From a virus, in the IMG/VR virus record IMGVR_UViG_3300032307_000652, positions 30,877 through 94,876 of that record: 64,000 nucleotides of DNA; one strand, given 5' to 3'. The translations under genes and the position numbers were made by a program. This document shows positions 1 through 64,000 of this stretch, in pieces (the stretch's first letter is position 1; each line of letters begins with the position of its first letter). The notes beneath the pieces were generated by a model. The model was not told the DNA's origin and ran no database searches. It worked only from the letters and a program-made list of their open reading frames with translations.

Positions 1-425
1 TTTGTTAATTCAGATGGTGTAAACCATAATAATTCATTAATTTCACGACCTGCTGGAATTTCATAAATTTGTTGGTTTGGGACTAACGTGATATAATCTT
101 TTTTAAGAACCCAATCTCCAAGTGGGGATGATTGTAAACCAACTATTTTAGAATATGCTTGGGCATATCTATTTTCAAAATCTAAACTTTTAGTAACGAA
201 AGCTCTTGATAAAGATTGTGTATCTAAATTTAAGTTATTTAATGAAGTCCATTGTGACTCAATTAACCAATCTTGAACGTATTGGGCGTAATCCCCAATA
301 GAAAATTCTAAGATTGAGTCCATTTGTTCATCTTCCAATTCAATAGAACGAATTGGAGCTCCTAATACGTGTCTAACTTTTGTGTATAGTTGACTTCTGT
401 ATGGTTCGGCGATTATTGTATTCAT
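1..425 (-). CDS. Probable neck protein, gp13-like (incomplete at left edge)
   Basis: The 141 visible residues start at the ATG at 425 and run off the window without a stop, so the C-terminus is missing. Residues 21-30 read LGAPIRSIEL, followed by a helix with EDEQM and an aromatic FSIGDYAQYV segment. This LGxP...IEL...EQ...Y pattern is what I associate with the N-terminus of T4-type neck proteins (gp13) in marine myoviruses, which with gp14 seal the portal after packaging. The gp14-like and gp15-like genes nearby support this. A TATTTATA element lies 15 nt upstream of the start. It could instead be another virion protein. Confidence 0.5.
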   Translation of the reverse strand, partial: MNTIIAEPYRSQLYTKVRHVLGAPIRSIELEDEQMDSILEFSIGDYAQYVQDWLIESQWTSLNNLNLDTQSLSRAFVTKSLDFENRYAQAYSKIVGLQSSPLGDWVLKKDYITLVPNQQIYEIPAGREINELLWFTPSELT

Positions 426-440
426 GAAGTGATATTTTTA

Positions 441-448
441 TATAAATA
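441..448 (-). promoter_or_regulatory. TATTTATA late-type element before the neck gene
   Basis: TATTTATA on the minus strand, 15 nt before the ATG at 425, inside the 23-nt gap after the SOD-fusion gene. Confidence 0.5.
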
Positions 449-1954
449 TCAATTCAGAGTATAAATTAAATCTTGTGTTGGGATTTTAAACATACTTGAA
501 CTAAAAGCTACTGTTTTGTTTTTAAAAATATAAACTTCTTTGTTAAGATTTGAGAAAATTAATAAGTCGGTATTAAATTTTTTGACAAACCCTTTGATTT
601 TAATATGGTAAAAACCTTCAATTACTTCCATATTTAAAATTGGTTTTACTTGAGCTGTTTGTATTTTATCATCAAAATTAACTGTTAAATCTGTACCCGC
701 AAAATCTTCTTTTGAACCTAAACTACCTACGATAACCGCGGTACCATCTCCGAATTCTTTATTGATTTTTTTAGCGACATACTCCTCAAGTTGACCACCT
801 TTGTCATGTGTTCTTTTTAAAAGTTTCATAATTTTATCAAGAGTTTTAGAACCTTTAAAAATTCTTTCACCAAAAAAACTCAGATATTCACAAAATTTAT
901 TTATTTCTTCTACTTGTTGTGAAGGTGTTACCCCAATAAAATTTAATGTGGGTTTATTTAGTTTTGTAAGAACAGCATTTAAATCATCAACTAAAATTTT
1001 AAACCCAATATAGTTTGTATTTAATTTATTAATTACTGAACGACCTGGTTGTTCTAAGTCGTAAATACCTGAAGACGAACCTTCAGAGTATTGATTGTTT
1101 TCACGCCACTTATCAGATAAAACTCTTTTTAATGTATTATCAATACATCTTCTATAAGTCCAAAGAACATTTTTATTATTACTAAAAATATCTGAATAAT
1201 CAGATACGTTTTCGTATAAAAGTTTTTTTTGTGAAATTGACTCGTTCAATTTTTTTTCAGTTTTTGATTTGTATAACTCGTTAACAAATTCCCAATTAAT
1301 TACGTCCCAAAAATTTTCAATATATTCGTCTCTTTTGTTTTGGTATTTTAAATAATAAGCGTGTTCCCACAAATCTAAACCTAACAACGGAAAACCACCT
1401 TTGTTTATTATGTTCATAAGTGGGTTGTCCTGATTTGAAGTTGACATAACTTTTAATCTACCAGTATCGGTTAACACTAACCAACACCATCCTGAACCAA
1501 ATCTTTTTCTTGAGATTTCTTCAAATTTAGTTTTGAAGTTACGATATGTTCCAAATTGTTTAACAATCTTTTCAAACACTTCACCACTTGGTTTTTGTGG
1601 GGTTGGTGATAACATCTTCCAAAACAATGCGTGATTAAATGCTCCACCTGCGTTGTTTCTTATTGTTGTATTATACTTTGAAATTTGTTTAACAATGTTT
1701 TCTAATTCAACATCACCATAATCTTTTTTACGAAGAGCTGAATTTAATTTTTTCACATACCCCTTGTAATGTTTTTGATAATGAAACTTCATTGTTTCGG
1801 GGTCAATAAATCTTCTTAATGATGCGTATCCATAAGGTAATTTATCAATACCTATGGTTTTCATTTCGTTAATAAAAAATTTGGTTTCAGGTTGAGTTTC
1901 CTCACCTAATATGCGACTAACTAATGACTCTGATACTAAATTTAACGATTTCAT
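449..1954 (-). CDS. Mn-type superoxide dismutase fused to a PD-(D/E)XK nuclease-like domain
   Basis: The protein has 501 residues; a normal Fe/Mn SOD has about 200. Residues 31-230 are a complete SOD: metal ligands H58 (FHYQKH), H108 (NNAGGAFNH), D194 and H198 (DLWEHAYY), and the active-site Tyr at Y66. Gly at 104 with Gln at 175 (SNQDNPL) is the Gly/Gln arrangement of Mn enzymes. Residues 1-30 are an extra leader (MKSLNLVSESLVSRILGEE) resembling T4 capsid-targeting peptides. Residues 231-380 are not recognised. Residues 385-440 have E390/E391 in a helix, then GTDL (D422) and QVK (K437), the E-D-(E/Q)xK layout of PD-(D/E)XK nucleases. SOD function is well supported; nuclease activity and packaging into the head are inferred. 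Confidence 0.85.
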   Translation of the reverse strand: MKSLNLVSESLVSRILGEETQPETKFFINEMKTIGIDKLPYGYASLRRFIDPETMKFHYQKHYKGYVKKLNSALRKKDYGDVELENIVKQISKYNTTIRNNAGGAFNHALFWKMLSPTPQKPSGEVFEKIVKQFGTYRNFKTKFEEISRKRFGSGWCWLVLTDTGRLKVMSTSNQDNPLMNIINKGGFPLLGLDLWEHAYYLKYQNKRDEYIENFWDVINWEFVNELYKSKTEKKLNESISQKKLLYENVSDYSDIFSNNKNVLWTYRRCIDNTLKRVLSDKWRENNQYSEGSSSGIYDLEQPGRSVINKLNTNYIGFKILVDDLNAVLTKLNKPTLNFIGVTPSQQVEEINKFCEYLSFFGERIFKGSKTLDKIMKLLKRTHDKGGQLEEYVAKKINKEFGDGTAVIVGSLGSKEDFAGTDLTVNFDDKIQTAQVKPILNMEVIEGFYHIKIKGFVKKFNTDLLIFSNLNKEVYIFKNKTVAFSSSMFKIPTQDLIYTLN

Positions 1955-1958
1955 TAAT

Positions 1959-1966
1959 TATAAATA
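1959..1966 (-). promoter_or_regulatory. TATTTATA late-type element before the SOD fusion
   Basis: TATTTATA on the minus strand in the 13-nt gap between the helicase stop and the SOD-fusion ATG, only 4 nt from the start codon. Confidence 0.5.
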
Positions 1967-1967
1967 C

Positions 1968-3728
1968 TTACTTACTATTGATTTCGTTAAGTATTTGTTC
2001 AACAATATCTACAGAATTTTCATCTACATCACCCATAACCGTACCAATAATCTGTTTCTTCTTTATAAGAATGTCGTAGATAACACCTTCGATTGTATTT
2101 TCAAATAGTGGGTAGTACACTGAAACTGAATTTTTTTGACCGTATCTGTAAGCTCTGTCTTCCGCCTGACTATGTTCTGCAGGAACAAATGATAAGTCAT
2201 TCATAATAACCGCTTCACCTGCCGTGAGTGTTAATCCAACACCTGCCGCTTTCATATTACCACAAAAAACTTGTATTTTATCACTTTCTTGGAACTTGTC
2301 AACAGCATCTTGTCTTGCAGGTTTTGATGTTGACCCATCTAAATAAACAGATTTCTTACCAAAATGTTCGTGTATCTTTTTAAGTGGTTCAGTAAAGTTA
2401 CTGAAGATAATAACTTTTTTACCCTGCTCAATAATGTTCTCAGCAAGTTCAATTGTAATCGGTATTTTTTCTTCTGCAATAACTTGTCTTACTTTCATAA
2501 GTTTTGTAAACTGAACTGATAATGATTTTGATTCATCTTGTCTGTTATTATACCAATCATAATACTCACCCATCAAACCTTCGTATAATCTTGATTTCAA
2601 ACGAAGGTAAACAGGTGTCATAATTTTTTCAGGTAAATCTAAAACATCAGTTTTTAATCTTCTCAAAATTTGACGAGAAGTTCTTTCTCTTAACTCCTCC
2701 AAGTTTGATGCTCCTGTCACATTCCAAATCTTTTTACCTCCAACTCTAAACTGATATCCACCACAATATCTAATAGCATATGCTTGCCAGTTTTGACTTA
2801 CAGGACTATCAATAAGTTTTAAAATATTGTAGTAATTCATTGGACGAGAAGTCATTGGTGTTCCCGTTAGTAACCATAATTTTTTAATATTTTTGGTTAC
2901 ATCCATTATAATCTTTGTTCTTTGAGCTTGAGCATTTGAAACGTAATGTGCTTCGTCAATTACAACCAAATCAAATTTTGAATTAAGGATTGTTGAGTTT
3001 AATTTATCTTTTGGGTCGTGGAAGTTTTTAAGAATGTCGTAGTTAACAATCACGTAATCCGCTTGTTCAAACTTTTTACCCTCACAGATATAAACTGACT
3101 TGTCGGTATAGTTTTTAATTTCTCTTTCCCAATTTATTTTGAGTGATGCTGGACAAATAATTAAAACTCTATTTGCTCCACTTTCTAAAGATGCAATAAC
3201 GGTACTTGTTGTTTTACCAAGTCCCATATCATCCGCTAAAATAAACTTGTCGTTCTTTAATAACTTTTCAATTGCTTCTTTTTGGTGAGCAAGTGGTGGT
3301 CGGTTCTCATATTTTGTATAATCAACATCAACCAAGTTTTCAGTGTATTGTTTAATAACCGCTGCTTTGGGTATCCAAAAATCATGAATAGTCTCACCAC
3401 TAAAAATCTTACCCCAAATATGATATGATTTATCTTTCTCAATTAAAATCTTTTCAACATAGATTTTATCAGGTTCCTTAATAAATGGATTATCGGCAAC
3501 AAGTTTTTGAGAAAAATACGAGTCAATCTCAACCCATTTCTTGGCAACTTTTGGAACTACTGAATTATATTCAATAACATAATCACATTGGGCTCTCGTA
3601 GGGACATATTTTTTATTTGACTCAATCTGTTTTTTTAATTTAAGGATATAGTTATTTGAGCCCTGATAATTTTCAAGAATGGATATTGCCTGTTGTTCAA
3701 CACTTAAATGTCCCGTGGAAGTCGTCAA
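1968..3728 (-). CDS. SNF2-family helicase / ATPase, SMARCAL1-like
   Basis: A 586-residue protein with both SNF2 helicase lobes. The Q-like LAHQ is at about 147, Walker A DDMGLGKTT at 166-174 and DEAH near 260. Motif III is LLTGTPM, and the C-lobe ends with QAEDRAYRYGQ carrying the arginine fingers. The compact single-protein layout resembles SMARCAL1/HARP-type annealing helicases and the phage SNF2-like enzymes that may do fork remodelling as T4 UvsW does. The start must be TTG at 3728, since no ATG or GTG lies upstream of the motifs in this frame. It is the first gene of the minus-strand unit and is followed 13 nt later by the SOD fusion. SNF2 call firm; role inferred. Confidence 0.85.
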   Translation of the reverse strand: MTTSTGHLSVEQQAISILENYQGSNNYILKLKKQIESNKKYVPTRAQCDYVIEYNSVVPKVAKKWVEIDSYFSQKLVADNPFIKEPDKIYVEKILIEKDKSYHIWGKIFSGETIHDFWIPKAAVIKQYTENLVDVDYTKYENRPPLAHQKEAIEKLLKNDKFILADDMGLGKTTSTVIASLESGANRVLIICPASLKINWEREIKNYTDKSVYICEGKKFEQADYVIVNYDILKNFHDPKDKLNSTILNSKFDLVVIDEAHYVSNAQAQRTKIIMDVTKNIKKLWLLTGTPMTSRPMNYYNILKLIDSPVSQNWQAYAIRYCGGYQFRVGGKKIWNVTGASNLEELRERTSRQILRRLKTDVLDLPEKIMTPVYLRLKSRLYEGLMGEYYDWYNNRQDESKSLSVQFTKLMKVRQVIAEEKIPITIELAENIIEQGKKVIIFSNFTEPLKKIHEHFGKKSVYLDGSTSKPARQDAVDKFQESDKIQVFCGNMKAAGVGLTLTAGEAVIMNDLSFVPAEHSQAEDRAYRYGQKNSVSVYYPLFENTIEGVIYDILIKKKQIIGTVMGDVDENSVDIVEQILNEINSK

Positions 3729-3774
3729 AATATTTTAATTAACTATACAACTATAATAATAATCAAAAAAGAAA

Positions 3775-3782
3775 TATTTATC
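3775..3782 (+). promoter_or_regulatory. TATTTATC late-type element before the gp14-like gene
   Basis: TATTTATC, 3 nt before the ATG at 3786, in the 57-nt divergent region between the minus-strand helicase and the plus-strand neck gene. Confidence 0.5.
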
Positions 3783-3785
3783 AAT

Positions 3786-4301
3786 ATGTCAAATAGAATA
3801 GTTCCAATAACAAGATTAGGTAAATTTTTCGGAGCGGAAGATTACAACTTAGATATTAGTATGGGGAGAGAATGGTTAGAAGGTGATATGAACTTCACTC
3901 TTGTACTATATCGTGTTGACAAACAGAAGACAAATGTTGATGATGTTTATGGTGAGGCGTCGGTTGATGGGATTAAATTTTTACCCCCTGTTGAGTTTAA
4001 GGCTTTTTTACAAATTGTTGCCCCTGAAAATAAATTTCTTGGGTCAAGTAAGATTAATCAAATGGAACCAGGTAACGCAAGAATTTCTGTTTACCAAAAA
4101 CATTTAGATGAATTAGAAATCGATATTGAACTTGGAGATTATATTGGATATTATGAAACTGAAACCCAAGTGAGGTATTATGTGGTTAATAATGATGGTC
4201 GTGTTGTTTCAGATAACAAACACACATACGCAGGATATAAACCATTTTATAGAACAATAAACGCATCTCCTGTAATGGAAAACGAATTTAGAGGATTATA
4301 A
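3786..4301 (+). CDS. Probable neck / head-completion protein, gp14-like
   Basis: 171 residues from the ATG at 3786, chosen because the TATTTAT element ends just upstream; the reading frame stays open to 3708 without a better start. The protein has an aromatic LVLYRVDKQK strand, a DDVYGE motif, a variable helical middle, and then an ELGDYIGYYE turn with beta strands and YKPFYRTI. T4 gp14 has the same order (aromatic strand, D/S-x-x-F-GE, EGDLIYF, EPYDPFY), so a gp14-like neck role is likely. It lies three genes from the gp13-like gene and just before the gp15-like gene. Similarity is by layout, not strong identity. Confidence 0.5.
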   Translation: MSNRIVPITRLGKFFGAEDYNLDISMGREWLEGDMNFTLVLYRVDKQKTNVDDVYGEASVDGIKFLPPVEFKAFLQIVAPENKFLGSSKINQMEPGNARISVYQKHLDELEIDIELGDYIGYYETETQVRYYVVNNDGRVVSDNKHTYAGYKPFYRTINASPVMENEFRGL

Positions 4302-4302
4302 A

Positions 4303-4461
4303 ATGAAAATTATTATTTCTGAAAAACAATTAAGAATGATTGTTGAGACAATACAAGATGGTAGGGTGATTTGTGATTGTGGTTGGTCTTGGGACTTATC
4401 TGACGGAGGAAACGACCCATATATTTGTCATAAATGTGGTAATAATAATGAAGAAAAATAA
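4303..4461 (+). CDS. Small zinc-ribbon protein (52 aa)
   Basis: A 52-codon gene starting 1 nt after the neck gene stop and ending in a TAATG overlap with the next gene, so translation is probably coupled. The C-terminal half has C24-x-C26 and C42-x-x-C45 around GWSWDLSDGG, a short zinc ribbon of a kind I have seen often in uncultured phage genomes. The N-terminus (MKIIISEKQLRMIVE) is a basic amphipathic helix. The function is not known. Position among neck genes suggests a virion or cargo protein, but this is inference. Composition and tight spacing argue that it is a real gene. Confidence 0.75.
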   Translation: MKIIISEKQLRMIVETIQDGRVICDCGWSWDLSDGGNDPYICHKCGNNNEEK

Positions 4462-5513
4462 TGGCGTTACCTAAAATTAAAAAAACTTTACCTTTAACAT
4501 ACCCTCCTGTCGGTTATGAAAGAAGATTAGAACTTCTTGAAGATATCAATAAGGACGGAACTTACTTGCCTAAATCTATTTTACATGAAGATTTAGATAG
4601 AGGTTTTTTGGATTTTGTTAAAAACGATTTAAAAACGGTTGTTGGTGGAAAAGTTGTCAGAGTTGTTGATATATTAATGACAACTCAGAATTGGGCTCAA
4701 TTCACACAAACTTGGGATTTTAATAACATTGATAAAAATGTTCAACCTCCAATTATTACAACAGTAAGAACACCTGAAGTAAAATTTGGGTCATTACCTT
4801 CATTAAGATATAATATACCAAATAGAAAACAATATTATTATGCTGCGGTCCCAACATGGGATGGACAAAGAAAAGGTATGGATATATATACTATTCCACA
4901 ACCAGTTCCTGTTGATATAAAATTTTCAGTTAAAATTATCTGTAATAGAATGAGAGAATTGAATAAATTCAATCAAATTGTTATCGAAAAATTTGCGTCT
5001 CGTCAAGCTTATACTCAAATTAAAGGACATTACATTCCAATAACACTTGACGAAGTATCTGATGAATCGGTTATGGATGTGGAAAAAAGAAGATATTATA
5101 TACAATCTTACGCTTTCACACTACAAGGATTTTTAAGTGATGAAGAAGAATATGAAGTTAAACCTGCAATTAGTAGGAGTTTAATGTTAGTTGAGTTAGA
5201 CAACAGAAAGAAAAAAGTAAAAAGAAAACAATACCCACCAAATCCTGACCAATATGTTTTTAATGCTAATTTTCCTGTAGGTGTAACTTCTTATACTCAA
5301 ACATTTAGTTATTCGGCAAATATTAATATTAATGGTGATGTTAATATAAACACGTATGAATTCTTAATTAACGGGTTATATTATGGAAACAATATTACAA
5401 CATTACCCGCTGGTGTGATACAAATTAATACAAATGATATTTTAACTATTAATATTGTTAAAACAAATAACGCTCAACCATCGTCATTTAATTTAGTTTC
5501 AACACTAATCTAA
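4461..5513 (+). CDS. Probable tail terminator / sheath stabiliser, gp15-like
   Basis: 350 residues. The N-terminus is basic and proline-rich (LPLTYPPVGYERR). The central part (about 150-250) has PVPVDIKFSVKI, then RMRELNKFNQIVIEKF, then YIPITLDEV and a final SYAFTLQGFL strand. This beta-helix-beta order is the one expected for T4 gp15-type tail completion proteins, which cap the tube and sheath and join the neck. The last about 95 residues look like an added Ig-like beta domain. Its place after neck genes and before the sheath fits. The first codon overlaps the zinc-ribbon stop. Call by layout and context. Confidence 0.5.
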   Translation: MALPKIKKTLPLTYPPVGYERRLELLEDINKDGTYLPKSILHEDLDRGFLDFVKNDLKTVVGGKVVRVVDILMTTQNWAQFTQTWDFNNIDKNVQPPIITTVRTPEVKFGSLPSLRYNIPNRKQYYYAAVPTWDGQRKGMDIYTIPQPVPVDIKFSVKIICNRMRELNKFNQIVIEKFASRQAYTQIKGHYIPITLDEVSDESVMDVEKRRYYIQSYAFTLQGFLSDEEEYEVKPAISRSLMLVELDNRKKKVKRKQYPPNPDQYVFNANFPVGVTSYTQTFSYSANININGDVNINTYEFLINGLYYGNNITTLPAGVIQINTNDILTINIVKTNNAQPSSFNLVSTLI

Positions 5514-5659
5514 CGTTCCCCGTAGATATCTTTTTTTTCCTCACAATTATCCTTAATTAGTTTTTCTAAAAACTTATGAATTTTTAAACCATGTTTCATA
5601 CAGTAGTCCTTTAGGATTTTATGACTGTCAGGGGATATTTTTATATTCTTAATTTCCAA
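5510..5659 (-). CDS. Small ribbon-helix-helix-like protein (49 aa), antisense insert
   Basis: A 49-codon minus-strand frame in the gap between the gp15-like and sheath genes. It starts at TTG (5659), as several genes here do, and its stop overlaps the stop of the gp15-like gene. The protein has a short strand (IKNIKISPDSH), a first helix (KILKDYCMKHG) and a second helix (KIHKFLEKLIKDNCEE), matching the strand-helix-helix layout of Arc/MetJ-type DNA-binding proteins. A TATTTATA element lies 34 nt upstream on the same strand. It may be a small regulator; targets are unknown. Non-ATG start and size keep confidence moderate. Confidence 0.6.
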   Translation of the reverse strand: MEIKNIKISPDSHKILKDYCMKHGLKIHKFLEKLIKDNCEEKKDIYGER

Positions 5660-5693
5660 GGTAGAAAAAAGGTAGAATTTATTCTTACTGATT

Positions 5694-5701
5694 TATAAAT
5701 A
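5694..5701 (-). promoter_or_regulatory. TATTTATA element before the 49-aa antisense gene
   Basis: TATTTATA read on the minus strand, 34 nt before the TTG at 5659. It forms a divergent pair with the plus-strand element at 5738. Confidence 0.5.
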
Positions 5702-5737
5702 GTTAGTAATGCCATTAGTTTTTGATTAGAATGACAA

Positions 5738-5745
5738 TATTTATC
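5738..5745 (+). promoter_or_regulatory. TATTTATC element before the tail sheath gene
   Basis: TATTTATC, 34 nt before the sheath ATG. The same distance separates the divergent element and its gene. Confidence 0.5.
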
Positions 5746-5779
5746 AATAAATAAATTTTTAAAAACATTTAAAATAAAC

Positions 5780-8700
5780 ATGGCAACATCAAACAAAGTT
5801 TTCGTCTCGCCGGGTGTATATACATCAGAAAGAGACTTATCATTTGTTTCACAAAGTGTCGGAGTTACTACTTTAGGTATAGTTGGGGAAACCTTGAGAG
5901 GTCCAGCGTTTGAACCTATATTCATTTCAAGCTACGGAGAATTTGAAACTTACTTCGGTAGTACACTTCCTGAAAAATTTGTGAATACACAAATCCCAAA
6001 ATATGAAGCTGCATACATTGCTAAATCATATTTACAACAATCAAATCAACTTTTTGTAACAAGAGTTTTAGGTTTATCAGGTTATGACGCAGGTCCTTCT
6101 TGGTCTATCACAACAGTTGCTAATGTTGATTGTAATACTATTGGAATTACTGGTGGAACTTCATTTAGTTTTGACTTTACGGGTTCAACCGCATCAACAA
6201 CTTCAATACAGTTTACTTCAGCAGTCCCTTCAGTGATTTCAGGTAATACTTATTACTCAAATAACTACACAGCATTTGATGGTACTAATTCATCAATATT
6301 GTCAGATTTAAGAAGTCAGATATCAAGTATTTTATCAACTAATTCATTATCTGCAACATCAGCATATTATTTTGGTCCTGTTTCAGGAACTCAAGTTAAC
6401 GCAAATGTTGTTGCGGGTTTAACTTCCGCAACAAATGTGTTTGATGTTGATAGTATAAGTGCTTCAACAATAGATTATTGTTCAGGTACAAATGACGCTT
6501 GGTTCTATGCTAACTTCGTACCGCCAGCAACAGGTGAGGCGTATTACGGAAACTCTTTCTATACTAATATTAGTTCTTTATCAGGAAGTGCGTTTAGTAC
6601 CGCTGGAAGTTTTACAGGAACTGTTTCAGGTTATTATTATGGATTTTCAGGTTTAACTTATTCAGGTTATAATGATTTAGTAATTGCGACACTTCGTTCA
6701 AGAGGGGTAACTAATTATTCATCTACTCAACATGGTCCTGAATATCAAGTAACAGGAACTTCTGACGTTCAAATGATTTGTACAGGAAGTTACTCTGCGG
6801 TAACTCAAAATCCATTTGCGACATTTGTAATTTCAGGTTTAAGTTACGATTCAACATCATTTAGTTTTGAAACGTCTTTTACACCTTCAAACGCTAACTT
6901 TATAACTAAAGTATTTGGAGTTGAAAACTTCGCTAAAGACCAATCTGAAGTTCCTTTGTTTGTTGAAGAAAGATATTCTACATTGTTATCTTACGGATAT
7001 AATAAAGGATTTATTAGAGGATTAAATTGTTCTTTAATATCTTTACCTGAAGCAAGAAATAATAATATTGATTCAATCGCATATTATTTAGAAAGATATC
7101 AAACTCCACAATCACCATGGGTTGTTTCAGAATTACGTGGTAATTTAGTTTACAGATTATTCAGAGCTGTTACAATTTCTGACGGAAATGATGCGAACGC
7201 TGAAATTAAAATTTCAATCGCAAACATTTCATTTAACAATGGAACATTTGATTTAATTGTTAGAGATTTCTTTGACACAGATTCTAACCCTGTTGTTTTA
7301 GAGAAATTCACTAATTGTAGTATGAATCCTGGTGAAAACAACTACGTAGCTAAAAAAGTTGGTAGTTCAGATGGTGAGTTCGCAATAAAATCAAAATTCA
7401 TTATGGTTGAAATTAACACGGAAGCTCCAGTTGACGCTCTTCCTTGTGGTTTTGAAGGTTTTGAAACTCGTAAATACACAGGTGCTAAATCACCGTTCCA
7501 AATTTATAAAACAAAGTATGACTATCCTGGTGAAGTTATTTACAACCCACCATTTGGAACTACTGCTGGTTTAGATAATGCGGTTCAAAGTTCAGGTGAT
7601 AACATAAGAAGAACTTATTTAGGTATTTCTTCAGCAGTGGCTTTCTCATCAGACTCACCAGGTTATGACCCTGATTTCTTCCAATATAAAGGAATGCCAA
7701 ATCCAATAACAACAACTTGTACTGAGCCAAGTCATGTAAGTTGGGGATTACAAACTAAAGGTTTCCACATGGATAGTGGAGCAACTTCGGTAACAATAGC
7801 AAATGTTTACTCAAATAGTGGACAAACAGCGTTTTATGTTGGAGCTGGGTCATTTAGTTCTGAACCTACTTCACAAACTAGCCCATATTACTTCTTGTAT
7901 TCTCGTAAGTTTACTTTCTTGGTACAAGGTGGTTTTGATGGATGGGATATCTATCGTGAATACAGAACAAATGCTGACCGTTACAGATTAGGTAACACTG
8001 GTTATAAACAAGGAGCGTTAGCGGGTTGTGTACCTTACACAGATGCTACAGGATGGGGAGCGTTTAAACAAATCACAGTTGGTGATAACACAGTTGATTA
8101 CGCAAACACTGACTATTATGCATACCTATTGGGTGTTCAACAATTCGCAAATCCTGAGGTAACAAATATCAATGTGTTAGTAACACCTGGTATTGATTAT
8201 GTTAACAATGGTGATTTAGTAGAACAAGTAATTGATATTGTTGAGAATGACAGAGCGGACTCAATCTACATCTGTACAACTCCTGATTTCAATTTATTAC
8301 AACCTTCAACTTCAATGGATAATTTAATTTACCCACAAGAAGCGGTTGATAACTTGGAAAACACTAATATTGATTCTAACTATACCGCAACTTACTACCC
8401 ATGGGTTCTTACTCGTGATACGGTAAATAACACTCAAATCTATATTCCAGCAACGGCTGAAGCAACAAGAAACTTCGCGTTAACAGATAACATCGCGTTC
8501 CCATGGTTCGCAACTGCTGGTTATACAAGAGGTGTGGTAAATGCGGTTAGAGCTCGTAAGAGATTAACTCAAGAAGATAGAGATACTCTTTACAAAGGAA
8601 GAATTAACCCAATCGCAACTTTCAACGACGTTGGAACTGTTATTTGGGGTAATAAAACTCTTCAAATTAGAGAGTCAGCTCTTGACAGAATTAACGTAAG

Positions 8701-8995
8701 AAGATTGTTATTACAAGCTCGTAAGTTGATTTCAGCAGTAGCCGTAAGATTATTGTTCGAACAAAACGACAACTTAGTAAGACAACAATTCTTAGATTCT
8801 GTTAACCCAATCTTAGATGCGATTCGTAGAGATAGAGGTTTGTATGACTTCAGAGTTACTGTTCAAAACACACCTGAAGACTTAGACGCTAACCAAATGG
8901 TAGGTAAGATTTACATCAAACCAACTAAAGCTCTTGAATTCATTGATATTGAGTTCTTAATCACTCCAACAGGAGCATCGTTTGAAAATATCTAA
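5780..8995 (+). CDS. Contractile tail sheath protein, gp18-like
   Basis: 1071 residues, against about 660 in T4. The N-terminus FVSPGVYTSERDLS and the switch GIVGETLRGPAFEP are classic sheath features. The C-terminal 150 residues (INVRRLLLQARKLI, then LYDFRVTVQNTPED, then IEFLI) form the conserved sheath core that interlocks subunits around the tube. Residues about 110-380 are a Ser/Thr/Gly/Tyr-rich insertion that likely decorates the outside. The gene has its own TATTTAT element upstream and a strong terminator just after it, fitting a highly expressed single-gene unit. Confidence 0.93.
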   Translation: MATSNKVFVSPGVYTSERDLSFVSQSVGVTTLGIVGETLRGPAFEPIFISSYGEFETYFGSTLPEKFVNTQIPKYEAAYIAKSYLQQSNQLFVTRVLGLSGYDAGPSWSITTVANVDCNTIGITGGTSFSFDFTGSTASTTSIQFTSAVPSVISGNTYYSNNYTAFDGTNSSILSDLRSQISSILSTNSLSATSAYYFGPVSGTQVNANVVAGLTSATNVFDVDSISASTIDYCSGTNDAWFYANFVPPATGEAYYGNSFYTNISSLSGSAFSTAGSFTGTVSGYYYGFSGLTYSGYNDLVIATLRSRGVTNYSSTQHGPEYQVTGTSDVQMICTGSYSAVTQNPFATFVISGLSYDSTSFSFETSFTPSNANFITKVFGVENFAKDQSEVPLFVEERYSTLLSYGYNKGFIRGLNCSLISLPEARNNNIDSIAYYLERYQTPQSPWVVSELRGNLVYRLFRAVTISDGNDANAEIKISIANISFNNGTFDLIVRDFFDTDSNPVVLEKFTNCSMNPGENNYVAKKVGSSDGEFAIKSKFIMVEINTEAPVDALPCGFEGFETRKYTGAKSPFQIYKTKYDYPGEVIYNPPFGTTAGLDNAVQSSGDNIRRTYLGISSAVAFSSDSPGYDPDFFQYKGMPNPITTTCTEPSHVSWGLQTKGFHMDSGATSVTIANVYSNSGQTAFYVGAGSFSSEPTSQTSPYYFLYSRKFTFLVQGGFDGWDIYREYRTNADRYRLGNTGYKQGALAGCVPYTDATGWGAFKQITVGDNTVDYANTDYYAYLLGVQQFANPEVTNINVLVTPGIDYVNNGDLVEQVIDIVENDRADSIYICTTPDFNLLQPSTSMDNLIYPQEAVDNLENTNIDSNYTATYYPWVLTRDTVNNTQIYIPATAEATRNFALTDNIAFPWFATAGYTRGVVNAVRARKRLTQEDRDTLYKGRINPIATFNDVGTVIWGNKTLQIRESALDRINVRRLLLQARKLISAVAVRLLFEQNDNLVRQQFLDSVNPILDAIRRDRGLYDFRVTVQNTPEDLDANQMVGKIYIKPTKALEFIDIEFLITPTGASFENI

Positions 8996-9012
8996 AAAAT
9001 AATATCTAAAAA

Positions 9013-9046
9013 GACCCTCACAGAAATGTGGGGGTTTTTTATTTTG
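9013..9046 (+). terminator. Rho-independent terminator after the sheath gene
   Basis: 8-bp stem (CCCTCACA / TGTGGGGG, one G-U pair) with a GAAA tetraloop, followed by six T and ATTTT. It starts 19 nt after the sheath stop. Confidence 0.9.
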
Positions 9047-9050
9047 TTAA

Positions 9051-9058
9051 TATTTATA
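9051..9058 (+). promoter_or_regulatory. TATTTATA element before the HAD gene
   Basis: TATTTATA, 3 nt before the ATG at 9062 and immediately after the sheath terminator. This placement decides the start over the more upstream TTG at 9026, which lies inside the terminator. Confidence 0.55.
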
Positions 9059-9061
9059 GTT

Positions 9062-9877
9062 ATGAAAATGTTTTTAGTAGAAAAATTTGAGGAAGAAGTT
9101 ACACCCGATTTAAAGTATTATGCTTTTGACTGGGATGATAATATTCTTACAATGCCGACACAAATAATACTTCGTACTGAAGGTGGTGAAGAAGTTGGTA
9201 TGTCAACAGAAGACTTTGCGGAATATCGTGTTAAAGTTGGAGTTGAACCTTTTGAATATAAAAAGAAAACTATTGTTGGGTTTGCTGACGACCCATTCAG
9301 AAATTTTGGAACCAAAGGGGATAAGAGGTTCATTATTGACGCAATGATGGCAAAAGAAGGTCCGGCATGGGATGACTTTGTTGAAGCGATTAATGGAGGC
9401 TCAATCTTTTCAATAGTTACTGCAAGAGGACATTCACCATTAGCGTTACGTAGAGCAATCGAAAATATGATTGAAACTAATTTTAAAGGGATATCTAAAA
9501 AAGAATTAGTTAAAAATTTAAGAAAGTTTAGAAAGTTCGCGGGTGAAGAAGATATGAGTGATAAAGAACTTATTAATGCTTATATGGATATGAACAAGTA
9601 TTATCCTGTAACATTTGGAGCCGGTTCGGCACAAAGTCCTGAAAAAGGAAAAGTAGATGCTTTAAGAGAGTTCCAACAATACGTGAAATATTTGGCGGGA
9701 AGATTAAAAAAACCTATAATGTTTAAAGATGATATTAGTAATAGATTCATACCTAAAATAGGTTTTTCAGATGATGATTTAAGAAATCTGGAAAAAGTTA
9801 AAGATGAATTATCAAAAGACCCAGAAAATATTATTCAAACAATATCAACACATGGAGGAGAAAAGAAATTATATTAA
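9062..9877 (+). CDS. HAD-superfamily hydrolase
   Basis: 271 residues. Residues 19-27 (YYAFDWDDN) give the HAD nucleophile D23 and acid/base D25. T120 in VTARG is motif II, a lysine in PEKGK (about 195) fits motif III, and GFSDDD (234-239) fits the acidic motif IV. A long helical insert (about 140-190) forms a cap. The substrate cannot be told; HAD phosphatases act on nucleotides, sugars or DNA ends. The N-terminal MKMFLVEKFEEE resembles the leaders of other genes here and could be a targeting peptide. The gene sits between sheath and tube, which are adjacent in T4, behind its own element and a terminator, like an inserted cargo gene. Confidence 0.75.
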   Translation: MKMFLVEKFEEEVTPDLKYYAFDWDDNILTMPTQIILRTEGGEEVGMSTEDFAEYRVKVGVEPFEYKKKTIVGFADDPFRNFGTKGDKRFIIDAMMAKEGPAWDDFVEAINGGSIFSIVTARGHSPLALRRAIENMIETNFKGISKKELVKNLRKFRKFAGEEDMSDKELINAYMDMNKYYPVTFGAGSAQSPEKGKVDALREFQQYVKYLAGRLKKPIMFKDDISNRFIPKIGFSDDDLRNLEKVKDELSKDPENIIQTISTHGGEKKLY

Positions 9878-9993
9878 TATTTATAAACTGGACTTATAGC
9901 AAGTTTGACTGAAAAAAAATTCAAAGTAAATAGAAAAATATTTAATTGACACTATTTATAATAAAATAAAAGAAAATTTAAAAACAAAATAAT
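9878..9993 (+). promoter_or_regulatory. 116-nt intergenic region with two TATTTATA elements
   Basis: TATTTATA occurs at 9878-9885 and at 9953-9960. The second is preceded by TTGACA (9947-9952) and lies 33 nt before the tube-gene ATG, the same distance as at the sheath gene. I see no open reading frame and no clear terminator between the HAD gene and the tube gene. Confidence 0.5.
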
Positions 9994-10482
9994 ATGGCTG
10001 ATTTACTGATGAAAATGCCTTTTCCGTATGAACCCAAAAAGAAAAATAGATTTATTCTAAGATTTCCTTCTGAATTGGGTATAAACGAATGGTTTGTAGA
10101 AACAACAAATAGACCTAAAATAACTATAAACCCTATTGATATTCCTTTTCTAAATACTAAAAGATATGTTGCGGGAAAATACGAATGGAATACTATTGGT
10201 GTTACACTACGTGACCCAATTGGACCTTCAGCCGCTCAAGCAATGATGGAATGGGTTCGTTTACACGCTGAATCAGTAACGGGTCGTATGGGTTATGCAG
10301 CAGGATATAAGAAAGACGTTGAACTTGAAATGTTAGACCCGACAGGTGTTGTTATTGAAAAGTGGTCTTTAATCCAATGTTTCTTGACTGACGTTGATTT
10401 TGGTTCTCTTGGTTATGCGGACGACGCATTGGCTAATATTACATTGACACTTCGTCCTGACTATTGTGTATTACTTTACTAA
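9994..10482 (+). CDS. Tail tube protein, gp19-like
   Basis: 162 residues, the size of T4 gp19 (163). It has the PYEPKKKNRFILRFP start, a WFVETTNRPK loop, a central DPIGPSAAQAMMEWVRLH helix, and a final beta strand pair ending in LTLRPDYCVLLY, all typical of T4-type tube subunits that stack as hexamers inside the sheath. It follows the sheath with only the HAD gene between, and is followed by a terminator. A gp19-type assignment is firm. Confidence 0.93.
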   Translation: MADLLMKMPFPYEPKKKNRFILRFPSELGINEWFVETTNRPKITINPIDIPFLNTKRYVAGKYEWNTIGVTLRDPIGPSAAQAMMEWVRLHAESVTGRMGYAAGYKKDVELEMLDPTGVVIEKWSLIQCFLTDVDFGSLGYADDALANITLTLRPDYCVLLY

Positions 10483-10505
10483 TACTATTACAAATATTAT
10501 ATTAA

Positions 10506-10532
10506 GACCCACAGAAATGTGGGTTTTTTATT
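10506..10532 (+). terminator. Rho-independent terminator after the tube gene
   Basis: 6-bp stem CCCACA / TGTGGG with a GAAA loop, then six T. It is nearly the same hairpin as the one after the sheath gene. Confidence 0.9.
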
Positions 10533-10576
10533 TACAATAAATTAAACTATTATATGTTATAAACAAAAACGAATTT

Positions 10577-11329
10577 ATGGAAGAACAAAATGTTAATCAA
10601 ATGAATTTTAATTTACCACATGATGTAATAACTTTACCAAGTGGAGGTAAATTTTATAAAAACAAAAAAAAATCGGTTAAAGTTGGTTTTTTAACTGCAG
10701 CTGATGAAAATATTTTGGCAAACGCTTCTAATATGTCTGGTGACCAAGTTATCCAACAATTAATTCGTTCTAAAGTTTATGAACCTGATTTGAAGGTTGA
10801 TGATATGTTAGAAGGTGATATTGAAGCAATTTTAGTTTTTTTAAGAAATACCGCATTTGGTCCTGAATACACTGTTAATTTAACTGACCCTGAAACAGGT
10901 AATAAATTTGAATCAACTTTTTCTTTAGAGGAGTTAAACTTTTCTAAACCTGAGGTTGACCCTGATGAAAATGGTCACTACACAGCAACACTCCCAAAAA
11001 GTGGAAAAACCGTAAAATTAAAATTATTGACGTTTGGTGATAAAAAAGAATTATCTGATAGAGAAAATTCATACCCAAAAAACATGGTTGCTCCTAAAGT
11101 TACTTGGAGATTGGTAAAACAAATTATTAGTATTGACAACAATGAGGATAAAACAGAAATTGCTAAGTTTGTTGAAAAAATGCCGATAATGGATTCCAAA
11201 TTTATTACCAATTTTATAAATAAAAATCAACCGTCATTAGACTTAATCAAAGAAATTATAGCCCCATCTGGAAAAAGTGTACTCACTCGAGTTACCTTTG
11301 GGGCTGAGTTTTTTCGCCCTTTCTTCTGA
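10577..11329 (+). CDS. Tail assembly chaperone / baseplate hub protein, gp26-like
   Basis: 250 residues. The start (FNLPHDVITLPSGGKFY) is the LPSxGxFY signature of the T4 gp26-type baseplate hub family. The middle has an LTAADENIL segment and the C-terminal part is helical. The gene lies between tube and tape measure, where tailed phages keep their tail assembly chaperones. Its last 53 nt overlap an open frame in the +1 register that runs on to 11471, so a longer fused product may also be made. No TATTTAT element is seen upstream; ATG 10577 is the only good start. Confidence 0.7.
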   Translation: MEEQNVNQMNFNLPHDVITLPSGGKFYKNKKKSVKVGFLTAADENILANASNMSGDQVIQQLIRSKVYEPDLKVDDMLEGDIEAILVFLRNTAFGPEYTVNLTDPETGNKFESTFSLEELNFSKPEVDPDENGHYTATLPKSGKTVKLKLLTFGDKKELSDRENSYPKNMVAPKVTWRLVKQIISIDNNEDKTEIAKFVEKMPIMDSKFITNFINKNQPSLDLIKEIIAPSGKSVLTRVTFGAEFFRPFF

Positions 11330-11471
11330 TTATACCAAACATCTTTTAGACCAATATCTTTTATTAAGTAGGTTTTTACATATTCCGTATTCGGATTTTA
11401 TGTTAATTCCTACGTCTCACCGTCTTTATTTGGTTAATACTGTTATAGAAATGAATACACCTAAAAGTTAG
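11277..11471 (+). CDS. Overlapping +1 frame, probable frameshifted C-terminal extension of the gp26-like protein
   Basis: This frame has no ATG near its beginning, only GTG at 11277 and TTG at 11298, both inside the upstream gene. It continues 142 nt past the upstream stop with a helix-rich, protein-like sequence (YTKHLLDQYLLLSRFL, then IPYSDFMLIPTSHR). If ribosomes slip +1 at TTT CGC (11312-11317), the product would be 246 residues of the upstream protein plus 51 new ones. Position directly before the tape measure is where lambda G/GT and P2 E/E' frameshifts lie. Whether it is a fusion or a separate gene is not decided by sequence alone. Confidence 0.6.
   Translation: MYSLELPLGLSFFALSSDYTKHLLDQYLLLSRFLHIPYSDFMLIPTSHRLYLVNTVIEMNTPKS
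11309..11317 (+). other. Candidate +1 frameshift site TTT TTT CGC
   Basis: In the upstream frame the ribosome reads TTT TTT CGC. A +1 slip moves tRNA-Phe (anticodon GAA) from UUU to UUC, its better partner, while CGC, which looks little used here, waits in the A site. The new frame continues GCC CTT TCT to the stop at 11469. Confidence 0.5.
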
Positions 11472-11479
11472 ACCTAAAG

Positions 11480-11487
11480 TATTTATT
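11480..11487 (+). promoter_or_regulatory. TATTTATT element and hairpin before the tape measure gene
   Basis: TATTTATT, 12 nt before ATG 11500. GTATTT (11479-11484) and AAATAC (11492-11497) form a 6-bp inverted repeat ending 2 nt before the start codon. Confidence 0.45.
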
Positions 11488-11499
11488 TAAAAAATACGT

Positions 11500-13521
11500 A
11501 TGTTACAAACAGATGATGTTAGTGGTAAAATACCTATAACCGCAGAAGAAACCAAATTTATTGGTGAAAATATAGCTCAGTTATTAATTAATGTTAATGC
11601 TATTCAAAAACCTGCATTAGGTTTAATTAATAGTTTTTTAGAAGTTAACAAAAGAATTGCAGAAGCCGACAAAGGTGCGTTTTCCTTAGTTGGAAAAATG
11701 GGACTAAATGAAGAGGCAGCTAAAAGAATTAAAAGAACTTTTGGTGAAGCTTATAATGAATTAGGTTTAATTGGTGCTGATTTTGGAACATTTGTAAAAA
11801 CACAGGAGTTATTCAATACTGCTACAGGTCGTAATGTTGTATTAACCAAAGAAAATTTAAACGATTTAATTTCAACAAATAAAGTTACGGGACTTGCGGC
11901 TGATACACTATTAACGAGTTTTCAGAATGCTGGTTTTTCAATGTCACAGATTACTCAAAATATGGAGAAAGTGGTTACACTTGCTTCAAGTATGGGGTTA
12001 AATAGTCAAGTGGTGTCTAAATTGGTAACCGATAATTTAGAAAAACTAAATAAGTTTGGTTTTGGTAATGGGGTTGAAGGTTTGGCAAAAATGGCGGCAA
12101 AAGCAGCATCTATGAGAATAGATATGAAGTCAGCTTTTCAAGTTGCGGACGACATCTTCAATAAAGGACCTGAAGCTGCTATAGAAATTTCTGCGACTTT
12201 ACAAAGATTAGGGGCAACGTCAGGTGCATTACTTGACCCATTAAAATTGATGGATTTAGCTCAAAACAATCTTCCTGAGTTACAAAATCAACTTGTTGAT
12301 TTATCAAAACAATATACCGTATTTAACGAAGATACTAAACAATTTGAAATCATGCCTGGTGCTAGAAAGCAATTAAATGAAGTAGCTAAGTCTTTAGGTA
12401 TAAGTTATGAAGAATTCGCAAAAATGTCTTTAGAAAGTTCTAAAATGGAAAAAAAACTTTCTGAAATTGATTTTAGCAGGTTTAGTCTGAATATGACCGA
12501 AGAACAAAAAGCTTTGATTACAAACATGGCTGAAATGAATACTCAGGGTGAGTATGTTGTTAAGGTAAAAGATGAAAATGGTGAATATATTGAAAAAGCG
12601 ATAACTCAATTAGGTCAAGAAGATTTAGTTTCATTACAAAAAGAAACTTTAACTGAAGGTGAAAAAATGTATGATATTGCTTCACAAAGTTTGAGTCAAC
12701 TTGAAAGAATTGGTAATTTACAAGAAACTTTTAATAATTCATTAAGTACTATGTTAGCAACAGGTGAATATGGAAATGCTATTTTACAAACATTAGCGGC
12801 TAGCAATGAAAAATTATATGGTGTAAATGACGCTTCAAAAAATGAGACTTTAAAACTTCTTACAATAAATAACAAGGATATGAATGAAAATGCCGTAAAT
12901 ATGGCAAATTCAACAAAGTCATTAATTGAAACGGCTTCTATTGGTGGTGCGGGTAATTTAGCTTCTGCGACATTGGCTTTAGAAGACCTTGGTAAAAGTA
13001 TGTTTGATATTAGTAAAAAAGGGTTGGGGGCAGCGTATGAAAATACCACACCTACTGACGTGTTAAAGGCGGTTATAACTACTACCGCGGCTCAAACCGC
13101 TGTTGATATTGGAAAAGAAATTGGTCAATACATAACAGGTGAAAAAAAAATAACGGATTTATTAATACCAAAATCTGGAGGTGATATTGCGGTAACTGCT
13201 GACGGAATACACTATTCTTTAGATAAAGGAGATATGTTAATGGCTGTAAATCAACAAAAATTAGCATCCGCAATTGGTGCATCATCACCATCACCAATAT
13301 TACCAACTGCGGTTGAAAATAATTACGCTTCTACTGAAGTAAAAAAAGAATCAACCCCAAAAGAACTTAATGTGAATATCAACTTTACACATGAGTCCAA
13401 AGGAGCTGATATAAATGTTGCTCAAGAATTTTCAAAATCTTTAAGAGATAATACATCATTACAACAACAACTTGTTCAACAGATAACTGAAAATATTAAA
13501 AACTACGGTTTAACCGCCTGA
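11500..13521 (+). CDS. Tape measure protein
   Basis: 673 residues, largely alpha-helical, with alanine-rich helices and few aromatics. It starts with long amphipathic helices (about 15-70), has repeated small-residue helical segments through the middle, and a polar C-terminus with a beta strand (LNVNINFTHE) and Gln-rich helices. At about 1.5 angstrom per residue this predicts a tail near 100 nm, like T4. It follows the gp26-like gene and its +1 overlap, the standard place for a tape measure, and corresponds by position to T4 gp29. No transmembrane domain stands out. Confidence 0.75.
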   Translation: MLQTDDVSGKIPITAEETKFIGENIAQLLINVNAIQKPALGLINSFLEVNKRIAEADKGAFSLVGKMGLNEEAAKRIKRTFGEAYNELGLIGADFGTFVKTQELFNTATGRNVVLTKENLNDLISTNKVTGLAADTLLTSFQNAGFSMSQITQNMEKVVTLASSMGLNSQVVSKLVTDNLEKLNKFGFGNGVEGLAKMAAKAASMRIDMKSAFQVADDIFNKGPEAAIEISATLQRLGATSGALLDPLKLMDLAQNNLPELQNQLVDLSKQYTVFNEDTKQFEIMPGARKQLNEVAKSLGISYEEFAKMSLESSKMEKKLSEIDFSRFSLNMTEEQKALITNMAEMNTQGEYVVKVKDENGEYIEKAITQLGQEDLVSLQKETLTEGEKMYDIASQSLSQLERIGNLQETFNNSLSTMLATGEYGNAILQTLAASNEKLYGVNDASKNETLKLLTINNKDMNENAVNMANSTKSLIETASIGGAGNLASATLALEDLGKSMFDISKKGLGAAYENTTPTDVLKAVITTTAAQTAVDIGKEIGQYITGEKKITDLLIPKSGGDIAVTADGIHYSLDKGDMLMAVNQQKLASAIGASSPSPILPTAVENNYASTEVKKESTPKELNVNINFTHESKGADINVAQEFSKSLRDNTSLQQQLVQQITENIKNYGLTA

Positions 13522-13538
13522 TAAAATCTGTTTCATTC

Positions 13539-13546
13539 TATTTATT
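13539..13546 (+). promoter_or_regulatory. TATTTATT element before the 1610-residue baseplate gene
   Basis: TATTTATT, 13 nt before ATG 13560, in the 38-nt gap after the tape measure gene. Confidence 0.45.
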
Positions 13547-13559
13547 ATAAAAAGATTTG

Positions 13560-16500
13560 ATGCAAGAAAATATTCTTTCTTTTAACGGTTCGGAAAATTT
13601 TAGAAAAACACTTGTTTCTCGAAACTTAAAGCCTTATAAAATTGAGGGTTCATTTTCCAGTGCCGAATCTCAACAAAATTACACAACAAATTTAACGGAT
13701 AGTTCACCTGTTGATACTCCTAATGTTAGTGATAGTATATACGAGGAACCAAAATTAAATACAATTATAAACATTTACGGACCAGCTGGAAATTTTATTG
13801 ACGGTGCCGAATTAGTTAACTCTCTTGATATACCACAACCCCCAAGACCTGTATCTACAGGTGAGGAAATTGGACAAAACGAATATAACCCAAATTTTAC
13901 TAAACTTGATATTATCAATGAAAGTTTTATTGATAACGCTGCGGTTGTAAATAGATATACACCTGAAGGTAGTTATGATGATTTATTCGTGGTTGATGAA
14001 AAAATACTGGCAAAAACATTAGAACAAAGTGGAATTTATGGTGATGGTGTTTTATTCCCAATAAATTTTGTTCAGGGTGATTATACAGTAACAGAAATAT
14101 TAAATAACGACCCTGAATTAATAAGTGATTCTTATATACAAAGAATCGGTGCGGAAAGATTAACATATGCGTTTGAACAAAGAATTGCTCGTGAAATTGA
14201 AAGAAATACAGTTGGCGCGATTAATTTAGGTGTTTTAACAAGTCCGTTTGAAGCAACATTAGTTGCCACAGGACAAGAACCTTTTATACAGAGAAATTAT
14301 ACAATTACAGTTCCTAATGGTGTCATAGATTACGCAGCATATTTTTTACAAAGAGTCGCAGGTTTTTTATTACCCTATTCACCAATCGAAGGAAGTTATT
14401 TTTCAGATGTTGAAAGACAACGAATTAAACCACAACAAACTTTAGGTAATTTAGGTGGTAATCTTTTAAATAGACAAAATCCTTCTATAATTTTTTTACA
14501 AAATACAGGTTCAGGACAAAAAAGTGTATTATTTAATACTATTGCGTATAACAGATATAAACCTGATTATTCATTTAATCTAACTCAACTTGGTACTTTT
14601 CTTTCTGACTTTTTTGAAAACCCTAATTCTATTGGTAATTTATATGTTGGTAGACAAGAATCGGATATTACAAACGTTATATCACCTCCAAATGCTAGTC
14701 CAACTAATGCTTATGGTATACCAACAAGGACACCTGTATACGGACCTGATAAGGTTGGAATACTTTACGAAGGTGACCAAAACTTTCAATTTGGTTTAGC
14801 GGGACAAGATTATAGTAAAAGACCTGTTTTTGACGGTGGGTTTGTTTGGATTTCAGAACTTACGAAGGTTGAGGCCGGAAGAACTGTGGGACAAGATGGT
14901 AGAATTTATGGTAATAATAAAACATTTACACCATTAAGTTCATCTTATCAACAGGTATTATCTACAGGTTATGATTTCAGACCAGGTTCTATATTAGACG
15001 TTACTCAAAGAATAATTGACTCCACACCTGCACAGGGTAAAGATAGATTGGCTCATGTTGGTAACGCAATGAACCAAGTGTCAAAAGTTTTTTGGGATGG
15101 ATATAAGGAGTTAACAAAGGGTTCTAAGGTTAAAAAATATGTTAATGAAAATGGTTCTATTGTTGGAACTGAATATGGTAGAATTTTCTCAAAAGACAGA
15201 CCTTATTATACTTACGGAGATTTACAAGGAACTTACGCCAATACAAGTGGTACGGATACAAATGGTAATATCAGAAGGTATTCATATTCAGTACTAGATA
15301 GTGCTTACAACCTTAATATTGTTCCGTATAAAAATGGAGGAACTTCAACCCAAGGAGGAAGTGTTAAAAAATATATGTTTTCATTAGAAAACTTAGCTTG
15401 GAAATCAACACCCGAATTTAATAACTTACCTGATATTGAGAAGGGCCCAAATGGGGGTAGAATTATGTGGTTTCCACCATATGAATTAACTTTTGGAGAT
15501 AGCTCAAATGCGAACTTTAACGCAACTAATTTTATCGGAAGACCTGAACCAATTTACACATATAACAATACAACAAGACAAGGAGATATTTCGTTTAAAA
15601 TTGTTGTTGACCATCCGTCAGTATTAAACTTAATTGTTAATAGAGAATTAGAAAATCAAAATAGTGATTTAATAAATGGTGTTGTTAATTCATTTTTTGC
15701 GGGATGTAGAAAATACGACATTTATGAATTAGCTAAAAACTTCGGAAGTCTAAGTTTAAACACTATAGAAGACATATATCAGCAAGTTTTAGAAAGTGAC
15801 CAAACATCTGAAGAAGATAAACTTGAGGCTTTAGAATCATTACCACAGGATGAAGGTAATCCTACTGATTCCCAAAGAGTTGGTTTAAGTCAAAATTACA
15901 ATGATTTTGGATTTTATTTTGATGCATATAATGGTATTGAATCAAGCACTGATTACGAAATTTTATACGCTGATTATATAAATGTTGAAGGGTTTTATAA
16001 TGAACAACAACCCCAAGAACCTGTGAGTAGTTTTTTTGAAAAAGTTATAACAGAAAATTATAATAAATTATTATTGTTGAGGGATGAAATTGTTGAAATT
16101 TTAATCGCAGGGGGTGAAGTAAGTTTAGAACTTGTTGGTACTTTGGATGTTGAGACAAATGCTAGTGAATCGACAACATATAATAATGATAGATTATCAT
16201 CAATTAAAATATTTTTTGAAGAATATATTTTCCAAAGTTCACCACTTGGAAAATATGTTCAAAATGGTAAATTTAAAATTACATTAAGTAGTGATATACA
16301 ATCTTCTGCAATTATAAAATCAAGTGAACCTTTTGACTCGTTTGATTGTACTACAATTATTAACAATACTAATACACCATTTTCAATTCAAGCGATGGCT
16401 TGTAGAGGAATGAGAGTAAAAAATATAACGGTTACCGCACAACCTCCTGATAGTGAAAATAGTGGTGCGGTTAATACAAACAGTAATGATACTAATAGTA

Positions 16501-18392
16501 ATTTAAGAAGAAGTACTGGACAATTTTTATCAGATGTTTTTGGTAATAAGAAAAAGAAAAAAGAAAGTGTTGAGTCTAAAGTTAAAAATTTAAGTAAAAC
16601 AATTCTATCAGAATTATTAAATGAGAAAAATTATTTTGAAATAATCAAACAAGAAGACCCATTTTTATACGATAGTTTTAAAACAAAAATTAAATTCTTT
16701 AATCCGGCATTCCACTCTATTACACCTGAAGGATTTAATTCAAGATTAACTTTTTTAAATCAATGTGTTAGACCTGGTAATACAATACCAACAAAAACGT
16801 CTTCAGGTGATTTTGAAACTAAAGATTCTTTAAATACAAATTTTGGTTCACCACCTATCTTAGTATTAAGAATTGGTGATTTTTACAATTGTAAAATCGT
16901 ACCTGAAAGTTTAAGTTTTTCATACGAAACATTAGATTTTAATCCTGAAGGTATTGGCGTTCAACCAATGATTGTTACCGCAAAATTAGGTTTTAAAATG
17001 ATTGGTGGACATGGTTTGAAAGAACCAATTGACAGATTACAAAATGCATTATCATTTAATTACTATGCTAATACTGAAATGTATGATGAAAGGTCAATTC
17101 CTACCGACACAACTAAATTAACTGCGATTATAACTGGTGAAGATAGTTTAGGTTCAAATCTAAGGACTTTACAAAATTTGTCAAATCAAACTAATAATCA
17201 AAACTTAGCAAGTAATCAGGCAACAAATCAAAACCCAACAGACGGTGGTAATTTTATTGGAAATGTATCAGAATCTACAAATACTAATGGTGTTTTAACT
17301 GGTACTATACAATATAAAAATTTAGTTGATTCTGCAGTTGACAATAGTCAAAATTATATGAATTTAGTTGAAAGTTTCATCACAAGCGTTACCAAAGAGT
17401 ATAACTATGGTGTTTTAACTCAAATATATAATGAAAGATTATTTAAAAATGGAACTTTTAATTCTTTACAAGCACCTGTTTCAGATGTGAAAATTTTGGG
17501 TAAATTTAATAATTACCCAAATTATATTACAAGTGTAATGTCTGCTTTAATTACTGAGATTGAAAATGGAACAGACATGTTAACAATGTATTTGTTATCT
17601 AAAAATGTTCCTCAAAACGAAATTAGAATAGTCCAATCAAATTTTAAAGCGGCTTGTCAAAATAGAAAGAATACAATATTACAAGGTATTGGTAGTAAAA
17701 TACAATCAATAACTAATCAACAATCTGAGATTTATCAAATATTTAGAAGAATGGATTTAGTTTGTGATGCTACTGATGGTAAGTTAAATTCAAATGGCTC
17801 TATATTTGCGTTAACTAATACTGGAGAACCTTACGGAACTTCAGATACTTTAACTGATATTAGAACTGATTATACAAAAATCGCTAATGATTTTAAAAGT
17901 TATTACTCTTTATTGTTATCTAATAACTTAATTATTGAACCAACAGTTTCAACTTTGTATTTTACTCCGTTCACTAATTATAGTTCAACAGGTGGGTTGA
18001 ATTTATTTTTTACATTATTCTCAAATGATTTTACAGATAATCAATCTATTGAAAATTTAAAGAATTTTTTAACACAGAATTATACACCTGTAAGTGAAAA
18101 CACAAAGACGAAAGTTTTAACGTATTTGGGTTCTATTTCTCAATCAATTATTGATGAAAAAAATGCTCAAACATCATATGTGAATAATTTTTTTACAGGT
18201 CAAAGTTATTTGATTTATAAGAATTATAACCCACAAGTTGATGGTGTTAGTGTAAAAGGTAAAGACAGAGATTTTACATTTACTTCGGCAGGTTCAACAT
18301 CAAATCAACAAACTAATGTTTCCAACATTTATAAAAATGTTAATATTGATAATAATCAATCAACATATAACGGAAAGAAATATTTTAACTAA
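13560..18392 (+). CDS. Giant baseplate / tail-tube-initiator-like protein
   Basis: 1610 residues from ATG 13560; a TTG codon directly before is less likely. Two conserved-looking blocks stand out: GRIMWFPPYELTF ... FIGRPEPIYTY (about 640-670), and LRIGDFYNCKIVPESLSFSYE ending in TAKLGFKMIGGHGL (about 1100-1150). The second has the form of tube-initiator proteins (gp48/gp54 and CIS tube families), which begin the tail tube on the hub. A basic Lys-rich linker lies near residue 1000. The gene ends in a TAATG overlap with the gp53-like gene. Virion baseplate location is likely; exact role uncertain. Confidence 0.55.
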   Translation: MQENILSFNGSENFRKTLVSRNLKPYKIEGSFSSAESQQNYTTNLTDSSPVDTPNVSDSIYEEPKLNTIINIYGPAGNFIDGAELVNSLDIPQPPRPVSTGEEIGQNEYNPNFTKLDIINESFIDNAAVVNRYTPEGSYDDLFVVDEKILAKTLEQSGIYGDGVLFPINFVQGDYTVTEILNNDPELISDSYIQRIGAERLTYAFEQRIAREIERNTVGAINLGVLTSPFEATLVATGQEPFIQRNYTITVPNGVIDYAAYFLQRVAGFLLPYSPIEGSYFSDVERQRIKPQQTLGNLGGNLLNRQNPSIIFLQNTGSGQKSVLFNTIAYNRYKPDYSFNLTQLGTFLSDFFENPNSIGNLYVGRQESDITNVISPPNASPTNAYGIPTRTPVYGPDKVGILYEGDQNFQFGLAGQDYSKRPVFDGGFVWISELTKVEAGRTVGQDGRIYGNNKTFTPLSSSYQQVLSTGYDFRPGSILDVTQRIIDSTPAQGKDRLAHVGNAMNQVSKVFWDGYKELTKGSKVKKYVNENGSIVGTEYGRIFSKDRPYYTYGDLQGTYANTSGTDTNGNIRRYSYSVLDSAYNLNIVPYKNGGTSTQGGSVKKYMFSLENLAWKSTPEFNNLPDIEKGPNGGRIMWFPPYELTFGDSSNANFNATNFIGRPEPIYTYNNTTRQGDISFKIVVDHPSVLNLIVNRELENQNSDLINGVVNSFFAGCRKYDIYELAKNFGSLSLNTIEDIYQQVLESDQTSEEDKLEALESLPQDEGNPTDSQRVGLSQNYNDFGFYFDAYNGIESSTDYEILYADYINVEGFYNEQQPQEPVSSFFEKVITENYNKLLLLRDEIVEILIAGGEVSLELVGTLDVETNASESTTYNNDRLSSIKIFFEEYIFQSSPLGKYVQNGKFKITLSSDIQSSAIIKSSEPFDSFDCTTIINNTNTPFSIQAMACRGMRVKNITVTAQPPDSENSGAVNTNSNDTNSNLRRSTGQFLSDVFGNKKKKKESVESKVKNLSKTILSELLNEKNYFEIIKQEDPFLYDSFKTKIKFFNPAFHSITPEGFNSRLTFLNQCVRPGNTIPTKTSSGDFETKDSLNTNFGSPPILVLRIGDFYNCKIVPESLSFSYETLDFNPEGIGVQPMIVTAKLGFKMIGGHGLKEPIDRLQNALSFNYYANTEMYDERSIPTDTTKLTAIITGEDSLGSNLRTLQNLSNQTNNQNLASNQATNQNPTDGGNFIGNVSESTNTNGVLTGTIQYKNLVDSAVDNSQNYMNLVESFITSVTKEYNYGVLTQIYNERLFKNGTFNSLQAPVSDVKILGKFNNYPNYITSVMSALITEIENGTDMLTMYLLSKNVPQNEIRIVQSNFKAACQNRKNTILQGIGSKIQSITNQQSEIYQIFRRMDLVCDATDGKLNSNGSIFALTNTGEPYGTSDTLTDIRTDYTKIANDFKSYYSLLLSNNLIIEPTVSTLYFTPFTNYSSTGGLNLFFTLFSNDFTDNQSIENLKNFLTQNYTPVSENTKTKVLTYLGSISQSIIDEKNAQTSYVNNFFTGQSYLIYKNYNPQVDGVSVKGKDRDFTFTSAGSTSNQQTNVSNIYKNVNIDNNQSTYNGKKYFN

Positions 18393-18718
18393 TGGCTAAC
18401 GAATATTTAAACAGGTATCAACTTTTTACGGCAAATGACCAACAAAATACTATTCCGTATATTACTATTCCTGCGAAAAACTCCGACAAAAAATATATTT
18501 ATAAACTTGGTGTTTCTCGTTTAGATAAGATATCCCAACTTTATTATGACTCACCTTATTTTGGTTGGTTTATTTTACAATCAAACTCACAATATGGAGG
18601 TTCGGAATTAAACATTCCTGACAATGCCGTTCTTAACATACCCTTCCCTTTAACATCTTCTTTATTAGATTATAAATCAGCTTTAGAGCGTTATTTCTAT
18701 TATTATGGCGAACAATAA
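18392..18718 (+). CDS. Baseplate wedge protein, gp53-like (LysM-like)
   Basis: 108 residues. The core RLDKISQLYYDSPYFGWFIL, then NIPDNAVLNIPFP, is the LysM-like fold of T4 gp53 and P2 gpX-type tail proteins: low-affinity helix, a YYDxPxxxW motif and a closing INIP strand. T4 gp53 joins the wedge to the central hub. The gene is translationally coupled at both ends (TAATG upstream, 14-nt overlap downstream). It is shorter than T4 gp53 (196), keeping only the core domain. Confidence 0.7.
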   Translation: MANEYLNRYQLFTANDQQNTIPYITIPAKNSDKKYIYKLGVSRLDKISQLYYDSPYFGWFILQSNSQYGGSELNIPDNAVLNIPFPLTSSLLDYKSALERYFYYYGEQ

Positions 18719-21700
18719 TATTTTTATTGAAAAAGATGTAAATAATATCTTCATAGTTAATCCTAATAAAGTTACCAACCAGTTTGGTAACGCTGAAGAT
18801 AGAAATATTCCTATGGAAGATTTGGTTTATTATGTCAATTTAGAATGTGATATTAAACCAAGAAGTAGATTAATTGGAGGTATTGATGGTAATCAAACTA
18901 CAACACAAATTGCGTATGGTAAAATTAATTTTTTAAAACCTAACGACCAAGAATACTTAACAACAAATTGGACTAAATTACAAACTGATGTAGATGACCC
19001 TAATATTATTAATGGTGAATTATTAGGTTTAAAGACTGTAACGTATAAAGTTAACACATCGTTTGTTCCAACAATAACTATAACTTTAGAAGACTCAAAA
19101 GGTAGAGCTTTAATGGAAAGTGGGGACAACTCTCTTTATTCTGCTTTTTTTAATTTACCATACCCAACTTTTTATCTAACTATTAAAGGTTATTATGGTA
19201 AGGCAATTAGATATCCTATAATATTACAAAAATTTAATTCATCGTTTAACTCAAGTACAGGTAATTTTGAGTTAACGTTAAATTTTATTGCATATCAGTT
19301 TAATGTATTAACCGATATTACAATGGCTTCTCTTTTTGCGGTACCTCAAATGTATTTAAAAAGGACTACAACAAATGTTCCTTTACAGGCATCTAATGGA
19401 CAAACTGCCGCTAGAGAACAGTTAGCTCCACAAACACAGACTTCTAATGAATACATTCAACAAAAAGGGATGGAAAAATTAAAAGAAGTTTACAAAAAAT
19501 ATAAAACAAGAAATTTAATTGATGAAAATGTTCCTGAATTAACAATACAAGAACTTATAACAAAATTAGATAATTTTATTAATTATAGTTTAGAACAATT
19601 TGGTCAAGTTTCACTATCGGCATTAAATGATGTTAAAGAATATTCAGACGCAATTACGGATTATCGAAAGGGTATTTACACAGGTAGAGGGACATCGTGG
19701 TTTGACGTTTATTTATCGAGACAAAAATTTTTTATTAAAAATGGTGATGTAAATGAAAACCAACAGATAGAACCTAATGAAATAAAATTTTATACATTTT
19801 CAGAAATACAAGGTTCTTCTGAAATTTTAACAGATAATAATACTGTTAACAGTAGAAAAATTACGGGATTTAAAGAATTAGAACCATTAATTAAAAGTTA
19901 TAATGATAAACTTTTAAATAATGCGACTTTTGGTAAAAATGGGAAATATCCTATACCTGTAAATATAACTTTAGAAAGTGTTGGAATTATCAAACCAAAT
20001 TCAATTAACGAAGAAAAAACTTATAAATTAAGAAACGGTGGTAATGTAATTACTGAAGAAGAAATAAACTCAATTAAAAACGAAATAGACGAGTTACATC
20101 GTATAAATGACCCATTAACGAGTGCTGGATTAATTTATTATTATTTTGACTTTGATTCTCCGAATCAGTTTAATGATTTATTAAATAAAATACAAGATAA
20201 TTTACAAGACGCTTCACAAAAAATTGAAAAAGAGTTAACTGATGAGTTAGCTAAATTTATCGCGTCATCAACAGGGTTAGGATTTGTCCCTTCTTTAAAA
20301 AATATAATGGGAATTATATTGGCGTCAACTGAAGCGTTTTTACTTCTAATGGATGATGTTCATGTCGCAGCGTACCAAGTTAGAAATAATAAAAAGAAAC
20401 AAACTTCTGTTGGAAATGTTGACATTAAAGGACTTCCTGATTCTCCAGTTTATCCATGGCCGTTATATACCCGAATAAAAGAATGTAATAAATATGAAAT
20501 TAAGTACCCTGGTGATAATGATGTGATTAATGATACAAAGGCGTATGATTATGAAATATGGCCTGAAGTGGAATTTGTTGAAGAGTTTTTAAAGGGTTAT
20601 ATGCAAAGACAAACACCACCAGCATCAGTTAGCCCATTAGAACCAACAAGTGAAGTTAATCGAATAATGGTTTCGGCGTTTGATACTATACCAACAAATG
20701 TCCCATATTCAAATTTAGAAGAAGTTAGTTTCTTTTATGAATTTTACGAAAGATTAATTTCATTAGTTGAGTATAATGGATTCCTTAAAAAGAAATTATC
20801 AGACCCACAATATAGCGCTCAACTTATCAATTATTTAGTAGAGTCTGAAGGAACCAATATTGTTAACTCAATACTAACCTTTTCACCTAGTATTGTTTCT
20901 AAATTTACAAATACTCCATTTACAGATATCGCAACATTCGGTGAATATTTAAAATCAATATCTAATGATGGAACTGGTTTATTTTGGAATAATAAAGAAG
21001 CTGGTGTTTTTAATACAAAATATTTAAAAGAAAAAATAATAGATTCACCAAGTGGGTTTTTAATTTCGGATTTACCGTCAATTAAAATAACGTTAAAAAC
21101 CGAGACTAATATGACAAATTATATGTCAAGTTCTGTTCACAATACTCAAACTATTTTTGACTTATTACCATATACTAATGAAAATTGGAGAATAAATAAT
21201 TTATCAAACGGTGAGTCAGAATTTTCTTTTGAAAATTCTTACAATAAAACTAATTTTTCATTATTTTACAATACATACACAAAGAAAATTAGTAATTATA
21301 AAACACCTGCGGGATACGGTACAAATAATGAAAAAAACATTATTAAACCTTTTACTAATTTTAAACCATTCTATAACACAATTACACCGCCTGTTGATTT
21401 AAATTCATTTTATAATAACAGAAAACCAAAAGACTATATTTTAACTGAAGGTAAAACAAAGTATTCAACAAATGAGGAAACTACCTCAATAATGAACACA
21501 CCGTATTTCATTAATGCGATTCAAGAAGGTATTAATAATTTAAGAAATAATACTCCTTATCCGTTTAAGGCTGCGTCATATTTGTTTTTAAATAGTTTAC
21601 CGTTATCAACGTTAAGAGAAAAGTATTTATCTTTTATTGATAATGAAAATGTTCATTTAAATTTTATATCGTCTTCATTAAATAAATTTTCAGGTGTCCA

Positions 21701-24700
21701 TTCTTTACCAAAATTATGGGTTTGTAAAATCGGTTCTATTTGGCACAGATATAAAAATTATATTTTAAATGATGAAGATATATTAACATCTATATGGACT
21801 AATTTTGACGTTTTAAATAATTATTACCCTACGTCTAACCCTACATTAGATTATCTTTATTATTTTTCAGGGCAAACAGTTGGTGGTAATAACTATGAAT
21901 ATAAGATTAAATGTTCAGGTTCTACAGGAACATCTTCAGGTACTTTAAATGAAATAAATTTAGGATTTTATCCGAAAATTATTAATGATTTTTATTATTT
22001 AATTTACAAACAAAATTTATTTTTATCATCGGATACTATAACCCAAATAACTGAAAAAATTAATACTCAAATTAAATTAGGAAATTTAATATTATTATCA
22101 CCATCAGAATCATATTTCCAAACAGTTAAAACATGGTCTATATTAATTAAGAGTCAATATCTTAATGACTATTATGTTTTACCATCTTTTGGTTTGGGTA
22201 AAAACCAACTACAAAATTTATATTCAAACAACATATCTGAAATAAATACGGACGGAAATTTATTTAATGGTTCTGTTAGATTATTATGGGGGGGACCAAA
22301 TTACGGATATTTCAACAGTACAAACATAGTTAAACCAACAATAAAACAACATTTAAAGAAAGTTTATAAAGATTTAATCGAACAGGAAAGTTTTGAATTA
22401 AGGACCGACAGTGATTATTCTTCAATCGAAGAAATTTTTGGAGTTTTTACAAAAACTGAATTAGACCAATTTGAATCAGAATTTCTAAGATTTTCAGAAA
22501 AAAAAGAGGTTGAATTAAGTCATATAAATTTTGAAAAGATTTTATTAATCATTAGTTCAAAGAATTATACTGTAACAGGCTCAAGTGAGAATGATATAGT
22601 TGTAGGAATTCAAAAATTACAATTAAATTCTTTAAACACTTTTTTACCACCATTAATGACTAATAATACGTTATTTAAAAAAGGTAATACTACGGGATTT
22701 GATTTACCAACATTTAATTATTTTAGAGTAAATCCACAGTTAACACCAATAAATGTTGAACTTGGTTACACTGGAAATTTACCACCTGGTTTACCTGGCT
22801 CGACAATAACTTTACAACAATCACAAGAACAATATCCTGAATCATGGAAAGAGCTACAATTACAGGTAGGATTTTCAACAATTAATGGTGTTAGTTACAC
22901 TGATGACGGTTCTGCTTTAACTGATTTTTTTGTTGATTTTGATATTCCTTTTAATGTTGAAAACATACAAAGGTTTACAACTATTATAAAAATGTATGCT
23001 AGTTATAAACATACAACAACAATTGATAATGTTAGTGATTTATTTAAAGAAAGAGTATCAATAATTTTTGGTAACGATGATTTATTGTATAGTGAGTTAT
23101 TTAACGGAGTTATTAATTACGTTAAAAAGAATCTACCACAGACCGACACCACGCAAGTCGAAGAAATTGATAGTGTAATACAAGGATTTCAAAGTAAGAT
23201 TGAACTTTATGACATGTTTAAAGCGGTTAATGATAAATGGGTTTCAGCGAATGACTATAATGAAAAAACTCTATTTGAAGATTTTTTATTTTTAGATAGA
23301 GCTAATAGAGATATTGGTGGTGAAATATACTTGGATATTAATTCAATTACTAAATTTTTAAAAAACACATCACCAAAAACAAATGTATTTACAGTTTTAG
23401 ATTCTATTTTTAAAACACATAATTTTATAACATTTTCAATGCCATCGTATATAAATTTTTATAACAATTATACACCTTCTAAAAATTCAGAAAATAAACA
23501 AGAAGACCCTGACAGTTTTGCGAATAATTTATTTGGTATTTTTAAAAATGTTGATTATCAAAAAACCGCAGCTAAATTAGTAAGTATATACACTGAAAAA
23601 CCTTCGACACAGTTAAATAACAAAAGTAAAAACAACGGATATAAAGATGATGGTTTAAATATTATGAATGACGGTGACACATTAAGAGAATGTGACACAA
23701 GTAAAGTTCAGGATTTTGCGAAATCAAATAAAGTTGTTGGGTTTGCTGTGGATTTTAATTTACAAAATCAAAGTGTATTTGAAAATATTAATGTTAGTCA
23801 AGATTTAGGTAAGGCGACTTCTGAGTCTTTAACTGCGGAATATAATTTAGCAAATGGTACTGCGGGAACTAATACATCGACTCAAAACGTTAGTTTATAC
23901 AATATATATAAAGACAGAAGTTATTCATGTTCTGTTGATGGTTTTGGTAATGCTATGATACAACCTACCATGTATTTTGTTTTAAGAAACGTCCCATTAT
24001 TTGCTGGTTCTTATTACATAACTGAAGTTACTCACACTATTAATACAGATAGTTTTAAAACTTCATTTACAGGGACAAGACAAAACAAATATACTTTACC
24101 TAAAGTTGAAAATACTTTCCAAACATTAAAAACTGAACTGTTAAAAACTTTAAATAAAAACTACAATAATAAAATCTCAAGTAACGCACCGTTATCACAA
24201 AATAAAAATAACATAAAGACTCAAATAACTAATGGTATTAAAAATAATGATACTGTTATTGGTGTAAGTAGCTGTTCTTCATCATTGTTTGCTGATTACC
24301 AAACGTATGTTCCATTAACTACTCCGATAATTGCTTACTCCCCTGAGGTAATTATTACTAATATTCTTAATTCAACTATAACAACAACTGAATTCTTTAC
24401 AACTTATTTTATATTTAAAATTGCGTCGTATGTTAATGATAATAAAGGTAATTCTTCTTTTAATGCTACGGGATTTAATTTCGCGGATATTACTTTGGAT
24501 ATACCGTATAAAGGTGAATTAACTAGTTTATTTTTACCAAACTTTATATGTGTTTCTCAAAATGATAAGACAACAAAACCATATGCGGTTTTTGGAAATG
24601 ATGTTGATTGTGTCACATTAGTTAAAAAAAGATATACGGAATATTTTAAAGGTATATTTGATGATTCGATTAGTAATGAACAAACTATTAATGATTTTAA

Positions 24701-24866
24701 TCAAAAAAACAGTGTTCAGCAGTTAGAATTTAAAGAACAAATTGCTAAAGCTTGGATTGAATATTTTCCTTATAATAAGGTAAAAGAATATCCTAGTATT
24801 TTTGAAGATTATAAGAAAAATAACCCTACGGAGTATAAAGAATTGTTAGATAAAATATCGTTTTAA
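18705..24866 (+). CDS. Giant baseplate hub protein (gp27/gp5-like by position)
   Basis: 2053 residues. The N-terminal part (about 60-220) has an ITLEDSKGRAL strand, a YPTFYLTIKGYYGK loop and a NFELTLNFIAYQF strand, a beta-barrel layout found in hub proteins. Near 1740-1790 the segment YSCSVDGFGNAMIQPTMYFVL, with GSYYITEVTHTI, resembles the last part of gp27/gp44/gpD-type hubs. After about 1858 comes an added domain with FNATGFNFADI and KPYAVFGNDVDCVTLVKKRY, which recalls lysozyme-like muramidase folds. No clear catalytic Glu is seen. Hub location likely, enzyme activity unproven. It ends the run of baseplate genes that begins at 13560. Confidence 0.55.
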   Translation: MANNNIFIEKDVNNIFIVNPNKVTNQFGNAEDRNIPMEDLVYYVNLECDIKPRSRLIGGIDGNQTTTQIAYGKINFLKPNDQEYLTTNWTKLQTDVDDPNIINGELLGLKTVTYKVNTSFVPTITITLEDSKGRALMESGDNSLYSAFFNLPYPTFYLTIKGYYGKAIRYPIILQKFNSSFNSSTGNFELTLNFIAYQFNVLTDITMASLFAVPQMYLKRTTTNVPLQASNGQTAAREQLAPQTQTSNEYIQQKGMEKLKEVYKKYKTRNLIDENVPELTIQELITKLDNFINYSLEQFGQVSLSALNDVKEYSDAITDYRKGIYTGRGTSWFDVYLSRQKFFIKNGDVNENQQIEPNEIKFYTFSEIQGSSEILTDNNTVNSRKITGFKELEPLIKSYNDKLLNNATFGKNGKYPIPVNITLESVGIIKPNSINEEKTYKLRNGGNVITEEEINSIKNEIDELHRINDPLTSAGLIYYYFDFDSPNQFNDLLNKIQDNLQDASQKIEKELTDELAKFIASSTGLGFVPSLKNIMGIILASTEAFLLLMDDVHVAAYQVRNNKKKQTSVGNVDIKGLPDSPVYPWPLYTRIKECNKYEIKYPGDNDVINDTKAYDYEIWPEVEFVEEFLKGYMQRQTPPASVSPLEPTSEVNRIMVSAFDTIPTNVPYSNLEEVSFFYEFYERLISLVEYNGFLKKKLSDPQYSAQLINYLVESEGTNIVNSILTFSPSIVSKFTNTPFTDIATFGEYLKSISNDGTGLFWNNKEAGVFNTKYLKEKIIDSPSGFLISDLPSIKITLKTETNMTNYMSSSVHNTQTIFDLLPYTNENWRINNLSNGESEFSFENSYNKTNFSLFYNTYTKKISNYKTPAGYGTNNEKNIIKPFTNFKPFYNTITPPVDLNSFYNNRKPKDYILTEGKTKYSTNEETTSIMNTPYFINAIQEGINNLRNNTPYPFKAASYLFLNSLPLSTLREKYLSFIDNENVHLNFISSSLNKFSGVHSLPKLWVCKIGSIWHRYKNYILNDEDILTSIWTNFDVLNNYYPTSNPTLDYLYYFSGQTVGGNNYEYKIKCSGSTGTSSGTLNEINLGFYPKIINDFYYLIYKQNLFLSSDTITQITEKINTQIKLGNLILLSPSESYFQTVKTWSILIKSQYLNDYYVLPSFGLGKNQLQNLYSNNISEINTDGNLFNGSVRLLWGGPNYGYFNSTNIVKPTIKQHLKKVYKDLIEQESFELRTDSDYSSIEEIFGVFTKTELDQFESEFLRFSEKKEVELSHINFEKILLIISSKNYTVTGSSENDIVVGIQKLQLNSLNTFLPPLMTNNTLFKKGNTTGFDLPTFNYFRVNPQLTPINVELGYTGNLPPGLPGSTITLQQSQEQYPESWKELQLQVGFSTINGVSYTDDGSALTDFFVDFDIPFNVENIQRFTTIIKMYASYKHTTTIDNVSDLFKERVSIIFGNDDLLYSELFNGVINYVKKNLPQTDTTQVEEIDSVIQGFQSKIELYDMFKAVNDKWVSANDYNEKTLFEDFLFLDRANRDIGGEIYLDINSITKFLKNTSPKTNVFTVLDSIFKTHNFITFSMPSYINFYNNYTPSKNSENKQEDPDSFANNLFGIFKNVDYQKTAAKLVSIYTEKPSTQLNNKSKNNGYKDDGLNIMNDGDTLRECDTSKVQDFAKSNKVVGFAVDFNLQNQSVFENINVSQDLGKATSESLTAEYNLANGTAGTNTSTQNVSLYNIYKDRSYSCSVDGFGNAMIQPTMYFVLRNVPLFAGSYYITEVTHTINTDSFKTSFTGTRQNKYTLPKVENTFQTLKTELLKTLNKNYNNKISSNAPLSQNKNNIKTQITNGIKNNDTVIGVSSCSSSLFADYQTYVPLTTPIIAYSPEVIITNILNSTITTTEFFTTYFIFKIASYVNDNKGNSSFNATGFNFADITLDIPYKGELTSLFLPNFICVSQNDKTTKPYAVFGNDVDCVTLVKKRYTEYFKGIFDDSISNEQTINDFNQKNSVQQLEFKEQIAKAWIEYFPYNKVKEYPSIFEDYKKNNPTEYKELLDKISF

Positions 24867-24876
24867 TTTTAACATA

Positions 24877-24884
24877 TATTTATA
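24877..24884 (+). promoter_or_regulatory. TATTTATA element before the 74-aa gene
   Basis: TATTTATA, 13 nt before ATG 24898, in the short gap after the hub gene. Confidence 0.5.
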
Positions 24885-24897
24885 ATAAAAAACTATT

Positions 24898-25122
24898 ATG
24901 GACACAAAAAAAGTTTTAGATAATTATTTAGGTAAAAACACACGTATTACTGAAAAAGAAATTGGTAATGGATTTAAAGAAGTGTGTGATTTAGATACTG
25001 GGGATTGTTATTCAATTAGAATGAAAGATGGTTTAATTGAAAGAGTTGATAACACTTTAAGAACAAACAGAAAAATAAACGTTGAAACAACACAAGGTTT
25101 CAAACAACTATTAAACGGTTAA
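24898..25122 (+). CDS. Small protein of unknown function (74 aa)
   Basis: I do not recognise this 74-residue protein. It is charged and soluble, with two cysteines six residues apart (C50? region VCDLDTGDC), a short beta segment (CYSIRMKDGLIERV) and a basic middle (RTNRKIN). It has its own TATTTATA element and is followed after 4 nt by the next gene, so both are probably expressed together late in infection. Membership in the virion is possible by context only. Confidence 0.6.
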   Translation: MDTKKVLDNYLGKNTRITEKEIGNGFKEVCDLDTGDCYSIRMKDGLIERVDNTLRTNRKINVETTQGFKQLLNG

Positions 25123-25126
25123 AAAA

Positions 25127-25771
25127 ATGTCAGGAATCGATAAAAAAATTTTAGAGGAAATATCAAGATATAAAAAAATAAATAACTATATCTTTGAACA
25201 AGATGCTACGGTACCAGAACCTGAAGGTGAAGTTCCGCCAGCACCTGACGCAGGAGCGTTGCCACCGGCACCTGAAGCAGGTGCACCAGCACCAACTGAT
25301 ACCGCTCCACAACCTATTGACGTTGCGTCAGACCCTGATGTTGAAAAAGTAGGTGAAGAAGAAAATGAATCGGAAGAACTTGAGATTACAGATTTAGTAA
25401 ATTCTCAAAAAAATATCGAAACTAAACAAGAAGAGTATTTCAATAACCTTTTCAACCAATTAAATGGTTTAGAAAGTAAATTGAAAGATATGGAAGGTAT
25501 TTTTACAAAATTAAATGATATTGAAGCTAAGATTGAAAAATACAGAGAAAAAACTCCACAAGAAAAACTTGAACTAAGAAGTTTAGACTCAGGACCGTTT
25601 AATCAAAAATTATCTGATTTTTTTGTGGATAAAGAACAAGAGATGGAAAAATCGGGAAAAAATGAATATGTTTTAACAACTGATGAAGTTGAAGATTTTA
25701 CACCATCAGAAATTAAATCGACTTTTAACGATTACGGAGAAGAAACACAATACAAACCTTTGAAATTCTAA
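25127..25771 (+). CDS. Pro/Ala-rich, coiled-coil protein, probable virion or core protein
   Basis: 214 residues in clear blocks: a basic amphipathic helix (1-25, IDKKILEEISRYKKINNYIFEQ), a Pro/Ala/Gly-rich linker (28-68), an acidic stretch (70-88), a coiled coil (about 92-143, heptads with LESKL, MEGIF and LNDIE) and a polar C-terminus. The N-terminal helix ending in I-F-E resembles a T4-type head-targeting peptide, which would suggest a scaffold or internal protein. No enzyme motif is present. It ends the late structural block; the next gene has a different promoter type. Confidence 0.6.
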   Translation: MSGIDKKILEEISRYKKINNYIFEQDATVPEPEGEVPPAPDAGALPPAPEAGAPAPTDTAPQPIDVASDPDVEKVGEEENESEELEITDLVNSQKNIETKQEEYFNNLFNQLNGLESKLKDMEGIFTKLNDIEAKIEKYREKTPQEKLELRSLDSGPFNQKLSDFFVDKEQEMEKSGKNEYVLTTDEVEDFTPSEIKSTFNDYGEETQYKPLKF

Positions 25772-25780
25772 ATTTCAAAT

Positions 25781-25811
25781 TTGACTATCACGGCTGACAC
25801 ACTTATACTTG
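25781..25811 (+). promoter_or_regulatory. Host-like promoter before the SSB gene
   Basis: TTGACT (25781-25786), a 17-nt spacer, and TATACT (25804-25809). The extended -10 region TATACTTG also matches the Bacteroidota -7 element TAnnTTTG with one mismatch. The start codon is at 25840. No TATTTAT element is present, so this gene is probably under a host-type promoter. Confidence 0.6.
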
Positions 25812-25839
25812 AATATTAACTAATAAATTATATACACAA

Positions 25840-26679
25840 ATGGCGACAAATTCCTTAGATGCTGTACTCGCTCAGTACGAAAAAGCGAAAAGTGGGGGTA
25901 ACTCTGCAAACAAAATGTCTCAAGAAGACAGAATGAAAAAATATTTTGCGGCAATTTTAACGCAAAACGAGAACTCAGGACAGAAACGTCTTCGTATCTT
26001 ACCTACCCCTGATGGGTCTTCACCTTTCAAAGAAGTATGGTATCACGAAGTACAAGTTGAGGGTAAATGGAATAAAATCTATGACCCAGGAAAGAACGAT
26101 AACGAGCGTTCACCTTTGACTGAAATTCATGATGAATTAATGTCAACAGGTAAAGAGTCTGATAAAGAACTCGCTAAATCTTACAAACCTCGTAAATTTT
26201 ACATCGTTAAAGTAATTGACCGTGATAACGAAGCGGACGGAGTTAAGTTCTGGCGTTTCAAACACAATTACAAGAACGAAGGTATCCTTGATAAAATCAT
26301 TCCGATTTGGAAAGCTAAAGGTGATATCACTGACCCTGTTAATGGACGTGACCTTATCATTGAGTTAACAAAGGCTAAGACTCCAAAAGGAGCAACTTAT
26401 ACGGTTATTCAAACAGTTATGCATGACGACCCATCACCTGTTCACACAGATGCTGAAACGTCTAAGTCATGGATTGAAGACCCACTTACTTGGGCTGATG
26501 TTTACTCTAAAAAACCTGTTGAGTACTTGGAAGCAATTGCTCGTGGAGAAACTCCAAGATGGTCATCTGATTTAGGTAAATATGTTTACGGTGATAGTTC
26601 ATCTGATGAAGGTACTATCGGTGGTTCATATGTTGACCCACAGGCTGGTGACGAACCAGATGGTGATTTACCATTCTAA
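25840..26679 (+). CDS. 32: Single-stranded DNA-binding protein, gp32-like
   Basis: 279 residues. The N-terminus has a basic helix (EDRMKKYFAAIL), followed by the OB-fold segments KRLRILP, SPFKEVWYHEV, RKFYIVKVIDR and KFWRFKHNYKNE that match the T4 gp32 core. The C-terminus is acidic and ends in GDLPF, the tail used to recruit partner proteins. Unlike T4 gp32 there is no cysteine at all, so the structural zinc site is absent; the region where it should be reads KNDNERSPLTEI. First gene of the replication block; a strong terminator follows it. Confidence 0.9.
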   Translation: MATNSLDAVLAQYEKAKSGGNSANKMSQEDRMKKYFAAILTQNENSGQKRLRILPTPDGSSPFKEVWYHEVQVEGKWNKIYDPGKNDNERSPLTEIHDELMSTGKESDKELAKSYKPRKFYIVKVIDRDNEADGVKFWRFKHNYKNEGILDKIIPIWKAKGDITDPVNGRDLIIELTKAKTPKGATYTVIQTVMHDDPSPVHTDAETSKSWIEDPLTWADVYSKKPVEYLEAIARGETPRWSSDLGKYVYGDSSSDEGTIGGSYVDPQAGDEPDGDLPF

Positions 26680-26685
26680 TTTATA

Positions 26686-26733
26686 AAAGGTTGGACACTA
26701 ATATACACAAAGTGTCCAACCTTTGCTATTTTT
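26686..26733 (+). terminator. Rho-independent terminator after the SSB gene
   Basis: A perfect 14-bp inverted repeat (26686-26699 and 26711-26724) with an 11-nt loop, followed by GCTATTTTT. It separates the abundant SSB from the uvsX operon. Confidence 0.85.
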
Positions 26734-26764
26734 AAACAACAAACAATTTAAATCATAGACATTT

Positions 26765-27763
26765 ATGGCAATAAAGAAAAAAGAATTTTCATTAGATGCG
26801 ATTAAAGACAAATATTCAACCAAGACAAAATATAAAGAAACAGACTTTTATGAAGTCGGTGAGGCTTTCCATAATAGTTGCGGTTTACCTGGTCCTGCTT
26901 TGGGTAACATCAACATGTTCTTGGGTCATTCGAACTCTTCAAAAACGACCGCGCTTGTCAAAGCCGCTGTGTCTACTCAGCAGAAGGGGCATTTGCCTGT
27001 TTTCATTATCACCGAGAAAAAATGGAGTTGGGACCACGCAGTAGAACTTGGTCTTAAAGCTGAAATGACTGATGGTGAATGGGACGGACAATTTATCTTT
27101 AATGATAATTTTGATTACATTGAACAAGTTACTGACTACATCAACGAGTTATTAGACGAACAAGAAAAAGGTAATATTCCTTATTCTCTTTGTTTCCTTT
27201 GGGATTCAGTTGGTTCAGTTCCTTGTAAGATGACCTTTGATGGTAAAGGTGGTAAACAACATAACGCATCTGTATTGGCGGATAAAATTGGTATGGGTAT
27301 CCAAGCCCGTATTACTAAATCTCGTAAAGAGGATTATCCATATACAAACACAATGGTTGTAGTTAATCAACCTTGGGTTGAATTACCTGATAATCCATTT
27401 GGACAACCAACAATTAAAGCAAAAGGTGGTGAAGCTCTTTGGTTAGCATCGGCTCTTGTATTCTTGTTTGGTAATCAGAAAAATGCTGGTATTAATCACA
27501 TTACAGCAACTAAAAATGGTAGAACGGTATCTTACGCCATCAGAACAAAAATCTCTGTCCTAAAGAACCATATCAATGGATTAGGATATAAAGATGGTAA
27601 GATTATCGCGACACCACAAGGATATATTGCTGACGATAAAGACGCTCTTGAAAAATACAAAAAAGAGTATTCTCAGTATTGGAACGCAATTCTTTCAGGA
27701 ACAGGTGAAATAACTCTTGATGAGACTGAAGAAACTTTTACAAACGAAAACGAACCATTTTAA
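26765..27763 (+). CDS. uvsX: UvsX-type RecA recombinase
   Basis: 332 residues. Walker A is GHSNSSKT (54-61), a relaxed form with Ser before Lys, as in T4 UvsX; the Walker B strand is SLCFLWDSVG. The DNA-binding loop region follows, with VVVNQPW and a KAKGGEALWLASA segment, which are recognisable in phage UvsX/RecA proteins. It ends in an acidic tail (ENEPF). UvsX forms filaments on gp32-coated DNA and drives strand invasion for recombination-dependent replication. It is followed by rnh after 9 nt, then other replication genes, in one operon. Confidence 0.9.
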   Translation: MAIKKKEFSLDAIKDKYSTKTKYKETDFYEVGEAFHNSCGLPGPALGNINMFLGHSNSSKTTALVKAAVSTQQKGHLPVFIITEKKWSWDHAVELGLKAEMTDGEWDGQFIFNDNFDYIEQVTDYINELLDEQEKGNIPYSLCFLWDSVGSVPCKMTFDGKGGKQHNASVLADKIGMGIQARITKSRKEDYPYTNTMVVVNQPWVELPDNPFGQPTIKAKGGEALWLASALVFLFGNQKNAGINHITATKNGRTVSYAIRTKISVLKNHINGLGYKDGKIIATPQGYIADDKDALEKYKKEYSQYWNAILSGTGEITLDETEETFTNENEPF

Positions 27764-27772
27764 TTTTAGTTC

Positions 27773-28777
27773 GTGAAAAAAACACTACTTGTTGACGGAA
27801 ATAATCTGATGAAGATTGGGTTTCATGGTGTGAAGGATTACTTCCACAATGGGGAACACATCGGGGCGTTGTATCATTTTATGAATACACTTCGTAAGTT
27901 TATCAGTGAACATAACTTTGACAAGGTAGTAGTATTTTGGGATGGTGAAGACTCCACGAGTTTACGTGGAATTCTTTACCCCAAATACAAACAAAACCGA
28001 CGATTGGTTATGGAGGACTCTATCTTTATGTCCTACTTAAAACAAAAAAATCGTATCAAACAATATTTGGAAGAAGTCTATATAAGACAATTAGAGATTA
28101 GTGGTAGAGAAGCCGATGATTTAATTGCTTATTATTGTCAAGTATCTGAAAATGAGGATAAATTAATTTTTTCGTCAGACAGAGATTTAACACAACTTAT
28201 TTCTGAAAATGTATCCATATACTCACCATCAGTTAAAGCTACCTTTAAACACGGGGATAAGATTAAATTTGATGATTTTGAGTTCCCACACTATAACGTA
28301 AAAACTTTAAAGATATTAACTGGTGATAAGTCAGATAATATTGAAGGTATCTATCTTTTGGGTGAAAAAACTTTAGTTAAATTTTTCCCTGAGATACTTG
28401 AAAAAGAAGTTTCTTATAACGATATTTTAACAAGAGCTGAAGATTTGTTAAAAGAACAAAAAGACAATCAGACCTTAAAAAATCTTTTAACGGGTAAAAC
28501 AAAATCAGGTATCTTTGAACAAGAATTTTTCCAAGTTAATGAACAGATTGTGGACTTATCTAATCCTTTATTGAGGGATGAAGACAAAGAAGAAATACAA
28601 TCAATCGTTACTGAAAAATTGGATATCGAAGGTAGAAGTTACAAGAACTTAATTAAATATATGGTTGAGGACGGGTTGTTCAAATACCTACCAAAGGGTG
28701 ACGACGCATGGACGTATTTCATCCAACCTTTTATGAAGTTAACAAGAAAAGAAAAAACAAAAACAAACAAAAAATAA
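27773..28777 (+). CDS. rnh: RNase H-type 5'-3' exonuclease (FEN family), T4 Rnh-like
   Basis: 334 residues, starting at GTG 27773. The acidic metal sites of the FEN/5' nuclease family are all visible: D8 (DGNN), D57 (FWDGED), E113/D115/D116 (EADDLI), D136 and D138 (SSDRDL), and D185/D188 (GDKSDN). The length matches T4 Rnh (305) with a longer C-terminus. It would remove RNA primers and flaps on the lagging strand. The nucleotide context (uvsX before, gp41 after) fits. Confidence 0.9.
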   Translation: MKKTLLVDGNNLMKIGFHGVKDYFHNGEHIGALYHFMNTLRKFISEHNFDKVVVFWDGEDSTSLRGILYPKYKQNRRLVMEDSIFMSYLKQKNRIKQYLEEVYIRQLEISGREADDLIAYYCQVSENEDKLIFSSDRDLTQLISENVSIYSPSVKATFKHGDKIKFDDFEFPHYNVKTLKILTGDKSDNIEGIYLLGEKTLVKFFPEILEKEVSYNDILTRAEDLLKEQKDNQTLKNLLTGKTKSGIFEQEFFQVNEQIVDLSNPLLRDEDKEEIQSIVTEKLDIEGRSYKNLIKYMVEDGLFKYLPKGDDAWTYFIQPFMKLTRKEKTKTNKK

Positions 28778-28785
28778 AATAAATT

Positions 28786-29238
28786 ATGAAAGAACAAGAC
28801 ATTACCAAACTGGAATTCTTGATGACGGTAAACAACAATTTTATCGTACAACGTTTTTTTAACGTTAAAGGGTATAACCCAAAGGCTCACAACTCAGCAG
28901 AGTTGATTGATTTGATGGATGGTTTCATTTCAGATTTGAAAGAAAATTTCAAGATGAAAACTGTAAACTACATGTTGGACAATCAATATCAGATTAGTGA
29001 AGACCCTGAGGTATTGAACACATCATTCACTGATGGACCTGAGTCGTTTAACATCTATATCAAAAATGGTGATACGACAATGTGTCATTATTCATTTGAT
29101 GCTAAACTTTATCCACCTAAGGTGAGATACACCGTAGACATACGCCCGTTCCTAAAAGGAATACTTTTTGGTCTTACTGACGTGTTGTCATCTAGAAATT
29201 TAACACACGAATACATGGGTTATCAGCTAGCTCGTTGA
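28786..29238 (+). CDS. Conserved-looking protein of unknown function in the replication operon
   Basis: 150 residues, no family recognised. It is a compact alpha/beta protein: an N-terminal helix pair (KLEFLMTVNNNFIVQRFF), a central helical part (AELIDLMDGFISDLKENF), beta strands (SFNIYIKNGD, VRYTVDIRPF) and a C-terminal helix. It contains one Cys and no catalytic motif I can name. It starts 9 nt after rnh and precedes the helicase. A role in replication (for example as a loader or accessory factor) is suggested by position only. Confidence 0.7.
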   Translation: MKEQDITKLEFLMTVNNNFIVQRFFNVKGYNPKAHNSAELIDLMDGFISDLKENFKMKTVNYMLDNQYQISEDPEVLNTSFTDGPESFNIYIKNGDTTMCHYSFDAKLYPPKVRYTVDIRPFLKGILFGLTDVLSSRNLTHEYMGYQLAR

Positions 29239-29246
29239 TATTTATT
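29239..29246 (+). promoter_or_regulatory. TATTTATT element before the helicase gene
   Basis: TATTTATT, 17 nt before ATG 29264, overlapping the end of the preceding gene. It is the only such element in the replication block, so chance occurrence is possible. Confidence 0.3.
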
Positions 29247-29263
29247 CAAAAAACAAACATAAT

Positions 29264-30634
29264 ATGGCTGACAAAAATTTTGATTATTTGGGAGAGACCT
29301 TCCAATTACAACTTCTTAACCAAATGATAGTTGATAAGGACTTTTCACACTCAATTATTGAGGTGATTGAACCTAACTATTTTGAAAACAAATACTTTCG
29401 TTTATTTGTTCAGATGGTAAAAGAATACTATTCAAAGTTTGAACACAGTCCTAGTTTTGAGACAATTCAACAAAAAGCTAAGAGTGAAATTAGTCAGGAG
29501 TTATTATTAAAGATAACTCTTGACACTATTTCTGATATACAAAATGTTACCGAAGAAGGTACTCAGTTTGTTCAGGAGAAGGCTTTGAAGTTTTGTAAAC
29601 AACAAGAACTTCAAAAGGTTATGGATAAAGCTAAAAAAATCATTGACCACGGTGAGTTTGAAAACTACGACACTTTGGAAGAAATGGTTAGAGAGGCTTT
29701 ACAGGTTGGAAACGTGGATAGAGGAACAGGGGATGTGTTTCAAGACTTAGATGAAGTATTAGCGGATGATTACAGACATCCAATCCCAATGGGAATACCG
29801 GGTATTGACAATCTTTTGAAAGGTGGTTTGGCAAAAGGAGAAATTGGTGTTATATTAGCACCCACAGGTGTTGGTAAATCAACATTAACAACAAAGATTG
29901 CCAATCACGCTTTTAATTTAGGATTTAATGTTTTACAAATTTTCTTTGAAGATAATTATAAAATTATTCAGAGAAAACATTTTACATGTTGGACAGGTAT
30001 TGCTCCTGATGAACTGAGTAATCATAAAGAAACAGTATTGGCAAAGGTTGCTGAAATTAAAGAGAAAATGCCAAACAAGTTAGTGATGAAGAAGTTACCT
30101 TCTGACACATTAACTATGAATCAGATTAAAAATCAGATTAGAAAAATGATTGCTGATGGGACAAAGATTGATATGGTTATTTTAGATTATATCGATTGTG
30201 TTACACCTGAGAAAATGATGGAAGACGAATGGAAATCTGAGGGTTCAGTTATGAGAGCATTTGAATCTATGTGTCACGAATTGGACATCGCAGGGTGGAC
30301 GGCGACACAAGGTAATAGAAGTTCTATTTCATCAGATGTGGTAACTACCGACCAAATGGGTGGTTCTATTAAGAAAGCTCAAGTAGGACACGTCATCATC
30401 ACGGTGGCAAAATCACTACAACAAAAAGAATTGAATCTTGCGACTATTGCGATTACAAAGTCGAGAATTGGTAAAGACGGGGTAGTATTTGAGAACTGTA
30501 AATTCAATAACGAAATGTTAGAAATTGATACAGAAAGTACTACAACATTCTTAGGACTTGAGGAACAAAAGGAAGAAAGAAATAGAAACAGGATTAAAGA
30601 AATTATGGAGAAAAGAAAACAACAAACAGTATAA
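29264..30634 (+). CDS. 41: Replicative DNA helicase, gp41-like (DnaB family)
   Basis: 456 residues. The N-terminal domain (1-150) is helical as in DnaB/gp41. The RecA-like domain has Walker A APTGVGKST (199-207), the DnaB-type loop FFEDN, Walker B DMVILDYID (near 305-312), and the ATQGNR segment with the sensor glutamine. It would unwind the fork as a hexamer. Length is close to T4 gp41 (475). No primase domain is fused, so primase should be encoded elsewhere. It lies 25 nt after the unknown replication gene and 13 nt before nrdB. Confidence 0.9.
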   Translation: MADKNFDYLGETFQLQLLNQMIVDKDFSHSIIEVIEPNYFENKYFRLFVQMVKEYYSKFEHSPSFETIQQKAKSEISQELLLKITLDTISDIQNVTEEGTQFVQEKALKFCKQQELQKVMDKAKKIIDHGEFENYDTLEEMVREALQVGNVDRGTGDVFQDLDEVLADDYRHPIPMGIPGIDNLLKGGLAKGEIGVILAPTGVGKSTLTTKIANHAFNLGFNVLQIFFEDNYKIIQRKHFTCWTGIAPDELSNHKETVLAKVAEIKEKMPNKLVMKKLPSDTLTMNQIKNQIRKMIADGTKIDMVILDYIDCVTPEKMMEDEWKSEGSVMRAFESMCHELDIAGWTATQGNRSSISSDVVTTDQMGGSIKKAQVGHVIITVAKSLQQKELNLATIAITKSRIGKDGVVFENCKFNNEMLEIDTESTTTFLGLEEQKEERNRNRIKEIMEKRKQQTV

Positions 30635-30647
30635 TTATTAAAACAAT

Positions 30648-31607
30648 ATGGAACAAAAAATGGAAAAAATTTTAGTAGAAAATCCAAATCGTTTTGTAAT
30701 TTTCCCAATACAATATAATGATATTTGGGAATTTTATAAGATGCATCAAGCTGCGTTTTGGACAGCAGAAGAAATCGATTTAAGCGGTGACCTACGTGAC
30801 TGGGAAAACTTATCAGAAAATGAACAATATTTTATCAAAAATATTTTATCGTTTTTCGCGGCATCAGATGGTATCGTAAATGAAAACTTGGCTGAAAATT
30901 TCTATAGAGAAGTACAATATCCTGAAGCTAAGTTTTTCTATGGTATGCAACTTGCTATGGAGAACATTCACAGTTTAATGTATTCACTTCTTATTGATAC
31001 TTACGTGTCAAATGAAGAAGAAAAAAACAAATGTTTTACTGCGTTAGATAATTTACCTGCGGTTCAGAAGAAGGCTAAATGGGCTTTGGATTGGATTGAA
31101 AATGCGTCGTTCCAAGAAAGATTGGTGGCATTTGCGGCTGTTGAAGGCATCTTCTTTTCAGGTTCATTCTGTTCTATTTTCTGGTTAAAATCAAGAGGTA
31201 TTATGCAAGGATTGTGTAATGCTAACGCTTTGATTTTCAAAGACGAAAACCTACACTGTGACTTTGCAATTCACTTGTTAAACAATCACGTTGAAAACAA
31301 ACCAAGTGAAAAGAGAATTAAAGAAATTCTACTTTCAGCTCTTGAGATTGAAAAAGAATTCATCACTGAATCACTACCTGTTTCTTTAATTGGTATGAAC
31401 CAAAACTTAATGAAACAATATCTTGAGTTTGTTGTTGATGGTCTATTGGTAAAGTTTGGATGTAAAAAACAATTTAATGTTGAACAACCATTTAAGTTCA
31501 TGGAACAAATTGCGGTTGAAACAAAAGGTAATTTCTTCGAGTCAAGAACTGTTGAATACCAAAAAGCTAAATTGAATGAAACATTGTCCTTTACTGACGA
31601 TTTCTAA
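30648..31607 (+). CDS. nrdB: Class Ia ribonucleotide reductase, small subunit
   Basis: 319 residues; a second ATG 12 nt inside is an alternative start. Diiron ligands are visible: D44 (EEID), E105 and H108 in MENIH, a later Glu in [10 protein letters not shown], and the E-x-x-H of DENLHCD. The radical tyrosine Y112 follows H108 at the expected four-residue distance (HSLMY). So this is the tyrosyl-radical form, needing oxygen. It pairs with nrdA 20 nt downstream to make dNTPs for phage replication. Confidence 0.95.
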
Positions 31608-31627
31608 TTTATTATTTTTATAGAACT

Positions 31628-34060
31628 ATGATGTCACTTAAAATTAAAAAGAGAGGTGGAGATGATGCGTCATTTAATCCACAAAAAATTTATAACCGTA
31701 TTAAAAGAGCTTCAAAGGGATTGAGTGTCAACTCCGATGAAATCTTTATTAAGGTTATCACTTCAGTACCAACTGAAGGTATTATTACAACAAAAGAATT
31801 AGATAAGTTAATCTATGAAATTGCTGCGGCATTTACAGGTAGTCATCACGATTATTCAAGACTAGCTTCATCAGTAGCTATTTCATCTTACCATAAAGAA
31901 ACTGACCCAAGTTTTTCAAACACAATGAATTTGCTACATGGTGAAGGTATCATCAATGATAAATTAATGGAAATTATTGAGGATTATGGGTCAAGTAATA
32001 TTGATGCGATTATCAATCATGATAATGATTATAACTTTGACTACTTTGCTTGGAGGTCACTTTCTGAAATGTATCTTTTGAAACTATCTGATGGTAAGGT
32101 AGTTGAACGTCCGCAACATATGTATATGAGAGTTGCTCTTTGGGTAACTAATACATTTGAAGAAGCGGTTGAATACTATCAGGCGTTATCTAACCAAAGA
32201 ATTTCACCGGCAACACCAATTATGATTAATGCTGGTACAAAGGTTCCACAATTGGCATCTTGTGTTCTTCATTACAATGATTCAGATTCTCGTGAAGGTT
32301 TGTTGAATACTATGAGAGACATCTCAACCTATTCATCAGACGCTGCGGGTATCGGATTATCAATGTCTAACATTCGTAGTAAGGAGAGTCGTATTTCATC
32401 TTCAGGTGGATACGCTGGTGGATTGTTGAAGTATTTGAAGATTGTTAATGAGTCACTTCGTTTCTTTAACCAACAAGGACGTAGACCAGGTTCTGCGGCA
32501 ATTTACTTGGAACCTTGGCATAAAGATATCTTTGATTTGTTGGATATTAAAAAGAACACAGGTGCTGAGGAATTAAGAGCACGTGATTTATTTACCGCTC
32601 TTTGGATACCTGATAACTTCATGAGGGCAGTTAAGAACAATGATGATTGGTATTTGTTCTGTCCTAATGATATTATTAAGGCAGGTATCAAACCATTACA
32701 AGAATCTTATGGTGATGAGTACGAGGAGAATTATGACAAAGCCGTTGAGTTAGGTCTTGGTAAAAAAGTTAAGGCTCAAGAAATTTGGAATAAAATTATT
32801 GAATCACAAGTTGAAACAGGTGTTCCATATCTATGTTCTAAAGATAGTGCCAACAGAAAAACAAACCATCAGAACATTGGTGTAATTAAACAATCAAATC
32901 TTTGTAATGAGATTTACCAATATACTGACGAGAAAACAACTGCAATCTGTACTCTTTCATCTATGGTGTTAAAGAACTATGTAAAAGACGGTGAGTTTGA
33001 TTTTAATGGGTTGTATGAAGAAACTCGTAAAGTTGTAAGAGCGTTAAACAAAGTTGTTAACATCAACAATTACTCAACTGAAAAGGGACGTAAGGGTGGA
33101 TTGGAACAAAGAGCAATTGCTATTGGTACACAAGGACTTGCTGACGTATTCTACTTGATGGACTACATCTTCACATCTGAAGAAGCGCGTAAATTAAACA
33201 AAGAGATTTTTGAAACAATCTATTTTGCGGCAATCACCGAAAGTAACAGATTGTGTATGGATGGTAAGTATGAACCATACGCTCACTTTGAAGGGTCACC
33301 AATGTCACAAGGAGTATTCCAATTTGATATGTGGGGGTTGAAAGAAGATGAGTTATCAGGAAGATGGCCTTGGTCAACTCTAAAAGAAAATGTTAGTAAG
33401 TATGGAGTTTGTAACTCATTATTTACGGCTCAAATGCCTGTAGCATCTTCAGCAAAGATTACAGGTTCATACGAAATGACAGAACCCGCTCACTCAGCAA
33501 TCTTTAACAGACGTGTGGTTGGTGGAGAGATTATGATTGTTAACAAGTATTTGATTAGTGATTTTGAAAAGATTGGAATTTGGTCTGAAGATTTAAAGAA
33601 TGAAATTATTATGAATGAAGGTTCAATTCAAAACATTAATTTCAATAACTACCTTGACCAAGAAGATAAAAGATACAACTTCAAAGTTAAAAGAACTGAA
33701 CATTTAATTAAGAAATACAAAACAATTTGGGAAATTTCACAAAGAGAATTGATTGAGATGGCGGCAGATAGAGCACCATTTATTGACCAATCACAATCAA
33801 TGAATATCTACATGTCAAACCCAACATTGTCAAAGATTTCATCATCACATTTCTACGGATGGGAAAAAGGATTGAAAACACTTTGTTACTACGTTAGAAC
33901 AAGAGCAATCTCAACGGGAGCTAAACACTTGGCAATGGATGTATCAAAAATTAACAAACCAAAACCAACACCTGAACCGCCAAAGGTAGATTATAGTTAT
34001 ATGAATTTACCACCAAAACCTGAAAACAGTGAATTTGATTGTTTTGGTTGTTCTTCTTAA
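31628..34060 (+). CDS. nrdA: Class Ia ribonucleotide reductase, large subunit
   Basis: 810 residues, full length for NrdA. An ATP-cone occupies about residues 1-95, so dATP control is likely kept. Catalytic parts are present: the first cysteine in PQLASCVLHY, the NLCNEI active-site loop with the thiyl cysteine and Glu, CTLSS with the partner cysteine, and the YYVRTRA radical-transfer tyrosines. The C-terminus FDCFGCSS carries the C-x-x-C used for re-reduction by thioredoxin or glutaredoxin. No intein or intron interrupts it. It is the last gene of the replication block and is followed by a terminator. Confidence 0.95.
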   Translation: MMSLKIKKRGGDDASFNPQKIYNRIKRASKGLSVNSDEIFIKVITSVPTEGIITTKELDKLIYEIAAAFTGSHHDYSRLASSVAISSYHKETDPSFSNTMNLLHGEGIINDKLMEIIEDYGSSNIDAIINHDNDYNFDYFAWRSLSEMYLLKLSDGKVVERPQHMYMRVALWVTNTFEEAVEYYQALSNQRISPATPIMINAGTKVPQLASCVLHYNDSDSREGLLNTMRDISTYSSDAAGIGLSMSNIRSKESRISSSGGYAGGLLKYLKIVNESLRFFNQQGRRPGSAAIYLEPWHKDIFDLLDIKKNTGAEELRARDLFTALWIPDNFMRAVKNNDDWYLFCPNDIIKAGIKPLQESYGDEYEENYDKAVELGLGKKVKAQEIWNKIIESQVETGVPYLCSKDSANRKTNHQNIGVIKQSNLCNEIYQYTDEKTTAICTLSSMVLKNYVKDGEFDFNGLYEETRKVVRALNKVVNINNYSTEKGRKGGLEQRAIAIGTQGLADVFYLMDYIFTSEEARKLNKEIFETIYFAAITESNRLCMDGKYEPYAHFEGSPMSQGVFQFDMWGLKEDELSGRWPWSTLKENVSKYGVCNSLFTAQMPVASSAKITGSYEMTEPAHSAIFNRRVVGGEIMIVNKYLISDFEKIGIWSEDLKNEIIMNEGSIQNINFNNYLDQEDKRYNFKVKRTEHLIKKYKTIWEISQRELIEMAADRAPFIDQSQSMNIYMSNPTLSKISSSHFYGWEKGLKTLCYYVRTRAISTGAKHLAMDVSKINKPKPTPEPPKVDYSYMNLPPKPENSEFDCFGCSS

Positions 34061-34084
34061 TAACAAACAAATATCCGATGTGTT

Positions 34085-34114
34085 ATCCCGAGCTAGGTCG
34101 GGATTTTTATTTTT
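34085..34114 (+). terminator. Rho-independent terminator after nrdA
   Basis: ATCCCGA / TCGGGAT, 7-bp stem with a 6-nt loop (GCTAGG), followed by a T-rich tract. It ends the replication and nucleotide block. Confidence 0.9.
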
Positions 34115-34118
34115 GTAG

Positions 34119-34126
34119 TATTTATA
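34119..34126 (+). promoter_or_regulatory. TATTTATA element before the gp25-like gene
   Basis: TATTTATA, 4 nt before ATG 34131 and directly behind the nrdA terminator, so it begins the baseplate wedge operon. Confidence 0.55.
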
Positions 34127-34130
34127 TGAT

Positions 34131-34589
34131 ATGGCTCAAGGTAAAACATACGGTATAACATTTCCATTCAGAGATTCTTTTGACGGTAAATATTTAGATT
34201 TAACCGACTTTAGTGAAGATGAAATTAAAACCGATTTAATTCATTTGTTGTTAACGAGAAAAGGAAGTAGATATTTTCTACCAAATTTTGGAACTCGATT
34301 ATATGAATATATTTTTGAACCACTTGATGGTCCGACATTTAATGAGATTGAAACGGAAATAAAAGACGCGGTAACTACGTATATTCCTAATCTTCAAATC
34401 ACATCAGTTAAAGTTGAACCAATAATATCACCTGACGGACAATCAGATTTGGCAACTACTTTTCCTGAAACGGGAGAGATGACTTTACCTGATTTGGCAA
34501 TAAACGAACACACTGCAAAGGTAACAATAAATTATAATATTACTAGTGGAGTATTTAATACTTCGGACTTTATAATTATTAATATATAA
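34131..34589 (+). CDS. 25: Baseplate wedge protein, gp25-like
   Basis: 152 residues, close to T4 gp25 (132). It has the family features: an N-terminal arm (ITFPFRDSFDG), the LIHLLLTRKGSRYFLPNFGTRL core and the IFEPLDG turn, then TYIPNLQITSVKV and a final strand. gp25/GPW proteins sit at the contact between sheath and baseplate and start sheath assembly. It is followed by the gp6-like gene after 1 nt, the same order (W then J) as in P2 and in simple contractile systems. Confidence 0.85.
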   Translation: MAQGKTYGITFPFRDSFDGKYLDLTDFSEDEIKTDLIHLLLTRKGSRYFLPNFGTRLYEYIFEPLDGPTFNEIETEIKDAVTTYIPNLQITSVKVEPIISPDGQSDLATTFPETGEMTLPDLAINEHTAKVTINYNITSGVFNTSDFIIINI

Positions 34590-34590
34590 A

Positions 34591-36426
34591 ATGGCACAAC
34601 AAATATCATATACAACAAGGGATTTCCAAGCGATAAGGTTAGAATTAATAAATTACGTTCAAACTTATTATCCTGATTTAATTCAAAATGTTAACGACGC
34701 ATCGATTTTTTCAGTATTCTTAGATTTAAATGCGGCAGTTACCGACAATTTAAATTTTAATATTGACAGAGCGTTACAGGAAACTGTGTTACAGTATGCC
34801 CAAAAAGATATTTCTGTTTATAATATAGCAAGAACATATGGTTTAAAAATACCAGGATTAAGACCTTCTATCGCTCTTTGTGATTTTTCGATTATAGTTC
34901 CTGTTGATGGTGATACTGAAAATTTACAATATTGTGGTGTTTTACGTAGAGGTAGTCAAGTGTTAGGTGCTGGCCAAACATTTGAAACTTTATATGATAT
35001 TGATTTTGCTTCTGAATACAATTCAGAAGGTTTTCCAAACAGGTTAAAAATTCCAAATTTTAATGCTAACGGAACATTAGTAAACTATACTATTTTAAAA
35101 AGAGAACCTGTTGTAAATGGGGTAACAAGAGTATTTAAAAAGGTTATATCACAAACAGATTCAAGACCATTTTTAGAAGTGTTTTTACCTGAACAAAATG
35201 TTTTAGGAGTTACAAGTGTTCTTTTAAAGAATGGAAACAATTTTACAAATATTCCATCAGCTCAAGAATTTTTATCAACTGTTGATAGATGGTACGAAGT
35301 TCAGGCTTTGGCTGAAGACAGAATTTTTATTCCTGACACTACTAAAACATCTGACAATCCTGGTATTAAGGTTGGAAAATATTTACAAACAAATCAAAGA
35401 TTTATTACTGAATATACACCACAGGGCTATCTTAAATTAACTTTTGGTGGGGGTAATCAATCTACGGATGAATTATTAAGACAATACGCTTTAAACGGAA
35501 TTACTTTAGATATATCAAAGTATCAAAATAATTTTTCTTTAGGGTCAACTTTAAAACCAACAACAACATTGTTTATTCAATATCGTGTTGGTGGAGGACT
35601 ACAAAGTAATTTAGGTGTTGGTATTATTAATCAAATTGGAACAATTAATTTTTCAGTTAACGGTCCTAACTCTCAACAGAATTTAAATACTATTAACTCT
35701 CTTCAGGTGAATAATATTACCGCAGCGGTTGGAGGGGCTAACGCACCTACTATTGAAGAAATTAGAAATTTAGTTGGATTTAACTTTGCGTCACAAAACA
35801 GAGCGGTTACCATTAATGACTATGAAGCAATTTTAAGAAAAATGCCATCAATGTTTGGAGCACCTGCAAAAGTTGCGATAACTGAAGAAGATAACAAAAT
35901 TAAAATAAACATTTTATCTTATGATACGGAAGGTAATTTATCGAGTAATGTGTCAAATACATTACAAAGTAATATTGCTAATTACCTATCAAATTACAGA
36001 ATGATAAATGATTATATTTTTGTAAATTCTGCGAATGTGATTGATTTGGCATTTGATGTCTCAGTAGTATTAGATGCTAGTCAAAACCAAGGAACTGTTA
36101 TTACAAATTTAGTTGAAAAAGTTCAAAACTATATGAGCCCATCAACAAGAGAAATGGGTTCAAATGTCTACATATCAGAAATAAGAAGATTAGTTCAGGA
36201 AGAAGTTGGTGTAATAACAGTGACTGACATTAAAGTTTACAATAAAGTAGGTGGACAATATTCATCATCTCAAACTTCACAAAGATACGCGAATAGTGAT
36301 ACTAAACAAATTGAACTTATTGACGATACAATATTTGCGGAACCAACACAAATTTACGATGTAAGATATCCTAATAAAGATATTCGAATTATAGTAAAGA
36401 ACTTAACTACAGTTAACTTTAGCTAA
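34591..36426 (+). CDS. 6: Baseplate wedge protein, gp6 / gpJ-like
   Basis: 611 residues, near T4 gp6 (660). The N-terminus (YTTRDFQAIRLELINYVQTYYPDL, split here as YTTRDFQAIR ... YYPDL) and the following DASIFSVFLDLNAAVTDNLNFNIDRAL helix pair match gp6/baseplate J. The C-terminal part has the AVTINDYEAILRKMPS motif typical of the J family. gp6 forms the ring that holds wedges together and transmits the contraction signal. It is coupled to the gp25-like gene. Confidence 0.85.
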   Translation: MAQQISYTTRDFQAIRLELINYVQTYYPDLIQNVNDASIFSVFLDLNAAVTDNLNFNIDRALQETVLQYAQKDISVYNIARTYGLKIPGLRPSIALCDFSIIVPVDGDTENLQYCGVLRRGSQVLGAGQTFETLYDIDFASEYNSEGFPNRLKIPNFNANGTLVNYTILKREPVVNGVTRVFKKVISQTDSRPFLEVFLPEQNVLGVTSVLLKNGNNFTNIPSAQEFLSTVDRWYEVQALAEDRIFIPDTTKTSDNPGIKVGKYLQTNQRFITEYTPQGYLKLTFGGGNQSTDELLRQYALNGITLDISKYQNNFSLGSTLKPTTTLFIQYRVGGGLQSNLGVGIINQIGTINFSVNGPNSQQNLNTINSLQVNNITAAVGGANAPTIEEIRNLVGFNFASQNRAVTINDYEAILRKMPSMFGAPAKVAITEEDNKIKINILSYDTEGNLSSNVSNTLQSNIANYLSNYRMINDYIFVNSANVIDLAFDVSVVLDASQNQGTVITNLVEKVQNYMSPSTREMGSNVYISEIRRLVQEEVGVITVTDIKVYNKVGGQYSSSQTSQRYANSDTKQIELIDDTIFAEPTQIYDVRYPNKDIRIIVKNLTTVNFS

Positions 36427-36446
36427 CATCCTTTATTTTTATAAAA

Positions 36447-36477
36447 GTGTGTTTAAAATATTTATTTAAAAACACAC
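36447..36477 (+). promoter_or_regulatory. TATTTATT element framed by an 8-bp inverted repeat
   Basis: GTGTGTTT (36447-36454) and AAACACAC (36470-36477) are perfect inverted repeats around TATTTATT (36459-36466). The right arm touches the ATG at 36478. Confidence 0.5.
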
Positions 36478-39400
36478 ATGTCATCAACATACAGAATTAG
36501 AACGGAGTTAGGAGTAAACAAGACCATTCAGGTTAAGTTAGAACAAAATTACGACACTTTAGAGTTATTGTCTTTAACGATTTCGCCTAATAATTTATAT
36601 ACACGAGCTTGTGCGAATTATGGTGTTGTTTGTGGTAGAGTTTTTTGTAATAATGGTTTTGGGTTACCAAACGCTAGATTATCTATTTTTATACCTATTG
36701 ATGAATTAGATATTACAAATCAAGACATTTCAGTTTTATATCCTTATCAAAGTATTAATGACGTTAATGAGGATGGATATCTATATAATTTATTACCTTA
36801 CACACAATCTCATAGTGGACACGTTCCTGTTGGAACTTTTCCTGATAGGATTGATGCTCTTATTAATAAGACAGTAATTGAAGTTTATGATAAGTATTAT
36901 CGATTCACAGTGAGTACAAACGACTCTGGTGACTTTATGATACTTGGAGTACCAACAGGTCAACAGACGTTGTTTATGCAAGTTGACCTTTCCGATATTG
37001 GTGAGTTCTCAATGACACCACAAGACTTAATAAGAATGGGTCTTGCAACTGAATCACAAGTTGATGGAACAAGATTTAAATTTTCCGAAAACTATAATGA
37101 GTTACCTCAAATCATTAGTATTTCAAAAACTATACAAGTATCACCATTTTATGGTGAACCTGAGATTTGTGATTACTCAATACAGCAAGTTGACTTTGAT
37201 TTAACTTCTGAAAAAAATGTGACAATATCACCAACTGCGGTTTTTATTGGTTCTATTTTTTCGGCAAACGAGGGGACTAAAGTTGTTAATACAAATGATA
37301 ACGCTTGTAATGTTAAACGAGGTCTTGGTAGAATGTGTGATTTAATTCCCGGTCCTGGACAAATATTAGCTTTGAGACAAACAATTCGTTTAGATAATTT
37401 AGGTTTACCAATTATTGAACAATTTACATTAGAAAATGATGGTAAAATTATAGACCAAGATGGTACTTGGGTAACTGAAGTACCTATGAATTTAGATTAT
37501 GTATATACTGATGAGGAAGGTAATAGAAGAATAAGTGATAATCCCAATATTGGTATTCCTACAAAATCAAAATATAGATTTAAAGTTAAATGGGACCAAT
37601 CTCCGCAATTATCAGAATCTACTAAAAGAGGATATTTCTTAGTTCCAAATATTAAAGAATATGGTTGGACATACAATCCTCAAAATCCCTTAGATGACCC
37701 AAATTTACAAGATTTTGTTAGTAGTGTTGTCACTGTGGAAATTCCTGCAGGTGTTACTGAATCATTTATATATAATTTGATAAATGAAAATGAGGCGACT
37801 ACGTATGTTTTTAGACTTAATGAAACTATTAATGTCGATAATTTAAAAATAACTTATCCTGATGGAACACCATATACAAGTCAAAATTTTAGTAATAATT
37901 TTATAGGAGGACTTCCAAACTTTAGTTTATCATGGGAATCTCCTGATATAACAACTGTATCAACATTTATTTTTTACAAAATAATTTATAAAAGATTTCA
38001 ATTAGAATCATCATACGCGTTTAGTTTAGATTGGAATGATTATGCTAATGTTGATGACGCTTTGAGTTGTGAAGATACTTTTATGGAATTACATTTCAAT
38101 AAAGTATACACTGTAAGTCAAATTATTGACAGGTACTCAACAGGATTGAGACCGGGTAAAACAGTCCAAATTAAAAATATTCAAGACACAAGTTGTGATG
38201 GAGAAAAAAACAAATTTCCTATAAACGATGTTTTTGTTAATATTACATTTAACTATGTTTTTAACAGTTTAATTTTAGAAATAATAAAATATTTGTTAAT
38301 AGGGTTAGTCCCATTATTACACGTATTAAGTTTTCTTTGGTTAATTTTATCTCGAGTTATTGCTGCAATACTTTTAGTTGTTCAGTTGGTAATTTTTATA
38401 ATTTGTAACATAGTAAGAGGAATACAAGACATTTTTGGAACAGCGTCTTTGGATTGTCCACCACCGTCTGATTTTGGAAGTTTATTAAGAGAAAATCCTT
38501 TGAAAAATATTACACTTCCTCTTCTTTTATATACTGAAGATGGGTGTGAAAGATGTAATTGTAAAGCTGGTGATGTAACTGCGGATACCGATTTAATTGC
38601 GGAGTTCACACAAGTCCAAGAAGAACAAGTATCAATTTTAATGGATACTACAGGATTTCAAACGTATGCGAATAATCCGAATGATTTTACTTATATTCCT
38701 AATCTTATTTCTGGAAACGCTGGACTACCAGGTGTGGAAAAAAGAACTCCTCAATTGTCTGATTCATTTACACTTGTTACCGACCCAGATGCCGTTACAA
38801 GAACGATAGAATTAAATTATTATTCACAATCATTACCTTTTTCTGAAAGGTTAAATATGTTATCATTTCCTGGTAGATACTTTAAAGTGGGTACCGCAAA
38901 TGACCCATTGGGTATTAAAGTATATATTGAACCTGAGCTTAATACTCCGATACAGTCTTTTCCATATTGGGATGCTACGACTCAAACAGTTCAGCAACAA
39001 ATTGTTGTGGGTTCACCTAAATTCCATTGGGATAACGCTTTGATTATTGCGTTAGACCCAGGAATTGATTTAACTGTCGGTGAAATATTATCTTTTCAAA
39101 ATCCGGCACTTTCTAATGACCTTAACTATAAAAGGAATGAAAATTATCCTGCGTCTTTAGGTAAAATTGAGGCACCTCCTATCGAAACACCTGAAAATAC
39201 ACTTGGTAGTATTGGTGCGCAAATAACGGTAAACTGGACAAGAACTTATACATTTCTAAATTTAGGAAATGGATATCAAAATCCAAATGGACCAATTAAT
39301 GGAACCGCGGGTGGTGGTATTGCGGAACAAACTACTTATAATATATCATCAGTTACTGAAAATAATGCGGTTACATCATTTGCTGCGGACATTGAATATT

Positions 39401-42093
39401 TTCAAGTTCTAAAAGTTGGAAACTTGAATGAATTATCTAACGCTTCTATTAATAATATTTTAAATCAAAATCAATATTTTAGATATCAGGAAAATGCGGA
39501 TGGAGGAACAGTTAGTTGTTTTTGGCAAAGAGCTAATTATTACGGAAGTGGATTAGGATTCCCAACATTGGGAAATAACTTAGTGACTCCAAATGGATAT
39601 AAGTATGCTATTTTAATGAGAGGTGTTGATGTTCATTCACCAAGAGTAAAACAAAAAATTTGGTTAGGAAGTTTGATGTATAATCAAATTAGTGAATCAA
39701 ATATACCTGATGGTGTTAGTGAATCCGATGTGTATGTTGAAGGATATTTCAAATTAAATATACCATACCAACCAAACAACCTTGGTACAGAACAACAACA
39801 AGTTCAATGTAGACATAATCAACTTCAAACTAATAGTAGTGTTGATGAATTTGGTAGTACAATATTCTATCCTAGTTATATGTTTGAATACTATTCAACT
39901 ACGTTTATACCTTTTACAAGTGATTTACATTTATATTATTCGTCATATGACGCTAAAAACTTTGGGAATGTAATTCCTGTTGAATATTCTGACTCTTCAG
40001 TTGACGGATATGTTCCTTATCAACAAATACAAACAAGTTTTAACACTGGATTTGAAAGAGTATCAAGTACAAACATTTTTACAGGTTTTTTTAGTAATAC
40101 ACAACAATGTGGTCAAGGAACATCTGCTAGTAATAATAATGATTGTGATGATGATACAGGACAATATTTCCCACAATCTTTAGAAACCTATACTTGGAAT
40201 TTATACAATCAATATCCTAATTCTAACACCCAACTTGATTTTCCTGGAAACTATCGAATAGGACAAGTTGTTGAAGGAGGGTCAGTTTATCAATACTCAC
40301 TATCTTTAGAGTTGTATGATAGCCCTTGTCAGGCAAATGGAGGGTCGTCTAATGGTCTTAAATTGTGGACAACTCCAAAAATGGCTTATTTTTCACCCTC
40401 ATACCGAACCATAACTTCACCTGGTAACACGACAACGTATCCTACTGTTAATTTTAGTAATAGGAAAAAAATTGTTGTTAGGTCAAATAGAATGCCAACC
40501 TCTACAAATGAACAAATTTCAGGTCCTAATAGTTTTCAATTACATCAAAATTCAAAATTTGCGATTTATCGATTATCAGATACTGGAGGGGTACAAGAGT
40601 TAGAAAATGTAACACAATTCCCAACAAATTCAGATAATGAATCGGCAAACGCATTTGTTCCATTTACAAATGTTTTAGAATCGGTAAACAACTGTGAAAA
40701 GGCGGTTATGTTAAGTTGTTATGGGACTGATGAAAATGGTAACCCAATTATCAAACCTGACTGTCCTCAATTGATGGACCCGGATAATCCTTTAAAATAT
40801 TTTAATTATGGAACAGGATGTTACAATTTAGTTTCAAGAAGTTTTTTAAGTTTACCAAGAGATATTACTTTAATTCAGGAATGGTCAAATAGAAATAAAA
40901 TTTCAAATGCCGTATGTCTTGATGTATTCTCACACAGTTTCTCAAACAATTGGATTAACGGAACATTGTTTGCTTACCCATTTGAAAATAAAAGGTTTTT
41001 TGATTCTCAAAATCAACCTTTTAGTGTTTTTTGTAAAAGTTTAATTTATTTACATGAAACATCACAGAATTTCTATTATAGAAGTTCACCTTGGGATGGG
41101 CAAAGATTTTTGGGTAATACATCAGTGGTTTATTATGAAAGACAAGTTGGTAATGAAAGATATTTGGCAAATCCAACAACTATTATGGATTTAGGGCCTA
41201 AAGATACTTTCATACAAGAATTAGTTAATACTGATGAATATGATGGTTATATTGTATCGAAAGTACCCTCAACATCATATAAAGATGTTAGTGAAATATT
41301 CAATTTGTTTGTTCTAAGTCGATTGGTTAATAATAGTTTTATTGAAAATTTATTAATTTCTGCGTTACCTGAAATTGTAATGGCAATGTTCTTTACAAAT
41401 AAAAGGTGGGGAGCGTTTAGTGCTTTACCTGCGTATGTTGATGGTGATTACTCACAAATGTTATCAATTAATTCTGAGTTTGGAATTAGTGAATTTAACG
41501 TGTCAAATTATGCTCAACCACTTGATTCAGGATTTCAATCGGTTTATTTCGGAGGGTCTGGAGCTTATCCTTTATTTGGAATATTCTTAACTGGTAATAC
41601 ACAAGATAGAGATTATATTACACCAAGAAGAACTATATGGAATCCAAATGCGTCTATTAACCAAAACCCTGATTATAACTTTAGTCAAATTCCTGTTAAA
41701 ACTCAAACTGTTCCATTTTATCAATGGAAATTAGATGACCAAAACTATTCTAGTATTGGACAGTATACAATTTTTGGTAATCAAAATAACAATTGGGTTA
41801 CTGATTCACAAGTAACTCCACCTACGTTCTTTTCATTTGGTTATCAAAATATGGATAGACTTAATCCTCAATCAAATTATTTCCAACCGGATGGTAACAA
41901 CTCAAATTATTTCAGAGCGACATTGATTAATTTTTCAAATGGAACGCCAACAATTGCTTTACCTCAAACTTTTAATGGCTCAAGTTTTATAGTTGGGGCA
42001 CCACAACACTTCTATTTTGGTTTGATAAAAGGTGCTAGTGCTATTGATAAGTTTAGAATAAAATATGTTAATACCGAATTAATAATTGAATAA
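36478..42093 (+). CDS. Giant baseplate-region protein with a hydrophobic membrane-like hairpin
   Basis: 1871 residues, no single family recognised. Residues about 45-170 look like an Ig/CarboxypepD-type beta domain (GRVFCNNGFGLPNARLSIF). The middle is beta-rich. Residues about 597-648 are strongly hydrophobic, two helices (YLLIGLVPLLHVLSFLWLIL and VIAAILLVVQLVIFIICNIV) joined by a short SR turn, like a transmembrane hairpin. A cysteine-rich segment follows (about 690-697, CERCNC). The rest is Asn/Tyr/Gly-rich beta structure like other virion proteins. It stands where T4 has gp7, directly after gp6. Its place in the virion is inferred; the membrane segment is seen directly. Confidence 0.7.
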   Translation: MSSTYRIRTELGVNKTIQVKLEQNYDTLELLSLTISPNNLYTRACANYGVVCGRVFCNNGFGLPNARLSIFIPIDELDITNQDISVLYPYQSINDVNEDGYLYNLLPYTQSHSGHVPVGTFPDRIDALINKTVIEVYDKYYRFTVSTNDSGDFMILGVPTGQQTLFMQVDLSDIGEFSMTPQDLIRMGLATESQVDGTRFKFSENYNELPQIISISKTIQVSPFYGEPEICDYSIQQVDFDLTSEKNVTISPTAVFIGSIFSANEGTKVVNTNDNACNVKRGLGRMCDLIPGPGQILALRQTIRLDNLGLPIIEQFTLENDGKIIDQDGTWVTEVPMNLDYVYTDEEGNRRISDNPNIGIPTKSKYRFKVKWDQSPQLSESTKRGYFLVPNIKEYGWTYNPQNPLDDPNLQDFVSSVVTVEIPAGVTESFIYNLINENEATTYVFRLNETINVDNLKITYPDGTPYTSQNFSNNFIGGLPNFSLSWESPDITTVSTFIFYKIIYKRFQLESSYAFSLDWNDYANVDDALSCEDTFMELHFNKVYTVSQIIDRYSTGLRPGKTVQIKNIQDTSCDGEKNKFPINDVFVNITFNYVFNSLILEIIKYLLIGLVPLLHVLSFLWLILSRVIAAILLVVQLVIFIICNIVRGIQDIFGTASLDCPPPSDFGSLLRENPLKNITLPLLLYTEDGCERCNCKAGDVTADTDLIAEFTQVQEEQVSILMDTTGFQTYANNPNDFTYIPNLISGNAGLPGVEKRTPQLSDSFTLVTDPDAVTRTIELNYYSQSLPFSERLNMLSFPGRYFKVGTANDPLGIKVYIEPELNTPIQSFPYWDATTQTVQQQIVVGSPKFHWDNALIIALDPGIDLTVGEILSFQNPALSNDLNYKRNENYPASLGKIEAPPIETPENTLGSIGAQITVNWTRTYTFLNLGNGYQNPNGPINGTAGGGIAEQTTYNISSVTENNAVTSFAADIEYFQVLKVGNLNELSNASINNILNQNQYFRYQENADGGTVSCFWQRANYYGSGLGFPTLGNNLVTPNGYKYAILMRGVDVHSPRVKQKIWLGSLMYNQISESNIPDGVSESDVYVEGYFKLNIPYQPNNLGTEQQQVQCRHNQLQTNSSVDEFGSTIFYPSYMFEYYSTTFIPFTSDLHLYYSSYDAKNFGNVIPVEYSDSSVDGYVPYQQIQTSFNTGFERVSSTNIFTGFFSNTQQCGQGTSASNNNDCDDDTGQYFPQSLETYTWNLYNQYPNSNTQLDFPGNYRIGQVVEGGSVYQYSLSLELYDSPCQANGGSSNGLKLWTTPKMAYFSPSYRTITSPGNTTTYPTVNFSNRKKIVVRSNRMPTSTNEQISGPNSFQLHQNSKFAIYRLSDTGGVQELENVTQFPTNSDNESANAFVPFTNVLESVNNCEKAVMLSCYGTDENGNPIIKPDCPQLMDPDNPLKYFNYGTGCYNLVSRSFLSLPRDITLIQEWSNRNKISNAVCLDVFSHSFSNNWINGTLFAYPFENKRFFDSQNQPFSVFCKSLIYLHETSQNFYYRSSPWDGQRFLGNTSVVYYERQVGNERYLANPTTIMDLGPKDTFIQELVNTDEYDGYIVSKVPSTSYKDVSEIFNLFVLSRLVNNSFIENLLISALPEIVMAMFFTNKRWGAFSALPAYVDGDYSQMLSINSEFGISEFNVSNYAQPLDSGFQSVYFGGSGAYPLFGIFLTGNTQDRDYITPRRTIWNPNASINQNPDYNFSQIPVKTQTVPFYQWKLDDQNYSSIGQYTIFGNQNNNWVTDSQVTPPTFFSFGYQNMDRLNPQSNYFQPDGNNSNYFRATLINFSNGTPTIALPQTFNGSSFIVGAPQHFYFGLIKGASAIDKFRIKYVNTELIIE

Positions 42094-43870
42094 CTCTAAC
42101 GAAATAATAATTGTAAAAGGTTCCGCAAGATATGCGGGAGCTCCTGATGTTGATTCTAAAATATCAGTTGAATTAAACTCAACATTGAAGGAGATGACTG
42201 AATATGACAGAAATCTACTTGTTGATTTAGAAAATTTATTTGATAGAGAAAGACAAGAGTGTGATACTTTTGTTCCGACATGTAAGTTTACATTTATATT
42301 TGAAAATTCATATAGTGGACTTACAGGACCTAAAGCTGGTCCTTACGACCCGATTAACAGAAATCTTTATTATGTTAATCCTTTATATTATCGTCTTTTA
42401 CAAAACGAACAACAAGACCCAAGTAATGAGATTGCTTGGGGAGGATTTCCACAATATCATGAATTTGATTTTATAAGAAATGATTCTAATGTAGTAGGAT
42501 ATACTCAGCCACTTGTAGGTCAAATTCCTCAGTATCATATTTTATTTGACGCTAAAGAACAATCATATTATAATTGGTTTTTCCATTTAAGTTATCCATC
42601 TGAAAAATATTTTAATCAATCGATGGAATATCAGTTTGAGGACGGAGAAGTGTTTACTTGGACGGTTTCCCAAGGAATTCCTTTTGTTATTTCAAATGAA
42701 ACATTTAATGGACAACCTGTTATTGTTTTTAGATGTGCGATGGACCACGGATTAAGTGTTGGGGAAAGCGTTGAACTTTCTTTAAATTGTAATGATGTTA
42801 ATATTTTTGATGTTTATAGATTAGGTGATGGTTACACTAATTCTGAGAAAAATGTTTTCATGATTTTTAATATTGGATTTTTATGTGATATCTTTTTTGA
42901 TGGACAAAAAGGAACATTAAAAAGAGTTACAAATAAAGAAAATCTAACTGAAAGTAAATCGGAATATTATGTTAGAAGACATAAAATTATAACAAATTAC
43001 ACTGACGCAATTTTAACAAAAACCGCTTTTGAAAATAATGCATTTAGAAAAACCACCAAGTTTGAAACAAAATCATTAACACCGAATTTAAATGCTCGAA
43101 CATCGTTAAAAGAAGGGACACAAAGTTATAGTCTATCGTTTAAAAATAATTTTTCAATAAATGGATTAAAAGATAATTTAAATAGACCTTTAACTGAATT
43201 GTATGTTACGGTTGTTAACCGAGGAAGATTTGGATTTTTTAATTCATTAAAAAAAGGGTGGGGTTTTAATCTTGGGCCTGAATTAAATACATGGTGGGGT
43301 AATCCAAATAGTGATACGAATATTACTCAAACAAGTTTTAATAGACCTGGTCCATTTATCACAGATTCATTCGGAAATCCTGTTGGAACATTAATGACAT
43401 TTTATTATAACAACCCATTAGAAGTTGATGATTTAATTGACGGAGATTTATGTGAATGGAATGATATGACACAAGAAGAACAGGTTTTAAGTTTACATTA
43501 TCATAAAATCAGATTTAATCCTAAAGTTTTTGATGTTTCCCCAAATAGTTCTTTGGGGTATTATTATAACACACATTACAAATTTCAACTAAGAACATTT
43601 TCATCATATATAGAAAATGCTGACAGAAATATTATTGTGGATAATTTACCGAGTTATAGTTATTACTCGGCATATAATCAAAAGTTTTTTTGGAGGGATA
43701 TTTACACGTATGGATATATTGATGTTGATGGTGTAGGTGTGGATAATCCATTTTTAAATAATAAACACTATTTGTTTGAAGATTTTATTTTCAGATTGAT
43801 ACCTGAGGGAAGTAATATCAATGAAAATTCAACATTAGTTAATGACCCATTAATAGACGATTGTGAATAA
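42086..43870 (+). CDS. Baseplate / tail structural protein
   Basis: 594 residues, starting at TTG 42086 and overlapping the previous stop by 8 nt, so it is coupled. It is Asn/Tyr/Phe-rich with many predicted beta strands. A short helical segment (TLKEMTEYDRNLLVDLENLF) lies near the start. There are Cys residues near 60-70 (CDTFVPTC). I do not recognise the family. The tight run of overlapping genes from gp6 to the adhesins suggests a part of the baseplate or of the fibre attachment. Confidence 0.6.
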   Translation: MNNSNEIIIVKGSARYAGAPDVDSKISVELNSTLKEMTEYDRNLLVDLENLFDRERQECDTFVPTCKFTFIFENSYSGLTGPKAGPYDPINRNLYYVNPLYYRLLQNEQQDPSNEIAWGGFPQYHEFDFIRNDSNVVGYTQPLVGQIPQYHILFDAKEQSYYNWFFHLSYPSEKYFNQSMEYQFEDGEVFTWTVSQGIPFVISNETFNGQPVIVFRCAMDHGLSVGESVELSLNCNDVNIFDVYRLGDGYTNSEKNVFMIFNIGFLCDIFFDGQKGTLKRVTNKENLTESKSEYYVRRHKIITNYTDAILTKTAFENNAFRKTTKFETKSLTPNLNARTSLKEGTQSYSLSFKNNFSINGLKDNLNRPLTELYVTVVNRGRFGFFNSLKKGWGFNLGPELNTWWGNPNSDTNITQTSFNRPGPFITDSFGNPVGTLMTFYYNNPLEVDDLIDGDLCEWNDMTQEEQVLSLHYHKIRFNPKVFDVSPNSSLGYYYNTHYKFQLRTFSSYIENADRNIIVDNLPSYSYYSAYNQKFFWRDIYTYGYIDVDGVGVDNPFLNNKHYLFEDFIFRLIPEGSNINENSTLVNDPLIDDCE

Positions 43871-44636
43871 GATTAAATTAACAAATAAAAATATTAGTAG
43901 GAATATTAATATTCCAATCAATATGAATTGGGATTTCTTGGATAGAGAGGATACTTTAATTAAGTATGAGGAAGAAGTTCTAAATAAAATCTTGGGGTTT
44001 CCTAATGATTATGAGGTTAGAAGATTTGAAATGTTTCAAAATCCTAACAACGATATAACCTTACCATTAACATATAATTTTAATTTTAAATCATCAACTA
44101 ATAATGATTGGGTTTTAAATTATACTGATTCAGGTCGATTTACTCAAAGAGAACTTTATAATAACGCGAGAACTTATGATAAATCTTTTTTTAAATTAGA
44201 TTTTTACGACACTACAAATCCTCAAACAAAAAAAAATTATCTAACAATAATTTTAAATAAAAGACCAAACAAAACGACATATACTTTTACCGCTCAAACA
44301 ACTCCTGTTGAAATTGATTTACCTTCTTTTACTTTAAATTACAATAAAAATCAGGAAGGATTTTTTATCTATTGGTTTGATGACCCAACGATTTTAAACA
44401 TTAATACTTTGTATATGACGGCAAAGTTTTTTGACGCATCAAACGGACAATTCACTTCTTTCACAACAAAAAAACAAACAACGTCTACAACACCATATCG
44501 ATTAGGAACTGATTTTTTTAATAGAAGAGTTAGTTTTGACTATAATGATAACACATATAAAATAACACTTATGGACCAACCGACAGTACAAGAAAATATT
44601 ATCGAATGGTATGAGTATATAAACCCAACATCATAA
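43863..44636 (+). CDS. Tail / baseplate structural protein
   Basis: 257 residues from GTG 43863, overlapping the previous gene by 8 nt; the next ATG overlaps its stop (TAATG). Beta-rich and aromatic, with a Lys/Asn-rich N-terminus and an NMNWDFLDREDTLIKYEEEVL helix near residue 20-40 (shown split: NMNWDFLD, YEEEVL). No family recognised. Its position between two overlapping structural genes supports a virion role; nothing indicates an enzyme. Confidence 0.55.
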   Translation: MNKIKLTNKNISRNINIPINMNWDFLDREDTLIKYEEEVLNKILGFPNDYEVRRFEMFQNPNNDITLPLTYNFNFKSSTNNDWVLNYTDSGRFTQRELYNNARTYDKSFFKLDFYDTTNPQTKKNYLTIILNKRPNKTTYTFTAQTTPVEIDLPSFTLNYNKNQEGFFIYWFDDPTILNINTLYMTAKFFDASNGQFTSFTTKKQTTSTTPYRLGTDFFNRRVSFDYNDNTYKITLMDQPTVQENIIEWYEYINPTS

Positions 44637-45718
44637 TGGAAATTTTTAAAGTTAAAATATCACCTGAGGTTTTAAAAGACGATATTGTTTATGAAACATA
44701 TAGTGGTTATACATTTGGTGTCTACAGTGGATTAACTAATATCCTTAAAGGAGGACCAAATGGTTCTTCGTTATTAACAGGTCTTACTATACCAATTTTA
44801 TTAAAACAAAAATATCAAGACATTGGATATTATGATGGTTTTGATGGTAAGATAAAACAAGAAAACATCTCGGCGAATTTTTTATTTTATTCTACCGTAG
44901 AAAATCCATATACATTTAAAATACTTAATACTTCAGATAATGAAAATGTTTATTTGTTTAACTCAACTTATCAGGTTGATTGGGGGGACGGAACAACACA
45001 AACAATCACTACATTTTATCCTGAAGAAATTACACATAACTATTCAGGACCTTTACCTGAACCAACAGGGTATACTATAACTTTAACACAAACAAATTTA
45101 TGGGGTGTTATTCAAGTCAAAAAGAATATTGTTGTTCCATATTCACTCCCTGAAAATACCGACCAATTTGGAACTGTTACATTTGCTAACACTAATGGAA
45201 GTTGGAGCGCAACACCATCATCATATAATTTTATTTTCACAGGTGATGCTTACAATCAGTTATCATATCAAGTAAGTTCTTTTTACACAGAGGTTCCATT
45301 TTTCGTAACTGGATATACTACATCAAGATTAAATGATTTATCAACTTACGGACCGAGTCAATTTGTTGTTGGACAAACAGTCCCATTACCTGGACGAGAA
45401 TATGGTATGATTGAATCTATGAGTAACGCTTATACCGCATATACTATAAATGGAACAACCTACCAAGATTATCCTAATGGAACTACAATTTTTGTATTAC
45501 CATCTTCGGGTATGACTTCAGATATGTTCTCAGTTAGTGCCATAACTAAAAATGAAGCGTTAATGAATGTTATCGACCAACCTCAGTTATACAACTCAAT
45601 TTTTGTTGAACGTGGTAAAAATTCAGGGGTTGAAAACTTTTTGAGATTAGGTGAAGTTTCTAATTTAAGTGATTTGTTAAATTATGGATATAACTATTTC
45701 ATTATAAAACAGGGATAA
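44636..45718 (+). CDS. Tail structural protein with a PKD-like domain
   Basis: 360 residues. Residues about 95-170 contain YQVDWGDGTTQTI and then HNYSGP, the W/F-GDG and aromatic strand signature of PKD (Ig-like) domains common in surface proteins of Bacteroidota and in phage fibres. The rest is beta-rich. It is the last of the coupled genes from the gp6-like gene onwards; a 51-nt gap with a TATTTATA element follows. A structural or binding role in the distal tail is likely. Confidence 0.6.
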   Translation: MEIFKVKISPEVLKDDIVYETYSGYTFGVYSGLTNILKGGPNGSSLLTGLTIPILLKQKYQDIGYYDGFDGKIKQENISANFLFYSTVENPYTFKILNTSDNENVYLFNSTYQVDWGDGTTQTITTFYPEEITHNYSGPLPEPTGYTITLTQTNLWGVIQVKKNIVVPYSLPENTDQFGTVTFANTNGSWSATPSSYNFIFTGDAYNQLSYQVSSFYTEVPFFVTGYTTSRLNDLSTYGPSQFVVGQTVPLPGREYGMIESMSNAYTAYTINGTTYQDYPNGTTIFVLPSSGMTSDMFSVSAITKNEALMNVIDQPQLYNSIFVERGKNSGVENFLRLGEVSNLSDLLNYGYNYFIIKQG

Positions 45719-45734
45719 GAAATTTAAATTTAAC

Positions 45735-45742
45735 TATTTATA
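45735..45742 (+). promoter_or_regulatory. TATTTATA element before the 301-aa tail gene
   Basis: TATTTATA, 27 nt before the TTG start at 45770, in the 51-nt gap. Confidence 0.45.
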
Positions 45743-45769
45743 AAAATAAACTACTAAAGTAATAAGAAC

Positions 45770-46675
45770 TTGGCAACTGGTAATTACGGAACTATAAGAT
45801 TGGCGGACGTTAGTCCTGCGGATGTTGAAATAATATTAAATTATACACCATCAAGAGACGACACACAAGGGTTTGTTTTGAAAAAATTAAATTCACTTGA
45901 GTTATTACGTCCTTACTTTAGTAATTCAAGTGTTGGTGGTTCAACTACTGAGGTATTAGGTGGATTATATAATCTCACATTACCATCAACGGAGTTTAAC
46001 AATTTAGGAATTTATACTTTGATGTTACGTCCGGCTCAAATCAGAACATCAATTACTGATTGTGGAGTTTTATCGGCGTTACCAAATGTTAGAGGTATAA
46101 TTATTGACTTAAATAATGTTCCGTCACAATACCTAAATAAGTTTGTAAATCAGGGACTGGTAGGGTATAGAATTGAATATCTTAATAATGATGGCTCTAA
46201 AGTAACTAATTTTTTTAGAATAATAACTTCATCTTTTTATTGTGAAGCAATTTTAGCGAACACTAATAATACAAGTGATAAAGCGGTGAGATATCGATAC
46301 ACAGATAGTGAAACTAATTTAATGTTTTGTACAGTATCACCAAGTTCATCACCATCAAATAAACCAAATGTAACGCCATTTATAGGTTCACCGGGACAAA
46401 ACGTTATTATCACTAATACATTTTTTGACCCTACAGTAATTGAGGTTGAGATTGTTGAATACGACACATCAAGTTTAGCAATTGCTCTTTATGGTAATCA
46501 AACTAAATCTATTGAAGATGGTATATACACAATTTATGATAGTGATAACAACATTTACAAACAATATAACTTGTACGAAATTAGAGACCAATTTAATGAA
46601 CTTCTTTATGAAGTTAGACAAGATAGAAATAATAACATTGATTTCACTAAAAACTTTGACAATATCATTGCTTAA
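45770..46675 (+). CDS. Tail / baseplate protein of unknown family
   Basis: 301 residues from TTG 45770; the first ATG is far inside the protein, so TTG is the likely start. The N-terminal part (YGTIRLADVSPADVEIILNYTPSRDD, seen here as IRLADVSPADVEI) is followed by beta-rich domains, and the C-terminus is charged with an YEIRDQFNELLYEVRQDR helix. It is joined by TAATG to the large gpI-like gene. No known family recognised. It may be an adaptor between baseplate and fibres. Confidence 0.55.
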   Translation: MATGNYGTIRLADVSPADVEIILNYTPSRDDTQGFVLKKLNSLELLRPYFSNSSVGGSTTEVLGGLYNLTLPSTEFNNLGIYTLMLRPAQIRTSITDCGVLSALPNVRGIIIDLNNVPSQYLNKFVNQGLVGYRIEYLNNDGSKVTNFFRIITSSFYCEAILANTNNTSDKAVRYRYTDSETNLMFCTVSPSSSPSNKPNVTPFIGSPGQNVIITNTFFDPTVIEVEIVEYDTSSLAIALYGNQTKSIEDGIYTIYDSDNNIYKQYNLYEIRDQFNELLYEVRQDRNNNIDFTKNFDNIIA

Positions 46676-49641
46676 TGGCTAATTACACTTGTCCACCACA
46701 AAGACCATCAGGTTCAGGAACATTTTCAAATAACCTTGTCGGTTTACAAATAACCGATGGTGGTGGTTTAACGCAAGGTAATTTTACATTCACAAGTGTT
46801 GTAACTGAAAAAACTAATAGAAACTTTTCGGTTGGGGTATTTTCAGAACCAATATCATTAGAAACTCTTGGTTTTCAAAATACAATACAAGCGAAGTCTA
46901 TTTTTGATAAAAATTTTAAATTATACCCAAATTTTGATGAAACAGATATCACAAATTTTGTTGGTTATGGTTCTTTATCAAAAAGATTTGAGTCTGCGAT
47001 TACAAATATTATAAATTATTTTCCGGCATCTATTGATGTATCTAAATACCGACCAAATTTTACAACAGGTGCGACCGCAACAGGAATAACATACAATGTA
47101 AATGAAAATGAAACAAAACTAATTATTCCATTAGAAACTGTTCGAAATCCCTTTTCAGTTAATTATACTACAACTTCAACACAAACAATTGAGAGTTTAG
47201 AATTTAGTGTTTCAAAGTATAGGGACATGTCTAAAACATTTTTAAGTTATGTTTTAGTTTTAAATTCGAATTATTATCCTCTAACATTTATGGACCCAAG
47301 TACGTCTATAAGTGCTGGAACATTAACAGTTTATGTTCAGGGTAATCCTTTTTCAGGTTTATCAACGTATAATGATTTCTTTTTAATAAGACCAAATGAT
47401 ACAATTGTTAATGAAGTTTTTAATTTAGAATTAGGTGAGGTTGAAGAAATTTTATTGAATAGAATGGTTAAACCTATCTATACTTATGTTGCGACTGTCC
47501 CATCAATTTCTGATTCAGGATTAATTTATAATTCAACACAGACAGTTACTTTTCCATTAGATGGTCCTTGGAACTTAGATATTAGAACAAACGCATTTGT
47601 TAGTTATATCGAAAGTTTACAATTATTAGGTTTAGATTTTGACAATTATAGGACAAATATTATATCTAGATTTTATACAACAAACGCATTTAAAGATTTT
47701 GATACATCAGACCAAAAGGTTGACAAAGTATTAAAGATATATGGAAGAAGTTTTGATGAAACAAAAAAATATGCGGACGCAATTCAACATGTTACCTCTG
47801 TAAATTATAATATTGGTAATGATATTCATTCAGGACTTCTTACAAATTTTGCCGAGACTTTAGGATGGAGAACAAACATATCACCGATAGCTGATTCTGC
47901 TTTTTTAGAATCGGTTTATGGGACTACTGAAAACGCTTTTCCTGCGTATTCTACAAGTCAGACTATGTTGGACTTAAATTACCAATACTATAGAAATTTA
48001 ATATTAAATTCGGCATATTTGTTTAAATCTAAAGGAACAAGAAAGGCGATTGAATTCCTTTTAAATTTTATTGGAACTCCACAGGCTTTACTTGAATTTA
48101 ATGAAAATGTTTATTTGGTTGATTCCAAAGTAAACATGGATAGATTTAATCAATTATATAATAGTATTTCAGGTGGAACTTACACACCACAATTCCCAGC
48201 ATTGGACTCAACAAATGTATACGGGTTTTTAGGTAATACATATACTGGTTACACCACCCAACAAGTTGTTGAAGAGGTAACCACAACTAGAAATGATTAT
48301 CCTGTTGATGATGAAGGATATCCAACCAAACCAACATATAGTAATGATTATTTCTTTCAAAAAGGTGAGGGTTGGATACAATCAACGCCACAACATAGAA
48401 GTCCACAAATTGTTTCTGCTAATACAAATACATTTACAGGACAAAATCTTAGTATACAAACAAGTTTAGAACCTTTTACTTACGGTGAAAAATATTTAGA
48501 AAGGTTTAGAGATTTTCCGTTTATGGAACTTGGATTTTCAATTAAAAAAGAAAATGACAATAAGAAAAGTTGGTATGACCAAACAAGTGATTTACGAAAA
48601 AACACGGACAACTTATTTGATGCTTATTATACCGTTAGTGATGATAGATATGTTTTAAACGTTAAGAATACTGATATATTTTTAAATCCTGCTCAAGCGT
48701 TGGCTTATGATGTTTGGTACATGTCTAATACACAAAATTACCCAATACCATTTACAGGGTTATCTTCACCATATCCACAAACAGGTGGTACGGATTGGAC
48801 CTTTATTAATCCTCAACCACAAATAGAGAACTTCTTCGAGTTTTATAAAACGTTTTGGATGAATATGATTAATGTTAGAAATAGACAAATTTCATCTGAT
48901 GGTAAAACAAGTGGATACCCAACCTTACAATCTTTATTTTGGAAATACCTAACAATGTACCAAGATGTTGGAATACAAAATAATAATTTCACATACCAAA
49001 ATATGATAAACTATATTAATGGTTTAGGTTCATTTTGGATTAATTTGATAGAACAATTTGTACCAGCGACTACTATATGGAATACAGGGACAAAATTTGA
49101 AAATTCTATTTTTCATAGACAAAAGTTTATTTATAGAATGCAGAAAGGATGTCAGATTGTTTTACAAGAAATTGTTGGACCAGTATCAACAGGAACTATC
49201 AGTACTAACAATTGTAATAATGTAACATTCCCACTTCCAATACCGACAATAAATGATTTAGGTTCGGCGGTTAATAATAATTCTGAACAATTGGCGATTC
49301 AGGAAGGATTTTTAAATGGATATACCACAGTGTCCGCATTATATGGGTTTGAATTTACCATAAGTAATTTCAATGGAACAAATTCATATACATTTACTTA
49401 CAACGATTCCGCTTATTATTATACCCCTAATTTATTACCAACTCAAGCACAATGGACTAACATTATAAATCAAGGTATATTGTATTTTGCTAGTTCAGGG
49501 CAACTAAATGATGTGGGAATTCAAATTATTCTTGATTCAAATGATAATGTTATTAACATAGTAACACTATCGTGTGAATTCAGTGATTGGGAAATATCAG
49601 ATTTCTTAATATTAACGCAAGTATCAATTCAAGGACCATAA
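46675..49641 (+). CDS. Baseplate protein with a gpI / gp7-like region
   Basis: 988 residues. The segment about 338-475 has a helical DQKVDKVLKIYGRSFDETK block, then GLLTNFAETLGW, then YYRNLILNSAYLFKSKGTRK AIEFLLNFIG (written with a break). The LAETLGW ... R.L...A...KGT..AI...L order is the pattern of P2 gpI-type tail proteins, whose counterpart in T4 is part of gp7. The N-terminal and C-terminal regions are beta-rich and unrecognised. It links upstream and downstream genes by TAATG overlaps. With gp25-, gp6- and gp53-like proteins it would complete the wedge set. Confidence 0.55.
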   Translation: MANYTCPPQRPSGSGTFSNNLVGLQITDGGGLTQGNFTFTSVVTEKTNRNFSVGVFSEPISLETLGFQNTIQAKSIFDKNFKLYPNFDETDITNFVGYGSLSKRFESAITNIINYFPASIDVSKYRPNFTTGATATGITYNVNENETKLIIPLETVRNPFSVNYTTTSTQTIESLEFSVSKYRDMSKTFLSYVLVLNSNYYPLTFMDPSTSISAGTLTVYVQGNPFSGLSTYNDFFLIRPNDTIVNEVFNLELGEVEEILLNRMVKPIYTYVATVPSISDSGLIYNSTQTVTFPLDGPWNLDIRTNAFVSYIESLQLLGLDFDNYRTNIISRFYTTNAFKDFDTSDQKVDKVLKIYGRSFDETKKYADAIQHVTSVNYNIGNDIHSGLLTNFAETLGWRTNISPIADSAFLESVYGTTENAFPAYSTSQTMLDLNYQYYRNLILNSAYLFKSKGTRKAIEFLLNFIGTPQALLEFNENVYLVDSKVNMDRFNQLYNSISGGTYTPQFPALDSTNVYGFLGNTYTGYTTQQVVEEVTTTRNDYPVDDEGYPTKPTYSNDYFFQKGEGWIQSTPQHRSPQIVSANTNTFTGQNLSIQTSLEPFTYGEKYLERFRDFPFMELGFSIKKENDNKKSWYDQTSDLRKNTDNLFDAYYTVSDDRYVLNVKNTDIFLNPAQALAYDVWYMSNTQNYPIPFTGLSSPYPQTGGTDWTFINPQPQIENFFEFYKTFWMNMINVRNRQISSDGKTSGYPTLQSLFWKYLTMYQDVGIQNNNFTYQNMINYINGLGSFWINLIEQFVPATTIWNTGTKFENSIFHRQKFIYRMQKGCQIVLQEIVGPVSTGTISTNNCNNVTFPLPIPTINDLGSAVNNNSEQLAIQEGFLNGYTTVSALYGFEFTISNFNGTNSYTFTYNDSAYYYTPNLLPTQAQWTNIINQGILYFASSGQLNDVGIQIILDSNDNVINIVTLSCEFSDWEISDFLILTQVSIQGP

Positions 49642-51803
49642 TGAGTTACAGTATTACACTTACAGGAGATTGTTCTAACAATAGTAATGGTGCGGTTACA
49701 ATCCAATTTTATACCACCCCACCAACTATTATTAGTTGGACTGACAATAAATTACCTACTCAGACATTTACAGGTGATAGTATCACATATGGTGGGTTAA
49801 GTGCTGACACATATTCTTTTTCGTTCACATCGTCAACGGTTCCGGTAAATAGAATTTATGGGCCGGTAAGTTTTACAGTTTTGTCATCGACAACTGCCAA
49901 TATTACTACAGGGTATCAGTCAAGTTGTTCTTCAAACAACGGTTATTTAACTGTTGATGTTAATTTAGATATTTTTGATACTGAATTATATCCGATACCC
50001 GTTAATATTGATTTGTATAAAGATTATGTATTTTACGAAACAATAAGTGGTAGTAGTAGTCAAACGTCTTTTTTCAATTTAGGGGAAGGGATGTATTACG
50101 CTAATGTTTCAGGAAATGGTTTTTGTGATTGTGAGACTGAATCAGTTGTTATACACCCAAATACGGAGTCTTTAGATTTTGATTTTTATGTTGTTAATAA
50201 CCCTGCTTGTTCAGGTGTTGACGGTAAGATATACGTTACAGGTATAACTGGTACACCTCCATATACATACATTTGGTCACAGAATGTTGGATATACTGGT
50301 GCTACCACATTAGTTACAGGTGTAACACAAGGAACTTATACTTTAACTATTATAGATGGTGCGGGATGTGAATTATCAAAAACTGCGGCAGTTGGTTCGG
50401 CACCATTTATTGGATTAATTAGTTATGAAGTTACACAACCGACATGTTTTACATCTGATGGGGTTTTGGATATTTATTTGTCAGGTGGAACAGGACCTTA
50501 TTTTTATTTATTAAGTAATGGTGATTCTGTTACCTCGTATAGTTCTTCAGTTTCTTTTTCAGGGTTAAGTGCTGGTTTATATAGTTTAAGTGTTACTGAT
50601 GTTGCTCTTTGTACTTTTACATCATTCTTTACATTATCAACACCTAAAGTTTTTACATTTATATCTGCGGATGTTGTTAATTCACAATGTCAATATAACG
50701 GTGGTTCAATTGATGTCACTCTTTTAGGTGGAACTCCACCATATTATTATACTTTAGATAATAATAGTGGAACAACTAATAATGTTTCAAGTTTAATTAC
50801 AACAAATACTTTTTCAGATTTATCATCAGGAACTTATACTCTTACAATATCTGACTCAAGTAGTGCGTGTACTTACTCACAAAATTATACAGTTCTTAAT
50901 GAAACTTCGTTTAATTTTTCATTAAGTGCCCGAAGTAATTATTGTACTTATAACAGTGGGGCAATTCAAGTTGATATAACACCAAATACTACTGCTGATA
51001 CATTCTATACTTATTCTATTTCAAGCGGATTTAGTTCCGCTCCGACAACAGCAACAACATACGTATTTAACAATTTACCACCTGACACATATGATATAAC
51101 AATTTCAGATTCTACAGGATGTACTCAAAATGGTTCAGTGGTAGTTGATTATTTTGCTCCTTATAATTTGGTTCTTTATGGAACTGATTGTGGGACAGGT
51201 AGTGGGGGAACAATAAGTGCGATGATTAATGAAACGGATGGTCCATTTGATTTGACATGGAGTGATAATGTTAATGGTCAGACAGGGGTTTATATTACAG
51301 GTTTAACTGCTGGAACTTATTCTTTGGCGGTTAGTGGAGTGAATAATTGTGAGACAACAAAATACTTTACAATTAGTTGTAATCCTCTGAGAACGGCTAG
51401 TTCAACTTATTCCTATTCAATGGGAACTAAGTCTTATATACCATCTTCATTCTTAAATTTCTCAAATATGTTATCAAAAGGATATTTGAGTTTAACTAAC
51501 GGACACACTGCTTGTAAATTAAATTATGCTAGATTCTTCTGCGATGTTGAATTAAATAATATAACTTATTCTGGTTCATTTTATACCTCTAAAACACTTA
51601 CAAGTGTTCCTACATTAAGTGCGTTTACAAATGGTATAGGTTATTTATTTGATACAATTCCTGATTTAAAATCATATGAGATTAACCTTGATACTAACAC
51701 AATAAATGTTGAATCAGATGTTGTTGGTGGTGTTGAAGTTTATAAGGATGAAGTATTAACAATTACTGTAAGAATAGTTTATAAAATTTCATGTCTAACA
51801 TAA
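49641..51803 (+). CDS. Tail adhesin made of SprB-type repeats
   Basis: 720 residues from ATG 49641, which overlaps the previous stop (TAATG); an upstream in-frame start would overlap the preceding gene by 55 nt. At least five repeats of about 80 residues begin near 187, 265, 346, 431 and 513. Each has Cys, a G-(K/G)-I/L strand, a GGTPPYxY-like turn, and a closing GTYTLTI.D..GC strand. This is the pattern of SprB repeats in Bacteroidota gliding-motility adhesins. Two weaker copies lie in the first 120 residues. It is probably a tail fibre or spike that touches the host surface. Confidence 0.75.
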   Translation: MSYSITLTGDCSNNSNGAVTIQFYTTPPTIISWTDNKLPTQTFTGDSITYGGLSADTYSFSFTSSTVPVNRIYGPVSFTVLSSTTANITTGYQSSCSSNNGYLTVDVNLDIFDTELYPIPVNIDLYKDYVFYETISGSSSQTSFFNLGEGMYYANVSGNGFCDCETESVVIHPNTESLDFDFYVVNNPACSGVDGKIYVTGITGTPPYTYIWSQNVGYTGATTLVTGVTQGTYTLTIIDGAGCELSKTAAVGSAPFIGLISYEVTQPTCFTSDGVLDIYLSGGTGPYFYLLSNGDSVTSYSSSVSFSGLSAGLYSLSVTDVALCTFTSFFTLSTPKVFTFISADVVNSQCQYNGGSIDVTLLGGTPPYYYTLDNNSGTTNNVSSLITTNTFSDLSSGTYTLTISDSSSACTYSQNYTVLNETSFNFSLSARSNYCTYNSGAIQVDITPNTTADTFYTYSISSGFSSAPTTATTYVFNNLPPDTYDITISDSTGCTQNGSVVVDYFAPYNLVLYGTDCGTGSGGTISAMINETDGPFDLTWSDNVNGQTGVYITGLTAGTYSLAVSGVNNCETTKYFTISCNPLRTASSTYSYSMGTKSYIPSSFLNFSNMLSKGYLSLTNGHTACKLNYARFFCDVELNNITYSGSFYTSKTLTSVPTLSAFTNGIGYLFDTIPDLKSYEINLDTNTINVESDVVGGVEVYKDEVLTITVRIVYKISCLT
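50198..51370 (+). repeat. Five tandem SprB-type protein repeats
   Basis: Repeat period about 240-260 nt. The repeats are similar in protein (Cys ... PPYxY ... GTYxLxIxDxxGC) but diverged in DNA, so recombination between them is probably old. Confidence 0.65.
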
Positions 51804-51829
51804 TCTAACAAAAACTATTTATGTTAGAT
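51803..51829 (+). promoter_or_regulatory. TATTTATG element within an 8-bp inverted repeat at a start codon
   Basis: ATCTAACA (51803-51810) and TGTTAGAT (51822-51829) form a perfect inverted repeat that runs from the upstream stop codon into the ATG at 51828. TATTTATG (51816-51823) lies in the loop, 4 nt from the ATG. Confidence 0.45.
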
Positions 51830-52832
51830 GAGTTTAGTAACAATTAACAATTTATCGGGTATTCCTCCTTACCAAGTTTCTGTCTGTGATATCTTTCAGT
51901 TCTCTTGTGTTACGGTAACAACAATTCACGATTATATTCCTCCAGCATATTCTTTTTATTTACCAAGTGGTTTTAATAAAGCTCCAAAAGTATTAATTAA
52001 GATTGTCGATTCTACGGGATGTATTTTTACAAGTGAGTATGAATGTTTAACACCAACTCCAACACCAAGTATTACACCAAGTATTACTCCTACAACATCT
52101 TTAACTCCTTCAATAACCCCAACACCAAGTATTACACCATCGTTTACACCAACCCCAAGTATTACGCCATCTATAACCCCGACCCCAAGTATTACTCCGT
52201 CAATTACCCCTACTAATACAGTTACACCAACACCGACAGTTACTCCAACCCTTACACAAACTCCCGAAGTTGGAAGATATGCTTATTTATTTATTGAACC
52301 TTATTCTGGTTCATCATCTATTGGAAGTTATATGAATTCTATGGGTTCATCATTCTATGGATTTACAAATGCTACAAGACCAAGTACTTCAGCATCTACG
52401 TTCCAAACAGATATGCAAAACTATGTTAATTTCTCAGGATGGTCTACAGGTTTATTCCCACAAGTAATAAGACAAACGATACCTCAAACAACGGGAGGAC
52501 TTGATAGTTATGGTAATCCAAGAATTGCATATAATTTCTTAACAACACTTGTTCCTGAAAATTATACTCAAAGTAAGGCTTGGTACACTTGGATAATACC
52601 GACTAATTTAACAAATAACCAATATCAAATTGAGATTGATTTAGGAATTGTTAATCCAAATGTCTTTACAAGTGTAAAGATGGAACCAACAATTTATGCT
52701 AATACATTTATTTATACAGGTAGTACTATTGCAAGAACCACCTATAGGGTTTACACAACATACCCATCAAATACATTTGAATTGGATAACACTTATGACC
52801 TTTATTTTAGAGGAAGTAAGGTTGATATATAA
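51828..52832 (+). CDS. Tail fibre protein with Thr-Pro-rich stalk
   Basis: 334 residues in three parts: residues 1-72, with one partial SprB-like repeat ([12 protein letters not shown] and VDSTGCIF); residues 75-146, a stalk of TPSITPTP units with no charged residues; and residues 150-334, a beta-rich tip domain. The Thr-Pro stalk resembles mucin-like or wall-spanning linkers and should be extended and open to O-glycosylation. A similar stalk is found in the 553-residue gene at 56775. It probably is a fibre that lifts the tip domain away from the tail. Confidence 0.65.
52050..52265 (+). repeat. Thr-Pro-Ser-Ile-Thr-Pro coding repeat
   Basis: About 24 codons-triples of ACxCCx with TPSITPTP units in tandem. 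The DNA is degenerate at third positions, yet long stretches are nearly identical to the repeat at 57741-58011. Confidence 0.8.
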
Positions 52833-52841
52833 TTATAGTAA

Positions 52842-53993
52842 ATGAGTTTCCCATATAAAAATCCGATATCGTCTATCCAATTAAATGGAACACAAACTGT
52901 ACCAAGAAACAATACGTATGGTACTACTTTCAGTGTTAACAATACGGGTGGTTATATGGAGGTTTTCAGTTTATCTGACCTTTATTATACAATACCATCA
53001 GGTACAACTGGAAGTATTGAATATTCGGGTAATACCATTCCTATTGAGTTTACAAAAGGAACGGGAGCCGCTTGGTCTCCTGATGTAATTACTTTGGCTT
53101 CTGATAATATTTCATCAGGTAGAAGACGACTTGGTATGTTAGCTTATGTTTATGAGGTTGACCAAGTTTATCAATATCATATTAATGATTACGAGACGTT
53201 ATTTAATGCTGCGACTGCTAGTACGGGATGTGCTCAGGTATCTGATTTTGGAACAACGATAAATAATAAAACTGCTGCGGGTCAGTCGTTTATTAATTCT
53301 TGGACTGCTAACACTATTGAAGATGTTAGTGGGGCGACATATAGTACTGCGGTATGGAGAAAGTTTACAACAGGAACTGGAGGAGGTTCAGGATTTACGT
53401 CAGTTAGAATAAATAATATCAGTCAATTTACATCATCACCATATAGCTATATTAATTTTAGTGGTGTTAATGTTAATATATCATCAGTTGGAAATAATAC
53501 GATTGTATTATCAGCAAATACTGGTGGTGGTTCTTTTAGTGGTGGATTAGAGTATTTTGTGTCCGCATCAACACCTACAGGAACAATTGTAAGTGGAGAT
53601 AGGTGGTTCAATACAAACACAGGTGTTGAATTAGTATGGATTGATGATGGTGATTCACAGCAATGGATTCAACCATTCTCAGTACCAGGGCCTTTATCAC
53701 CTGATGTGGGATATTATACGACAACAGGAATTACAACAGGACAAACTTTAACTTGGGATAAAACATATTGGGGCATAAGTGGTAATAGTAATGTTGATTT
53801 GGTATTACCGTCAGTGGTTGGTAAAGAGGGTTACTATTTAATAATAAAAGATGAAGAGGGGATTTGTGGTACTTATAGAATAAGAATAACACCTTCATCA
53901 GGAACAATTGATAATAATAATTACGTTGATATGAACATAAACTATATGTCCTTAACTTGTATTGTTAGGGACGGAAATTGGTATTTAATATGA
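52842..53993 (+). CDS. Tail fibre protein
   Basis: 383 residues. The C-terminal about 110 residues (VDLVLPSVVGKEGYYLIIKDEEG, seen as LVLPSVVGK and LIIKDEEG, then IRITPSSGTID, ending in VRDGNWYLI) have the order of phage tail-fibre tip domains: L-P, hydrophobic strand with KD..G, ITP..G.IDG-like turn and a final dGnWY. The middle contains GGGSG linkers. The gene starts 9 nt after the previous stop and its stop overlaps the next ATG (ATGA). A fibre role is likely; ligand unknown. Confidence 0.65.
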   Translation: MSFPYKNPISSIQLNGTQTVPRNNTYGTTFSVNNTGGYMEVFSLSDLYYTIPSGTTGSIEYSGNTIPIEFTKGTGAAWSPDVITLASDNISSGRRRLGMLAYVYEVDQVYQYHINDYETLFNAATASTGCAQVSDFGTTINNKTAAGQSFINSWTANTIEDVSGATYSTAVWRKFTTGTGGGSGFTSVRINNISQFTSSPYSYINFSGVNVNISSVGNNTIVLSANTGGGSFSGGLEYFVSASTPTGTIVSGDRWFNTNTGVELVWIDDGDSQQWIQPFSVPGPLSPDVGYYTTTGITTGQTLTWDKTYWGISGNSNVDLVLPSVVGKEGYYLIIKDEEGICGTYRIRITPSSGTIDNNNYVDMNINYMSLTCIVRDGNWYLI

Positions 53994-55216
53994 GTTTTAT
54001 ATATAATAATGCGGTAAAATATTCTGATAGTCCAAATATTGATGCGTTTGGTAGATTGAGAGTTGCGGCAGTAACTAATCTATTGGATATTAAACATGTT
54101 TACGACAAAAATCCATTACAAGTTAATGAAGTAACCGCAGGAACTGCAACATCTATTTTTAGTCAGGAATATGCCAGAGTTAGAATGTCAACTTCAGCAA
54201 ATAATGATTTGGTAATTAGGCAATCAAAAACACACCCAATATATCAACCTGGTAAGAGTCAGTTATTTGAGGGAAGCTTTTCAAATTTTCAATTGGAGAC
54301 AAATGTAATAAAAAGAGTGGGATGTTTTACTACAACAACCGCATCAACTTATAATTCAGTTTTTGACGGGTTCTTCTTGGAGAGCAACGGGGTATCAAAT
54401 ACAATAAGTTTCCAACTATGGAGGTCAGGCACAACAATATTTAGCGCATCAACCACAACTTGGGAAACAAATGAGTTTAACCCTTCAAATTTTAATTGGT
54501 CTAACTCTCAATTAATGTTAGTTGATTATCAATGGTTAGGAGTTGGAAGAATGAGATTTGGATTTAATTTATCAGGACAAACAATTTATTTTACCGAACA
54601 TAATTGCTCAAATAATGATAGTTCGGTTTATATGTCATCACCAAACCAGCCTATAAGATATGAGATAAGACAAGTTGGAGCAGGTTCGGGTAGTTTTGAT
54701 ATGATATGTAGTCAGGTTTCTACTGAAGGTGCTTTAAATGGTTTATATAGTACTGTTGGTATTGCCCATTCCTCACAAATTACTCTTAATACTCCTGCAA
54801 CACCTAACGGAACAAAGTACCCATACATTGGGTTTAGATTAAGACCAGGATATGGTTCCGTAGTTTCCGAATTGGTAAGTTCAAATATTGTTGGTGTAAC
54901 TAACGATATATTTTTAATTACCGTTGAGTTTAACCCGACTCTATCCTCAACTCCAACATGGTCAGGTACGACAAATTCTCCGTTTGAATATTCTTTACAG
55001 GACGGAACATTAACAGTATCTAATTCAGGTTATATATTAAATTCAATCATCGCCGATTTAAGTACGTCAACAGCAATTGATTTCGGTACAAGTGATAATC
55101 AAATAAGAGTTGGTACAAATGTAAATGGGACAAGAGATGAAATGTGGATTTGTATAACACCATTAACCGCAGACCCTAAATTAAGGGGAGCAATTAATTT
55201 ATTATATTATTTATAA
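53990..55216 (+). CDS. Virion structural protein of the DAFGRLRV family
   Basis: 408 residues from ATG 53990, which overlaps the preceding stop; the frame opens 12 nt earlier at a TTG. Near residue 18 it has SPNIDAFGRLRVA followed by LLDIKHVYDKNP, a signature I have seen in structural proteins of many large phages (the DAFGRLRVS motif). The remaining part is a beta-rich domain with LRPGYGS. It is joined by TAATG to the collagen-like fibre gene. Virion location likely; its exact place is unknown. Confidence 0.65.
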   Translation: MSFIYNNAVKYSDSPNIDAFGRLRVAAVTNLLDIKHVYDKNPLQVNEVTAGTATSIFSQEYARVRMSTSANNDLVIRQSKTHPIYQPGKSQLFEGSFSNFQLETNVIKRVGCFTTTTASTYNSVFDGFFLESNGVSNTISFQLWRSGTTIFSASTTTWETNEFNPSNFNWSNSQLMLVDYQWLGVGRMRFGFNLSGQTIYFTEHNCSNNDSSVYMSSPNQPIRYEIRQVGAGSGSFDMICSQVSTEGALNGLYSTVGIAHSSQITLNTPATPNGTKYPYIGFRLRPGYGSVVSELVSSNIVGVTNDIFLITVEFNPTLSSTPTWSGTTNSPFEYSLQDGTLTVSNSGYILNSIIADLSTSTAIDFGTSDNQIRVGTNVNGTRDEMWICITPLTADPKLRGAINLLYYL

Positions 55217-56775
55217 TGCCAATTAATTTTCCAAATAGTCCATCACCAAATCAACTTTACACCTATGACACTAAAACATGGGAGTGGAATGGTATATATT
55301 GGGAAGTATATTCTGCTCTAACAAGTTACATAACAAGTGCTTACACTGTTGGTGATGGTGTTTCGGACATATCAGGTGTTACAGGAGGAAATATTGCGTT
55401 AAAAAGTTTCAGTGGTGTTAATATAACAATTATTGATACTGGTAGTAAACTTATTTTTAGTGGATATTCAATTACATCAGGTAGTTCAGGAACATCGGGT
55501 TCAAGCGGGTCATCAGGTTTAAGTGGAAGTAGTGGAACATCTGGTTCATCAGGTAGTTCAGGCTCTAGTGGAAGCTCAGGTTCTTCAGGTATATCAGGTA
55601 GTACAGGTTCGAGAGGAACTTCCGGAACTAGCGGAACGTCAGGTTCAAGTGGTTCTAGTGGTACATCGGGTAGTGGAGGGTCTTCAGGAAGTTCAGGTAC
55701 ATCAGGTAGTAGTGGTTCATCAGGAACAAGTGGTTTAGATGGGATAAGTGGGACATCTGGTTCATCAGGGTCAAGTGGTAGTACAGGTTCAAGAGGAACT
55801 AGCGGAACATCAGGTTCAAGTGGTTCTTCAGGAACTAGTGGAAGTTCAGGAACATCAGGTTCATCGGGTAGTTCAGGTTCTGCTGGAACATCGGGAACAG
55901 GATTTACTACAATTACAAGTCCGGGTAGTAATAGAGTATTAACATCTGATGGTACGGCAAACGCTGCGGTAGCTCAGGCTAGGATGACTTTTGATGGGAT
56001 TAAATTAGCGGTAACAGGTGATACGACTATTATTGGTTCCACGACTATTACTGGTAATATAAGTACTACAGGTGTAACCTCTCTTGGTAACGGAACATTT
56101 ACAAAGGCGGGGTCAGCTACTGGTGATGTTATCCTTGATAATAATAGTACAGATACTCCGGGTGTTTTGTTTTATTATGCTAATAATTCAAACTATGGTA
56201 TTGATAGTTTTAATGGGTCATTTGATGTTCTAAGTGGTCAGTTATTACGTTTCACAAATAAATTAAATGAGACTGGCGGAGCTGTAAAGATGGCTATAGA
56301 TACCACAGGTAATGTGGTATTTACCGGATTTATAAAGGCTAATGCGTGGAGAGCAGGTCAGGTAATTAACGATATTATTTTGAGTAATACTGAAGTGACT
56401 ATTAGTACAACAACTATAGCAACTAGTACTTCGGATACTGATTTCTTAACTTACAGTTATACACCATTAAGTTCTACAAGTTATTTAGTAATACATTATC
56501 ACTTAGCATCTTTTGATTTTACTTCTGGTACAGGTAATGATTCATACATATCTAGAATAAAGGTTGATGGTGGTGAAATAACCTATTCAGTACAAAGCAC
56601 GGTTAATGGATTTCGTACAGGTGTTTTATTTCCATTAACGGGTAGATACACTAACTCTAATACTACCGCAAAATCGATAGTAGTTGCATGTCGTAGAAGT
56701 TCTGCGGATGATAATATCACAATAGTAAATTCGGCTACTTCAATGTGGTTGAGAATAACAGAAGTAGCGAGATAA
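55216..56775 (+). CDS. Collagen-like tail fibre protein (Gly-Ser-Ser / Gly-Thr-Ser repeats)
   Basis: 519 residues. The N-terminus has a phage fibre start ([22 protein letters not shown], seen as PNQLYTYD and WEWNG), which may attach it to the tail. Residues about 88-229 are Gly-x-y triplets, mostly GSS and GTS, broken by [10 protein letters not shown] twice and GLDGISG once. There is no proline in the triplets. The C-terminal 290 residues form a globular tip with a jelly-roll-like beta pattern ([19 protein letters not shown], split: [16 protein letters not shown]). Such Gly-x-y stalks form trimeric fibres in other phages. Confidence 0.75.
55477..55902 (+). repeat. Gly-Ser-Ser collagen-like coding repeat
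   Basis: About 47 triplets of GGx-(AGx/TCx/ACx)-(AGx/TCx), period 9 nt. Serine codons switch between AGT and TCA/TCT, which keeps the DNA less repetitive than the protein. Confidence 0.85.
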
Positions 56776-58436
56776 TGCCAATACCACCAAATAAAATAAA
56801 ATACTCAACGTCCTTTCATCCTAATACGATTAAAGTTAAGGATTGGGTTTTAGGTATTAATGAAGGCGCAGAATACGGGCCAACAAGTGTTACAGGATTT
56901 TGGAATTCTATTATACCACCATCAGGTGGTTATACCATGTATGGAAACAAAGCAGTTGCTGGACCGTCCATAGTTGTTGCTCAAAACGACTCAGAACTTA
57001 TTGGGTTTACTCAAGGATTTGCAGGTCAAACATTTAGTACGGCTAACGAAGCGTTAGGATGGTACACAGGACAAACAGGGCTTATTTGTGTTAACCTTGA
57101 TTATCCTGATATTGTAACTGACGGATTAACATTATTACTTGACGCTGGTTATGTTTCATCATACCCAAGAAGTGGTTCACGATGGGATGATTTAAGTTTT
57201 AGTGGTAATAACGGAACATTAATTAATACTCCGACATTTAGTTCAAGTAATAACGGATACCTTACATTTAACGGAAGTAATCAATATGTTAATGTTGCAG
57301 GTACTCCTGTCGGAATAACGGCATATACAAAAAACATTTGGTTTTACCTAAACTCAACTGCTGATAACAACTTATTAAGCAGTGATACGGGTGGACACTT
57401 TATGTATTTTGCTGGTACAAATAAATTATATTGTGGACATTCAAATTGGGGTAATTATGGTGTTTATCCCTCAACAACAAGTTTTAGTAATGGTGTTTGG
57501 TATAACGCATGTCTTACTTTTGACACAACAAATGGTTTCATTCTATATGTTAATGGTGTTCAGGATAGTACATACACCGCTCAAAAAACACCTGTAAGTG
57601 GTAATGGGTCTACAAGGATTGGTTCTTATGGTGTAGGTGGTAATTTATTGAATGGTAGAGTTTCAGTTGCAATGACGTACAATAGAGTATTAAGTTCTAC
57701 AGAGGTATTAAAAAACTTTAACTCGTTTTCATCAAGATTTATTTCACCATCACCAACACCGACAACAACAATTACTCCTACTAGAACACCAACTGTAACA
57801 CCAACTATCACACCAACAAACACTCAAACTCCGACAAATACTCAAACACCTACACCATCAATTACACCAACTAGAACTGTAACACCTACACCATCAATTA
57901 CACCAACAAATACAATTACTCCTACACCGTCAATTACACCAACTAGAACTGTAACACCTACCATATCAATAACCCCTACTAATACTCCAACACCAACAAC
58001 TACCCCAATACCTGTTACAGGTGTTACATTCTCACAAGCGTTTACAGGTGGTACTGCTCCATCGATAGCTATAGAAACTGCTTGGAACACATTCAGAAGC
58101 CGATTAACTGGTACCACATACACTCAATTTGTATGGTCAAGTACTAATGGTAATAGTTTAACTGTAAGTCATCCCACATTAGTACAATCATTAGCAACTT
58201 CGTTAAGAACTGCAACAGTAACAGGTATTACTATTAACAGTGTGGTATGGAGAGTTGGAACAGGATGTGGCACTCCTAAAATCGGTGGTGTTGCGGTAGA
58301 GTTTTCTAACATTGGAAGTTGTAGTGTATCAAGTACATACGCTTTAAGACCAATGATTAATAATGCTAACTGGGGTGGAACTAATGAATATACAGTTAAC
58401 GCGCCGTCACAAACAATAACTTTAACATTCTCATAA
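56775..58436 (+). CDS. Tail fibre with LamG-like lectin domain and Thr-Pro stalk
   Basis: 553 residues from ATG 56775 (overlap TAATG with the previous stop). Residues about 115-320 are a concanavalin/LamG-like jelly roll: [15 protein letters not shown], then [24 protein letters not shown], and a closing [10 protein letters not shown] and RIGSYG. This fold binds glycans. Residues 323-413 are a Thr-Pro stalk ([14 protein letters not shown] units). The last 140 residues are another beta domain. The order lectin-stalk-tip suggests a flexible fibre. It is a good candidate for host binding. Confidence 0.7.
57741..58011 (+). repeat. Second Thr-Pro coding repeat
   Basis: Tandem [12 protein letters not shown] units. 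The DNA is close to that at 52050-52265, so the two stalks could recombine and swap tip domains. Confidence 0.8.
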
Positions 58437-58438
58437 TT

Positions 58439-58573
58439 ATGTATTATATATTAGATTTAGAACAAACCCCACCTGAAAAACTATCAAACGTTGAATTTGA
58501 AAATAAGTTTGATGCTTGTGAATGGATTGAACAAAATGGGGGTATTGTAAAATATACTATAACAGAAATATAA
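58439..58573 (+). CDS. Small protein of unknown function (44 aa)
   Basis: An ATG 2 nt after the stop of the lectin fibre gene opens 44 codons and ends 1 nt before the next start. The product is acidic with one Trp and one Cys (EFENKFDACEWIEQNGG). This tight fit suggests a real gene. No family is recognised. It may be a small chaperone for the neighbouring fibre, but this is only a guess from position. Confidence 0.55.
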   Translation: MYYILDLEQTPPEKLSNVEFENKFDACEWIEQNGGIVKYTITEI

Positions 58574-58574
58574 A

Positions 58575-59381
58575 ATGGCAACATCAAGACCCTTCGCATA
58601 TAACACAGGTTCAACAATATCAGGGACAGAACAAGTCGGAAGTATTGCTATTGGCACACCAACAAGTGGGTTTACATCCACAGGTTTAAGATGGTGGAAT
58701 GGGCCTGATGAAGATTTGGGTTATGTAATTGCTCATACTGTTCCATCAGGAACACAACCAAATCCTGTTGGAGTTCCTGCTTATATTGGTTTTTGGAGAA
58801 CATCAGGTAAGACAGATAATAACTTTATTAGTTTGTCTCAGTACGTATCAAGTTTTACGGGAACACCACAAACATTCGCAAGTGCTTCAGCCGCTAAAAC
58901 ATGGTTAAACTCGGCGGGATATTGGACATCTTATGTTAGTTCATACACATATTATAGATGGCAAATAACCGCAACAAAAACAGCACCACCTGATGGTAAC
59001 TGTACGCAGGCTGCTGAGTTTGTATTCCAAGTAGGAGGTGTCGACCAAAGTATGACGGGTGTTACTGTTACAAATCCTGGTGGTACTAGTCCGGCAAGTG
59101 AAGAGCCGCCAAAATTAGTTGATGGTAATTTGGCTACAAAGGGTTTAGATTTATTGTATGTCTCAAACGGAAATGTTACTAATTTTATATTTCAGTTCTC
59201 AACTGCTAAAACATTTAATGGATATAGATGGGCTACCGCAAATGATGCTGAAAGTAGAGACCCTAAATCATGGACTATTGCGGGTAGTAATGACGGAACA
59301 ACATGGACTACATTACATACGGTTACTAACTTTACAGCTACTGTTGCTCGACAAACTTATCAAACCGCACAAACTTATTAA
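58575..59381 (+). CDS. Tail fibre protein with discoidin-like (F5/8C) domain
   Basis: 268 residues. The C-terminal part (about 135-268) reads AAEFVFQVGG, then LVDGNLATKGL, IFQFSTAKTFNGYRW, and SWTIAGSNDGTTWTTLHTV. This is the F5/8 type C (discoidin) pattern of a carbohydrate-binding beta sandwich. The N-terminal part has a WWNGPDEDLGYVI motif and a helix-rich middle also seen in the lectin fibre gene (AKTWLNSAGYW compared with [10 protein letters not shown]). It ends the adhesin block, followed by a 53-nt AT-rich gap. Confidence 0.7.
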   Translation: MATSRPFAYNTGSTISGTEQVGSIAIGTPTSGFTSTGLRWWNGPDEDLGYVIAHTVPSGTQPNPVGVPAYIGFWRTSGKTDNNFISLSQYVSSFTGTPQTFASASAAKTWLNSAGYWTSYVSSYTYYRWQITATKTAPPDGNCTQAAEFVFQVGGVDQSMTGVTVTNPGGTSPASEEPPKLVDGNLATKGLDLLYVSNGNVTNFIFQFSTAKTFNGYRWATANDAESRDPKSWTIAGSNDGTTWTTLHTVTNFTATVARQTYQTAQTY

Positions 59382-59390
59382 TTTATTTCT

Positions 59391-59418
59391 TTAATTTTTA
59401 TTTAAAATTAATACTTTT
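59391..59418 (+). terminator. Possible weak AT-only hairpin after the adhesin block
   Basis: TTAATTTT and AAAATTAA form an 8-bp AT stem (59391-59411), followed by TACTTTTTG. With no GC pairs it would be a weak terminator at best. Confidence 0.3.
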
Positions 59419-59434
59419 TGTATAAAACGTTTAC

Positions 59435-60679
59435 ATGAAAATTTTTATACAAGTTGCGTCTTATAGAGACCCACAGTTAATCCCAACTATAAAATCTGCA
59501 TTAGAAAATGCTAAACGACCTGAAAACTTAGTTTTCGGTATTGCTCGTCAGTATCATCGCGATGATAATTTTGATAATTTAGATGAATATAGAGATGATG
59601 AAAGATTTAGAATAATTGATATTCCTTATTATGAATCTAGAGGAGCATGTTGGGCGAGAAATCAAATACAACAATTGTACGATAAAGAAAATTACACCCT
59701 CCAAATTGACTCACATATGAGGTTTGCCCAAGATTGGGATGATGAGATGATTAGGATGATTAAACAACTTCAAAAGAAAGGATATAAGAAACCTTTATTA
59801 ACAGGATATGTTTCATCATTTGACCCTGACAATGACCCAAGTTTACGTGTGAATGAACCATGGAGAATGGCGTTTGATAGATTTATTCCTGAAGGTGCTG
59901 TTTTCTTTTTACCTGAGACAATTCCTGGTTGGCAAAATCTAACTGAACCTGTTACCGCAAGATTTTATTCCGCTCACTTCTGTTTTACTCTTGGTAAGTT
60001 CGCTAAAGAAGTTCAACACGACCCTGAGTTTTATTTTCACGGAGAAGAGATTTCAATTGCCGCAAGAGCTTACACTCACGGATATGATTTATTCCACCCA
60101 CACAAAGTTTTGATTTGGCATGAATATACTCGCAAAGGTAGAACCAAACAATGGGACGACGATAAACAATGGGTGGATAAGAATAATTTTGCTCACAAGA
60201 AAAATCGTTCTCTATTTGGTATGGATGGTGAGGAAAATATGAATCACGGAAAATATGGTTTTGGTAAAGTTAGAAGTTTAAGAGATTATGAAAAATATTC
60301 AGGACTACTCTTTTCAAAGAGAGCCGTTCAACAATATACATTAGATAAAGGTTATCCACCTAATCCAAATAACTTCAATTCAGAAGAAGAATGGTTAAAA
60401 TCATTTACGTCAGTATTCAAACATTGTATTGATATTGGATTTACTCAAGTTCCTGAAAAGGATTATGACTTTTGGGTTGTTGCGTTCCACAATGAAATGG
60501 ATGAGACCATTTACAGACAAGACGCTGATAAAGGTGAGGTTGATAGAATGTTAAGAGACCCTGATGGTTATTGTAAAGTTTGGAGAGAGTTCTTAACTGA
60601 TTCAAAACCTAAATATTGGGTGGTTTGGCCTCACTCAGAATCTAAAGGATGGTGTGATAGAATAACAGGAAATTTATAA
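59435..60679 (+). CDS. Glycosyltransferase of the GlcNAc (Skp1-type) family
   Basis: 414 residues. It starts MKIFIQVASYRDPQLIPTI and has ESRGACWARNQIQQLY, then the metal-binding DSH motif (near residue 92, LQIDSHMRF), TGYVSSFDPDND, and FHGEEISIAARAYTHGYDLF. This order matches the GT-A GlcNAc-transferase family that includes the eukaryotic Skp1 hydroxyproline GlcNAc-transferase. Bacterial and phage members are of unknown target. It opens the glycosyltransferase run and follows the fibre genes. Possible targets are virion proteins, host surface or DNA. Confidence 0.85.
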   Translation: MKIFIQVASYRDPQLIPTIKSALENAKRPENLVFGIARQYHRDDNFDNLDEYRDDERFRIIDIPYYESRGACWARNQIQQLYDKENYTLQIDSHMRFAQDWDDEMIRMIKQLQKKGYKKPLLTGYVSSFDPDNDPSLRVNEPWRMAFDRFIPEGAVFFLPETIPGWQNLTEPVTARFYSAHFCFTLGKFAKEVQHDPEFYFHGEEISIAARAYTHGYDLFHPHKVLIWHEYTRKGRTKQWDDDKQWVDKNNFAHKKNRSLFGMDGEENMNHGKYGFGKVRSLRDYEKYSGLLFSKRAVQQYTLDKGYPPNPNNFNSEEEWLKSFTSVFKHCIDIGFTQVPEKDYDFWVVAFHNEMDETIYRQDADKGEVDRMLRDPDGYCKVWREFLTDSKPKYWVVWPHSESKGWCDRITGNL

Positions 60680-60682
60680 TAT

Positions 60683-61393
60683 ATGAAATTTACATTTGCT
60701 ACTTTTTGTTTTGGTGAAAGATATTATAACCAAGTTAATAGATTTATTGGTGATATTATAGAATCAGATTATAAAACAAATTTGGTTGTTATCACCGATG
60801 ACCCAAGTAAGATTAACAATCAAGAATTCGTCCATGTTTTTAACATTAATGATTTTAATCCGAATTATTTGGAATATGCTAAAAACTACTACGATTTTGA
60901 TTTTTCAGTTAAGAGATATTCTTTAAGAGCAGCTTTAAGTATTGGTTTTACTAAAATCATTTTAGTTGATTGTGATATGAGAGTTAACCCATCTTTCTTT
61001 AATGAAGAAAAGATTTTGGGGGCGTTTGATGAAAATTGTTTATCAGGGCCAGTAACTTATAATTTTCACGAACAAGTTCATACTAATAGTGAATTAGGTA
61101 GACGATTACTTGAGTATGAAAAGTATTTCAATCATGAGGTTGATAAAGATAAGTTGGAGGTTATGCCTGAAGATTGTATCCAATACTTGAGTATTGATGA
61201 AGATAAGTTTAATAGTTTTTTAGATACTTGGGACAAATGTATTGAATATAAAAAAGAAAAAGGTTTAAGAAACATACCTGCTGGTAACATTGATGAGATG
61301 TGTTTTTCAGCATTATCTAATGGAATAGAAATAAAAAATAATGCTTATAAGGCATCAAACATAGTATATGCAGAACATGACAAATGGTACTAA
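60683..61393 (+). CDS. GT-A glycosyltransferase-like protein
   Basis: 236 residues. It has an N-terminal FATFCFGERYYNQ strand, a VVITDDPSK segment, the donor-binding-type VDCDMR motif near residue 97 (D-x-D), and a C-terminal GNIDEMCFSAL segment that could hold the catalytic loop. These suit a nucleotide-sugar-dependent glycosyltransferase. It starts 3 nt after the GlcNAc-type gene and overlaps the next gene. The sugar and acceptor are unknown. Confidence 0.65.
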   Translation: MKFTFATFCFGERYYNQVNRFIGDIIESDYKTNLVVITDDPSKINNQEFVHVFNINDFNPNYLEYAKNYYDFDFSVKRYSLRAALSIGFTKIILVDCDMRVNPSFFNEEKILGAFDENCLSGPVTYNFHEQVHTNSELGRRLLEYEKYFNHEVDKDKLEVMPEDCIQYLSIDEDKFNSFLDTWDKCIEYKKEKGLRNIPAGNIDEMCFSALSNGIEIKNNAYKASNIVYAEHDKWY

Positions 61394-62231
61394 AATAATT
61401 TCAGCGATTTATGAACTAAAATATGTTGAAGGGATTAACAGTGAGAGATATAAAAATTTCCCATTATTAGTTGCAACAATTAAAAATATAATTTATCCTG
61501 AATATCATTACGTAATTTATACTGACCAAAATTCGTATGATAAATTTAATTTAAAGTATGAATTTAATTTCCCAAATGTTGAATTCAAATTTAAAGAATT
61601 AAATACATCTGAAACTTGTGAATTAATTGATAGAATTAGAACTCAAGAATTATTGGGTGGGATTAATTATGATAGAATTTATTGTGTTAACAATTACTTA
61701 GAAGTTGTTTTAAATAAACTTAAATTCTTAATTGATGAGTCACATGATTGTGAAAATATCTTTTGGATTGATGCTGGTTTGATTGGAACGTCTTGTCACG
61801 ACGGATGGAGAGATTATATGGCTCCATTAATTAATTCAAAAAACTTTTTGGACAAGGTGGTTGATAAGATAAAACAACACGGGTTTATTCATTTGAAAGG
61901 CAATTCAATTGTGATGAACTATGAAACAGTTTCTAAATTCAATCAACTATTTGGTGTTGAATTAAAGGTTGTTCCTGGATGTCTATTTGGTGGAACGTCA
62001 GAAAAAGTTAGACATATTTTAGACGGATATTTAGACATTTTTAATCAATATTTAACCACACATAACCAACTTATTAGTGAACAAGAAGTTCTCACGGCTA
62101 TCACAGGTAAACATTCTGATGAATGTCATGCTTTTGAGTTTGGAGATTGGTTAGACTTACAAAAAGCGTTTTTAAATATTTTAGACATTTATGATGAGAC
62201 AAAATATGTAAGGGAGAAATGTTATGTTTAG
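61368..62231 (+). CDS. Glycosyltransferase-like protein of the WlaTC/HtrL type
   Basis: 287 residues from ATG 61368; ATG 61377 is an alternative start with a shorter overlap on the previous gene. The motif FWIDAGLIGT near residue 130 and the GGTSEKVRHIL segment later on match the WlaTC/HtrL group of putative glycosyltransferases. The same WIDAGL motif occurs in the last gene of the window, so the two are probably paralogues. It overlaps the next gene by 8 nt. Confidence 0.65.
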   Translation: MQNMTNGTKIISAIYELKYVEGINSERYKNFPLLVATIKNIIYPEYHYVIYTDQNSYDKFNLKYEFNFPNVEFKFKELNTSETCELIDRIRTQELLGGINYDRIYCVNNYLEVVLNKLKFLIDESHDCENIFWIDAGLIGTSCHDGWRDYMAPLINSKNFLDKVVDKIKQHGFIHLKGNSIVMNYETVSKFNQLFGVELKVVPGCLFGGTSEKVRHILDGYLDIFNQYLTTHNQLISEQEVLTAITGKHSDECHAFEFGDWLDLQKAFLNILDIYDETKYVREKCYV

Positions 62232-62787
62232 TCTTAACATTGTTTGTACTTCAATCGGGAGAGAAACTCTACCAAGATTAATTGAGTCATTCAAAGACCA
62301 ATTAGACACAACAGATATTTTTACAATAATATCAGATATTAATCACGACTTTGTTTCAGAAGTATTATCAAGGTATGAGTTTAAATTCAAAGTTAATCAC
62401 ATATTAAATCAAGGTGAAAGAAAGTGGAAATACGGACATCCATTAATTAATGAGAACATTAATTCATTGGAAGGTGATTTTATAATGTTTGCTGATGATG
62501 ATGATAGATACACTGAAGAAGCATTCAAAGTAATTAAAGAAACTGTTAAAGATAAAAATAAATTATACATATTCAAACACAATTGGTTAGGTGATATTAA
62601 TTGGAGATTAAAAGATTTCACAAGAGGTAATGTAGGTAAATGTATGGGAGTGATTCCAAATACACATAATTTACCGATGTTCCAAGAAGATGTTTTTGGA
62701 GATGTTATTTTTTATGAAGAGATAGGTCAAATGTTTGAAAGTGAATTTGTTGATTACATAATCTATAAAGTTAGACATACGGAATGA
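62224..62787 (+). CDS. Small GT-2-like glycosyltransferase
   Basis: 187 residues, about the size of a bare GT-A core. It has a CTSIGRETLPRLIESF start typical of GT2 enzymes, then FADDDDRYTEEAF (DDDD near 92-95) as the metal/donor motif, and a FKHNWLGD segment. No C-terminal acceptor or membrane domain is present. It overlaps the preceding gene by 8 nt and the next by ATGA. Acceptor unknown. Confidence 0.7.
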   Translation: MFSLNIVCTSIGRETLPRLIESFKDQLDTTDIFTIISDINHDFVSEVLSRYEFKFKVNHILNQGERKWKYGHPLINENINSLEGDFIMFADDDDRYTEEAFKVIKETVKDKNKLYIFKHNWLGDINWRLKDFTRGNVGKCMGVIPNTHNLPMFQEDVFGDVIFYEEIGQMFESEFVDYIIYKVRHTE

Positions 62788-64000
62788 GTAATATTACATT
62801 AGTTACAGGATTGTGGAATATTGGTAGAGAAAATCTTGAAGAAGGTTGGTCTCGTTCTTTTTCACATTATTTAGAAAAATTTGAACAACTATTAAAGGTT
62901 GAGGAAAACTTAATAATTTTTGGTGAAAAAGAATTGGAGGAATTTGTTTGGGAAAGAAGAGAACAAAGTAATACCCAATTTATTTTAAGAGATAAGAGTT
63001 GGTTTGTTGAAAATGACTTTTATAATAAGATACAACAAATTAGAAATAACCCTGAATGGTATAATCAATCAGGGTGGTTAAAAGAATCGACACAAGGTAG
63101 ATTAGAAATGTATAATCCTCTTGTTATGTCTAAAATGTTTTTGTTAAACGACGCAAGAATTTTTGATAAGTTTAATTCTGAGTTTTTATTTTGGATTGAT
63201 GCTGGACTTACAAATACTGTTCACCCCGGATATTTTACACATGATAAGGTGTTAAATAATTTAAGTAAGTATATTGATAAGTTTACATTTGTTTGTTTTC
63301 CATACGACGCAAGTAATGAGATACACGGATTTTCATACCCAAAGATTAATGAATGGGCTGAATATGATGTGAAGAAAGTTGCTCGTGGTGGATTTTTTGG
63401 AGGGCCAAAAGAAACCATATCACAGATGAATGGTGAATATTATAACCTATTGAATGATACACTATCAAGTGGGTACATGGGAACTGAGGAATCAATATTT
63501 TCAATAATGGTTTATAAGTTAAAAGAATATATAAATTATTTTGAAATCGATTATAACGGTTTATTTGGAAAATTCTTCGAAGATTTAAAAGATGATGTTT
63601 TAGTTAAAAAGACAGAGTTTGTTAAAATTCAAAATGAATTAGATATTGATAAAGTTGCGTTGTATGTCATAACATTCAATTCACCAAAACAATTTGAAAC
63701 ACTAATTAAATCTATGATTGAATATGATAGGGATTTCTTAGACAAACCAAAGAAATTTTTATTGAATAATTCAACTGACCTGTCTACAACGGAAGAATAC
63801 TTAAGACTTTGTAAAGAATATGATTTTGAACATATCAAAAAAGATAATATAGGTATTACAGGTGGACGACAATGGACTGCGGAACACTTTGATGAAACAG
63901 GGTTGGACTATATGTTATTCTTTGAGGATGATATGTTTTTTTATTCACAAAAAAATGAAGTGTGTAGAAATGGGTTTAACAGATATGTGAGTAATCTATA
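62784..64000 (+). CDS. Two-domain glycosyltransferase (WlaTC-like plus GT2-like), incomplete at right edge
   Basis: The ATG at 62784 overlaps the previous stop and the frame is open to the end of the window (about 405 residues seen). Residues 1-240 resemble the WlaTC/HtrL type (LVTGLWNIGRENL at the start, FWIDAGLTNT near 136, RGGFFGGPKE). From about 290 a second GT2-like domain begins (ALYVITFNSPKQFETLIKSM, in part, and LFFEDDMFFY near 380 as D-x-D). A protein with two such domains could add two sugars in turn. Confidence 0.7.
   Translation, partial: MSNITLVTGLWNIGRENLEEGWSRSFSHYLEKFEQLLKVEENLIIFGEKELEEFVWERREQSNTQFILRDKSWFVENDFYNKIQQIRNNPEWYNQSGWLKESTQGRLEMYNPLVMSKMFLLNDARIFDKFNSEFLFWIDAGLTNTVHPGYFTHDKVLNNLSKYIDKFTFVCFPYDASNEIHGFSYPKINEWAEYDVKKVARGGFFGGPKETISQMNGEYYNLLNDTLSSGYMGTEESIFSIMVYKLKEYINYFEIDYNGLFGKFFEDLKDDVLVKKTEFVKIQNELDIDKVALYVITFNSPKQFETLIKSMIEYDRDFLDKPKKFLLNNSTDLSTTEEYLRLCKEYDFEHIKKDNIGITGGRQWTAEHFDETGLDYMLFFEDDMFFYSQKNEVCRNGFNRYVSNL

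What the first reader, a model, noticed from the sequence alone, without database searches (positions are those of the whole stretch)
10577..11471. Likely +1 programmed frameshift just before the tape measure gene of a T4-type phage
The gp26-like gene ends at 11329, but the +1 frame is open to 11471 with protein-like sequence and no ATG. At 11309-11317 the ribosome meets TTT TTT CGC, where tRNA-Phe can move from UUU to UUC with CGC waiting. Lambda G/GT and P2 E/E' use a frameshift at this same place in the gene order, but T4-type phages are not known to. It would give a 297-residue long form beside the 250-residue form.
Basis: partly seen in the sequence, partly recalled or inferred. Interest (0 to 1): 0.75.

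Follow-up and report, generated by a model that had tools for sequence, protein, structure and literature searches.

The report
Plus-one frameshift in phage tail-chaperone gene
A T4-type phage gene ends with a conserved "slip here" signal that very probably makes some ribosomes jump forward one base and add a C-terminal domain to the protein, giving the short and long tail-assembly chaperones that lambda makes by a different (backward) slip; the slip codons UUU_CGY are the ones influenza virus uses, which had been described for viruses of eukaryotes.

Summary
Confirmed and extended. The gp26-like gene (10577-11329) stays open in the +1 frame to 11471, and all 96 relatives in its own clan keep TTY TTT CGY CCT TTC TTC TRA plus 45-48 extra +1 codons. 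Slip codons are frozen at synonymous positions, the extension is under purifying selection, and no start codon is conserved; two relatives have none at all and a +1-frame stop two codons before the slip. Only UUU->UUC fits every variant. A covarying RNA stem-loop lies just upstream (11261-11304). T4-type phages of Flavobacterium, Microcystis, Streptococcus, Bacillus and Listeria show the same +1 layout; cyanophages, KVP40 and some jumbo phages a -1 layout on U_UUU_UUC. The extension takes the place of the C-terminal domain of T4 gp51. Best reading: short (gp26) and long tail-assembly chaperone, like lambda G / GT.

Gp26/gp51 were already identified as T4-type tail chaperones (Vladimirov et al. 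2022), and -1 poly-T signals in T4-like phages are already mentioned. What appears new is the forward slip on UUU_CGY, the influenza PA-X motif, with an upstream stem-loop. No protein evidence exists; efficiency is unknown. New variant of a known kind.

The parts
10577..11329 (+). gp26-like short tail-assembly chaperone (zero frame, 250 aa)
   Evidence: PF12322 E 1e-10; phrog_150 E 1.4e-15, profile 10-233 of 282
11309..11317 (+). slip site TTT TTT CGC; proposed P-site codon TTT 11312-11314 re-pairs on TTC 11313-11315, next codon GCC 11316-11318
   Evidence: sequence; TTY TTT CGY in 96 of 96 clan loci
11316..11471 (+). C-terminal domain read in the +1 frame (51 residues plus TAG; 47 codons past the zero-frame stop), giving a 297-residue long form
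   Evidence: dN/dS about 0.30 after the zero-frame stop
11261..11304 (+). conserved upstream RNA stem-loop: 11261-11266 with 11299-11304, and 11276-11280 with 11294-11298; ends 7 nt before the P-site codon
11327..11329 (+). zero-frame stop TGA (TGA or TAA in relatives)
11500..13521 (+). next gene, 673 aa, presumed tape measure protein by position
   Evidence: ORF; no family match; the gene in this place is annotated tail tape measure protein in immuto, SP-15 and LIS04
9994..10482 (+). tail tube protein, directly upstream
   Evidence: phrog_4542 E 4.6e-30
5780..8995 (+). tail sheath protein, upstream
   Evidence: phrog_23 E 1.7e-58, PF04984

Best explanation
The gp26-like gene encodes the short tail-assembly chaperone. 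On reaching UUU_UUU_CGC a minority of ribosomes pause at the rare CGC codon. [quoted passage not shown] This adds 51 residues, in the place of the domain found at the C-terminus of T4 gp51, and gives a 297-residue long form. By analogy with lambda gpG/gpGT, the short form would coat the tape measure protein and the rarer long form would recruit tail tube subunits. Shown here by sequence: conservation, selection, phase, lack of conserved starts, family, RNA covariation. Inferred: that slipping happens, its rate, the help from stem-loop and rare codon, and the assembly roles.
For: Site and open +1 frame kept in 96 of 96 clan loci. Synonymous freeze at the site. New-frame dN/dS 0.30 in this clan, 0.37 in the immuto clan. 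L085 and L092 have no ATG/GTG/TTG and a +1-frame TAG two codons before the slip; eight unique immuto-clan loci also lack any start. L016, L017 and GXN1 have TTC TTT CGY, which excludes -2 slipping and slippage on a long U run. Same +1 layout in isolated phages immuto, Mel-JY01, GXN1, SP-15 and LIS04. The extension takes the place of profile 235-282 of phrog_150, which T4 gp51 and the 57-aa cyanophage gp51 match and T4 gp26 does not. CGC 0.3 per 1000 codons. Upstream stem: 95.7% of cells paired, 43 cells with both sides changed, 0 of 500 shuffles as high; most stable of 306 windows. UUU_CGU is proven for +1 in influenza PA-X (PMC3498833). The fold model's only PDB match with probability above 0.15 is the HK97 tail assembly chaperone, 2ob9.
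Against: No peptide or reporter data. The tails of the two clans differ in length (45-48 against about 73-101 codons) and match no family on their own. The 2ob9 match is weak (E 1.2, probability 0.51). The stem's double changes mostly separate two subclades, so independent events are few, and immuto relatives show no robust stem. TTG 11298 is present in 52 of 57 unique relatives, though as a by-product of the conserved TTT GGG.
Confidence: 0.88

Rival explanations
1. The +1 frame is a separate small gene translated from its own start (GTG 11277 or TTG 11298) or by re-initiation after the stop, as the 57-aa gp51 of cyanophages may be.
For: TTG 11298 is present in 52 of 57 unique relatives. In cyanophages ATG at +5 after the stop is present in 75 of 75 unique loci.
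Against: L085 and L092 have no start codon and a +1-frame stop just before the slip; L039, L040 and L042 lack the TTG. GTG 11277 is in 6 of 57. Conservation of slip codons and of the domain from the FF junction onward is not explained.
Confidence: 0.07
2. The frame is changed by a -2 ribosomal slip, or by transcriptional slippage on the U run, rather than a +1 slip.
For: TTTTTTC could allow re-pairing two bases back, adding one Phe.
Against: L016, L017 and GXN1 have TTC TTT CGY, with no U6 run and no re-pairing two bases back; the +1 pairing UUU->UUC is perfect in all clan loci.
Confidence: 0.03
3. The overlap is accidental, or an assembly error.
For: None found in any call.
Against: 96 clan loci from many metagenomes, plus isolated phages; purifying selection in the new frame.
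Confidence: 0.01

Closest known systems
Lambda G/GT and P2 E/E' tail assembly chaperone frameshift
   Same: Short chaperone gene directly before the tape measure gene; C-terminal domain in another frame without its own conserved start
   Different: Slip is +1 on UUU_CGY instead of -1; upstream stem-loop; gp26 sequence family
T4 gp26 / gp51 (tail chaperones of T4-type phages, Vladimirov et al. 2022)
   Same: gp26-like short protein (PF12322, phrog_150); the long form has the layout of gp51, a gp26 relative plus C-terminal domain
   Different: T4 has two separate full-length genes, on opposite strands; here one gene and a frameshift
-1 poly-U layout in cyanophages, KVP40, Atu_ph07, PA5oct, RAS14 and LR756511
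   Same: gp26 gene ending on UUUUUUC (U7 in RAS14), then the gp51-type C-terminal domain in a shifted frame
   Different: Other phase, so the shift is -1; in cyanophages and KVP40 the small gene also has an ATG
UUU_CGN +1 sites (influenza PA-X; proposed in fijiviruses, amalgaviruses, chronic bee paralysis virus)
   Same: P-site UUU, +1 re-pairing on UUC, A-site CGN
   Different: Bacterial virus; E-site UUU/UUC not UCC; conserved upstream RNA stem; different gene
HSTV-2 haloarchaeal myovirus tail gene, very likely +1 (PMC5009743)
   Same: Proposed forward shift in a tail-assembly gene of a contractile-tailed virus
   Different: Site and family not compared here

Membership tests
Frameshifted tail assembly chaperone (lambda G/GT kind) | Gene lies between tail tube and tape measure genes | tested here: met
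   Tube 9994-10482, then this gene, then 11500-13521; that place is annotated tape measure in immuto, SP-15 and LIS04. The window's own 673-aa protein has no family match.
Frameshifted tail assembly chaperone (lambda G/GT kind) | Conserved slip site followed by a C-terminal domain in another frame | tested here: met
Frameshifted tail assembly chaperone (lambda G/GT kind) | Short and long forms both made, in a fixed ratio, absent from the virion | not testable with these tools
   Needs protein data
Frameshifted tail assembly chaperone (lambda G/GT kind) | Tail chaperone fold | tested here: inconclusive
   2ob9_B HK97 chaperone, probability 0.51, E 1.2, TM 0.50 of target
T4 gp26/gp51 family | PF12322 / phrog_150 match | tested here: met
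   E 1e-10, above the curated cut-off, and E 1.4e-15
T4 gp26/gp51 family | C-terminal extension homologous to the gp51 C-terminus | tested here: inconclusive
   Same position and length as profile 235-282 and a similar short motif, but no significant direct match
UUU_CGN +1 class | In-frame UUU followed by CGN, new frame coding | tested here: met
   96 of 96 clan loci; also Streptococcus phage GXN1
UUU_CGN +1 class | Junction shown by peptide | not testable with these tools
   Needs mass spectrometry

The most novel reading that the evidence does not exclude
The UUU_CGN forward-slip motif described for viruses of eukaryotes is used on bacterial ribosomes by a large clan of T4-type phages, helped by an RNA stem-loop behind the ribosome; and across T4-type phages one chaperone pair is made in three ways: +1 slip, -1 slip on the same UUUUUUC in another phase, and two separate genes.
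Probability: 0.6. Interest if true: 0.7.

Novelty: new variant of a known kind. Interest (0 to 1): 0.55.

Why it matters
Lambda-type tail frameshifting was described as widely conserved 'except T4' (PMC5009743). Here a forward-slip version sits in many T4-type phages, including one isolated on Flavobacterium, so it can be tested. It would carry the UUU_CGN motif into bacteria, whose use outside eukaryotic viruses was left open in 2012 (PMC3498833), and offers a case of an upstream stem-loop coupled to a +1 slip. It also suggests that genes now annotated as separate small hypothetical proteins (immuto gp038, SP15_046, Atu_ph07 gp687) are pieces of a longer chaperone.

Tried and rejected
An RF2-like Shine-Dalgarno stimulator was considered: GGGG is invariant but is better explained as an arm of the stem, and GAG varies to GAA/GAC. 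A hairpin containing the slip site is thermodynamically possible, but its pairs barely vary and give no test. A conserved stem in the immuto clan appeared in two analyses and vanished in a third, so it is not claimed. No downstream structure was found. The small ORF alone matches no family, and no solved structure is related by sequence.

Full report
Observation. The window is part of a 94,876-base virus record. The coordinates and the reading given are right: gp26-like gene 10577-11329, +1 frame open 11262-11471, TTT TTT CGC in frame at 11309-11317. Read with TTTC as one step the protein has 297 residues. The +1 frame does contain two late ATG codons (11400, 11451) but none before the domain. 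The window carries T4-type genes around it: sheath, tube, gp26, gp32-like protein, DnaB-like helicase, baseplate wedge.

Conservation. Searches of viral contigs with the window protein and a 61% relative gave 96 usable loci in this clan. Every one ends TTY TTT CGY CCT TTC TTC TRA, and its +1 frame runs 45-48 codons past the stop. In 57 unique sequences the codons GGG, TTT, CCT, TTC, TTC never change, whereas in the gene body mean synonymous codon identity is 0.58 and 1.1% of columns are frozen. CCT TTC TTC are coded in both frames, so their freeze is expected if the +1 frame is used; GGG lies before the slip and needs another reason, the stem below. After the stop, dN/dS in the new frame is about 0.30.

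No own start. No start codon of the +1 frame is conserved: GTG 11277 occurs in 6 of 57, TTG 11298 in 52 but as a by-product of TTT GGG, and it is missing in L039, L040 and L042. L085 and L092 have no ATG, GTG or TTG, and a +1-frame TAG two codons before the slip. Between that TAG and the zero-frame TGA only the two TTT codons can re-pair one base on. L016, L017 and Streptococcus phage GXN1 have TTC TTT CGY, which leaves only the second TTT and excludes -2 slipping and slippage on a U run. CGC is used 5 times in about 19,900 codons.

Breadth. The Flavobacterium phage immuto clan (79 loci) has TTT (CTT/CTA/TTT) TGG (one TAC) CCT GAC/GAA and, where contigs do not end early, about 73-101 further +1 codons. 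In one member the +1 frame opens only 2 nt before the slip. The TTT CTA members fit a slip on the first TTT only. Mel-JY01, GXN1, SP-15, LIS04 and LR756508 have the +1 layout too; the exact slip codons differ. Cyanophages (80 of 80), KVP40, Atu_ph07, PA5oct and LR756511 carry U_UUU_UUC, and RAS14 U_UUU_UUU, with the next domain in the -1 frame; in cyanophages an ATG after the stop is also fully conserved, so separate translation is possible there. In a tree of the zero-frame proteins the direction label needs three changes in all; deep branches are weak.

What the extension is. T4 gp26 matches phrog_150 to position 235 of 282; T4 gp51 matches to 280, and the small cyanophage gp51 matches 239-281. 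T4 gp26 and gp51 resemble each other (BLASTP E 2e-6) and both match PF12322. So gp51 is a gp26 relative plus a C-terminal domain, and the window's +1 extension sits at that place. Its sequence has no significant direct match, so this rests on position, length and short motifs. Vladimirov et al. 2022, known here only through citing papers, had already assigned gp26/gp51 as T4-type tail assembly chaperones, with T4-like phages carrying a short and a fused long gene.

RNA. In 42 distinct clan sequences a stem-loop at 11261-11304 has 95.7% of cells paired and 43 cells with both sides changed; none of 500 shuffles is as high and slid versions reach at most 65%. It is the most stable window among 306 along the gene and 1.2 kb beyond (-10.7 against a median of 0) and far below column shuffles. 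The changes mostly mark two subclades, so this is good but not final; single sequences fold only modestly better than shuffles. Its 3' arm is the frozen GGGG, ending 7 nt before the P-site codon. A stem refolding behind the ribosome could push it forward; that step is inference.

Structure. The fold model of the long form (mean pLDDT 79.6; the extension is modelled poorly) matches gp26-family models. Among solved structures only the HK97 tail assembly chaperone has a Foldseek probability above 0.15 (0.51, E 1.2).

Comparison. Influenza PA-X shifts +1 on UCC_UUU_CGU, proven by peptide, and UUU_CGN was proposed as a class in viruses of eukaryotes, with other use left open (PMC3498833). Forward shifts in tail genes are not unknown: HSTV-2 is very likely +1 (PMC5009743), and annotated actinophage sets include forward cases (PMC10885494). 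No held paper was found that reports UUU_CGN in a phage or a +1 shift in gp26. Hence: new variant of a known kind, a strong prediction awaiting protein evidence.

Noticed in passing
window 452-1954 (-): A 501-aa protein whose first half is an iron/manganese superoxide dismutase (PF02777 E 8e-42, PF00081), an unusual gene for a phage; the rest has no match.
   Followed up: no
window 9026-9877: A 283-aa protein between sheath and tube genes with a YAFDWDDNIL motif that looks HAD-phosphatase-like, but no Pfam or PHROG match.
   Followed up: partly
window 59435-60679: A GlcNAc-type glycosyltransferase (PF11397 E 2e-68).
   Followed up: no
window 5780-8995: The tail sheath protein is 1071 aa; the sheath families match mainly from about residue 740 on.
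   Followed up: no
L034 and 80 cyanophage loci (L194-L273): gp26 ends on invariant U_UUU_UUC with the -1 frame open through gp51, yet an ATG after the stop is also conserved in 75 of 75 unique loci; both -1 slip and separate translation may be used.
   Followed up: partly
L025 (T4) 3803-5229: T4 gp26 and gp51 are related proteins encoded on opposite strands; gp51 is gp26-like plus the C-terminal domain, so T4 appears to use two genes where relatives use a frameshift.
   Followed up: yes
L026 4830-4940; L027 4821-4940; L029 4891-5013: Annotated small hypothetical genes in phages immuto, SP-15 and Atu_ph07 are probably the 3' pieces of frameshifted chaperone extensions.
   Followed up: partly
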